The notes below the pieces were generated by a model, which was not told where the DNA came from, did no database searches, and saw only the letters and a list, made by a program, of their open reading frames with translations. A stretch of DNA of 36,284 nt, taken from positions 1 to 36,284 of the forward strand of contig JAFGWI010000218.1 of NCBI GenBank assembly GCA_016937215.1. The letters run 5' to 3'. This document shows positions 1 to 36,284 of this stretch, one piece after another. Origin of the DNA: Spirochaetales bacterium. Lineage in GTDB: Bacteria; Spirochaetota; Spirochaetia; SZUA-6; JAFGRV01. Position 1 is the first letter of the stretch; each line of letters opens with the position of its first letter. Both the position numbers and the translations under genes were made by a program.

Positions 1-52
1 TGGCATGCGATTTTTGAAAAAATCGCATGCCATGCCTTCTATCCCTAACGCG
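1..52 (+). repeat. Dispersed palindromic repeat, copy A (3' end only)
   Basis: This is the right-hand end of a dispersed element whose left part lies outside the window. Positions 1-15 and 18-32 form a perfect 15-bp hairpin with the 2-base tip GA; the stem top is a T run facing an A run. Nine bases later comes the constant terminal block ATCCCTAACGCG (41-52), shared with copies at 13914-13925 and 29303-29314 and, inverted, at 30629-30640. The stem sequence is unlike that of the other copies, although the tip is the same. Confidence 0.8.
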
Positions 53-96
53 TTAATAGCCGAATTGCGATTTAGCTAAACAAGTACGAATCTGGT

Positions 97-127
97 AGAT
101 TCTTCGTCGTTCCTCCTCAGGATGACA
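97..127. repeat. Short dispersed-type repeat (GAATCT/TGTCATCCTGAG family)
   Basis: Read on the minus strand this begins TGTCATCCTGAGGAGGAACG and ends GACGAAGAATCT. I recall near-identical strings as intergenic repeats in many unrelated environmental bacteria; that is memory, not a search. Only one copy is in this window, so repetition cannot be shown here. It lies in the gene-free stretch 53-346 with no ORF around it. Confidence 0.45.
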
Positions 128-346
128 TAGGCAACCATTTTTAAGGCCAGATAGATAGTTAGCTATAAATTCAAAAAAATGAGGGCAAAAAATCATGTGT
201 AAATGCTTCAGATTTTACACCTCAGACAACGCCCTGAAAACCGATGTTAAATAGATAGACCTATATTATTATAAAAACCTGATTTTTAATGTCTGGAATT
301 TGTCATATTCCAGCAAGTGTTTGATTTAATTATTAGAGGTGATTTA

Positions 347-578
347 ATGCCAATATTTGAATACCATTGCAATAGCTGCCAACCAGGATTTTGAAAAAAT
401 TCAATCTCAGAACACCGAGGTTCTTTGTCCTGAGTGCGGTAGTGAAAAATTAACCAAGAAACTCAGTTCCTTCAGCTTCTCCCAGGGCAGTTCCAGAAAG
501 CCGGCTTGCCAAAGCAACTGCGGGGAGGCTTATCAAAAGGGCTGCTGTGGTAGTGGCCTTTGCCCTGGGGGAAATTGA
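347..578 (+). pseudogene. FmdB-type zinc-ribbon protein, frameshifted
   Basis: A good ribosome binding site (GAGGTGA, 336-342) precedes ATG 347, which starts MPIFEYHCNSCQ, the typical opening of FmdB/regulatory zinc-ribbon proteins with the first CxxC. That frame stops after 15 codons. The rest of the protein continues in the next frame (DFEKIQ, then a second pair CPEC, then a Cys-rich tail ending in GGN) to the TGA at 576-578. Removing one C from CAACCAG (about 381-387) restores one 76-residue protein with both zinc knuckles. Either the gene is broken or the assembly has a one-base error. The family's function is not well defined. The downstream repeat begins five bases after the stop. Confidence 0.7.
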
Positions 579-582
579 TTTG

Positions 583-712
583 ATAAGCTGCTAATGGCAA
601 AAGTTTTGATATTAGCAATGAGCAGCCGACAACATACAAATAACTTACTACCCGGCAATAAAATAACTTTTCCGCCATTTTCATAATTCTTTCAAGATTT
701 CAGTTTTGAAAG
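583..712. repeat. Diverged dispersed repeat, family 2, copy 1
   Basis: This stretch aligns with 24645-24764. The right half (from CCGG near 653 to CAGTTTT at 701-707) matches at roughly three of every four bases by eye. Both copies carry the same hairpin, GCTAAT/ATTAGC (590-595 with 611-616 here) enclosing a 15-base loop. Both end 11-16 bases from the stop codon of a minus-strand signalling gene, here the receiver protein ending at 719. No convincing protein is encoded. Function unknown. Confidence 0.6.
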
Positions 713-718
713 CGCCTC

Positions 719-1123
719 TTAGGGCTCTGATATTACCTGGGAAATGATGAAGTTAAGCTTTTCTACAGTATAGGGTTTCTGAACAACTGCCTTAAAGCCC
801 GCATCTTTATACTGTGAAATGACAGGGTCAGAAGAATAACCCGAACAAATGACAGCTTTTACGTTTTTATCTATTTTAATGAGCTCCACAAAAGTCTCCT
901 GGCCGCTCATTCCGCCTGGTACAGTCAAGTCCAGCAATACCACATCAACGGGATTTTTATCATCCATGGCTTTTTGATATATTTCAATGGCCTTTCTGCC
1001 TTCTTCAGCTGGCAAAACCTCATAACCAAGATGCTCCAGTATTTTTCCCGACACCCTGCGAACCATGTCATCATCATCCATCAATAATATTCGCCCCTTG
1101 CCTTTATTTATTTCATCCTTCAT
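719..1123 (-). CDS. Receiver-only response regulator
   Basis: The 134-residue protein is a single REC domain with no output domain. Visible residues are the acidic cluster MDDDD at 15-19, the phospho-acceptor Asp65 in VVLLDLTVPG, the switch Ser94 in VICSGY and Lys116 in the QKP motif. All active-site positions are present, so it should accept phosphate from a histidine kinase and act by protein contact, as CheY- or Spo0F-like proteins do. The sequence resembles receivers attached to hybrid kinases. I chose ATG 1123 because GGAGA lies seven bases upstream; an in-frame TTG at 1153 would add ten residues but has a poorer site. No kinase gene is adjacent, so the partner is unknown. Confidence 0.85.
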   Translation of the reverse strand: MKDEINKGKGRILLMDDDDMVRRVSGKILEHLGYEVLPAEEGRKAIEIYQKAMDDKNPVDVVLLDLTVPGGMSGQETFVELIKIDKNVKAVICSGYSSDPVISQYKDAGFKAVVQKPYTVEKLNFIISQVISEP

Positions 1124-1539
1124 ATCTCGCTCTCCATCTTCTCTGATTTTCAAGGTTTCCCTTGAAGGTAAATAGATATAAAAGCAGATTCCATCTCCTT
1201 TTTCGGAGCTAACACCTTATAAACCACGATGATAGTGAGTAACGCAACAGAAACTCGCCAGGGCCAAAGCACATCCTTCTTTTTGTTCAAATTAAGGATC
1301 AAAAACACATGGTTAAAAAGGCAAGAAAAAACAGCACACAAACAACCTTGTAAATAAAAAAGGCCGCTGAAGCTGTCTTTACCCTATGCAACATTCCCAT
1401 TCCCCGCTAAGTGGCCGCGAAACCAATAACCCCGAGTTGCCCTTGTAACGAACTTCTTTTTCGCGCGCTCCAAGCCAAAACAAACAATACCAAAGATTAC
1501 AATCGTGCTGCATAAGAAGCCGGAAAATGAGGTTTCAAT
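1124..1539. other. Intergenic stretch, no supported gene
   Basis: Between the receiver gene and the small gene at 1540 there is about 415 bp. The only reading frame is a minus-strand one from a GTG near 1341 to 1150 with no ribosome binding site and a composition unlike a structured protein. I see no hairpin, tRNA or promoter that I would defend. It presumably carries the promoter of the receiver gene. Confidence 0.5.
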
Positions 1540-1845
1540 TCAGATTTTTTCCTCTAAGGTAAATTCATTCTCTTCACCAGTCAAACCCGTAAACTCAAAA
1601 TATTCTCTGCGTACCCAGGTCAACACACCGGTATCGCAGGGTAAAAACAAATAAGTGACCATTTCCGCGCCAAAAAGCCGCTGATCAATGGCCAAAACCG
1701 GATAACTGGACTCTTTCTGATACAAACCAGGAATAAAATCGTCCTTGATTTCTCTTTTTAATCTCTCCGCATCGTCTCGTTGTTTTACATAAAAATTTCT
1801 AAAAAACATCACCACTCCCAATAGCTTGTCATAATCATATTCCAA
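1540..1845 (-). CDS. Small hypothetical protein
   Basis: I do not recognise this about 100-residue protein. It has a charged N-terminal helix (KQRDDAERLKREI, about 21-33), then a mixed segment containing PVLAIDQRLFGAEMVTYLF, and an acidic end. There is no signal peptide or membrane segment. The composition and length look coding. The first available start in frame is TTG 1845 with GGAG almost abutting it, so a later ATG (residue 13, MFFRNF) may be the true start. It is transcribed away from the ABC transporter genes that begin at 2136. Confidence 0.45.
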   Translation of the reverse strand: MEYDYDKLLGVVMFFRNFYVKQRDDAERLKREIKDDFIPGLYQKESSYPVLAIDQRLFGAEMVTYLFLPCDTGVLTWVRREYFEFTGLTGEENEFTLEEKI

Positions 1846-2135
1846 ACTCCATCTGGTCAGCTATAGCCGAGAAAAATTGGGAATTAAATAAAAACGGCTT
1901 AAAACAGATGACCATAAATTTATTAATCCTGGGTTTAATTATAATTCACATTATGCTAAATTTAAAGACAATTGTCATTATAATAAAAAAAAATCCAGGG
2001 ACACAAAACGACTTTATTAATTGCCTGTATCATCAGATTTTAAGATTTTTGAAGATCATGGCAAAAGCACAAAAATACAAAAAGCTGATTATTGATCTGG
2101 ACAGCCGATGATTTTATGCGTACATTAAGAGGCTT

Positions 2136-3878
2136 ATGAAAAAAAGCGAATTTAAACTGGAATCCTATAAATACAATCACCATTCTCCTTCCCGCTGGAT
2201 TTTTTCACACCTAATGCGTTATCCATTTTTACCGGTCATTTTACTCATTCTGGCTGCTGTCAATAACGGGGCTTATAGTAATATGCAGTATCTTGTGGGA
2301 AGCGGCTTTGAGGTTATAAGCCGCCTTGGTTTTCAGTTTCAGGAATTACTAATCCCGGCTTACATGATTGCCCTCTCTGCCCTTATTCAAGGCATTACCG
2401 GGATACTCAGAAACTACGGTTTTGAATACCTTTCTCAGCAAATCGAAAAAAACAGCCGGGAGGAGCTCTATATTCACCTTTTGGGGAAAAGCCAGACCTT
2501 TCACGGCAGACAAAAGATTGGCGACATCATGGCACGAGCCACTAACGATGTAAAAAACCTAAACTACATGTTCAATCCCGGTCTTATGCTTATATTTGAC
2601 TCTGCCCTGGCTTTTATTATGCCCTGTGTCTGGATCGCTTTTATCCACCCCCTACTTTTGATTGTTCCTGGCATTTTTCTTGTTTTCCTGGCCATCACTG
2701 TATGGAAATACAATCAGCAACTTAAGCCTGTGAGCATTGAACAACGGGAACAATTCGGCACCATGAATTCCAATCTGGCTGAAATGATCGAAGGAATAGA
2801 AGTTGTCAAAGCTAACGTCAGGGAAAAATACGAATGGAATAAATTCACTCAGGACGCGCGTTCCTTTAAGGATTATTTTGTCAAACAGGGTTACATTCAG
2901 GCAAAATACTGGCCTTTGCTTGTTTTCGCGGCATTTTGGGCCATTGCCTTTTTTTACGCTCTTTACCTTGTACAAAACGGGCTAATCCAATTCTGGCAAA
3001 TGGTAGCCTATCTTGGGCTTTTCAATACCTTTCGCTTCAGCACCTTTATCTCGCTTTTTTCTTTTAACCTGGTGCAGCTGGGTTTTGCCTCAGCCGCGCG
3101 TATTCTTAAAACCATCACCACAGAGACAGAACTGGATGAAAACCCCGAGGGTCATAAAGGCGAGATTCAAGGACAAGTAGAGTTCAAACAAGTCGGTTTC
3201 AGCTTCAATGGGAAAAGCATTCTCAAGGACATCAATTTTAAGGTGGACCCGGGAATGACTTGCGCTATTGTGGGACAGACTGGTTCCGGGAAAACCACCC
3301 TGACCCGGCTTATTAACAGAATATTTGATGTCACTAACGGGGTTGTGGAAGTGGACAACCGAAATGTCAAAGACTGGAACATTGAGAGTTTGCGCTCTCA
3401 AATTTCAACAATAGAGCAGGACATTTTCCTGTACTCAAAAAGCATTCGAGAAAACATCACCTTCGGTCGCCAGGATGCCCTTGAAGAAGAAATTATTCAA
3501 GCCGCCAAAGACGCCCAAGCCCACGACTTCATCACCCACTTCAAGGATGGTTATGACACAGTCGTCGGCCAAAGAGGCGTAACTCTTTCGGGCGGACAAA
3601 AACAGCGCATAGCCATAGCCCGGGCATTTTTAACCAATCCCAGGATACTGATACTCGACGACTCCACCTCTGCCATTGATTCGGCAACCGAGGACCAGAT
3701 TCAACAGGCCATGCGAAAAATCAGTGAGAAACGCACTACCTTTATCATTACCCACCGGCTGAGCCAAATCCGATGGGCTGACATTATTATTGTAATCCGC
3801 AAAGGACAAATAGAAGACCTTGGGTCTCATGAGGATTTATTAAGCCGTTCCCAGGGATATCGCAAATTATTCACTTAG
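2136..3878 (+). CDS. ABC exporter half-transporter, degenerate-site subunit
   Basis: This 580-residue protein has a six-helix exporter membrane domain (about 30-320) fused to a nucleotide-binding domain. Visible motifs are Walker A GQTGSGKTT (380-388), Q-loop Gln428, signature LSGGQ (484-488), Walker B ILILDD (504-509) and switch His540. The residue after the Walker B Asp is Asp509 instead of the catalytic Glu, the hallmark of the inactive-site subunit of heterodimeric exporters such as TM287/288 and BmrC/D. Its partner, 57 bp downstream, has the Glu. The pair probably exports drugs, lipids or peptides from the inner membrane; the substrate cannot be read from sequence. In the 290-bp region upstream I see only a doubtful 67-codon frame (1908-2111). 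Confidence 0.93.
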   Translation: MKKSEFKLESYKYNHHSPSRWIFSHLMRYPFLPVILLILAAVNNGAYSNMQYLVGSGFEVISRLGFQFQELLIPAYMIALSALIQGITGILRNYGFEYLSQQIEKNSREELYIHLLGKSQTFHGRQKIGDIMARATNDVKNLNYMFNPGLMLIFDSALAFIMPCVWIAFIHPLLLIVPGIFLVFLAITVWKYNQQLKPVSIEQREQFGTMNSNLAEMIEGIEVVKANVREKYEWNKFTQDARSFKDYFVKQGYIQAKYWPLLVFAAFWAIAFFYALYLVQNGLIQFWQMVAYLGLFNTFRFSTFISLFSFNLVQLGFASAARILKTITTETELDENPEGHKGEIQGQVEFKQVGFSFNGKSILKDINFKVDPGMTCAIVGQTGSGKTTLTRLINRIFDVTNGVVEVDNRNVKDWNIESLRSQISTIEQDIFLYSKSIRENITFGRQDALEEEIIQAAKDAQAHDFITHFKDGYDTVVGQRGVTLSGGQKQRIAIARAFLTNPRILILDDSTSAIDSATEDQIQQAMRKISEKRTTFIITHRLSQIRWADIIIVIRKGQIEDLGSHEDLLSRSQGYRKLFT

Positions 3879-3935
3879 AAATCAACCGGCTTGAATGCAA
3901 TTCATGATTAAGCCAATAAATAGGAGTGCCAGGAA

Positions 3936-5747
3936 ATGGGGTTTATACTTGACGGACTAGATACCGAATCATATGACCGACAATACTCGGACAAAGACCT
4001 TGTCAAAGGCATACTTCATTATTTTTCACCTGAAAAAACAGCTATTCTATGGATTATTATCACACTTACACTTAATTCCCTTATGGGAAGCCTGGGGCCC
4101 ATTATCATTTCACGTGCCATCGATGAATTAGCTAAAAATTTCACTCTCTCCATCACCCTGTTAGCAGCCGGCGGAATAGCCATCATCGGTATTTTGGGAT
4201 GGGTTTTTAATTACCTTCGACAAAAGATTTCGGCCGAAGTTATCGGCCGTGTTGTTCTGAATATCCGCTCAAAAGTGCTTGAAAAAACCATTACCCACGA
4301 CTTGTCCTTTTACGACGATATTCCTTCGGGAAAAATCGTCAGCCGTATCACTTCTGATACACAGGATTTTGCCAATGTAGTAGGCCTGGTAATCGATTTT
4401 CTCAGTCAGTTTGTCATGGTTTTCATTATTATCATTTTTCTTTTTGCCGTAGACTGGCAACTCACCTTCATCCTTATTGCCATGGCTCCGGTAGCGGTAT
4501 TTATCGCACTCGGTTTCAGAAAGATGGCCCGAAAAGTCACTCAGCAGGCCAAGCGGGTGACAGCTAAAATCAACGCGGAAATTCAGGAATCCATCAGCGG
4601 CATTACTATCGCAAAAAACTTCAGAAAGGAAATGGCTTTGTACCAATCCTTTAAAGAAAGTAATCAGCAAGCTTTTCAAGTTGGAATTCGCCGGGGGATA
4701 GTTATCAACGTCATCTTTCCACTGATCAGCATAGCCGCGGGGCTTGGAACCGGCGTGGTTGCCGTAACCGCGGGAATGAAGGTACTCGAAGGGCAAATGT
4801 CTGCCGGGCAATGGTATTTATTCATGGCTGCCGTAGGATATTTCTGGTGGCCCATTCTCAACATCGCTTCATTTTGGAGCCAGTTTCAGGACGGTTTATC
4901 AGCTGCTGAAAGGGTTTTCGCCTTGATAGACAGAGAACCCAAAGTAGTCCAGACTGGTAACACAAAAATTTCACAACTAAAAGGCAACATTCGGTTTAAA
5001 AACCTTCATTTTGCCTACAGCGATAAAGAAAAGGTTCTGGAAGATTTTACCCTCGATATCCCACAGGGGCAAACACTGGCCATCGTCGGACACACAGGAG
5101 CAGGAAAAAGTTCTCTGGCCAGGCTTATTCTGCGTTTCTATGAATTCCAGCAAGGTGATTTATTAATCGATGAAGAAAACATCAAAAATCTTGACCTGGG
5201 GGCTTATCGAAGACGGATCGGATTCGTACCACAAGACCCTTTTTTATTTTCCTCTACCGTGTTCGATAATATTCGCTACGGCAATGAAGATGCTTTGGAA
5301 GAAGATATTATCAAAGCCGCTAATATGATAGGCCAGGGGAAATGGCTTGATGATTTGGCAGAGGGCATAAAAACCCATGTAGGCCAGCGGGGAACCAGCC
5401 TTTCAATGGGCCAACGGCAATTAGTGGCCCTTGCCCGTATTATCCTGAAGAATCCCGATATTTTCATTCTTGACGAAGCCACTGCCAGCGTAGATCCCTT
5501 TACCGAAGTTCAAATACAGGAAGGTCTGGATCAGATCATGGAAAAGCGAACCAGCGTAATTATTGCCCATCGCCTATCAACAGTCAAAAAAGCCAACCGG
5601 ATTATTGTGTTGCATCAGGGCCGAATTATCGAGGACGGCAAACACCAGGAACTGCTCGATCAAAAAGGACATTATGCCGAGCTCTACAATACCTATTTTC
5701 GACATCAGTCACTTGAGTATATCAACCAGATAGGGCAAAATACATAA
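3936..5747 (+). CDS. ABC exporter half-transporter, catalytic subunit
   Basis: This 603-residue protein is the second half of the exporter. The membrane domain spans about 35-325. The ATPase domain shows Walker A GHTGAGKSS (385-393), Q-loop Gln433, Walker B FILDE with catalytic Glu514, and His545. Its signature is LSMGQ (489-493), not LSGGQ. In a heterodimer this altered signature faces the Asp-type Walker B of the upstream subunit, so one site is degenerate on both faces and the other, with Glu514 and LSGGQ, is canonical. ATG 3936 has AGGAG nine bases upstream. The ThyX-like gene follows after 30 bp, apparently in the same transcript. Confidence 0.93.
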   Translation: MGFILDGLDTESYDRQYSDKDLVKGILHYFSPEKTAILWIIITLTLNSLMGSLGPIIISRAIDELAKNFTLSITLLAAGGIAIIGILGWVFNYLRQKISAEVIGRVVLNIRSKVLEKTITHDLSFYDDIPSGKIVSRITSDTQDFANVVGLVIDFLSQFVMVFIIIIFLFAVDWQLTFILIAMAPVAVFIALGFRKMARKVTQQAKRVTAKINAEIQESISGITIAKNFRKEMALYQSFKESNQQAFQVGIRRGIVINVIFPLISIAAGLGTGVVAVTAGMKVLEGQMSAGQWYLFMAAVGYFWWPILNIASFWSQFQDGLSAAERVFALIDREPKVVQTGNTKISQLKGNIRFKNLHFAYSDKEKVLEDFTLDIPQGQTLAIVGHTGAGKSSLARLILRFYEFQQGDLLIDEENIKNLDLGAYRRRIGFVPQDPFLFSSTVFDNIRYGNEDALEEDIIKAANMIGQGKWLDDLAEGIKTHVGQRGTSLSMGQRQLVALARIILKNPDIFILDEATASVDPFTEVQIQEGLDQIMEKRTSVIIAHRLSTVKKANRIIVLHQGRIIEDGKHQELLDQKGHYAELYNTYFRHQSLEYINQIGQNT

Positions 5748-5777
5748 ACGATCTGGTCATTCACCATAGAGGTATTC

Positions 5778-6344
5778 ATGAAAATCAACGACTTCAAAAT
5801 CAAAGGCAGCTGGCGCGAGGCGGCTAATTCAGCGCGCACAACCATCAACATGGAACCCGGCCAGGGTGAACCCTCAGCAACATGGAAACGAAAGATGCTG
5901 CTGGCTGAGCACTCTCCCATCCGTCAGTTATTGGTCAGTGCCAAGTGGACGGCTCTACCCTACTGGGTTTCAGTTCATCTGGTGCGACATAAAATCGGAA
6001 TCGAACACTGGGTCCGAACCCAACGCAGCGACCGCACGGGACATGACAGAAACTCAAGCCCGCAGAATGCCAAGGTGGAACATGAAATCCTTGCGAGCTA
6101 CCAGGCGATAATCTCTATCTCCCGCAAGCGGCTCTGCCGACAATCAGCACCGGAAACCAGGGCTGCCTGGCAAACCCTGCTCAATGAAGTAAAAAAGCAT
6201 GACCAGGAACTCTACAAGGTCTGTGTACCCGATTGCCTGTACCGAGGCTGGTGCATGGAATATCAATCCTGTGGTTTTCACCTGAGCCCACAATTCCATG
6301 AACAGCTCAAAGCCTATCGCTTACAGATCAATTCTTCCGATTAA
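5778..6344 (+). CDS. ThyX-like (FAD-dependent thymidylate synthase family) protein, divergent
   Basis: The 188-residue protein has the ThyX layout: HSPIRQ (45-50), VRHKIGIEHWVRTQRSDR (69-86) where classical ThyX has RHRxxSxxxxSxR, then RNSSPQNAKVEHEI and a helix ending SISRKRLCRQSAPETRAAW. The middle motif keeps RH and the final Arg but has Lys for the third residue and Thr-Gln-Arg-Ser in place of the usual Ser positions. Four cysteines at 149, 153, 159 and 165 near the C-terminus could bind a metal. I recall similar forms from phages and clostridia. Whether it makes dTMP is uncertain. ATG 5778 follows GAGG. It sits downstream of the ABC pair and converges on the next gene, 11 bp away. Confidence 0.75.
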   Translation: MKINDFKIKGSWREAANSARTTINMEPGQGEPSATWKRKMLLAEHSPIRQLLVSAKWTALPYWVSVHLVRHKIGIEHWVRTQRSDRTGHDRNSSPQNAKVEHEILASYQAIISISRKRLCRQSAPETRAAWQTLLNEVKKHDQELYKVCVPDCLYRGWCMEYQSCGFHLSPQFHEQLKAYRLQINSSD

Positions 6345-6355
6345 TTAAGGCCTCC

Positions 6356-7444
6356 TCATTCTCCATAGCTGATACGATAGATTTTACCAGCCTTGTCATC
6401 GGAAAGTAACAGCGATCCATCAACCAACTCAAGAATATCCACAGGCCTTCCCCAGGAACGACCATTATTGAGCCACCCGTGGGCAAAGACTTCATAGGAA
6501 AGGATCCTCTGGCTGGAATCCAGTTTCACCAGAGTAACACGGTACCCGATAGGCACCGAACGGTTCCAGGAGCCATGTTCAGCGATGAATATCTGACCCT
6601 GGTACTCATTGGGAAACATTTTTCCGCGGTAGAATTTCATACCCAGTGCGGCCACATGAGGCCCTAATTCAGCTTCCGGCAGTATGATCTCAAGCTTTCC
6701 AGGCTTTTTGTCACCAAAGGCTGGATCTAACACATTCTTTCCATGCAAATAAGGATAGCCAAAGTGCTGTCCATTTTGGGTGACACGGTTTAACTCATCG
6801 GGCGGAACATTATCCCCCAGATTATCGCGGCCATTATCAGTAAACCAGAGCTCACCTGTTTTCGGGTGAAAATCAAAACCCACCGTATTTCTAATTCCTT
6901 GAGCATACAGCTCTATACCTGTTCCATCGGGTTTTAAGCGCAAAATACTCGCGTAGGGATAAGCAGGTTCGCAAATATTACAGGGAGCTCCCACAGGCAC
7001 ATAAAGCCAGCCATCAGGTCCAAAGGTAATATACTTCCAACCGTGGTTCGCGTCCTTCGGAAGTTTATCATAGATATTTTCAAACACAGGTTTATCAAGG
7101 TTTTTTATAATATTCCTGATTACCGATATCCGGCTGATTTCAGCAATATAAAGATCACCCTCATAGACCGCCACTCCATTTGGCTGGTTTTTACCAGTCA
7201 CAATGGTTTTTACCCAGTCGGCTTTGTTATCCCCATTTGTATCTTTAAGAGCATAGACCCGGTCTTTTCGGGTGCCAACAAAAACGGTTCCATCATCACT
7301 CAATGCCATGGAACGGGCATTAGGGACATCAGCATAAAGGGCTATTTTAAAACCCTCTGGTAACACAATGCCTGGTATTTCTTCACCCGCTTTAGATGAC
7401 GCGCAACCGGCCGTCAACAGGAACAATAACAATGGCACTTTCAT
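6356..7444 (-). CDS. Secreted PQQ-dependent sugar/sorbosone dehydrogenase-like beta-propeller
   Basis: The 362-residue protein begins with a short hydrophobic signal ending LLTAGC, so it is probably a lipoprotein with Cys14 as anchor, although Thr at -3 is not the usual Leu. The rest is a beta-propeller of the glucose/sorbosone dehydrogenase family: LPEGFKIALYADVPNARSMA, ...TRKDRVYAL..., NHGWKYITFGPDGWLYVPVG, NTVGFDFHP...LWFTDNGRDNLGD, and AEHGSWNRS near the end. Family members oxidise sugars or aldehydes in the periplasm with pyrroloquinoline quinone. No PQQ synthesis gene is in the window, so cofactor use is inferred only. ATG 7444 follows a strong GGGAGGT. The gene is monocistronic here; repeat copy B and a 7-bp hairpin (7474-7490) lie upstream. 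Confidence 0.85.
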   Translation of the reverse strand: MKVPLLLFLLTAGCASSKAGEEIPGIVLPEGFKIALYADVPNARSMALSDDGTVFVGTRKDRVYALKDTNGDNKADWVKTIVTGKNQPNGVAVYEGDLYIAEISRISVIRNIIKNLDKPVFENIYDKLPKDANHGWKYITFGPDGWLYVPVGAPCNICEPAYPYASILRLKPDGTGIELYAQGIRNTVGFDFHPKTGELWFTDNGRDNLGDNVPPDELNRVTQNGQHFGYPYLHGKNVLDPAFGDKKPGKLEIILPEAELGPHVAALGMKFYRGKMFPNEYQGQIFIAEHGSWNRSVPIGYRVTLVKLDSSQRILSYEVFAHGWLNNGRSWGRPVDILELVDGSLLLSDDKAGKIYRISYGE

Positions 7445-7512
7445 CGTGACCTCCCTATGGCTTGTTTTTCAACCAGGCTTTTGAAGCCTGCAACCAGACA
7501 ATAGTCTGTTTC

Positions 7513-7600
7513 AGTGTTAGGCTGGTCATAAATGCAAAGCATTTATGACCATAGAATGTAAAGCCCGGCCTGTTGCAGCGAAGCGAAAACAGGTAACACC
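7513..7600 (-). repeat. Dispersed palindromic repeat, copy B (inverted, variant ends)
   Basis: This is a short copy in minus orientation. Its ends are GTGTTA (7514-7519) and TAACAC (7594-7599), where other copies have GCGTTA and TAACGC: both ends changed together. The inner stem is CCTGTT/AACAGG (7569-7574 with 7588-7593), where other copies have CCTGCT/AGCAGG. The variable hairpin is a perfect 12-bp stem with an AAA loop (7524-7535 with 7539-7550), and its arms recur in copy F at 36248-36266. It lies between tRNA-Arg and the dehydrogenase-like gene. Confidence 0.7.
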
Positions 7601-7676
7601 ACATACACCCATTAGTTAAAAATAAAAAGATTTTCAAAACATGACAAGAACTGTCAGAAAAGAAGGCCAAAAAAAG

Positions 7677-7750
7677 TGCGTCCTGCACGACTCGAACGTG
7701 CGACCCACAGCTTAGAAGGCTGTTGCTCTATCCACCTGAGCTAAGGACGC
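7677..7750 (-). tRNA. tRNA-Arg (anticodon TCT)
   Basis: The minus strand folds as a cloverleaf: acceptor GCGTCCT/AGGACGC, D-arm AGCTCAGGTGGATAGAGC, anticodon stem ACAGC/GCTGT around CTTCTAA with anticodon TCT, and T-loop GTTCGAGTC. Discriminator is A; CCA is not encoded. A run of seven T follows almost immediately on the transcript strand, without an obvious extra hairpin. It is 28 bp behind tRNA-Pro and probably co-transcribed with it. Confidence 0.97.
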
Positions 7751-7778
7751 TCATAAAATTGTGTGATTAAAAAAAGAA

Positions 7779-7852
7779 TCGGGATGGCAGGACTCGAACC
7801 TGCGATCTCCTGGTCCCAAACCAGGCGCCTTAGCCAACTAGGCCACATCCCG
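7779..7852 (-). tRNA. tRNA-Pro (anticodon TGG)
   Basis: The cloverleaf on the minus strand has acceptor CGGGATG/CATCCCG, anticodon stem CCTGG/CCAGG around TTTGGGA with anticodon TGG, and T-loop GTTCGAGTC. Discriminator is A and CCA is not encoded. It is the first gene of a two-tRNA unit; a near-consensus promoter lies just upstream. Confidence 0.97.
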
Positions 7853-7864
7853 TACGTGAACATA

Positions 7865-7893
7865 GGTATACTTTATTTTTAATATTGCGTCAA
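7865..7893 (-). promoter_or_regulatory. Sigma70-type promoter of the tRNA unit
   Basis: On the minus strand TTGACG (7888-7893) and TATACC (7865-7870) are 17 bases apart. The expected start near 7858 is a few bases before the first base of tRNA-Pro (7852), as usual for stable RNA genes. Confidence 0.8.
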
Positions 7894-7932
7894 GCTTTTT
7901 TGAAATTTTGAAGCCATATTACTACGTTTTTT

Positions 7933-8424
7933 TTAAAACAACTTAGCGTATTCCAAAAGCCATAGCATGGCCGGTAAAATAGCATCAAACCTGGCAGCAA
8001 ACACCGGCTTGCCTGTCAAAGGATCCATTGGCAGATCCCAGGAACCGATAGAAAGCACCGGCTTTTGATAAATCGCAGCCAGAGCGATCTCCGAAAGGGT
8101 CCCCGCGCTGCCCTCAAAGGCCAATACCACGTCACTTGAACACACCACAACTTGATTACGGAGATGCCCCAAACCAGTAGGGATCGAGTAGGTCACATAA
8201 GGATTAGCCTCTGCCCTGTCAAAGCCCGGCAAAATACCGATGACCACACCTTTATTCTCACAAGCTCCTCGAGAAGCCGACTCCATCACCCCGCCGCGCC
8301 CGCCGCAATAAAGCACATAGTTGCGTAAGGCAATTTCCCGACCAGCTTCAAAGGCCATTTGCAAAGCCGCGCTTTTTGCTTCTGTTCCGCCTATAACACC
8401 AATATTCAGGATTTTTGCGGCCAT
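7933..8424 (-). CDS. TIGR00725-family Rossmann (SLOG/LOG-like) protein
   Basis: The 163-residue protein has an N-terminal nucleotide-binding-like strand (NIGVIGGTEAKS), the motif CGGRGGVMESASRGA (about 40-54) and GSAGTLSEIALA (about 105-116), which correspond to the PGGxGT signatures of the LOG/DprA-like Rossmann superfamily. This subgroup (TIGR00725) has no settled function; related LOG proteins are cytokinin-type phosphoribohydrolases, and the wider SLOG group binds nucleotide ligands. Its ATG overlaps the TAA of ridA by one base (TAATG), so translation is coupled. It is the last gene of the cNMP-protein/ridA operon and ends 80 bp before tRNA-Pro. Confidence 0.85.
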   Translation of the reverse strand: MAAKILNIGVIGGTEAKSAALQMAFEAGREIALRNYVLYCGGRGGVMESASRGACENKGVVIGILPGFDRAEANPYVTYSIPTGLGHLRNQVVVCSSDVVLAFEGSAGTLSEIALAAIYQKPVLSIGSWDLPMDPLTGKPVFAARFDAILPAMLWLLEYAKLF

Positions 8425-8804
8425 TAAAAACAGGCTGTCATCTTTATTTCAACCAGCGCTTCTTTGGGTAAGCCTGCTACCTGGACAGTAACCCTGGCTG
8501 GTCTATGTTCACCCATGGCTTCCTGATAAATACGGTTTACAACAGCAAAATCCTTAAGGTCGACCATAAAAATGGTTGTTTCAACCACATTGGAAAAGCC
8601 CAATCCTTGGCTTTCTAAAACCATTTGCAGGTTATAAAGCACCTGACGAGTCTGAAGAGTGATATCACTGGCAACCATTTCACCACTTTCAGGATCAATA
8701 GGAATTTGGCCGGATAAAAAAAGAAAATCACCAGCCTTAACCGCCTGGGAATAGGGCCCAATGGCTGCCGGTGCCTTTTCAGTGTGCAGGGTTTCAATTT
8801 TCAT
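8424..8804 (-). CDS. ridA: RidA, 2-iminobutanoate/2-iminopropanoate deaminase
   Basis: The 126-residue protein has the full RidA/YjgF length and motifs: AIGPYSQAV with Tyr18, LSGQIPIDP, and RPARVTVQVAGLPKEALVEI with Arg104 and Glu119, the imine-binding and catalytic residues. The Cys found near Arg in E. coli RidA is Thr here, which is common. RidA hydrolyses reactive enamines and imines released by PLP enzymes such as threonine dehydratase, in the cytoplasm as a trimer. AAGGAT precedes ATG 8804. It lies 18 bp after the cNMP-binding gene and overlaps the next gene by one base. Confidence 0.95.
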   Translation of the reverse strand: MKIETLHTEKAPAAIGPYSQAVKAGDFLFLSGQIPIDPESGEMVASDITLQTRQVLYNLQMVLESQGLGFSNVVETTIFMVDLKDFAVVNRIYQEAMGEHRPARVTVQVAGLPKEALVEIKMTACF

Positions 8805-8822
8805 GAGAGTATCCTTATCTTT

Positions 8823-10049
8823 TTATCGTGTTTTCGAGCCTTCACGGCGGGAGGCTTCAATTTTTTGCATTCGCCGGAAATATTTGGCTTGTTTGATAAT
8901 ATCTTCAATATCGGTTGAAAATATCTTGTTTTCAACCACTCTTAATTTACGATTTCCGAACAACTGGTTTAAGTAGGATTCACCCTCCTGAAGCGGTAAC
9001 CCCACCATATTGAGTAAATCCTTTGGACCAAAATCAAAGGTATAGTTTTCACCCGGAGCAATCCTCACACGGTTCTTCTCAAGATGAATGGTCAATGCGT
9101 CATAAAGGCGGCCAATGGGGTCCTGAACAATGGTATTGGCTAGCTGCTTGTAAGCAAACCAAATACGCTCAGCCAAAAGAGTCGTGAGCCGTGTAATTAA
9201 TTGAGGCTGAGATTGAACCATAATCTGAAAATTGGCCTTGTTTACTGCCAGCAATGAAGAATCCTCATAAGCGATCGCACTGGCTGAACGAGGTTTGTTT
9301 TCCAGTAAAGCCATTTCTCCGAAAATATCGCCCACTTTTAACAGCGCCAGCATCACCTCGTTGTTATTCAAAATCTTGGTAATTTTAACACTACCCTTTT
9401 GAATAATATAGAGTTCCTTACCAGGTTCATTCTCACTGAAAATCATGGTATCCTTAGGATAATTCCGGTTAAACTCACCCGCTTCTTCGTTCAAATATAC
9501 GGCTTTTGCGTAGGGCTTGATCAAGCCCATTCGCTCTTTGGCCACATCAATATTGGAACCATTGGGACAATATTGAATATAACGGTAATAAGCGTAATAA
9601 GCCTGATTATATTGATTTTGCTTGGCATAGTACTCGGCCACCTTGAAAAGATGGGAACTATCTGCCGCGCCAGTGCTTTGCAGAGTCAACTCTGTCAAGG
9701 CTTCATCAAGATAGCGCATTTTACGGCTAAAACCCTGAATAATTTTCATGGCTACCGGGGTATTCTGCTTGATCAATAAGCCATATTGGTCACGATGAAC
9801 AGAAATAAGCGAAACATCTGTGGTAGCCAGGGCGGTTTCAATGTGGCTATGGGAGGACATAGTCGACACAACACCAAAAAAATCACCGGGTTTTAGGATA
9901 TTATCCTCCTCAATCACCTCAACTTCTTTGATAATTTTAATATTGCCCTTATGAATAATGTAAAAATAATCCGCCTTTTGCTTTCCTTCAACAATGATAT
10001 AAGAGCCTTGCTTAAAATTAACAATAGACAGTTGTAACGGATTGGGCAT
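8823..10049 (-). CDS. Dual cyclic-nucleotide-binding-domain regulator
   Basis: The 408-residue protein has two Crp-type nucleotide-binding folds: residues about 5-115 (VEGKQKADYFYIIHKGNIKI, LKPGDFFGVVS) and about 205-305 (ENEPGKELYIIQKGSVKI, VGDIFGEMALLENKPRSASA). The second retains the FGEMALLxxxPRSAS phosphate cassette of true cAMP binders; the first does not. Between them is a TPR-like segment (AEYYAKQNQYNQAYYAYYRY). The C-terminal region (LLNMVGLPLQEGESYLNQLF) looks like a weakened Crp winged helix, so DNA binding is uncertain. I recall a close Treponema relative. I start at ATG 10049 because AAGGGGA precedes it; TTG 10067 is also in frame. A near-perfect promoter is 60 bp upstream, and ridA and the TIGR00725 gene follow. 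Confidence 0.85.
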   Translation of the reverse strand: MPNPLQLSIVNFKQGSYIIVEGKQKADYFYIIHKGNIKIIKEVEVIEEDNILKPGDFFGVVSTMSSHSHIETALATTDVSLISVHRDQYGLLIKQNTPVAMKIIQGFSRKMRYLDEALTELTLQSTGAADSSHLFKVAEYYAKQNQYNQAYYAYYRYIQYCPNGSNIDVAKERMGLIKPYAKAVYLNEEAGEFNRNYPKDTMIFSENEPGKELYIIQKGSVKITKILNNNEVMLALLKVGDIFGEMALLENKPRSASAIAYEDSSLLAVNKANFQIMVQSQPQLITRLTTLLAERIWFAYKQLANTIVQDPIGRLYDALTIHLEKNRVRIAPGENYTFDFGPKDLLNMVGLPLQEGESYLNQLFGNRKLRVVENKIFSTDIEDIIKQAKYFRRMQKIEASRREGSKTR

Positions 10050-10108
10050 AATTCCCCTTTGAATCAATAATTATAAAAACCCTTGGCAATTAACAGGCTA
10101 CAAGTAAT

Positions 10109-10137
10109 AGTATAAATAGGCCAAATCAAATTGTCAA
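10109..10137 (-). promoter_or_regulatory. Sigma70-type promoter of the cNMP-protein/ridA operon
   Basis: On the minus strand TTGACA (10132-10137, perfect) and TATACT (10109-10114) are separated by 17 bases. The expected start near 10102 gives a leader of about 50 bases before ATG 10049. Confidence 0.8.
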
Positions 10138-10279
10138 CGTTAGCCCGCCCCAATTCCAGCCATAGAATTTTTTTTTTAATTTACCCGGAATCAAAAAACA
10201 AGGCTAAATACCCTTAAAACCGGCAATTAACCGCGCGAAAGCAGAGACAGAAACAAATTCTTCTATTCAGATATCCGCC

Positions 10280-11971
10280 CTAATATACACCCAGGATCTC
10301 AATATCAGCCCATGAAGAACGATAACTTTGCAAATTACCGGTACTCTCTTCATAAATGGTCTGCAGCGACGGATAATTCAAAAAAGCGACTACTTTGCCG
10401 TCTGGACTTTTTTTGTTTACATGAAATATCCCTTTGGATAAAGTCAGATGATTACTATCCAGGTTTCCAAAATAATATTCCCGAACATCCAACTGAGTCG
10501 GAAAACTGCCAAAACGAACACCACTGCCGAGCAGAATATCCACAGGAACCCATCCGAAATTTTCCACATAAAACTCGATCCAGTAATGAGAAATACCTTT
10601 ACGCTGGCCGCTTTCAGTGGTAATTAAAAAACCGGCGCAAGGACGCGTGGGCACATCAACCGCGCGGCAAAGAGCTGTATACAAAACAGTATAATCCAGA
10701 GAATTGCATACTGGCTTCTCCTGGGCGAAAAAGGCTTCAATATCAGGAATGGAACGGGAATCATTATCAAAAACAAGCCAGGATATGAGATAATCATAAA
10801 TCAGCCTGGCCTTTAAATAGGGATTTTGCTCGCGCCCAACAATTTCCCGGGCCTTCTTGATTACAGAATTATGATCAGAAGGAATATATCTGTCGCTTTG
10901 AGTAAAAGTACGGTACAATTGACCGGATCTGTCATATTTCAAAGGAACACGCGCGGAATTTATCTGGGAGCGAATTTCATAGCGATAGAAAAAATAGCGC
11001 AAGCGAATGGAATATTTTTCCCGGGGCCGAAGTTCTTCAAAATAATACTGCATCAACCCGTTTTGATCTGACAAGTCGGGTTTGGGCTCCTGCAAAACCA
11101 GCTGAATCTCACGCTGCTCAGGAGCTGAGTAAATCTGAGGTATCCATACATAAAGGGCATTATCCGGGGCCGAATCAATATTATCAATATCAATGGAAAA
11201 ATGCACCTGGTAAGTCCGTTTTTTGTGAAACTGTTTTTTTCCTACCGGCTCCTGTACTTCAAAAAAAACACTGCTGCTTTTACCCTGTGCGGTTTCAATA
11301 AAAACCGGCCCGCTGGTCGCGCCGTCAGGCACGCGCAGGCGAATTTCTTTGTCGTCCCATAGCAAATAATCAAAGTCAAACAAAGAAGCGGGAGTATGCG
11401 GGGCTGCCTTGGCCTGGTCAAAGACCTCTTCGTCCGCGGAAATCCAGCTGAAATTCACCCTGGAATTCAACCTGTCTATACCAAAATTCCTGCCTTTTAT
11501 AGAAATTTCCGAACCCACCGCTCCCTTTGTCGGCTCAAAACTTTCAATAAAAGGTTCGCCTCCGAGAGCCGGCCCCTTAACCACCTTTGGGATCTGGGTA
11601 CCATTGATGAACAGCATCAATTCTCGACTCAAACCATTTTCTGTTTCAACAGATAACAATCCCGATTTCAATTCTTCAGAAACAAGCACGCGAATTTCGT
11701 CATCTTTCCAGGAAATATAGGAAGTAGTCAAAGGTGAAAATCGGGCAACGCTTATCCTGCTTTGTTTTCTCTCTTTTCCAAAATGGCTGCCATAAATCAC
11801 CAATTCATCACCAGGATAAAAAACATCCTTATTAAGGGCTTTCACAACAGGAGGCTTCTGAGTCAATTGGGAAGTAATAAGTAAAATAAGAACAAAACCG
11901 ATGAATATGATTAGAGGTAGATATTTTTCCCAGATTTTTTTATATTTTTTTTGAGATTGCGACTGATACAT
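10280..11971 (-). CDS. Membrane-anchored IPT/TIG and transglutaminase-like protein
   Basis: The 563-residue protein has one N-terminal membrane helix (18-36), two IPT/TIG immunoglobulin-like domains (about 40-125 and 140-240), a linking beta-rich segment, and a transglutaminase-like core. The triad is visible: Cys422 in KPVCNSLDY, His462 in ISHYWIEF and Asp478 in WVPVDI. Such proteins sit outside the inner membrane and act as proteases or cross-linking or wall-modifying enzymes; the substrate is unknown. It is the last gene of the ECF sigma operon, 21 bp after the secreted protein, which suggests an envelope-stress function. AAGGAG is 14 bases before ATG 11971, longer than usual, with no better start in frame. 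Confidence 0.85.
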   Translation of the reverse strand: MYQSQSQKKYKKIWEKYLPLIIFIGFVLILLITSQLTQKPPVVKALNKDVFYPGDELVIYGSHFGKERKQSRISVARFSPLTTSYISWKDDEIRVLVSEELKSGLLSVETENGLSRELMLFINGTQIPKVVKGPALGGEPFIESFEPTKGAVGSEISIKGRNFGIDRLNSRVNFSWISADEEVFDQAKAAPHTPASLFDFDYLLWDDKEIRLRVPDGATSGPVFIETAQGKSSSVFFEVQEPVGKKQFHKKRTYQVHFSIDIDNIDSAPDNALYVWIPQIYSAPEQREIQLVLQEPKPDLSDQNGLMQYYFEELRPREKYSIRLRYFFYRYEIRSQINSARVPLKYDRSGQLYRTFTQSDRYIPSDHNSVIKKAREIVGREQNPYLKARLIYDYLISWLVFDNDSRSIPDIEAFFAQEKPVCNSLDYTVLYTALCRAVDVPTRPCAGFLITTESGQRKGISHYWIEFYVENFGWVPVDILLGSGVRFGSFPTQLDVREYYFGNLDSNHLTLSKGIFHVNKKSPDGKVVAFLNYPSLQTIYEESTGNLQSYRSSWADIEILGVY

Positions 11972-11992
11972 TTTTCGGGAAAGAACTCCTTG

Positions 11993-12634
11993 CTACTGTG
12001 CTTTTTCAACTTCTCTTGCTTTGTATTCCAAATAAGGAATGATGTCAATTTCTATTTTGATGCTGTAAAAAGGAGTTTCTTCGTTTTTGGGCAAACCCAA
12101 AGGATAATAAAATATTTTCTCGCCTGGCGAAAAAGTCACCATCTTAAAAGTACTCATAAACTTCATGTTATCGCTATTATCGGTCTTCATCCAAATCTGG
12201 CTCATGGCAACAAGGTTATATTTGTTATTAGTATTATAGGGCACAAAAGAGCTGTCAAATTTTATGGTTTGCCCTTCAAGCTTCACCAACACAGCTTTAC
12301 CAGGAATAGTATAACGCGTTTCCTGACGAGTCCAGGCATTTTTATTTCCCGGAGGAATCATGGTCACCACAATATGAAAATACAGAAGCTGATTGGCCAA
12401 ATTCTCCAATTCTTCACTAAGCTCTTCGGAATTACCTATTTCTTCAAAATCAGAAGCTTCATCACCAGGCAGAGGGCCAGGGCTGCCATCATTTTTTTTA
12501 TCGACTGAATTCAAACCCTTTCCCTGTAATTCAATTTCATCAACAGGTTTCAATTCTCCAGCATCCTGAGCCATTCCATTGACTGAAATCAAAGCCATCG
12601 CAAAAAGGAAAAGCCAAAAGGACAGATTTTTCAT
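11993..12634 (-). CDS. Secreted protein of the ECF sigma operon, unknown function
   Basis: I do not recognise this 213-residue protein. It starts with a clear signal peptide (LFLFAMALISVNGMAQ, cleavage about residue 22), followed by an acidic, low-complexity linker (about 45-75) and a beta-rich domain of about 130 residues with ETRYTIPGKAVLVKLEGQ and FSPGEKIFYYPLG. Its ATG overlaps the anti-sigma stop as ATGA, so it is translationally coupled to the sigma/anti-sigma pair. Its position between an anti-sigma factor and a membrane transglutaminase-like protein suggests a periplasmic sensor or envelope component; that is inference. Confidence 0.75.
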   Translation of the reverse strand: MKNLSFWLFLFAMALISVNGMAQDAGELKPVDEIELQGKGLNSVDKKNDGSPGPLPGDEASDFEEIGNSEELSEELENLANQLLYFHIVVTMIPPGNKNAWTRQETRYTIPGKAVLVKLEGQTIKFDSSFVPYNTNNKYNLVAMSQIWMKTDNSDNMKFMSTFKMVTFSPGEKIFYYPLGLPKNEETPFYSIKIEIDIIPYLEYKAREVEKAQ

Positions 12635-13185
12635 TGACCGCTCCTGTTGAAATCAACAGCCCGAATCAGTTCAGGTTCACCCTGAGACCATATCTCCCCT
12701 TCTGAGGGCAACTGGAAAATGACCTCTTCAAAAGAACCCTGCTCTTCGAGCAACTTGATCAATGTTTCCATATCCTGAACTGGCGCTGAAATCTGCAACT
12801 CAGTTCGGCCGGAATTATCGGTTGAAACAATAACCTGGCTGGGTGTTGAAACAGGAACAGCCACCCGGTAGGCAAAAAGAAAACCCACAACAATCAGGAA
12901 AACCGCAGCCACAGCCAGCAAGGGCATGGGCAACGACACCCGCCTGTCCCAAAGATGAGACCTCCACTTGTATTCAGGCGCTTGAATAGTCTGCCTGACA
13001 CGTCCCATCACCTCAGCCACAGAGGGCTCGGAATCACTTTTCAGAAAAATACTAAGCTCTTTGAAACCATTAATCTTTGCCGCGCATTCCTCACAAATTT
13101 TAAGGTGATCGCGAATCCTGTCAGACCAAGGAGATTCCAGCTCACCATCGTAATAAGCTGACAACAATTCTTTTTCAGGACACAT
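12631..13185 (-). CDS. Zinc-type anti-sigma factor (membrane)
   Basis: The 184-residue protein has an N-terminal ZAS domain with His27-x3-Cys31-x2-Cys34 (HLKICEEC), one membrane helix (87-107) and a C-terminal part outside the membrane with a possible small sensor domain. It should bind and silence the ECF sigma factor encoded just upstream until a signal in the envelope releases it. The ribosome binding site GGAGGTGATG is formed by the last codons of the sigma gene, and only one base separates the sigma stop from this ATG. Confidence 0.9.
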   Translation of the reverse strand: MCPEKELLSAYYDGELESPWSDRIRDHLKICEECAAKINGFKELSIFLKSDSEPSVAEVMGRVRQTIQAPEYKWRSHLWDRRVSLPMPLLAVAAVFLIVVGFLFAYRVAVPVSTPSQVIVSTDNSGRTELQISAPVQDMETLIKLLEEQGSFEEVIFQLPSEGEIWSQGEPELIRAVDFNRSGQ

Positions 13186-13186
13186 A

Positions 13187-13702
13187 TTACATCACCTCCT
13201 TCATAATTTGCGAAAGCTTTTCACGGGCCCGGAACACCCGCACCTTAACATTTCCTTCGGAAATCCCGAGAGTCTCACCAATTTCCCTGTAATTCATTCC
13301 GGCATATTCCTTTAATATTAAAACAACCCTGAGATTATGAGGTAACTGCTCCAGAGCGTCTTTTACAAGATTTTTACTTTCCTTTTTTAAAACAACATCC
13401 TCGCCCGACTCCTCAAAAACAGGCACCCTGTCCTTGAACTTGTCATAGGCCCTTCTCTCCCTCTGTTTACGCTTGGAATAATTAAAGGACATATTTTTGA
13501 CAACTCGAATCAACCAATACTTGGTCTGATTCAAATCAGGAAGAGCTTCATTCCGCTGATAAAGTTTAATAAAAGCATCGTGAGTCATATCTTCAGCCAT
13601 TGCGCTGTCTCCCACAATCCTATAGGCAACCCTATAGATCACAGAAAAAAGAGATTCATAAATTATTTCAAACGAAAGCTTGCTGCTACTTTCCACATTC
13701 AT
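13187..13702 (-). CDS. ECF (sigma-24/RpoE-type) RNA polymerase sigma factor
   Basis: The 171-residue protein has sigma region 2 (YRVAYRIVGDSAMAEDMTHDAFIKLY, in two blocks about 23-48, and KYWLIRVVKN) and region 4 (LEQLPHNLRVVLILKEYAG, then YREIGETLGISEGNVKVRVF as the helix-turn-helix). It directs transcription of an envelope-response regulon when its anti-sigma factor lets go. Gene order sigma, anti-sigma, secreted protein, transglutaminase is one tight operon. No strong ribosome binding site precedes ATG 13702. I could not identify a convincing ECF-type autoregulatory promoter, though GTGAAC and GTAAC strings occur on the minus strand at about 13727-13745. Confidence 0.93.
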   Translation of the reverse strand: MNVESSSKLSFEIIYESLFSVIYRVAYRIVGDSAMAEDMTHDAFIKLYQRNEALPDLNQTKYWLIRVVKNMSFNYSKRKQRERRAYDKFKDRVPVFEESGEDVVLKKESKNLVKDALEQLPHNLRVVLILKEYAGMNYREIGETLGISEGNVKVRVFRAREKLSQIMKEVM

Positions 13703-13784
13703 AAATTAAACAACCCATCTTCAAAATCGTTACAATTTGTTCACAAATTTCCGCGCTTATTCAATGTTCTGCCCTTCAATATTT

Positions 13785-13925
13785 TGGGCGTTGCCTGCCT
13801 CCGCTCCGCTTCAGCAGGCCGGGCTTTGCGTGGTTCAAAGTCCTCGCCTGCCATTTGGGCAGGCTGCGGGCTTCGGAAAGCCCTTTTTGAAAAAAGGGCT
13901 TTCCGCCACTCCAATCCCTAACGCG
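13785..13925 (+). repeat. Dispersed palindromic repeat, copy C (complete)
   Basis: The copy runs from TGGGCGTTGCCTGC to ATCCCTAACGCG (13914-13925). It contains the 5' stem GCCTGC/GCAGGC followed by the constant CCGGGCT, a second hairpin GCCTGCC/GGCAGGC with a 5-base loop (13846-13852 with 13858-13864), and the 3' hairpin with a perfect 15-bp stem and GA tip (13874-13888 with 13891-13905). It fills much of the 305-bp gap between the sigma gene and cysS. Confidence 0.85.
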
Positions 13926-14007
13926 CCTGCGAACAGCTGCCATTCACAAACAGAACCAGCATCAAAAAAAGCCAGACACCTCAGCCGCTCTTCAAGTTTA
14001 GCGGAAA

Positions 14008-15408
14008 CTACTTCTTTTTCCAGCGCACACCCTGGGGCGTGTCTTCAAGGACAATACCCATGTCTAAAAGCTTGTCACGAATCTCATCAGCCCTGGCCCA
14101 ATCCTTGTTTTTTCGAGCTGTGGTCCGGTCATCTACCAGCTTTTGAATCTCCCCGTCAAGATCAAGCTTTACAGGCTCTTTATCCAAAGACAATCCGAAC
14201 ACCGCGTCCATCTTTTTGATAGTATAGAGCTTTTCTTCGTCAGAAATCGAATCATCACGAATCAGGTTCCACATATCCCCCAGACAACGAGGCATATTCA
14301 AATTATTCATGGCATTTTCAACAAAGGAATTATAATGAGCAGATAAGTCTCCATTAAAACCTTGCGGAAAACCGCCTGTTTTCTCCCTCATGGTCTGAAT
14401 TTTCTGCATCAGGCTTTTCCTGGCATTTTGGGCCGATTCCATGGCGTCCAGACTGAACTGCAACTGGCTGCTGTAATGGCCGGTCAAGCAGAAATATCGA
14501 TAATCAAGGGGATCAAAGCCTTGCTCTATCAAACCCTTTATTGTCATAAAATCGCCGGTGGATTTTGACATTTTGCCTTTAGGAGTCACCAGAAACTCAC
14601 CATGAACCCAGTAATTCACCCATTTCACCCCTGTTGCAGCCTCTGACTGGGCAATCTCGTTGGTGTGATGAACCGGAATCAAATCGATCCCGCCGCAGTG
14701 AATATCAAAGGTATCGCCCAAATATTCCATACTCATGGCCGAGCATTCAATATGCCAGCCAGGATAACCCTTGCCCCAGGGAGAGTCCCAGAGCATGGCA
14801 TGGTTTTCATACTTTGACTGGGTAAACCAAAGCACAAAATCATGGGGATTTTTTTTATATTTATCAACCACAATGCGGCTTCCGGCCTGTAAATCATCAA
14901 GGTTCAACTTGGCTAATTTGCCATAATCAGGGAATTTGGAAATATCAAAATACACATTCCCCCCGGCTTCATAGGTAAAGCCCTTCTCCTCTAAGCGTTT
15001 CACCAGATTAATCATGGAATCAATATGATCGGTAGCCTTACAGGTAACCGAGGGCTTTATAATATTCAAAGAGCTAGTATCATCAAAAAAGGCTTTGGTA
15101 TAGTACTCGGCAATATCCCAAACTGTCATCTTTTTTTCACGGGCGCTGGCTTCCATTTTGTCCTCGCCATCATCAGCATCACTGGATAAATGACCCACAT
15201 CAGTAATATTCATCACCAGTTTTACTTCATAACCAGCCAGCTCCATCACACGACGAAGGATATCGACCATAATAAAGGTTCGAAGGTTTCCAACATGAGC
15301 GTTATTATAAACAGTAGGGCCGCAGGCATAAATACCCACTTTATTCGGTTGAACCGGTTTGAATGTCTGTAATTCGCGCCCCATTGTGTTAAATAATTTT
15401 AAATCCAT
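14008..15408 (-). CDS. cysS: Cysteinyl-tRNA synthetase
   Basis: This 466-residue class I enzyme charges tRNA-Cys. It shows YACGPTVYNNAHVGNLRT with the HIGH-like element and first zinc Cys, HIECSAMSMEYLG, IHCGGIDLIPVHHTNE with further zinc ligands, the KMSKS loop (GKMSKSTGDF), and the C-terminal RxxKDWARADEIRDKL helix. Length is standard for the family. ATG 15408 has GGAGTCGCC directly before it; upstream in-frame starts would add residues the family lacks. It diverges from murB across 235 bp that hold an imperfect inverted repeat. The ECF sigma operon lies downstream on the same strand, an order I recall from Treponema. Confidence 0.97.
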   Translation of the reverse strand: MDLKLFNTMGRELQTFKPVQPNKVGIYACGPTVYNNAHVGNLRTFIMVDILRRVMELAGYEVKLVMNITDVGHLSSDADDGEDKMEASAREKKMTVWDIAEYYTKAFFDDTSSLNIIKPSVTCKATDHIDSMINLVKRLEEKGFTYEAGGNVYFDISKFPDYGKLAKLNLDDLQAGSRIVVDKYKKNPHDFVLWFTQSKYENHAMLWDSPWGKGYPGWHIECSAMSMEYLGDTFDIHCGGIDLIPVHHTNEIAQSEAATGVKWVNYWVHGEFLVTPKGKMSKSTGDFMTIKGLIEQGFDPLDYRYFCLTGHYSSQLQFSLDAMESAQNARKSLMQKIQTMREKTGGFPQGFNGDLSAHYNSFVENAMNNLNMPRCLGDMWNLIRDDSISDEEKLYTIKKMDAVFGLSLDKEPVKLDLDGEIQKLVDDRTTARKNKDWARADEIRDKLLDMGIVLEDTPQGVRWKKK

Positions 15409-15440
15409 GGCGACTCCTTTCATCCAGCAATTTTCAATTT

Positions 15441-15505
15441 GAGTACAAATTGTATGAATTGCACTTTGTTCTAAACAGCTTAGTTGCAATTTTAAATGTG
15501 TACTC
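15441..15505. repeat. Imperfect inverted repeat between cysS and murB
   Basis: Arms 15441-15463 and 15485-15505 pair as GAGTACA/TGTACTC at the base and TGAATTGCA/TGCAATTT near the top, with internal mismatches and a 21-base loop. It lies about 33 bases upstream of the cysS start on its transcript side and could be a leader structure or an operator. A TATAAT at 15595-15600 downstream may be the murB -10, without a clear -35. Confidence 0.45.
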
Positions 15506-15643
15506 GCCTAAGGGTAGATTCATACCATCAGACGTAATCTTTTAAACCGAAAAGGTTCACATTTAGAATTGCTGCCATTCATCAATTAATTCCATATAAT
15601 TACTATAGATTTTGACAAAAAAAACAGTATACAATATGAGAGC

Positions 15644-16558
15644 ATGCTTACAATAGATAATTTAATCAAAAAAATCAATATTCAATGTAAAGTCCTTAAA
15701 AAACAGCCCTTAAAAAGCTATAGCAGTTTTAAGATCGGCGGCCCAGCTGATATTTTGGCTATTCCTGAGAGCAAAGAGGATCTTTGCCAGCTTGTTACCT
15801 TTTGCTCTGAGCAGGGAATCCCACGGACCCTGCTGGGCGCGGGGGCCAATGTCCTTATTTCCGACCAAGGCGTTGAAGGTATGGTCATTTTAACCACACA
15901 ACTCAATCGGATTTATTTTCCTGAAAAAAATTTAATCGCGGCTCAAAGCGGGGCAGCCGTGTCCAGAGTGGTTGAAGCAGCCCAGGAATCGAATATGAGC
16001 AACCTTGAATTTTTATATGCCATGCCGGGCAGCATCGGCGGCGCGGTTTACATGAATGCCAGATGTTACGATTCATCAATTTCAGATGTGGTTGCCTGGG
16101 TTGAAGCCATTAACGAAAAGGGCGAAATAAAAGAAATTCGTCACAGCCCAGAAGATTTTGATTACAAGCGTTCTCCCTATCAGAAAAACGGCCAGGTTAT
16201 TTTTTCAGCCGCATTCAGGATCCAGAGAGGGATTTCACAGGAGATTCTTCAAAAAATGAAGTCATACAAACAAGACCGAATCAACAAAGGACATTTTAAT
16301 TTTCCCTCAGCCGGAAGCACCTTTAAAAACAACCGGGCATTTGGACAAAGCACAGGCCAGATTATTGACAGTCTCGGCTTAAAGGGATATTCAAAAGGCG
16401 ACGCGCAAATATCCCCTTATCATGCCAACATATTCATTAATAAACAAAATGCCTCTGCCAGCGACATGCGCTCACTCATAGAAGAGGTCCAAAAAAAAGT
16501 ACAAATAGCCTATGGTTTCAACCTGGAACCTGAAGTTATCTACTTAGGAAGGTGGTAA
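15644..16558 (+). CDS. murB: UDP-N-acetylenolpyruvoylglucosamine reductase
   Basis: The 304-residue flavoenzyme reduces UDP-GlcNAc-enolpyruvate to UDP-MurNAc with NADPH in the cytoplasm, the second committed step of peptidoglycan synthesis. It has the FAD-binding signature SSFKIGGPADIL (27-38), LGAGANVLIS (64-73), MPGSIGGAVYMNA (127-139), Arg176 in KRSPYQ, catalytic Ser225 in PSAGSTFKN, and the C-terminal LEPEV. Length is normal. It stands alone among cell-wall genes here; mgtE begins four bases after its stop and must be co-transcribed. Confidence 0.96.
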   Translation: MLTIDNLIKKINIQCKVLKKQPLKSYSSFKIGGPADILAIPESKEDLCQLVTFCSEQGIPRTLLGAGANVLISDQGVEGMVILTTQLNRIYFPEKNLIAAQSGAAVSRVVEAAQESNMSNLEFLYAMPGSIGGAVYMNARCYDSSISDVVAWVEAINEKGEIKEIRHSPEDFDYKRSPYQKNGQVIFSAAFRIQRGISQEILQKMKSYKQDRINKGHFNFPSAGSTFKNNRAFGQSTGQIIDSLGLKGYSKGDAQISPYHANIFINKQNASASDMRSLIEEVQKKVQIAYGFNLEPEVIYLGRW

Positions 16559-16562
16559 AATA

Positions 16563-17906
16563 ATGAACACATTAAACAATATTCGGGAATACATTACTCT
16601 TCTCGATGACGCAAACCTAAAAAGCTATATCCGCAACCTTCCACTGACAACCCTCCTCGAATTCTGGGACGATTTATCAAGCGAAGAGGAATTAAAAATT
16701 TTTTCACTTCTCAATACAGAAGAAAAAGTTGATCTAATCGCCTCCTTATCACCAGGACAACAGGAAAAACTGATTCGGCAGATCTCCGACGAGCATGTTA
16801 AAGTTTTACTGGAACAAATGGAGCCCGACGACCTCACAGACTTCATTCAGTCTGTTTCTCCGGAAGCACGCAACAGCGTCTGGAACAACCTGAGTGAAGA
16901 AGCAAAAAAGGAGACACGCTTTTTGCTTCGTTACGATGAAGACGATGCTGCCGGCTTAATGACTCCCAATTACTTGGCCATTCGCTCGAATATTACAGTT
17001 GCCAGTGCCATCAGCTTTGTGCGGCAGCATGCCAGCGAAGTTGAAACAGTTTATAATATTTATATTATCGATCAATTAAAACGACTCATTGGTGTTATCT
17101 CCCTGCGGGAATTATTAGTCAGCCCCGACACAGTCCTGATCGAAGATGTCATGGAAAAAAATGTTATCAGCGTTTTGGAAAACACCGACCAGGAGGAAGC
17201 CGCCAAAATTCTGGAAACCTACGATTTTTTAGCCCTGCCAGTTACAGACTCTTACCACCGACTCCTGGGTATTATCACCTTCGACGATGTGATGGACGTC
17301 ATCCGCGAAGAACAAACCGAGGACATCTATAAAATGGGCGCCATGGATGGCAGCACCGACCGTTATCTGGAAAGTTCAATCTGGAACTTGATCAAAAAAC
17401 GAATACCCTGGCTAACCATATTGCTTATTGCAGCAACATTTACGACCAATGTTTTATCAGCTTTCGAAGGTTTAATGGCCTCGTCCATTGTGTTGACCCT
17501 TTTCATTCCAACTATTATCGGTACAGGAGGTAATTCCGGGACTCAGTCTTCAACCCTGATGATTCGAGGTTTGGCCACCAGACAAATCCATTATCACGAT
17601 TTTTGGCGTATCATTGGTAAAGAATTCCTGATTGCTTCGATTATAGGCTTAAGCATGGGAGTATTAATCATTCTCCGCTCAGTTCTACTGCCTCCCTTTG
17701 TCACAATTGAAGAGGCCGCGGCTGTGGGCATTGCTTTATGCTTTGTCATTATTGTGGCAACCCTGGTTGGGGCCACAGCTCCCTTAATGATTCACCGGTT
17801 AGGATTTGACCCCACGGTTATGGCAGGGCCTTTAATGGCTACCATCATAGACCTATCAGGCTTAACAATTTATTTTTTGTCTGCCAAGCTCATTCTTGGT
17901 CTTTAA
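16563..17906 (+). CDS. mgtE: MgtE-type magnesium channel/transporter
   Basis: The 447-residue protein has the MgtE N-terminal helical superhelix (about 10-130, repeats such as LLEQMEPDDLTDFI), two CBS domains (about 138-198 and 200-262) and a five-helix membrane domain (275-447) containing the signature PTIIGTGGNSGTQSSTL. MgtE is a Mg2+-gated channel for Mg2+ uptake; the CBS domains sense cytoplasmic Mg2+. GGAAGGTGG at the end of murB serves as ribosome binding site. No magnesium riboswitch is possible directly upstream because murB abuts it. Confidence 0.95.
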   Translation: MNTLNNIREYITLLDDANLKSYIRNLPLTTLLEFWDDLSSEEELKIFSLLNTEEKVDLIASLSPGQQEKLIRQISDEHVKVLLEQMEPDDLTDFIQSVSPEARNSVWNNLSEEAKKETRFLLRYDEDDAAGLMTPNYLAIRSNITVASAISFVRQHASEVETVYNIYIIDQLKRLIGVISLRELLVSPDTVLIEDVMEKNVISVLENTDQEEAAKILETYDFLALPVTDSYHRLLGIITFDDVMDVIREEQTEDIYKMGAMDGSTDRYLESSIWNLIKKRIPWLTILLIAATFTTNVLSAFEGLMASSIVLTLFIPTIIGTGGNSGTQSSTLMIRGLATRQIHYHDFWRIIGKEFLIASIIGLSMGVLIILRSVLLPPFVTIEEAAAVGIALCFVIIVATLVGATAPLMIHRLGFDPTVMAGPLMATIIDLSGLTIYFLSAKLILGL

Positions 17907-18107
17907 AAAACCATGAAAATAGTATAACATCGATGTTTAGTTACGAACATCATTTCGATAAAATTTTCCTTGGCCCAGAAGGACTTAGGGTCTGAAGAAC
18001 AAGCCTGACTCCGAATCAGATTTTTAACGCTCTAGGGCCAAACAAATTCTTTAACAAATAGATAGGCCTATGGGCAACACAATAACAGCCATAAAGAAAG
18101 GGAAAAA

Positions 18108-18626
18108 ATGCTATTCAATAATAATATTATCAAGGATTTTAATCTCGCCCACGAGAACATTCAAATCAAAGCCGAAGAAAAAGGTGACAATATAAATGAA
18201 GTCCTGATCAAAATAGAAGGGGATATAGAAACACTCGATTCGCACACTCTTGGCCAAAGCATAATAGATACCATAAAATCGAGCACAGGCATTCAACGCC
18301 TGATCTTTGATTTATCCAAGGTAAACTATCTTTGCTCCTCAGGCGTTGGCGCGATTATTCATATACTGACAATACCAGAGTGTAAAGGTATAGAAATCTT
18401 TTTCATAAACATCAATGATAAATTACGATCGGTTTTTAAAGTTCTGGGCTTTGCCGATTTAATAAAGGTACAGGATTCAAACTCCTTTAAAACAATATTC
18501 CCCTTCAAGCTCCTGTGTCCCGACTGTCAAAAAGAAAACACTTGCCCTAAAGAAGGCACCTACCGCTGCGTTCATTGCAACCGATCCTATATTGTTGATA
18601 ATAAAGGAAGGGTCTCAGAAAGCTGA
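18108..18626 (+). CDS. STAS-domain protein with C-terminal zinc ribbon
   Basis: Residues about 1-125 form an anti-sigma-antagonist STAS domain with LIFDLSKVNYLCSSGVGAI, where the Ser pair is the position phosphorylated in SpoIIAA-like proteins. Residues about 138-162 form a zinc ribbon (CPDCQKENTC... CVHC). STAS plus zinc ribbon in one small protein is unusual; the ribbon could dock a partner or nucleic acid. AAAGGGA precedes ATG 18108. Its stop is one base from the stop of the convergent VWA gene. The neighbouring operons encode the kinase, phosphatase and anti-sigma-type ATPase it could work with. The 200 bp upstream (17907-18107) shows no terminator or promoter I can defend. Confidence 0.85.
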   Translation: MLFNNNIIKDFNLAHENIQIKAEEKGDNINEVLIKIEGDIETLDSHTLGQSIIDTIKSSTGIQRLIFDLSKVNYLCSSGVGAIIHILTIPECKGIEIFFININDKLRSVFKVLGFADLIKVQDSNSFKTIFPFKLLCPDCQKENTCPKEGTYRCVHCNRSYIVDNKGRVSES

Positions 18627-18627
18627 G

Positions 18628-20043
18628 TTATTTTTTGGGCCTTTTGCTTTTTGTTTTTGAACCCATCATTTTTGTCATGCCTTTATCAAAAACAAGTTGT
18701 GTGTTCCCAATAGTGATAATATCACCTGAACGAAGGACCTTGCTCTTCACTTCCTGATTATTAATTAAAACAGAACTATCTTCGGCAACAAGGGTGAAAA
18801 CATCGCCTTTTTTGCTGATCTTTGCCGCGTTCATGGAAACTTCATTATCATCCTGAATCGTCAAATCCGCGCCAGCATCATTTCCGATAATCATGTCCTG
18901 GCCGTCATTCACGATGGTCATGGGTTCTGCCTTTCCCTTTGACCAAGCAGATGACAGTGTCTGGACCGTCGGCGCTTTCACAGCTTTCTTTAATCGCACA
19001 AAAAACAGAAAAGCCAGTAACAGCAGGGCAAAGACAATTGCGCCAAACAATAAAAAACTGAATTCCTGGGTTGGCTTTCCAAAAACCATTGCTGAAAAAT
19101 AGGAACCTTCATCCTGAACAACAGGAGTGCTTCCTGCGATTTCAATTCTAACCATTTTTTGGTCCTCAGAACTCATTGTCGCGGGATAGCTTAGGTAATA
19201 TTCATTTAACACACGATTTCTGATAAACGAATACAACTGGTCCAATTCTTCAGGATTATCAATCTGAAAATGGCTGCCGCCGCTTTTCTCAGAAATTGAA
19301 GCAAGATAGCGGTTGTCTGCTCCCAGCCCCAAGCCTATAGTATATATACTCACGCCATACTTTCTCGCCAATTCAAGAGAATTAGAAAGCTCATGGCGCT
19401 GTTTAAATTCCTCGTTATCCTTTTTGGGATAATTTTCACCGTCCGATAAAAGTATAATCACCTTTCGACCACTCTGCTCCGAAACACGGTTAACAGAAAA
19501 ATAAACAGCTTCATTCAATTCAGTGTAAGACTGTTCCGGCGTGAGGGGGCGCTTGACATTTTCCAAACTCAGTTCCACTCTCACATTATCCGAAGAAAGC
19601 TCTTCTATTGTTCCTATACTGGTGTTAAAGGACATAAAACCGGTTTTATCATGAGGATTTTTTATCTGACTCAATAGTGATAGAATGGCTTTTTTAGCGT
19701 AAGTCATGCGCTGAGCCTGAACATCCTCAGTAGCATTTCCCGAAGCATCGTCATACATGCTCCCCGAATTATCCAGAACAATAAATAATTTTATTCCTTG
19801 ATTCACATTTATTTTGGATTTGAATTCAACAATATTTCGATTCACTCCGTTTTCAAAAACACGCAGCTTGTCCTTATTCAAATTCTCGACAGGATAACCT
19901 TGATCATCGATAAAACTAAAATAGACCTGAACATTCTGGTTAACCAGCAAGCTGGAATTATCTATCTGTGAAATAATAATTTTCTCCGCGAAACATGGAA
20001 CAATAACAAAAAACAAAATTACAGCACAAACCACTTTTTTCAT
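18628..20043 (-). CDS. VWA-domain membrane protein with cytoplasmic FHA-like domain
   Basis: The 471-residue protein has a signal peptide (cleavage after FA near residue 19), a periplasmic VWA domain with a complete MIDAS (Asp91-x-Ser93-x-Ser95, Thr174, Asp201 in LSDGEN), one membrane helix (about 329-350) and a cytoplasmic FHA-like domain (about 372-455). The FHA part has the fold signature (RSGDIITIGNTQLVF) but lacks the phosphothreonine-binding Arg and the SxxH motif, so it probably binds protein without phosphate recognition. ATG 20043 has AAGGGG at seven bases; ATG 20049 is too close to it. Last gene of the kinase operon, so it may carry an external signal to it. Confidence 0.88.
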   Translation of the reverse strand: MKKVVCAVILFFVIVPCFAEKIIISQIDNSSLLVNQNVQVYFSFIDDQGYPVENLNKDKLRVFENGVNRNIVEFKSKINVNQGIKLFIVLDNSGSMYDDASGNATEDVQAQRMTYAKKAILSLLSQIKNPHDKTGFMSFNTSIGTIEELSSDNVRVELSLENVKRPLTPEQSYTELNEAVYFSVNRVSEQSGRKVIILLSDGENYPKKDNEEFKQRHELSNSLELARKYGVSIYTIGLGLGADNRYLASISEKSGGSHFQIDNPEELDQLYSFIRNRVLNEYYLSYPATMSSEDQKMVRIEIAGSTPVVQDEGSYFSAMVFGKPTQEFSFLLFGAIVFALLLLAFLFFVRLKKAVKAPTVQTLSSAWSKGKAEPMTIVNDGQDMIIGNDAGADLTIQDDNEVSMNAAKISKKGDVFTLVAEDSSVLINNQEVKSKVLRSGDIITIGNTQLVFDKGMTKMMGSKTKSKRPKK

Positions 20044-20055
20044 AATCATGCCCCT

Positions 20056-20949
20056 TTAAAACTTCCGCCGGAATTGAAATTGCGCGTCGCCGACACGAAG
20101 AACATCGCCATCTTTTAATTTCCGCTTTTTTATCTGATCATCGTTCACGAATGTACCGGTTTTTGTACCAGCATCGGTAAGAATAAAACTATCCTTTACT
20201 TTAGTAATTTCAATATGCTTTTCTTCAACATCATTATACATGGTTAAACCAATTTCTTCTTTGGCTGACTTTCCCAAAGTGGTTACTTGTCGGGTTAAAA
20301 GGAATTCACTACCCTTCTGAGGTCCATTTAAAAGATACAACGAAGCATCGGAAAGCTTTTTCTCGACAAGCCCATAGGCAATGCCAATTAAAACACCCAG
20401 CAGCCCCAAACCGAATAAACGCGCGATATAAGCCTCGGGGTAAAGCAATTTGATATACTCAAACAAAAGCCCTCCAAGAAAACCTCCAATAGCTCCCCCG
20501 ATCAAACCATTACGTAAACGAATCAATGAACGGCTCCTGATACCTTCGACCGCTCCGATGAAAACACCAAAAAAAGCCCATCCAATTGAGCGGGAAAAAG
20601 GAAATCCGAAAGAATAAAACAAATTCGGCGTATTAAAAAACCGAGAACCTAATAACAGAAGAACAGCCTGGCCGCCAAGAGTGCCCAGAGCGCCTCCGAT
20701 TGCACCAAAAAGCAAGCCCATGGGAACACCTAAAACTAATTTATAAACCGATTGCCCAATAATCCCTTCGCTTATTCCGAAGCCGGCACCAAAAACCATT
20801 CCCAAAATCGACCCGGCAACAAGGCTGAAAACCATCATATTCGGAAAAACAGACTGATTAAACACAACAAGCTCGACCAAAGGCCAGGCAATAAGACCGA
20901 CAGCCAAACCAATCAATCCAAGATATACAATTCGTGACACCAAAGACAT
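20056..20949 (-). CDS. Multi-pass membrane protein with C-terminal FHA domain
   Basis: Residues 1-200 hold about six glycine-rich membrane helices with internally similar segments (GLLFGAIGGALGTLGG, LIGGAIGGFLGGLLFE, LGLLGVLIGIAYGLVE), suggesting duplication. Residues about 205-297 are an FHA domain: TTLGKSAKEE, EEKHIEI, GTKTGTFVNDDQI, LKDGDVLRVGDAQFQF. The conserved His is present, but the usual Gly-Arg is Gly-Lys and the Ser of SxxH is Glu, so phosphothreonine binding may be altered. It should recruit phosphorylated proteins to the membrane, most simply the kinase encoded 45 bp upstream. AAGGAG precedes ATG 20949. Confidence 0.87.
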   Translation of the reverse strand: MSLVSRIVYLGLIGLAVGLIAWPLVELVVFNQSVFPNMMVFSLVAGSILGMVFGAGFGISEGIIGQSVYKLVLGVPMGLLFGAIGGALGTLGGQAVLLLLGSRFFNTPNLFYSFGFPFSRSIGWAFFGVFIGAVEGIRSRSLIRLRNGLIGGAIGGFLGGLLFEYIKLLYPEAYIARLFGLGLLGVLIGIAYGLVEKKLSDASLYLLNGPQKGSEFLLTRQVTTLGKSAKEEIGLTMYNDVEEKHIEITKVKDSFILTDAGTKTGTFVNDDQIKKRKLKDGDVLRVGDAQFQFRRKF

Positions 20950-20994
20950 TTTTGACTCCTTGCGACTAAAAGCTAATCTAACAATATGACTCTC

Positions 20995-22938
20995 TTACTG
21001 GCTCAAAACACTCCATTTTTTTGTATTTGCATTATAAATGAGTTTTAGATTCAAACTCTGATTTATAGCAATATAAAAATCATGATTAACAAGAACTCTG
21101 CCGTTTTTTCTGAAAGTCAAGGTATATTTACCAGCTTTAAGTTTAAACTCTTTTTTACCCGCAATGGTATTACCAAAAGGCATGATTTTTTTAATTTCAT
21201 CACCCAGATAATATTCTTTACGGTTATCGATTAATATCTCGATTCCCTTTTCAGATGAATTGATCACAAGATCACCTGAACCAATACCAAGCTCAATCAA
21301 AAGATTAAAGCTGTCCACATCATCTTCTATTTTAAAATCAATTGTTTTTGAATAATAACCAGGCACTTCACAAAGCATTTTATAGGTACCACCTGAAAAA
21401 ATGGTTGTCAGCAAATAGGTAAAATGGTTTTTCCAATTCCACCATTCTCCTTTATGAAAAAACAACACCTTTGCCCGACTGACAATAGATTCACCTGTTT
21501 CAGCATCAATAACATTGTAAGAAAAATCTACCTTACGAGGCGCTGAAGGCGGAATGGTTATATCAAGCACCTTGCCAAAATAGGTCGCTTTACGGCTTTT
21601 TTGAATCATTCGTGGGTCAATGTAAAAGCTTTGAGAAAATTTCTTATCTTCAACAATTATATCGGCTTTATAATATCCAGGCTTCAAATAGAGCTTCTGA
21701 GTCGTTAACAAATGCTTTATTTTATATTTGGCTTTATTTATTTCGTTATTCGACCAAAAAAACAAATCATTATATGGGCTCACAGGCAACTTAACGGGCT
21801 TAGCCGCGGAATCTGTTACAGATTTAATAACAACCTGACTAAACACCTGATCAAGATCTTTGTAATATTTCTCGGGCAACTGAATACGCGCGCTAAACAC
21901 ACCCCATTGGTATGAACCGAAAATCTCATAATAATAACCCTGATTGTACATAAAAAAACCAAACATATAAACGAGAAAAATACCGGCCGCGATAGAAATA
22001 ATTCTTAAAAAAAGGTTTGTTTTAGGCTTGACCGGCAGAGTACATATAGGAAGCATATCTGATTCTTTTTTAGTCGTATAATCTTTTATGGCATTATTTA
22101 TTTCCTGCTGGGTTTTATAACGATAGGTGAATTTATCAAGCAAATTAATAAGATACCGCAAATCCTTATAGCGTTTTCCGACCTTATGGTTCATGGTTTT
22201 GTGAATTATTTTGCGAAAAATTCCAGGTACCTGCGGATTCAGTTTTTCTGGCCGGGTGTAGATTCCTTTGGTTATATTATGAATCGCTTCAGCTGTAAAA
22301 TTACTGGAAAAGGGTTTTTCACCAGTAACCATTTTATAAAAAAGCACTCCGATAGAATAAATATCAGAACGATGATCCACATGCTTGGTGCTTGTCAGCT
22401 GCTCAGGCGACATATAGGCCGGAGTACCCATAATGGCCCCTGTTTTGGTTAAATCTTCTTCATTATCTTCCTGAGCTGTCGCGATTCCAAAATCCACAAG
22501 CTTAACCTCGCCTGATTTAGAAATAAGAACATTATCCGGTTTAATATCGCGATGAACAATTCCTTTATCATGAGCATGCTTCAGCCCTTTACATATTTCC
22601 TTTAAAATCAACAAAGCCACTGTGGGACATATTTTGGACTTTGAAGTAATCAATTTCTCAAGGGAAGTCCCGTCAACAAACTCCATGGCAATATAATAGG
22701 AATTACCTTCCCGGAAATGATCATAAACCTGAACGATGTTTTCATTCCTGAGATCAATCATGATCTTGGCTTCACGCTTAAAGCGCTGGGTCAAGCTTTT
22801 ATTTTTAGTAAAGGAAAGTTGTTTGATAATAATGGTTCTGTTTAACGTCGGATGCTGGGCTTTAAATATCTTGCCCATGCCCCCTTCTCCGATCTTACCC
22901 AAAACCCGGTATTTACCAATTTTATCTTTTTCAGCCAT
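20995..22938 (-). CDS. Hanks-type Ser/Thr protein kinase with external PEGA-like region
   Basis: The 647-residue protein has a complete N-terminal kinase domain (about 10-270): GEGGMG loop (18-23), Lys39, Glu56, HRDIKPDN (129-136), DFG (149-151) and GTPAYMSPEQ (171-180). A membrane helix follows (309-331), then about 300 residues outside the membrane that are beta-rich and end in a PEGA-like repeat (GIEILIDNRKEYYLGD, FKLKAGKYTLTFRKNG). The layout is that of PknB-type receptors but without PASTA domains. It is followed by two FHA-type membrane proteins and preceded by a phosphoesterase, so kinase, reader and possible eraser share one operon. Confidence 0.93.
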   Translation of the reverse strand: MAEKDKIGKYRVLGKIGEGGMGKIFKAQHPTLNRTIIIKQLSFTKNKSLTQRFKREAKIMIDLRNENIVQVYDHFREGNSYYIAMEFVDGTSLEKLITSKSKICPTVALLILKEICKGLKHAHDKGIVHRDIKPDNVLISKSGEVKLVDFGIATAQEDNEEDLTKTGAIMGTPAYMSPEQLTSTKHVDHRSDIYSIGVLFYKMVTGEKPFSSNFTAEAIHNITKGIYTRPEKLNPQVPGIFRKIIHKTMNHKVGKRYKDLRYLINLLDKFTYRYKTQQEINNAIKDYTTKKESDMLPICTLPVKPKTNLFLRIISIAAGIFLVYMFGFFMYNQGYYYEIFGSYQWGVFSARIQLPEKYYKDLDQVFSQVVIKSVTDSAAKPVKLPVSPYNDLFFWSNNEINKAKYKIKHLLTTQKLYLKPGYYKADIIVEDKKFSQSFYIDPRMIQKSRKATYFGKVLDITIPPSAPRKVDFSYNVIDAETGESIVSRAKVLFFHKGEWWNWKNHFTYLLTTIFSGGTYKMLCEVPGYYSKTIDFKIEDDVDSFNLLIELGIGSGDLVINSSEKGIEILIDNRKEYYLGDEIKKIMPFGNTIAGKKEFKLKAGKYTLTFRKNGRVLVNHDFYIAINQSLNLKLIYNANTKKWSVLSQ

Positions 22939-22950
22939 TTAAAATCCTAT

Positions 22951-23991
22951 TTATAGTGAAAGGGGTATTTTTATGTCGTTAATCTCGAAAATATCAGTAT
23001 CTGGATTAAAAACACCATTCTCATGAATATGAGCTATCATATACTTTTTGGGATGGTTTATTTGAACGAACCGGCCCTTTGCCCTTAATTGATAAGCATC
23101 AAGAACATGCCTGTGCCCACCAAAATAAAAAGCATCTTCCGCCAATTCAGGAGACAAATAATGAGCCAACATTTCCTGAACACTGTCATCATCAGCCTGA
23201 TCATTATCCGTCCAGGTCAAACCCCGAATAACATCGGGATAATGGCGGTAATTCAACACGCTCCTATATGCAAAAAACTCCAGGGGTTCCGCGTGGGAAA
23301 TCAAATAACTATTGCCGATAGCCAGCAAAGGAAGATTTTTTTCAAATCTGGCATAGGTATTTAAAAAATCCCCGGAATAAAATTTCTTCATGTATTCCAG
23401 AACCATAGCCCCCTCGTAAGCATATTTGCGAAAAGGGTAGTTTCCATGGTCTTCTTCATTTAAAATGTTTTCATGGTTCCCCTTCAGAAAATGAAAGAGT
23501 CTTGGAAAAAGGATTTTCAGATTCATAACCATTTCCATGGTCCCTAGACTTTCAATCATTTCCTGATCCATGTTCTTGTGCCGTTTATATTGTGAAGCAA
23601 ATTCATCCAAAGCCAATCTCCAACGCTTTGAAGTGCCTTCAGAATGAAAGCCATCGCCCAAACATAGAAGTTGTATGGAGCCATCACACAAACGATCCAA
23701 CACAGTCGCTCCCGGGTCAAGGGGGAAAAACAAAACACTCATGATAAAACCCATACGGGCATGAATATCCGGAATAATAACAAGGGGGAGATCGGGATTT
23801 AATTTAATAATCCCGCCAGGAAGATTTTGATTTTTCCCTTCATCCCCCCTAGGCCGTACCTCGTCGTCTTCGTTCTCCAAAACCTCGCATACCTCTGTCA
23901 AAACAGGAAACAGCTTTTCTTCATTTGGAGGATTTTTTCTGTAGTAAATATCTTTTAATCTGCTAAAAAAATCGGCCTTTTTTAATTCCAT
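22951..23991 (-). CDS. PPP-like calcineurin-type metallophosphoesterase
   Basis: The 346-residue protein has the metal-site motifs of the calcineurin superfamily in order: PDIHARM with Asp75 and His77, LGDGFHSEG with Asp113, GNHEN (171-175), a later SHAEP and GGHRHV. The GDGxHSE form differs from the GDYVDRG of typical protein phosphatases and from generic GDxxD forms, so the substrate class is uncertain; a protein phosphatase opposing the neighbouring kinase is the attractive guess. Residues 40-60 are charged and Gly-rich. It lies 12 bp before the kinase and 3 bp after the preceding gene, tightly in the operon. Confidence 0.82.
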   Translation of the reverse strand: MELKKADFFSRLKDIYYRKNPPNEEKLFPVLTEVCEVLENEDDEVRPRGDEGKNQNLPGGIIKLNPDLPLVIIPDIHARMGFIMSVLFFPLDPGATVLDRLCDGSIQLLCLGDGFHSEGTSKRWRLALDEFASQYKRHKNMDQEMIESLGTMEMVMNLKILFPRLFHFLKGNHENILNEEDHGNYPFRKYAYEGAMVLEYMKKFYSGDFLNTYARFEKNLPLLAIGNSYLISHAEPLEFFAYRSVLNYRHYPDVIRGLTWTDNDQADDDSVQEMLAHYLSPELAEDAFYFGGHRHVLDAYQLRAKGRFVQINHPKKYMIAHIHENGVFNPDTDIFEINDIKIPLSL

Positions 23992-23994
23992 TAA

Positions 23995-24531
23995 CTACTC
24001 AGACAAAATCGTCTTGTTTACCCCCAACATGAGATCTTCTAGCTGGGTCATTACAGCTGTAATGTTGCTTTCTTCTTCCTCGGCGCTCATTTCATCGCTT
24101 TCTGTGAATACAGCAATTTTATAAATCATTGAGGTGCTTTTTACCGGCCCCTGGCCAAAATGAAGGGGTTCATCAACTTTCATATCACTCTTTAATGTTG
24201 ACCCTTCCTTTTCAGCCCTGTCAGGAGCATCTGTCCGCAAACCAATGCTCGTATAAACAGCATGTCGGCTTTCATCAATAAGCGGCCCTAAATTTATCAA
24301 TGATCCAGAATAGGTCATCGCGATCGCTCCCCGGGGGTCAGAAGCCTCAAGCATATCAATTTCTTCCATACCTTGTCTCTGGGTCTCCGACTCAAAAAGT
24401 TCTTTTTTTTCGATCCAGCCGGAAGCCAGTTTTTCATAGGCCTCTTCGTTTTCTCCTAAACCCGCGGCTTTTGCCAAAGCTCGAATATGATCCTGGATTT
24501 TTTCAGGTACTTGATCCAAAAATTCACCCAT
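23995..24531 (-). CDS. Conserved protein of unknown function, first gene of kinase operon
   Basis: The 178-residue soluble protein starts MGEFLDQVPEKIQDHIR and is acidic, with a helical N-terminal half (GLGENEEAYEKLASGWIEKK), a segment DPRGAIAMTYSGSLINLGP and a beta-rich part VKSTSMIYKIAVF. I recall a similar protein in spirochaetes, annotated hypothetical; I cannot assign a function. ATG 24531 has an ideal GGAGG five bases upstream, and the longer frame to 24600 adds residues with no such site. Its stop is three bases before the phosphoesterase start, so it probably belongs to the kinase system. Confidence 0.8.
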   Translation of the reverse strand: MGEFLDQVPEKIQDHIRALAKAAGLGENEEAYEKLASGWIEKKELFESETQRQGMEEIDMLEASDPRGAIAMTYSGSLINLGPLIDESRHAVYTSIGLRTDAPDRAEKEGSTLKSDMKVDEPLHFGQGPVKSTSMIYKIAVFTESDEMSAEEEESNITAVMTQLEDLMLGVNKTILSE

Positions 24532-24644
24532 AACATCCTCCAAAATTAAAATTTCTATTTTAAAGTTTACCCAGACAAAGCCTAATCTACAAGCAACCAA
24601 ATGGTATAATAAAAAATTTAAATAACATAAATAAAATATGCTTT

Positions 24645-24764
24645 AATAAGCTAATTGCGAAAATTCTGACATTAGCAGTCAGCTGAAAATTAATAACTCA
24701 TTATCCGGTAATCGATTAACTTATCCGCTATTTTTATGCTTCTTGCCAAAAACTCAGTTTTATA
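24645..24764. repeat. Diverged dispersed repeat, family 2, copy 2
   Basis: This is homologous to 583-712: hairpin GCTAAT/ATTAGC (24650-24655 with 24671-24676) with a 15-base loop of the same length but different sequence, then shared blocks CCGG, TAACTT, TCCGC, ATTTT, TTCTT and CAGTTTT (24755-24761). It fills most of the gap between the kinase operon start and the stop of the SpoIIE-type gene (24778). No protein is evident. Confidence 0.6.
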
Positions 24765-24777
24765 ACAACCTCTCCTA

Positions 24778-26946
24778 TCACATTTTTTTAATCACCAACA
24801 TGGTTATATCATCAGCCAATTTGCCATTATGTTTTTTAATGTCTCCCGAGGTGGCATGTTCTTTAACCTTCTCCACAATTACTTTTATCAAATCGGAAGA
24901 AGAAAGGGAAGCATATTTTTCCAAGAGCTGCTCGAGCTTGGCTATACCAAATTGGTGATAATAATGATCCATTGCTTCAATAATTCCATCAGTATACAAA
25001 ACAAGAACATCTCCATTATCCATTTTAAATCGCCCTTCACTATTGGTTGCGTCAATTGCCGACGACAAGCCCATAAAAGCGGTTCGCCTCGCGAAATTAG
25101 GCAGTTTCACAACCTTTTCTTCGGAATTTTTATAAAGAAGCGCGATCTCATGAGCCCCGGCGTGCTCGATCAAACCATCTTTCTCTCGAATATAATTCTG
25201 AGTCATGAACTTGTCACTGCCGATACGTTCAGAATTCAAACGGCAGAGCACCTTGTTTACAATATTATAAATATTGCTGGGTTTGATCGGCTTTTCCAGC
25301 ATCTCTGAGGTAAAAACAGAAGATTGAAAAGCCGCTTGCTGAATCAATGCGGTGATACCAGCCGGAAGCCCATGGCCGCTCACATCTCCTATGCCCAAAT
25401 AATTACCAAAGCGCGAGTTAAAAACATCATAGGCATCGCCGCCTACCTCTGTTGCTGTTTCCATATAGGCGGAAGCATCATATCCATCCATTTCGATTTT
25501 TCGCGGAAGAATGGAAACCTGGATTCTTCTGGCTGTGGCCACTTCATCATCAAGACGGTTTTTTTCTTTTTGTATTCGCTTGCCTTCGATGATTGAAAAA
25601 ATAATTTTTAAATCATCAATCGATTCATTCAAGGCGCTTTTCTCCTCGGGGAACAGGAATTCAAAGGAATCTTTAAATATAACCACAATACCGTAGAATT
25701 TATCCAGATTAATAATGGGGAACAAAGCAATCAAACGCTGCAAACCAGCGAATTCTTTTGGAATAGGATCAACAATAACCGGTTTCTTGGAATCCAAAAC
25801 CGATTTAATTAGGATATTACCCCAACCGGTTATGGTTTCTGCCGCTGTTTCAGATAATTTTTTTATATCAAATGATGTTTTTAGAATAATATCCGTCAAT
25901 TGCTCATTGGTTTTTTTCTTAAGATTAATGTTGGGCAACTGGACCAATGGGGTACAATAGCCCATTATTAAATCTTCTGACTCAAGTTTAAGCATATTTT
26001 CGCTGCATCTTAAAATATACAAGCCCGTGATTCCATATTCATCAACTACCAGATTGCGTGTAGAACGATCCAGGCAATCCCTTAGTGAGGAACGAATTAT
26101 ATTTATATCTTCAGACTCAGGGCTGTTCAATACAAGATTAATCAAATCGTTTTTCAATTCAACCGACTTCGCCAACTTGTCTATCGTTTTTTCCTCATTC
26201 AAAATTCGCTGAAAATAATACTCCGAAAAAAGCCTGATCGCGTAAACAATGTTCAGAACACCCATTATTTCAAGTGGAAACCTTTTAATATGCAAGGATT
26301 TGAATATTACAAAATCACTCGCTTCTCCAAAACCATTTAAAAAAACAAATAAAATGACCGAAACCGCAAGAACAAAAATAGATGAAGAAAACAGAATACC
26401 CTGTTTTCGAATAACACCTTTTTGAAGTTCAAATATATTTTTATTAATAATAATATTAATAAGTAAATAAAAAATTCCAAACACAACACATAATATGAAA
26501 TTAATAGTAAAAAAGGGTATTCTGTTATTTAAAACACCATTCTCGATAGGCACAAGAAAAACTGAACGATTTATATAGATCATCAAATTGATGCCTATCA
26601 AAACCAATATAACCGACAATAATCCATAAAAGGATTTCATTTTTATCTTGAAATCGTCCATTAAAAAGCTTTTCAAAATACGCTGACAATGAACTGAATA
26701 TTCCAATAAAAAAAACGAAAGAAGATACAATAAACTGACAACGCTGTACCCCGCGAACACAAATAAGGGATCGGAAAAAATATAAAGATTCGCGTAAGCC
26801 ATGCCTCCGGTTAGAAAAAAAAGCAAAATAGACAAAAGCAAATAAAGAGGTCGATTACCAAATTGTTTATTTTTGGCGATACCACCCCACAGAGCCAAGG
26901 AAAAAAGGCCGATAGCCATAAAACTGAATATATAAAATAGCGCCAC
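24778..26946 (-). CDS. Membrane SpoIIE/RsbU-type PP2C phosphatase with GAF-like domain
   Basis: The 722-residue protein has seven or so N-terminal membrane helices (about 1-245), a GAF-like domain (about 290-455) and a coiled segment leading to a SpoIIE phosphatase domain (about 485-722). The metal motifs are TEVGGDAYDVF, GIGDVSGHGLPA, VLYTDGIIEA and ADDITMLVIKK, all intact. Such enzymes dephosphorylate STAS anti-sigma antagonists in partner-switching systems; the STAS protein two genes upstream in the same operon is the obvious candidate. The membrane part is probably the sensor. The start is GTG 26946, placed by AGGGGGT just upstream. Confidence 0.92.
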   Translation of the reverse strand: MALFYIFSFMAIGLFSLALWGGIAKNKQFGNRPLYLLLSILLFFLTGGMAYANLYIFSDPLFVFAGYSVVSLLYLLSFFLLEYSVHCQRILKSFLMDDFKIKMKSFYGLLSVILVLIGINLMIYINRSVFLVPIENGVLNNRIPFFTINFILCVVFGIFYLLINIIINKNIFELQKGVIRKQGILFSSSIFVLAVSVILFVFLNGFGEASDFVIFKSLHIKRFPLEIMGVLNIVYAIRLFSEYYFQRILNEEKTIDKLAKSVELKNDLINLVLNSPESEDINIIRSSLRDCLDRSTRNLVVDEYGITGLYILRCSENMLKLESEDLIMGYCTPLVQLPNINLKKKTNEQLTDIILKTSFDIKKLSETAAETITGWGNILIKSVLDSKKPVIVDPIPKEFAGLQRLIALFPIINLDKFYGIVVIFKDSFEFLFPEEKSALNESIDDLKIIFSIIEGKRIQKEKNRLDDEVATARRIQVSILPRKIEMDGYDASAYMETATEVGGDAYDVFNSRFGNYLGIGDVSGHGLPAGITALIQQAAFQSSVFTSEMLEKPIKPSNIYNIVNKVLCRLNSERIGSDKFMTQNYIREKDGLIEHAGAHEIALLYKNSEEKVVKLPNFARRTAFMGLSSAIDATNSEGRFKMDNGDVLVLYTDGIIEAMDHYYHQFGIAKLEQLLEKYASLSSSDLIKVIVEKVKEHATSGDIKKHNGKLADDITMLVIKKM

Positions 26947-26968
26947 ATTAACCCCCTATTCCCGCGGA

Positions 26969-28087
26969 TTATTTATCATCACGACTTTCAGATAAGTCAG
27001 ATTTAAAATCCGAAAGAAACAATTTTTCAAGATCACCCCAGTGAATATTCCGCTGATCAATCTCCAGGCCTTCCCATTCCACTAAAAGCTTTTTGTACTG
27101 ATGAATAATATTTATGACAATCTCATTTTGCAAAAAGGTTTTTTCATTTGCAACCTTGCTCACGGCCCTCAAAACCTCCACCCCGAGGGTAATGCCCTGC
27201 AAGGTGCCTACAACTGCCATCAACACATCCCTCTCATTGGTAATATCTTCATTAGCCCTGTAAATTTCATCCACAATGCTGCTGATAGACCTCTGGACTT
27301 CACCGACCTCATCAACAATATCATGAATGGAACCATCAGACTCGCTGGCCAAATTCCGAATTTCATGGGCCACCACCCCAAAAGCCTTGCCATGACTACC
27401 CGCTCTTGCCGACACAATTGAAGCGTTGATCGACAGAACATGGGTTTTTTCAGCGATTTCACGAATTACCTCGATAATTTTGCCAATCTTTGCCGATTGG
27501 GTGAATAAAATCTTGGAAGTTGTAATCGCCTTACTTAAAGATTGAGTAACAGAGTCAATACCCTTTTGCATGTCCTCAGCCACGGAAAAAGCCTTGTTTG
27601 CCGATGTGGCCAAGTTATCGGAAATGTTAAAGGTCTTGTCGATATTACTCTTGATAGACTGATAGTTTTCCTCGACAGTAGCCAATTCATCATCGAGCAC
27701 ATCCTGAGTGCTTTTGTATTTTGTAAAAAAAACAGAGGTTTCCTCGGAAATTTTTTGATAATTATCGCAAAGCTTTTTTAGCTTTGGCGGCAAATCACCG
27801 AGAACTGACTTTTCCACCACATTATCCTTGCCCCTTTCAACCGCGTGCAAATCCTGCTCTTTTAGCTGAATCCGTTTTTCTTCAAGTTGAAAATTCAATT
27901 CTTCTACCTGTTTCTCGTGGCCTCGCAATACTTTTACAAAAAAGAAGAACAGGAAAAAAAAGACTCCTCCATGAACAAGAAACAAAACCACAATTTTACC
28001 CAAAAGAATAAAATCTGATAATAAAATCAACAAACACGAGCAAAAACTGATTAACGAGACAAGAAAAACACCAAAGATTTTCCTCAT
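26969..28087 (-). CDS. MCP-like signalling protein without a ligand domain
   Basis: The 372-residue protein has two adjacent N-terminal membrane helices (about 5-53) with almost nothing outside, a coiled coil (about 55-80), and a chemoreceptor-type signalling domain with the tip EKTHVLSINASIVSARAG followed by HGKAFGVVAHEIRNLASES. The tip departs from the E-x-x-x-x-N-A-A-I-E-A-A-R-A-G chemotaxis consensus (Ser and Val for Glu and Ala), so CheA/CheW binding may be lost. It has no HAMP domain. It lies between a STAS protein and the SpoIIE phosphatase in one operon, so a role inside that switch is more likely than flagellar control. Confidence 0.85.
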   Translation of the reverse strand: MRKIFGVFLVSLISFCSCLLILLSDFILLGKIVVLFLVHGGVFFFLFFFFVKVLRGHEKQVEELNFQLEEKRIQLKEQDLHAVERGKDNVVEKSVLGDLPPKLKKLCDNYQKISEETSVFFTKYKSTQDVLDDELATVEENYQSIKSNIDKTFNISDNLATSANKAFSVAEDMQKGIDSVTQSLSKAITTSKILFTQSAKIGKIIEVIREIAEKTHVLSINASIVSARAGSHGKAFGVVAHEIRNLASESDGSIHDIVDEVGEVQRSISSIVDEIYRANEDITNERDVLMAVVGTLQGITLGVEVLRAVSKVANEKTFLQNEIVINIIHQYKKLLVEWEGLEIDQRNIHWGDLEKLFLSDFKSDLSESRDDK

Positions 28088-28102
28088 TTACACTTACACT
28101 CT

Positions 28103-28483
28103 TTACTGAAGCTGAACCGCTCCGGGCACTAAAAACGAAAGAGTCGGCAAGCTGGTGACCTGCCAGGTTACACTCTTGTTATGAATGACAGTTATGATAT
28201 ATCTGGACGCGTCATCCATATCAGACAATTTCATTATCCATTTCGCGACGGCTTTAATCCCTGAAGAATTCAAAAAAGTGAGTTCCTTAAAATCCGCGGC
28301 CACTTCCTTGATGGAATTATCAATAGCGCCATTGTGGATTTTTTCAAAAAGGGGATCGAGTATCAAACTGGGATCCTCCATATCAATCTCGCCAGTGAAT
28401 TTGATATAAATACCAGCAGAGCTGTCCAGAACCTCAATTTTTATTCGCCCCTCATCGATCGCTTCGATACCAAGTTTATTCAT
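28103..28483 (-). CDS. STAS-like anti-sigma antagonist (slr1659-type)
   Basis: The 126-residue protein has STAS-like features: FTGEIDMEDP, a helix, and VAADFKELTFLNSSGIKAVAKWI, where the Ser pair after LN is the likely phosphorylation site. It resembles the slr1659 family, which is usually encoded beside slr1658-type ATPases, as here. It should be phosphorylated by the ATPase encoded 24 bp upstream and dephosphorylated by the SpoIIE protein. I prefer ATG 28483, nine bases after AAGGA; a GTG at 28492 adds three residues. Confidence 0.82.
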   Translation of the reverse strand: MNKLGIEAIDEGRIKIEVLDSSAGIYIKFTGEIDMEDPSLILDPLFEKIHNGAIDNSIKEVAADFKELTFLNSSGIKAVAKWIMKLSDMDDASRYIITVIHNKSVTWQVTSLPTLSFLVPGAVQLQ

Positions 28484-28507
28484 CCGGCACACTCCTTACA
28501 AAATTAT

Positions 28508-28984
28508 TCAGCCAATATCAATTAAAACGCTGACACGCTTATCTATAATCTCAAGATTCAAATCGCCACCGGTTTCATAGCGGATCCTGGCCAATCCAAG
28601 TTGACTTTTTCCATCATTTCTCAAGGCCGCTTCCTTCATCTGAGCCACATAGGCATCCAGAGGGTTTCCTTCGCAAACCTTGTCATAAATAAGCTTGAGA
28701 GTTTTGATACTCTCCTCAGAAGCCAGATTACTGACTCTTACCGCGATTTTTTCAGTACTCGGTGAAACCTTAACCGAAATCTGTGTTTCCTCGCCATTGG
28801 CGTATTTAACAGCATTTTCCAGCAATTCGCTGGCAGCCATCGCGATTTTATCGGCTTTTGCCTGGTCATTAATACTTATGGCCAGGAAATTCTGTATAAA
28901 ACTTCTGGCACAAGCAATATATTTCCATCGCGGACCAAATTTCAATTCAATATAACCATCACTGGTAGGGTCTTTTATAGCCAC
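28508..28984 (-). CDS. Anti-sigma-type HATPase (slr1658/RsbW-like)
   Basis: The 158-residue protein is a GHKL-fold ATPase of the anti-sigma/serine-kinase type: helix ARSFIQNFLAI, N-box AASELLENAVKYAN, and a later GLARIRYETGG in place of a classic G-box. It should bind or phosphorylate the STAS partner encoded next. An ATG at 29008 is in frame, but a strong GGAGG (28992-28996) lies after it and seven bases before GTG 28984, and the promoter at 29012-29040 predicts a transcript start near 29005. The GTG start is therefore the better call. First gene of the four-gene operon. Confidence 0.85.
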   Translation of the reverse strand: MAIKDPTSDGYIELKFGPRWKYIACARSFIQNFLAISINDQAKADKIAMAASELLENAVKYANGEETQISVKVSPSTEKIAVRVSNLASEESIKTLKLIYDKVCEGNPLDAYVAQMKEAALRNDGKSQLGLARIRYETGGDLNLEIIDKRVSVLIDIG

Positions 28985-29011
28985 AGCATTACCTCCTGAG
29001 ATATACATTGA

Positions 29012-29040
29012 ATTATAGTTAAGGATTTTTTGTAATTCAA
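29012..29040 (-). promoter_or_regulatory. Sigma70-type promoter of the partner-switching operon
   Basis: On the minus strand TTGAAT (29035-29040) and a perfect TATAAT (29012-29017) are 17 bases apart. The predicted start near 29005 gives a leader of about 20 bases before GTG 28984. This is the housekeeping form, so the operon is not obviously under the alternative sigma factor it may control. Confidence 0.78.
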
Positions 29041-29162
29041 ACTAAATTTGTTTTTTTTAAAAAACCGACAAGATTTAAACGAAAATATTTAACCAGAAAA
29101 AAAGAAGGGTTCCTATGCTTTGCTTTTAAAACAATTTCTAACCTTGCTGAGTGATTAGCCTT

Positions 29163-29314
29163 TGGGCGTTACCTGCTTTCACTTCGTTTCAGCAGGCCGG
29201 GCTGTTCCGCGGCTCCGCTTTGCTTTGACCAAAAACCCTGCTGAAAAAACGCAGGGTTTTTGTTGGCCCTGCTTTTTTGAAAAAAAGCAGGGCCCCGCTC
29301 CCATCCCTAACGCG
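29163..29314 (+). repeat. Dispersed palindromic repeat, copy D (complete)
   Basis: The copy has ends GCGTTA (29166-29171) and TAACGC (29308-29313), 5' stem CCTGCT/AGCAGG (29172-29177 with 29191-29196) followed by CCGGGCT, an 11-bp hairpin (29231-29241 with 29251-29261, 9-base loop) and the 3' hairpin with 14-bp stem and GA tip (29265-29278 with 29281-29294). The CCTGC core recurs in all three stems. The end lies three bases from the fabH stop codon. Confidence 0.85.
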
Positions 29315-29316
29315 GA

Positions 29317-30306
29317 CTACCAGCGTATAAGATTTCCACCATAGGTCAAGCCGCCGCCAAAACCGGCTGTTAAAACCAGATTGCCTTTTTTGAGCATACC
29401 CTTTTCCTGCATCTCGTTCAAAGCAATGGGAATGGTGGCAGCGGAAGTATTGGCATACTCATCAATATTGATATAAAATTTTTCCATGGGCTGCTTCAGA
29501 CGCTTGGCAGCCGCTTCAATAATGCGGATATTGGCTTGATGGGGAACGATGTAATCAACTTCATCCAGGGAAATTCCGCATTTGTCGCAAATATGCTTGA
29601 TAATATCAGTAAAGGCCTTTACCGCGAAATTGTACACCCTGCGGCCATCCATATAAACATAAAGATCCTCTTTTTTGGTGCGTTCCAGATCAATGGGGTT
29701 TCGGCTCCCGCCAGCCGGAATGGAAAGCGCGTCCGCGCCTGAGCCGTCAGAACGTAAAAATGAATAAATGATCGCGCTGTCGTCGTCTGCTTCCTGGGCC
29801 CGGCTTACAACAGCAGCCGCGGCACCGTCACCGAATAAAACACAGGTATTCCGGTCCTCCCAATTCATTATGGAGGACATTTTCTCACTGGCAACGACCA
29901 GAATGTTCTGAAAATGGCCGGATTCAATAAAATTTTTGGCTACTTCCAGGGCATAAACAAAACCCGTGCAAGCCGCGGCCAAATCAAAAGCACCGGCATT
30001 GAGGGCTCCCAGTTTTTCCTGCAAAATACAGGCTACCGAGGGAAAGCCCTTATAATCACCCGTTGCCGTGGCTACAATAATGAGCTCAAGGTCTTCAGGT
30101 GAAATTTTGGCCCTTTCAATGGCCTGTTTGGCTGCTTCAATGGCCAGATCGGAATTGGCTTGATCATCAGCCGCGAAATATCTGTTTTTTATACCCGTAT
30201 GAGAGACAATCCATTCATCGGAGGTGTCGACAATTTTGCTGATAGCATCGTTTGTCATCTTATTTTTGGGAATATAGGCGCCTATGGACCGAATAAGTGC
30301 TTTCAC
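29317..30306 (-). CDS. fabH: Beta-ketoacyl-ACP synthase III
   Basis: The 329-residue enzyme condenses acetyl-CoA with malonyl-ACP to start fatty-acid synthesis. The catalytic triad is visible: Cys113 in AAACTGFVYAL, His256 in VPHQAN, Asn286 in EYANTSAA; the C-terminal GFGGGLTYG loop is also present. Length is normal. The start is GTG 30306 with AAGGAG six bases upstream. Unusually it is on the opposite strand from fabD-fabG-fabF, diverging across 646 bp that include repeat copy E. No plsX or acpP is adjacent. Confidence 0.96.
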   Translation of the reverse strand: MKALIRSIGAYIPKNKMTNDAISKIVDTSDEWIVSHTGIKNRYFAADDQANSDLAIEAAKQAIERAKISPEDLELIIVATATGDYKGFPSVACILQEKLGALNAGAFDLAAACTGFVYALEVAKNFIESGHFQNILVVASEKMSSIMNWEDRNTCVLFGDGAAAAVVSRAQEADDDSAIIYSFLRSDGSGADALSIPAGGSRNPIDLERTKKEDLYVYMDGRRVYNFAVKAFTDIIKHICDKCGISLDEVDYIVPHQANIRIIEAAAKRLKQPMEKFYINIDEYANTSAATIPIALNEMQEKGMLKKGNLVLTAGFGGGLTYGGNLIRW

Positions 30307-30628
30307 GTTTTTCTCCTTATCATGAGCGGTAGCTGAATATCTAGATTCATAGCAAACTGCAATTTTCTATTTTTTATAGCTCAGGCAATAAAAGAATTTT
30401 TATTTGGAAAATAGTCAATTCAAACACTTAGCCTAAGTTACCAAACGAAGGGAATGATAATATGAAGAGATTACCAGGTCAAGCCCTGGAATGGCTGCAT
30501 TAATGACATTTTATTCAGCTTTTCAGAATTCTTTCCTGCCTGATTTTTCCGGTAAGCAACACAGGAAGGTTTATTCGCCGATCTTTATCTTCCTGGTTAA
30601 GCTTGGTAACAGGGGTATTATAGCTCAA
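30307..30628. other. Intergenic stretch upstream of fabH, no supported gene
   Basis: This is the first half of the 646-bp gap between fabH and fabD. It must hold the fabH promoter; TTGACT and TATAAA elements occur on the minus strand but not with clean spacing. Short frames on either strand (for example around 30491-30700) run into the repeat and have no ribosome binding site. I see nothing else in it. Confidence 0.45.
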
Positions 30629-30837
30629 TGCGTTAGGGATTGGAGCCATGTTGGGCAATTTTTTCAAAAATTGTCCAACAAAGCGTTTCAGGGCGGATAA
30701 TTTCCGCCCTGAAACCTTCGAAGGCGAAGCCATAGTGGCGTAAAGCCCGGGCCTGCCGGAACCTGGATATAAAGATTTTTTCAGTTAATCTTTCATGGGT
30801 AATTGTTATTAGTTTTCCGTGAAGGCAGGCAACGCCA
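30629..30837 (-). repeat. Dispersed palindromic repeat, copy E (inverted, with inner insertion)
   Basis: Read on the minus strand the copy begins TGGCGTTGCCTGCC and ends ATCCCTAACGCA (30629-30640 on plus, inverted). The 3' hairpin has arms 30651-30663 and 30666-30678 (one G-T pair), again with the T-run/GA/A-run tip; a second hairpin has a perfect 13-bp stem (30685-30697 with 30703-30715). The 5' stem GCCTGCC/GGCAGGC is split by about 65 bases absent from other copies. It ends about 50 bp before the fabD promoter. Confidence 0.8.
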
Positions 30838-30888
30838 TGAAAATTTAAATTGAGAGAAAACAGGAAATTTCATGGATTTTCAAGCATC

Positions 30889-30917
30889 TTGACAGGTATC
30901 AGCTGATATGATATTTT
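30889..30917 (+). promoter_or_regulatory. Sigma70-type promoter of fabD-fabG-fabF
   Basis: A perfect TTGACA (30889-30894) is followed at 17 bases by TATTTT (30912-30917); a TATGAT at 30907-30912 is closer to consensus but too near. The expected start near 30924 gives a short leader containing AAGGTGA before GTG 30953. I see no FapR- or FabR-like palindrome that I would defend. Confidence 0.6.
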
Positions 30918-30952
30918 CCGTGACTAAAGACTAAGAGAGAAGGTGAATTATT

Positions 30953-31888
30953 GTGAAAACATGTATACTCTTTCCAGGTCAGGGTGCCCAGTATCCCGGC
31001 ATGGGAAAGGATTTGTGGGAAAATAATCAAAAAGTTAAAGACCTTTTCAAACTGGCCAGTGATAAAACATCAATTGACATGGAAAACTTGCTATTTGAAG
31101 GGTCAGAGGACGACTTAAAAGCCACTGACAAAACACAGGCAGCCATTACCCTGGTAAATTTATCGGCAAGCCTGGTATTAAAGGAAAAAGGAATAACAGC
31201 GGAAGGTTTCGCGGGCTTTTCTCTGGGCGAGTTCAGCGCGCTCTGTGAAGCCGGCATTATTTCAACCAATGATATATTCAACATTGTCAAAGCCAGAGGC
31301 GATATTATGGAAAAAGTGAGCCGAAGCCTCGATTCTCCCGCGGGAAATCCCGGCATGGCCGCGGTCATCGGTCTGGAATACAAGCAGATGGAACAACTTA
31401 TCAAGGACAAGGGTCTAGAGGGCGTTTACCTGGCAAATTATAATGGAACAAACCAGATTGTCCTTTCAGGCACATTTGAAGGGCTTAGGGCAGCCGAAGC
31501 GGTTATGTCCGAGGCTGGGGCCAAGCGTTATATTATGCTGAAGGTTTCGGGTCCTTTTCACTGTCCTTTACTCGATGACGCGCGAAAAGAATTTACCGAT
31601 GTGTTAGGCAACTATGAGTTTTCAGATCCGACTTTGCCGGTTTATTCAAATGTTACCGGTAAATTAATAACTTCGGGTAAGGAAGCCAGGGAACTCAGCA
31701 TTCAGCAGGTCACCTCTACTGTTAAATGGGTGAATGAAATGGATAGCATGATTGCCGATGGTTATGATCGTTTTATTGAAGCTGGTCCTGGAAAAGTTCT
31801 GGCCGGGCTCATAAAAAGACATTCCAAAGATCATTCATGCCTGGCTGCCGCGACTGAAGAAGATATTAATAAAATTATTGAGGGATAA
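30953..31888 (+). CDS. fabD: Malonyl-CoA:ACP transacylase
   Basis: The 311-residue enzyme moves malonyl from CoA to acyl carrier protein. It begins MKTCILFPGQGAQYPGMGKD, has the nucleophile Ser in GFSLGEFSAL (about residue 92) and the catalytic His in SGPFHCPLL (about 201). Length is normal. The start is GTG 30953 after AAGGTGA. fabG starts four bases after its stop, so the three plus-strand fab genes form one operon with a good promoter upstream and a terminator after fabF. Confidence 0.95.
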   Translation: MKTCILFPGQGAQYPGMGKDLWENNQKVKDLFKLASDKTSIDMENLLFEGSEDDLKATDKTQAAITLVNLSASLVLKEKGITAEGFAGFSLGEFSALCEAGIISTNDIFNIVKARGDIMEKVSRSLDSPAGNPGMAAVIGLEYKQMEQLIKDKGLEGVYLANYNGTNQIVLSGTFEGLRAAEAVMSEAGAKRYIMLKVSGPFHCPLLDDARKEFTDVLGNYEFSDPTLPVYSNVTGKLITSGKEARELSIQQVTSTVKWVNEMDSMIADGYDRFIEAGPGKVLAGLIKRHSKDHSCLAAATEEDINKIIEG

Positions 31889-31892
31889 AAAG

Positions 31893-32636
31893 ATGTTATT
31901 AAAAGATAAAAAAGCCCTTGTAACCGGCGGTGCCCGGGGCATAGGCAAGGAAATCGCGGCCCTTTATTTAACTGAAGGTGCCGAGGTTTATATTGTTGAC
32001 TTAAATGAAAGTGAATTCATGGCCGAACTTTCCAGCATCGCGGCTGAAAAGGGCACCAAGGTTCATTTCAAAAAGTCCAATGTGGCTCAGGAAGAGGTTA
32101 TCACCAAGACAATTGAAGAAATTATCGAGGAATCAGGCGGGGTTGATATTTGTGTCAATAATGCGGGTATCACTCGTGACGGTCTGATGTTCAGAATGTC
32201 TACTGATGACTGGAAAAATGTTATTGATATTAACCTGACTTCGGCTTTTTATGTGTGCCGAATCATGGGCCGGCATATGATGAAGCGGAAAACCGGTTCC
32301 ATTATCAATATGGCTTCTGTTGTTGGTGTTGGCGGAAACGCGGGACAGACCAATTACTCAGCTTCAAAAGCCGGTTTAATCGGTTTAACCAAAAGTCTTT
32401 CAAAGGAAATCGCTTCACGGAATGTCCGTGTCAACGCGATTGCTCCTGGTTTTATCATCACCGATATGACAGCAAAACTAAATGAAAAAGCGATAGATGC
32501 TTTTTTAACCCAGATTCCCATGAATCGCGGCGGAACGCCCCAGGAAGTTGCTAATGTAGCATTGTTTTTGGCTTCAGATTTATCATCCTACATTACCGGC
32601 CGTGTGATTCAGGTTGACGGCGGTATGTCCATTTAA
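31893..32636 (+). CDS. fabG: 3-oxoacyl-ACP reductase
   Basis: The 247-residue short-chain dehydrogenase reduces 3-oxoacyl-ACP with NADPH. It has TGGARGIG (11-18), NNAG (89-92), Asn114, and the catalytic Ser142, Tyr155 and Lys159 (NYSASKAG). The C-terminal end GRVIQVDGGMSI is typical of FabG. I start at ATG 31893 (MLLKDKKALVTGG), with GAGGG upstream; the frame extends to 31878, but those extra residues overlap fabD and are not family-like. fabF follows after 14 bp, leaving no room for acpP. Confidence 0.95.
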   Translation: MLLKDKKALVTGGARGIGKEIAALYLTEGAEVYIVDLNESEFMAELSSIAAEKGTKVHFKKSNVAQEEVITKTIEEIIEESGGVDICVNNAGITRDGLMFRMSTDDWKNVIDINLTSAFYVCRIMGRHMMKRKTGSIINMASVVGVGGNAGQTNYSASKAGLIGLTKSLSKEIASRNVRVNAIAPGFIITDMTAKLNEKAIDAFLTQIPMNRGGTPQEVANVALFLASDLSSYITGRVIQVDGGMSI

Positions 32637-32650
32637 GGAGGAATAGTAGA

Positions 32651-33895
32651 ATGAAAAAAAGAGTAGTAATAACAGGGCTTGGCGCAGTAAGCCCGATCGG
32701 CAATAATGTGCCCGATATGTGGGAAGGTATTAAGACGGGTCGAAATGGTGTTTGCGCGCTGGATAAATTTGACGTTTCAGCTTATACCAGCAAGGTCGCA
32801 GGTATGGTTAAAAATTTTGATCCCACCAATGTTCTCGACCGCAAGGAAATACGCCGAAATGATGATTTTACGGTTTATGCCATGGCAGCTTCCATGGAAG
32901 CCTATATTGATTCAAAATTAAAAGAAGGCGATGTTGACCCCACTCGAATGGGTGTTATTCTTGGAAACGGTGTTGGCGGTTTCTATACACTGGAATCGGA
33001 TATCAGAAAAACCGTGGAAAAAGACCCAATGGCAGTACAACCTCTGCTTGTGCCAAAAATTATCTGCAATATCGCGCCAGCTGGTGTTGCCATCAAACTA
33101 AACGCTCAAGGTCCGTGTTACGCTGTCGTAACAGCCTGTTCTTCCGGAACAGATGCTCTTGCTGCCGCGGCCCGCTGGATTCAGGAGGGTGTAGCCGATG
33201 TTATGGTAACCGGTGGTACCGAAGCTCCTTTAACGCCTATAGGAATAGCTGGTTTCTGTGTTCTTCAGGCCTTAAGCACCGATTTTAACGACAACCCTGA
33301 AAAGGCAAGCCGCCCCTTTGACAAGGACCGATGCGGTTTTGTTATTGCCGAAGGCTCAGGTATTGTTATTCTTGAAGAACTTGAACACGCTTTAAAACGA
33401 GGCGCCCATATTTATGCTGAAGTCGCCGGGTACGGTATTTCATGTGATGCTTATCACATGACAGCACCTCGGCCCGATGGCTTAGGCGGCGTGGCTGCCA
33501 TGAAAATGGCAATTCAGACAGCTGGTTTGCAGCCCGAAGATATTGATTATATTAATGCTCATGGAACTTCAACCCAGTTAAACGACCCGACTGAAACCAA
33601 GGCAATTAAGGATGTTTTTGGAGACCATGCCTATAAACTTAAGGTTTCTTCCACCAAATCCATGACCGGCCACCTTTTGGGCGGAGCAGGGGGTCTGGAA
33701 GCCGTTATCACTGCTTTGGCAATTGAAAACCAATACTTTCCGCAAACCAAAAACCTTGATAATCCTGATCCTGAATGTGATCTCGATTATGTTGCCAATG
33801 CTGGTCAAAAGGGTGAAATCCGGGCAGCCCTTTCCAATTCCCTGGGCTTCGGCGGGCACAATGGCATTCTTTGTTTAAAAAAATTCGATCAATAA
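32651..33895 (+). CDS. fabF: Beta-ketoacyl-ACP synthase II
   Basis: The 414-residue elongating condensing enzyme has the Cys-His-His triad: Cys163 in VTACSSGTDAL, His303 in INAHGTSTQLND and His340 in KSMTGHLLGGAGG; the terminal SNSLGFGGHNG is also present. Length is normal for FabF. AAGGAGGAA precedes ATG 32651. It closes the fab operon; a strong intrinsic terminator starts 20 bp after the stop. Confidence 0.97.
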   Translation: MKKRVVITGLGAVSPIGNNVPDMWEGIKTGRNGVCALDKFDVSAYTSKVAGMVKNFDPTNVLDRKEIRRNDDFTVYAMAASMEAYIDSKLKEGDVDPTRMGVILGNGVGGFYTLESDIRKTVEKDPMAVQPLLVPKIICNIAPAGVAIKLNAQGPCYAVVTACSSGTDALAAAARWIQEGVADVMVTGGTEAPLTPIGIAGFCVLQALSTDFNDNPEKASRPFDKDRCGFVIAEGSGIVILEELEHALKRGAHIYAEVAGYGISCDAYHMTAPRPDGLGGVAAMKMAIQTAGLQPEDIDYINAHGTSTQLNDPTETKAIKDVFGDHAYKLKVSSTKSMTGHLLGGAGGLEAVITALAIENQYFPQTKNLDNPDPECDLDYVANAGQKGEIRAALSNSLGFGGHNGILCLKKFDQ

Positions 33896-33915
33896 TCAAA
33901 TTTGTCCAATCTTTG

Positions 33916-33951
33916 AAACCGCTGAATAAAAATTATTCAGCGGTTTTTTTT
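33916..33951 (+). terminator. Intrinsic terminator of the fab operon
   Basis: Arms 33916-33929 and 33933-33946 form a perfect 14-bp stem (AACCGCTGAATAA/TTATTCAGCGGTT core) with an AAA loop, directly followed by a T run to 33951. Confidence 0.93.
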
Positions 33952-34322
33952 CGATTTTTTACAAAAAATTCCAGTTTTAACACAATTTCATCCAATAAAA
34001 CAATTATTATTTCGTTATCATCAGTGACAAATCATATTCGCTTGTGAATGACTCAGCTGTTGCAATAACATTCTTATGAAATACCTGAAAATTTTTGTAA
34101 CAAATGCTGAACGAGACGCTTGCAAAACTGAGGTTTTGCAATTAGCTCGAACATTTTAAGATAACAGGAAAATTGTCTACCCTTAATCCTATTGATTAAA
34201 TATATTTTATAATGTTATGAAACTGAAAATTACGTTGCATTGGGTTTTTATGCAACAAAAGAAAAATCGCTGCGCTAAATAAGCTTGAAACAGTATTCTT
34301 ACTATTGAATTGAGGAGTTGAA
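33952..34322. other. Intergenic region with two small hairpins, upstream of the MATE gene
   Basis: There is no gene here. TTGCAAAAC (34120-34128) pairs perfectly with GTTTTGCAA (34133-34141) around TGAG, and CGAG/CTCG outside it may extend the stem. GTTGCAT (34234-34240) pairs with ATGCAAC (34250-34256). TATAAT at 34208-34213 could be a -10 without a good -35. These could be leader structures of the transporter gene or remnants of repeats. Confidence 0.45.
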
Positions 34323-35750
34323 ATGTCATCATATCAAACAGCCGGAGTTAAAACCCTGATGGGAGATCCCAAAAAAGCCATTGTAAAACTATCCATTCCC
34401 ATGATTATAGCCATGTCTGTCCAGACACTTTATAATCTGGCAGATGCTGTATGGGTTTCAGGAATTGGTCAAAAAGCACTTTCAGCAGTCGGCTTTTTTT
34501 TCCCCTTCATGATGGCAGGTATGGCCATTGGAATAGGCATAGGGACCGGTGGAGGCGCATCAGTATCGCGACGGATCGGACAAAAAGATCATTTTGGCGC
34601 CAGCGGAGTCGCTTCGCTCAGTATTCTAATTGTGGTTATTAGCGGAATTATCTATACAGGGATTTTTTTATTTTTCAACAGGTCTATATTTATTTTGCTA
34701 GGAGCCGAAGGTTCTCTTGAAGAAACACTCAGTTATTCAACCATCATGTTTAGCGGCGGAATACTCATCTTTTTCTCATTTGCCGCCAATTCATTATTAC
34801 GAAGCGAAGGGGATGCAAACAGAGCCATGATGGCTATGCTGGTAGGGGCCATCGCGAATATTGTCTTAGATCCTTTTTTCATTTACGCGTCGAATCAACC
34901 TTTATTTTTTGGTTTAAAATTACCAATAGGGCTTAACCTGGGTATTGCAGGGGCCGCTTATGCCACAGTTCTTTCCATGATGATGAGTTCGGGCCTTCTG
35001 GTTTATTGGCTTTTTTTTGAAAAAAAAACATATATTTCTTTCAGGCTAAATAAATTAAATGATCCAAGCTACCTCAGGGACATCTTTAATATCGGACTAC
35101 CGGCTACTGTTTCACAAATTTCCATGGCTTTTATGATGGGCTTTTTAACTGTCATTATTTCAAATGTAGCAGGTGATATCGGAGTGGCTGTTTTCACAAC
35201 AGGCTGGAGAATCGTCATGGTTGCTATTCTTCCCATGCTCGGCATGATGACCGCGGTTTTGGCCGTGTCCGGCGCAGCTTTTGGGGCAAAACAATTTGAT
35301 AAACTCAGAACAGCATATCTTTACGCTCTTAAAATCGGCATCATCATAGAACTTATCATTACCGCGGCAACCTACCTATTGGCGCCGCAAATCACATCGA
35401 TTTTCACATGGTCGGAATCAACTCAAACATTAGCCAAGGATATTATTGAATTGCTTCGTCTGATATGTCTCTTTTTTCCAGCTGCTGCCGGCGGAATTTT
35501 ATCGTCAGGAATGTTTCAGGGCATTGGAAAAGGCTTTAAAGCACTGATCATCACCCTATTACGCACAGTTATATTAATCGTACCCTTTGCTTTTTTATTC
35601 GCGATTACGATGAACCTGAAACTCAATGGTGTTTATTTTGGAATTGTGGTTGGTAGCTGGGTTTCGGCCATTGTTGCTGTAATCTGGGCATTGCGGCAAA
35701 TTAGAAATTTGGAAAATCAATTTTCTCAAGGGCTTGAAAAGACAGCGTAA
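34323..35750 (+). CDS. MATE-family multidrug/cation efflux protein
   Basis: The 475-residue protein has about twelve membrane helices in two similar halves, typical of MATE exporters (NorM/DinF group). Characteristic pieces are KLSIPMIIAMSVQTLYNLADAV (in two blocks near residues 22-43), GTGGGASVSRRIG, NSLLRSEGDANRAMM and, in the second half, AAFGAKQFDKLRTAY. It should export organic cations or drugs in exchange for Na+ or H+; the substrate is not readable. GAGGAG precedes ATG 34323. It is followed after 85 bp by a small STAS gene; a 7-bp hairpin without a T run lies at 35756-35771. Confidence 0.93.
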   Translation: MSSYQTAGVKTLMGDPKKAIVKLSIPMIIAMSVQTLYNLADAVWVSGIGQKALSAVGFFFPFMMAGMAIGIGIGTGGGASVSRRIGQKDHFGASGVASLSILIVVISGIIYTGIFLFFNRSIFILLGAEGSLEETLSYSTIMFSGGILIFFSFAANSLLRSEGDANRAMMAMLVGAIANIVLDPFFIYASNQPLFFGLKLPIGLNLGIAGAAYATVLSMMMSSGLLVYWLFFEKKTYISFRLNKLNDPSYLRDIFNIGLPATVSQISMAFMMGFLTVIISNVAGDIGVAVFTTGWRIVMVAILPMLGMMTAVLAVSGAAFGAKQFDKLRTAYLYALKIGIIIELIITAATYLLAPQITSIFTWSESTQTLAKDIIELLRLICLFFPAAAGGILSSGMFQGIGKGFKALIITLLRTVILIVPFAFLFAITMNLKLNGVYFGIVVGSWVSAIVAVIWALRQIRNLENQFSQGLEKTA

Positions 35751-35835
35751 AAGAATATACTTTTAAGTATAAACCCATTCAGGGCCTGTCATTATAACCA
35801 CACAGTTAGAGTGACTGAATTTAAAGGAGCATGGA

Positions 35836-36069
35836 ATGATTTTCAAAATAGAAGAAAATACAAAAGAGGAACAACTAAAAAAACTCAAGGAAACCAAGGA
35901 TAAAGAAATCATTCTTGATCTCGAAAATATTCAATTTTTAACCAGCAAAGATATAAGCCGTTTACTTATCGCTGTAAAAGGTGGGAAAAAAATCAGTTTT
36001 GTTAATTCCAACGAACATATTAAAGAAACAATCGCTGTTCTGAATCTGCAAAATATTATCAATATTTAA
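35836..36069 (+). CDS. Minimal STAS-like protein
   Basis: The 77-residue protein looks like a shortened STAS domain: EIILDLENIQFLTSKDISRLL matches the strand, loop and helix around the phosphorylation site, with Thr-Ser in place of Asp-Ser, followed by KKISFVNSNEHIKETIAVLNL. The N-terminal strands of a full STAS domain are missing. AAAGGAG precedes ATG 35836, and codon use is like its neighbours, so I take it as a real gene. It is the third STAS-type protein in the window. Its partner cannot be told; an ATPase or phosphatase encoded elsewhere is likely. Confidence 0.72.
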   Translation: MIFKIEENTKEEQLKKLKETKDKEIILDLENIQFLTSKDISRLLIAVKGGKKISFVNSNEHIKETIAVLNLQNIINI

Positions 36070-36157
36070 GGAAAATCTTAAAATTCTACCATCCGAAAAG
36101 CAGGGCGATAAAAATCCTATATTAGAAAATTCGTATTTGTTTAGCTGGTTGTTATGT

Positions 36158-36284
36158 TGGGCGTTTCCTGCTTTCATTTCATTACAGCAGGCCAGGTTTT
36201 CCATAACTCCGCTTCGCTTCGAAATCCTTTGGTTGCATTCGCGAGCAATAAATGCGTAGCATTTATGACCAGCGCGGCGCGAAA
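36158..36284 (+). repeat. Dispersed palindromic repeat, copy F (cut by window end)
   Basis: The copy starts TGGGCGTTTCCTGC, with stem CCTGCT/AGCAGG and then CCAGGTT in place of CCGGGCT. It contains ATAAATGC/GCATTTAT (36248-36255 with 36259-36266), the same arms as the hairpin of copy B, followed by GACCAGC as in B. The window ends before the terminal block. Confidence 0.75.

Follow-up and report, generated by a model that had tools for sequence, protein, structure and literature searches.

The window that we analysed, a stretch of 36,284 nucleotides from a contig of a Spirochaetales genome, carries several copies of one folded repeat element, the core borders of which were set by a covariance model built in this analysis. 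The copies that a preliminary description of the same DNA had named A, C, D and E are present at the positions given there. Copy A (1-51, plus strand, model match at E 1e-10) is cut by the contig end and retains the 3' part of the core, namely hairpin HP4 at 1-32, the tail and ATCCCTAACGC; it belongs to a transposon-like form of the element, whose right inverted end, AGCTAAACAAGTAC, is matched exactly at 74-87 on the same strand. Copies C (13786-13924, E 8.5e-22) and D (29164-29313, E 2.1e-23), both on the plus strand, are full cores without inverted ends and have HP4 at 13874-13905 and 29265-29294, respectively. Copy E (30630-30837, minus strand, E 2.9e-31) is a full core with an enlarged HP1 loop, and its HP4, at about 30649-30680, contains one A.C mismatch. 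Two further copies, absent from the preliminary description, lack HP4: a degenerate core at 7514-7601 on the minus strand (E 1.2e-5) and a variant core at the contig end, at 36159-36280 on the plus strand (E 4.6e-6), which has its left inverted end, GTATTTGTTTAGCT, at 36133-36146 on that strand.

A second hairpin repeat, ATAAATGC-loop-GCATTTATGACCA, occurs within some copies (in the window at 7528-7551 and 36248-36271) and sometimes replaces HP3. Like many contigs of the assembly, the one studied here starts (1-51) and stops (36133-36284) inside element copies, so that the number of repeats is probably underestimated.

The preliminary description had presented the repeat as a near-perfect hairpin with a constant tip and copy-specific lower stems, and in these respects it was accurate. 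All 15 bp are paired in copies A and C and all 14 bp in copy D; one of the eight variable pairs of copy E is an A.C mismatch, so 'near-perfect' is the right wording. All four copies have the tip TTTTTGAAAAAA or a form extended by one T/A, and their lower stem sequences are unrelated to one another. Its picture of the element as a whole stood only in part: the hairpin is real, but it is only one of six helices in a folded core, and the terminal block taken for the element's end is not the end of many copies, which extend beyond the block to inverted repeats and a target duplication of 8 bp.

A folded core of six helices

On the plus strand the core consists, in this order, of P1 (GCGTT/AACGC), HP1, P2 (GGG/CCC, embedded in CGGGCT and ATCCC), the four-pair helix P3, HP3, HP4 and a tail. 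Across 40 full-length copies and 43 pairs, 97.8% of the cells are paired, against at most 49.5% in slid controls, and both sides have changed in 24 of the 43 pairs, with 274 such cells; the occurrence of further pair types is a weaker measure, reached by 5 of 500 shuffles. The long-range helix P3, with arms about 100 nt apart, is Watson-Crick in 460 of 492 cells (20 of 143 copies, which could not be parsed, are left out of this count), compared with a mean of 244 and a maximum of 274 in 1000 shuffles; such shuffle controls keep the relatedness of the copies, and what makes the case strong is how many pairs there are and that other genomes agree. RNAalifold recovered the same six helices with a few extra pairs.

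That agreement was found within the phylum, where the covariance model matches 12 of 148 other genomes and, with the host, 13 of 149, under strict filters that lose weak matches. In the 64 matches outside the host genome 97.0% of the cells are paired, and both sides have changed in 40 of the 43 pairs, all five of P1 among them; their alignment was fitted to the model and leans towards it, and the HP3 and HP4 columns are lettered in a minority of its rows. The core fold and its covariation hold, in this way, both here and in other genomes. The HP4 tip TTTTGAAAA recurs in the hairpin of four loci (L324, L326, L333 and L338) from two genomes, G149 and G109, of another family, and seven copies of G070 have the HP3 tip GAAATTA in common instead. 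Copies in the same orientation are clustered within 16-31 kb in G070 (C1:1996752-2028060) and in G119 (C35:5813-22255).

The core resembles structured noncoding RNAs of the Rfam kind in the strong covariation of a multi-helix fold, and differs from them in two respects. Rfam gave no family at its cut-off and none that was convincing below the cut-off in the two stretches tried, and the repeat was not described in the open-licence papers searched. The second difference is the near absence of G-U pairs, which occupy 3 of 1718 cells in the 40 copies and 13 of 1486 in the matches from other genomes, whereas seven host tRNAs have 9 in 148. G-U pairs are the usual stepping stone in compensatory evolution of RNA, and their scarcity is unlike an RNA gene; it suggests, with moderate confidence, that selection sees folded DNA and not RNA. 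The mismatches in HP4 (A.C 14, G.T 3) and P3 (A.C 6, G.T 4) hint that it is the minus strand that folds, although the excess of A.C over G.T is too weak to use.

Copy number, inverted ends and spread

The genome-wide search proposed in the preliminary description returned many further copies and not chance matches. In the host assembly (5.09 Mb in 335 contigs, 87.66% complete) the exact end ATCCCTAACGC occurs 205+196 = 401 times on the two strands, and the reversed pattern 0+1 times; no more than 3 such ends occur in any of 40 relatives, and the maximum among 391 other genomes of the phylum is 15. We read 225 right ends from the host genome, of which 197 are exact, and so covered about half of its copies. 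In the commonest type (132 copies) the eight variable pairs of HP4 are perfect in 102 copies, with one mismatch in 28, two in 1 and three in 1, and among these copies the left arm takes 83 different sequences and the pair of arms 94, the positions flanking the variable pairs being nearly invariant. The HP4 loop is GA in 176 cases, AA in 3, CA in 1 and GC in 1, by a pattern that misses the inverted loop TTTTTTCAAAAA; a list of 119 copies contains one such inverted loop, at C55:156. In four loci (L004, L013, L019 and L023) the HP1 loop holds inserts, from 40 to about 190 nt long, some of which contain palindromes themselves. A terminator role was considered and rejected, as convergent genes are not preferred (strands on the 5' and 3' sides: -/- 36, -/+ 33, +/+ 23, +/- 20). 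Of 122 copies, 20 overlap an ORF call by more than 60 nt.

Outside the core many copies have 14-bp inverted ends, GTAYTTGTTTAGCT on the left and AGCTAAACAARTAC on the right, the latter motif occurring 202 times exactly in the host genome and once reversed. At relaxed stringency, both ends are present in 28 of the 225 copies read, the left alone in 6 and the right alone in 72; to the 225 right-end motifs read, 29 left and 74 right inverted ends could be linked, and some copies are without ends. Under the strict setting, the 16 copies with both ends have 8-bp flanking repeats that are exact in 4 and within two differences in 9 (shuffled mean 1.2, maximum 6 in 2000). At the borders of the core itself no target duplication was seen in 122 copies, among them the end-less copies C and D. 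The copies that carry such ends are probably moved by a DDE transposase.

In its short length, the lack of any coding capacity seen, its inverted ends, a duplication fixed at 8 bp and the presence of hundreds of ends, the element is similar to MITEs of the DDE type. It differs from them in that its inside is a conserved six-helix fold, which is also found without ends here and elsewhere. No autonomous partner was found for it in the sequence searched, and most ends lie at contig breaks. Of 20 stretches around ends, the search for a transposase with matching ends looked more closely at the 4 that had no exact core: 3 of these 4 proved to contain a core by the model, and six ORFs from the four stretches are not transposases by Pfam. 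A C-terminal IS66 fragment lies at the edge of a contig, and no such end adjoins it.

The preliminary description mentioned similarly ended repeats in Bacteroidetes, and rightly so. Over 80% or more of its length, a short core (L066:1433-1511) matches 52 plasmids of the Bacteroides group, with an identity of 80-90% in 27 and of 60-80% in 25, and in all 15 plasmids listed the annotation names a recombinase gene at the match; these plasmids may represent one lineage and hence one event. On three conjugative plasmids the first base of the core is also the last of a gene annotated 'recombinase family protein' (L380:4001-4077, L381:4001-4077, L382:2801-2877). Copy C gave no match in plasmids, and the short core none in phage records. 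Among the viral contigs of IMG/VR, the long pattern was found in 0, the hairpin-and-end pattern in 1 (L261, which looks coding) and the short-core pattern in 23 (L357-L379), and of 26 loci from plasmids and viral contigs 22 are matched by the model with E no higher than 0.01. Judging from the 23 viral contigs, carriage by phages could explain the spread of the element across phyla.

How the stems change

As a clock for stem changes we used the linker of about 36 nt between AACGC and the end, usable in 82 copies; it is partly conserved and, with the conserved end counted in, may be a slow clock. The stems compared are those of copies within one genome and not of strains, and there is no genome of the same genus among the 40 relatives; orthologous loci were sought in one scan of named genomes, where the best FabH match was 51%. 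A minimum spanning tree of the copies was rejected, as a mismatched hub copy inflated the unpaired counts, and matched sister pairs were used instead.

Among sister copies, paired stem changes are in excess of unpaired ones. At a linker difference of 3.5%, sister pairs show paired changes of 4.3% per bp and unpaired changes of 2.6% per stem site, and at 9.7% the figures are 8.3% and 3.4%; with linker divergence, paired changes grow and unpaired ones level off. For HP4 the ratio of paired to linker changes is about 0.85, leaving out sister pairs with more than two paired or more than three unpaired changes (about 5 of 30); 3.35% of its pairs are mismatched, and 41 distinct stems are found in 82 copies. 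HP3 follows this trend less strongly: in its 10 pairs, paired changes come to 6.3% per bp and unpaired ones to 2.1% per site, with a ratio of 0.42. P3 offers only 7 sister pairs, with 3 paired and 4 unpaired changes. The question raised in the preliminary description, whether stems change as whole units, is answered mostly in the negative: of 30 sister pairs, a mean of 12.7 show no paired change, 9.3 show one, 3.0 show two and about 5 show three or more.

Four variants differing by one or two pairs (C1:122, C86:5339, C234:10498 and C330:4415) have stems that are unique among the 132 copies, so that no donor is seen in the half or so of the genome's copies that were read. Intermediates between paired states also exist, in the form of C.C, C.T and A.C mismatches each common to 2-3 copies, and such two-step intermediates argue against pure arm copying. 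Compared with the commonest stem, 25 variants in five linker clusters have paired changes only in 12 cases, unpaired only in 9 and both in 4, and in 8 of the 9 unpaired-only variants the mismatch sits in the commonest stem itself. Some hairpins have been swapped between copies, one HP3 stem being joined to several HP4 and HP1 types.

Proposed template switching and its alternatives

We propose, with a probability of roughly 0.6, that the core resides in many copies within a miniature transposon, that its stems are written by template switching and that selection keeps the fold and the tips. During DNA replication a mutated arm would be copied onto its partner arm, by which a mismatch would become a new pair, and selection is likely to keep the overall fold and the hairpin tips. 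Such arm copying would probably be the quasipalindrome template switch, in its within-strand snap-back form, because inverted loops are rare. For the covariation of P3 a snap-back fails, since the arms are far apart, and selection, inheritance or both are needed there.

The published accounts of quasipalindrome template switching describe a single event that turns imperfect arms into perfect ones, with the loop kept in the within-strand form (PMC7202029, PMC8794818); the preliminary description knew of no accepted mechanism, but a published one does exist. The rRNA-gene study calls its own strongest evidence for short stems circumstantial (PMC8794818). The likeness to our case is that paired changes behave as single events and not as two independent hits. 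The loop inversion of the between-strand form is not the pattern here, and only the within-strand form fits; the published cases are reporters and rRNA genes, whereas here we deal with a repeat family of hundreds of copies and a clocked estimate.

Simulations (N 300, 3-4 runs per setting) bear on the choice between readings. A doubtful alternative is compensation in two steps, in which the core would be a functional structured RNA or DNA, single hits would break pairs and selected second hits would restore them. The covariation of the long-range helices P1, P2 and P3 across genomes and the mismatched intermediates in several copies speak for this reading; selection alone, however, gave simulated ratios of 0.00-0.04 and 7-20 distinct stems of 82, far from the observed values, and the rarity of G-U pairs in both sets of genomes, compared with tRNAs, also speaks against it. 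Gene conversion or recombination between copies, which would bring paired changes together by importing whole hairpins from a donor, appears quite improbable. It accords with the shuffling of modules seen in the one HP3 stem that has several partners, and with the few sister pairs that differ by 3-7 paired changes, but conversion alone cannot make new stems, several derived stems occur singly among the 132 copies (with about half of the genome's copies read, a donor may lie among the others), and selection combined with conversion reached ratios of 0.05-0.47 with just 10-17 distinct stems among 82 copies.

When arms were copied at 50 times the mutation rate, on the other hand, the simulations gave ratios of 0.54-0.95, mismatches of 3.5-4.0% and 38-53 stems (with conversion included in one run). 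At 20 times the ratios were 0.71-0.84 with mismatches of 8-9%, and 0.29-0.41 when selection was added, so the fit of arm copying depends on its rate. With only about 3% of pairs in a mismatched state at a given moment, mismatches must be removed at a rate tens of times that possible by point mutation. The idea of the preliminary description that some process rewrites the stems round a fixed tip is thus upheld, since paired changes keep step with the linker and lie far above two independent hits as simulated, and among the mechanisms that it listed strand switching or hairpin-templated repair is the best match.

Another of its proposals, a REP-type (RAYT/TnpA, HUH) single-strand transposase that acts in trans, moves the element and writes the stems, is very improbable. 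REP and REPIN sequences with RAYT (PMC3116915, PMC3733652) share with our element hundreds of intergenic palindromic copies per genome, and the element differs from them in its six-helix core, its inverted ends with 8-bp duplications and the lack of a tie to Y1_Tnp. The suggested search for a RAYT or HUH gene did find two 159-aa Y1_Tnp (RAYT-like) genes in the host (L044:1471-1950 and L045:1387-1866), flanked by GGGACAGACC / GGTCTGTCCC copies, and one element copy lies about 200 bases from the gene on L044, but no tie to the element emerged across genomes: of the other genomes, 7 of the 12 that carry the element have Y1_Tnp, as do 7 of 20 that lack the element, the gene is absent from the element-bearing G058, G070, G109, G149 and G159, and the 3,342 bases of L045 contain no exact element end. 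By eye, GGGACAGACC, a motif other than the element's, lies near both host genes; it occurs 19 times in the 946,431 host-genome bases searched. PF01797 (Y1_Tnp) also covers TnpA of the IS200 type. Target duplications of 8 bp with inverted ends, as in our element, are not known as marks of Y1 elements, and a REP/REPIN consists of one short palindrome whose foot carries a fixed tetranucleotide, unlike the six-helix core here, whose foot helix varies across genomes.

That the core is a recombination site like integron attC is hardly credible: like attC it is folded DNA with few fixed bases, GTT/AAC stands at the foot of many copies and same-orientation clusters exist in G070 and on contig C35 of G119, but the foot helix is free to vary (GCGTT/AACGC, GCGGC/GCCGC, GCAGT/ACTGC, GCGCA/TGCGC), so that its boundary triplets are not fixed, and the order GTT...AAC is the reverse of that in attC.

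On our best reading, the folded mobile family, which a miniature transposon carries in many of the copies here, is new to Rfam, and its stems are best accounted for by quasipalindrome template switching, already known, at a high rate and together with selection for the fold. The family spans at least two bacterial phyla as well as viral contigs. It is possible, though we put it forward only tentatively, that we are dealing with a folded mobile DNA spread across phyla, in which tips and junctions alone are inherited as sequence, all stems are continually rewritten, one arm from the other, at tens of times the rate of point mutation, and the fold as DNA is the trait under selection. Whether paired stem changes arise in one step or in two is a standing question, and since the copies in this one genome run in parallel by the hundred and bring their own linker clock, they allow an estimate of how fast one-step pairing occurs; our estimate, that arms are copied tens of times as fast as point mutations arise, lends itself to a check in a laboratory strain. 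The family also carries a warning that covariation by itself is no proof of a functional RNA, and it would provide a natural test of paired-stem evolution.
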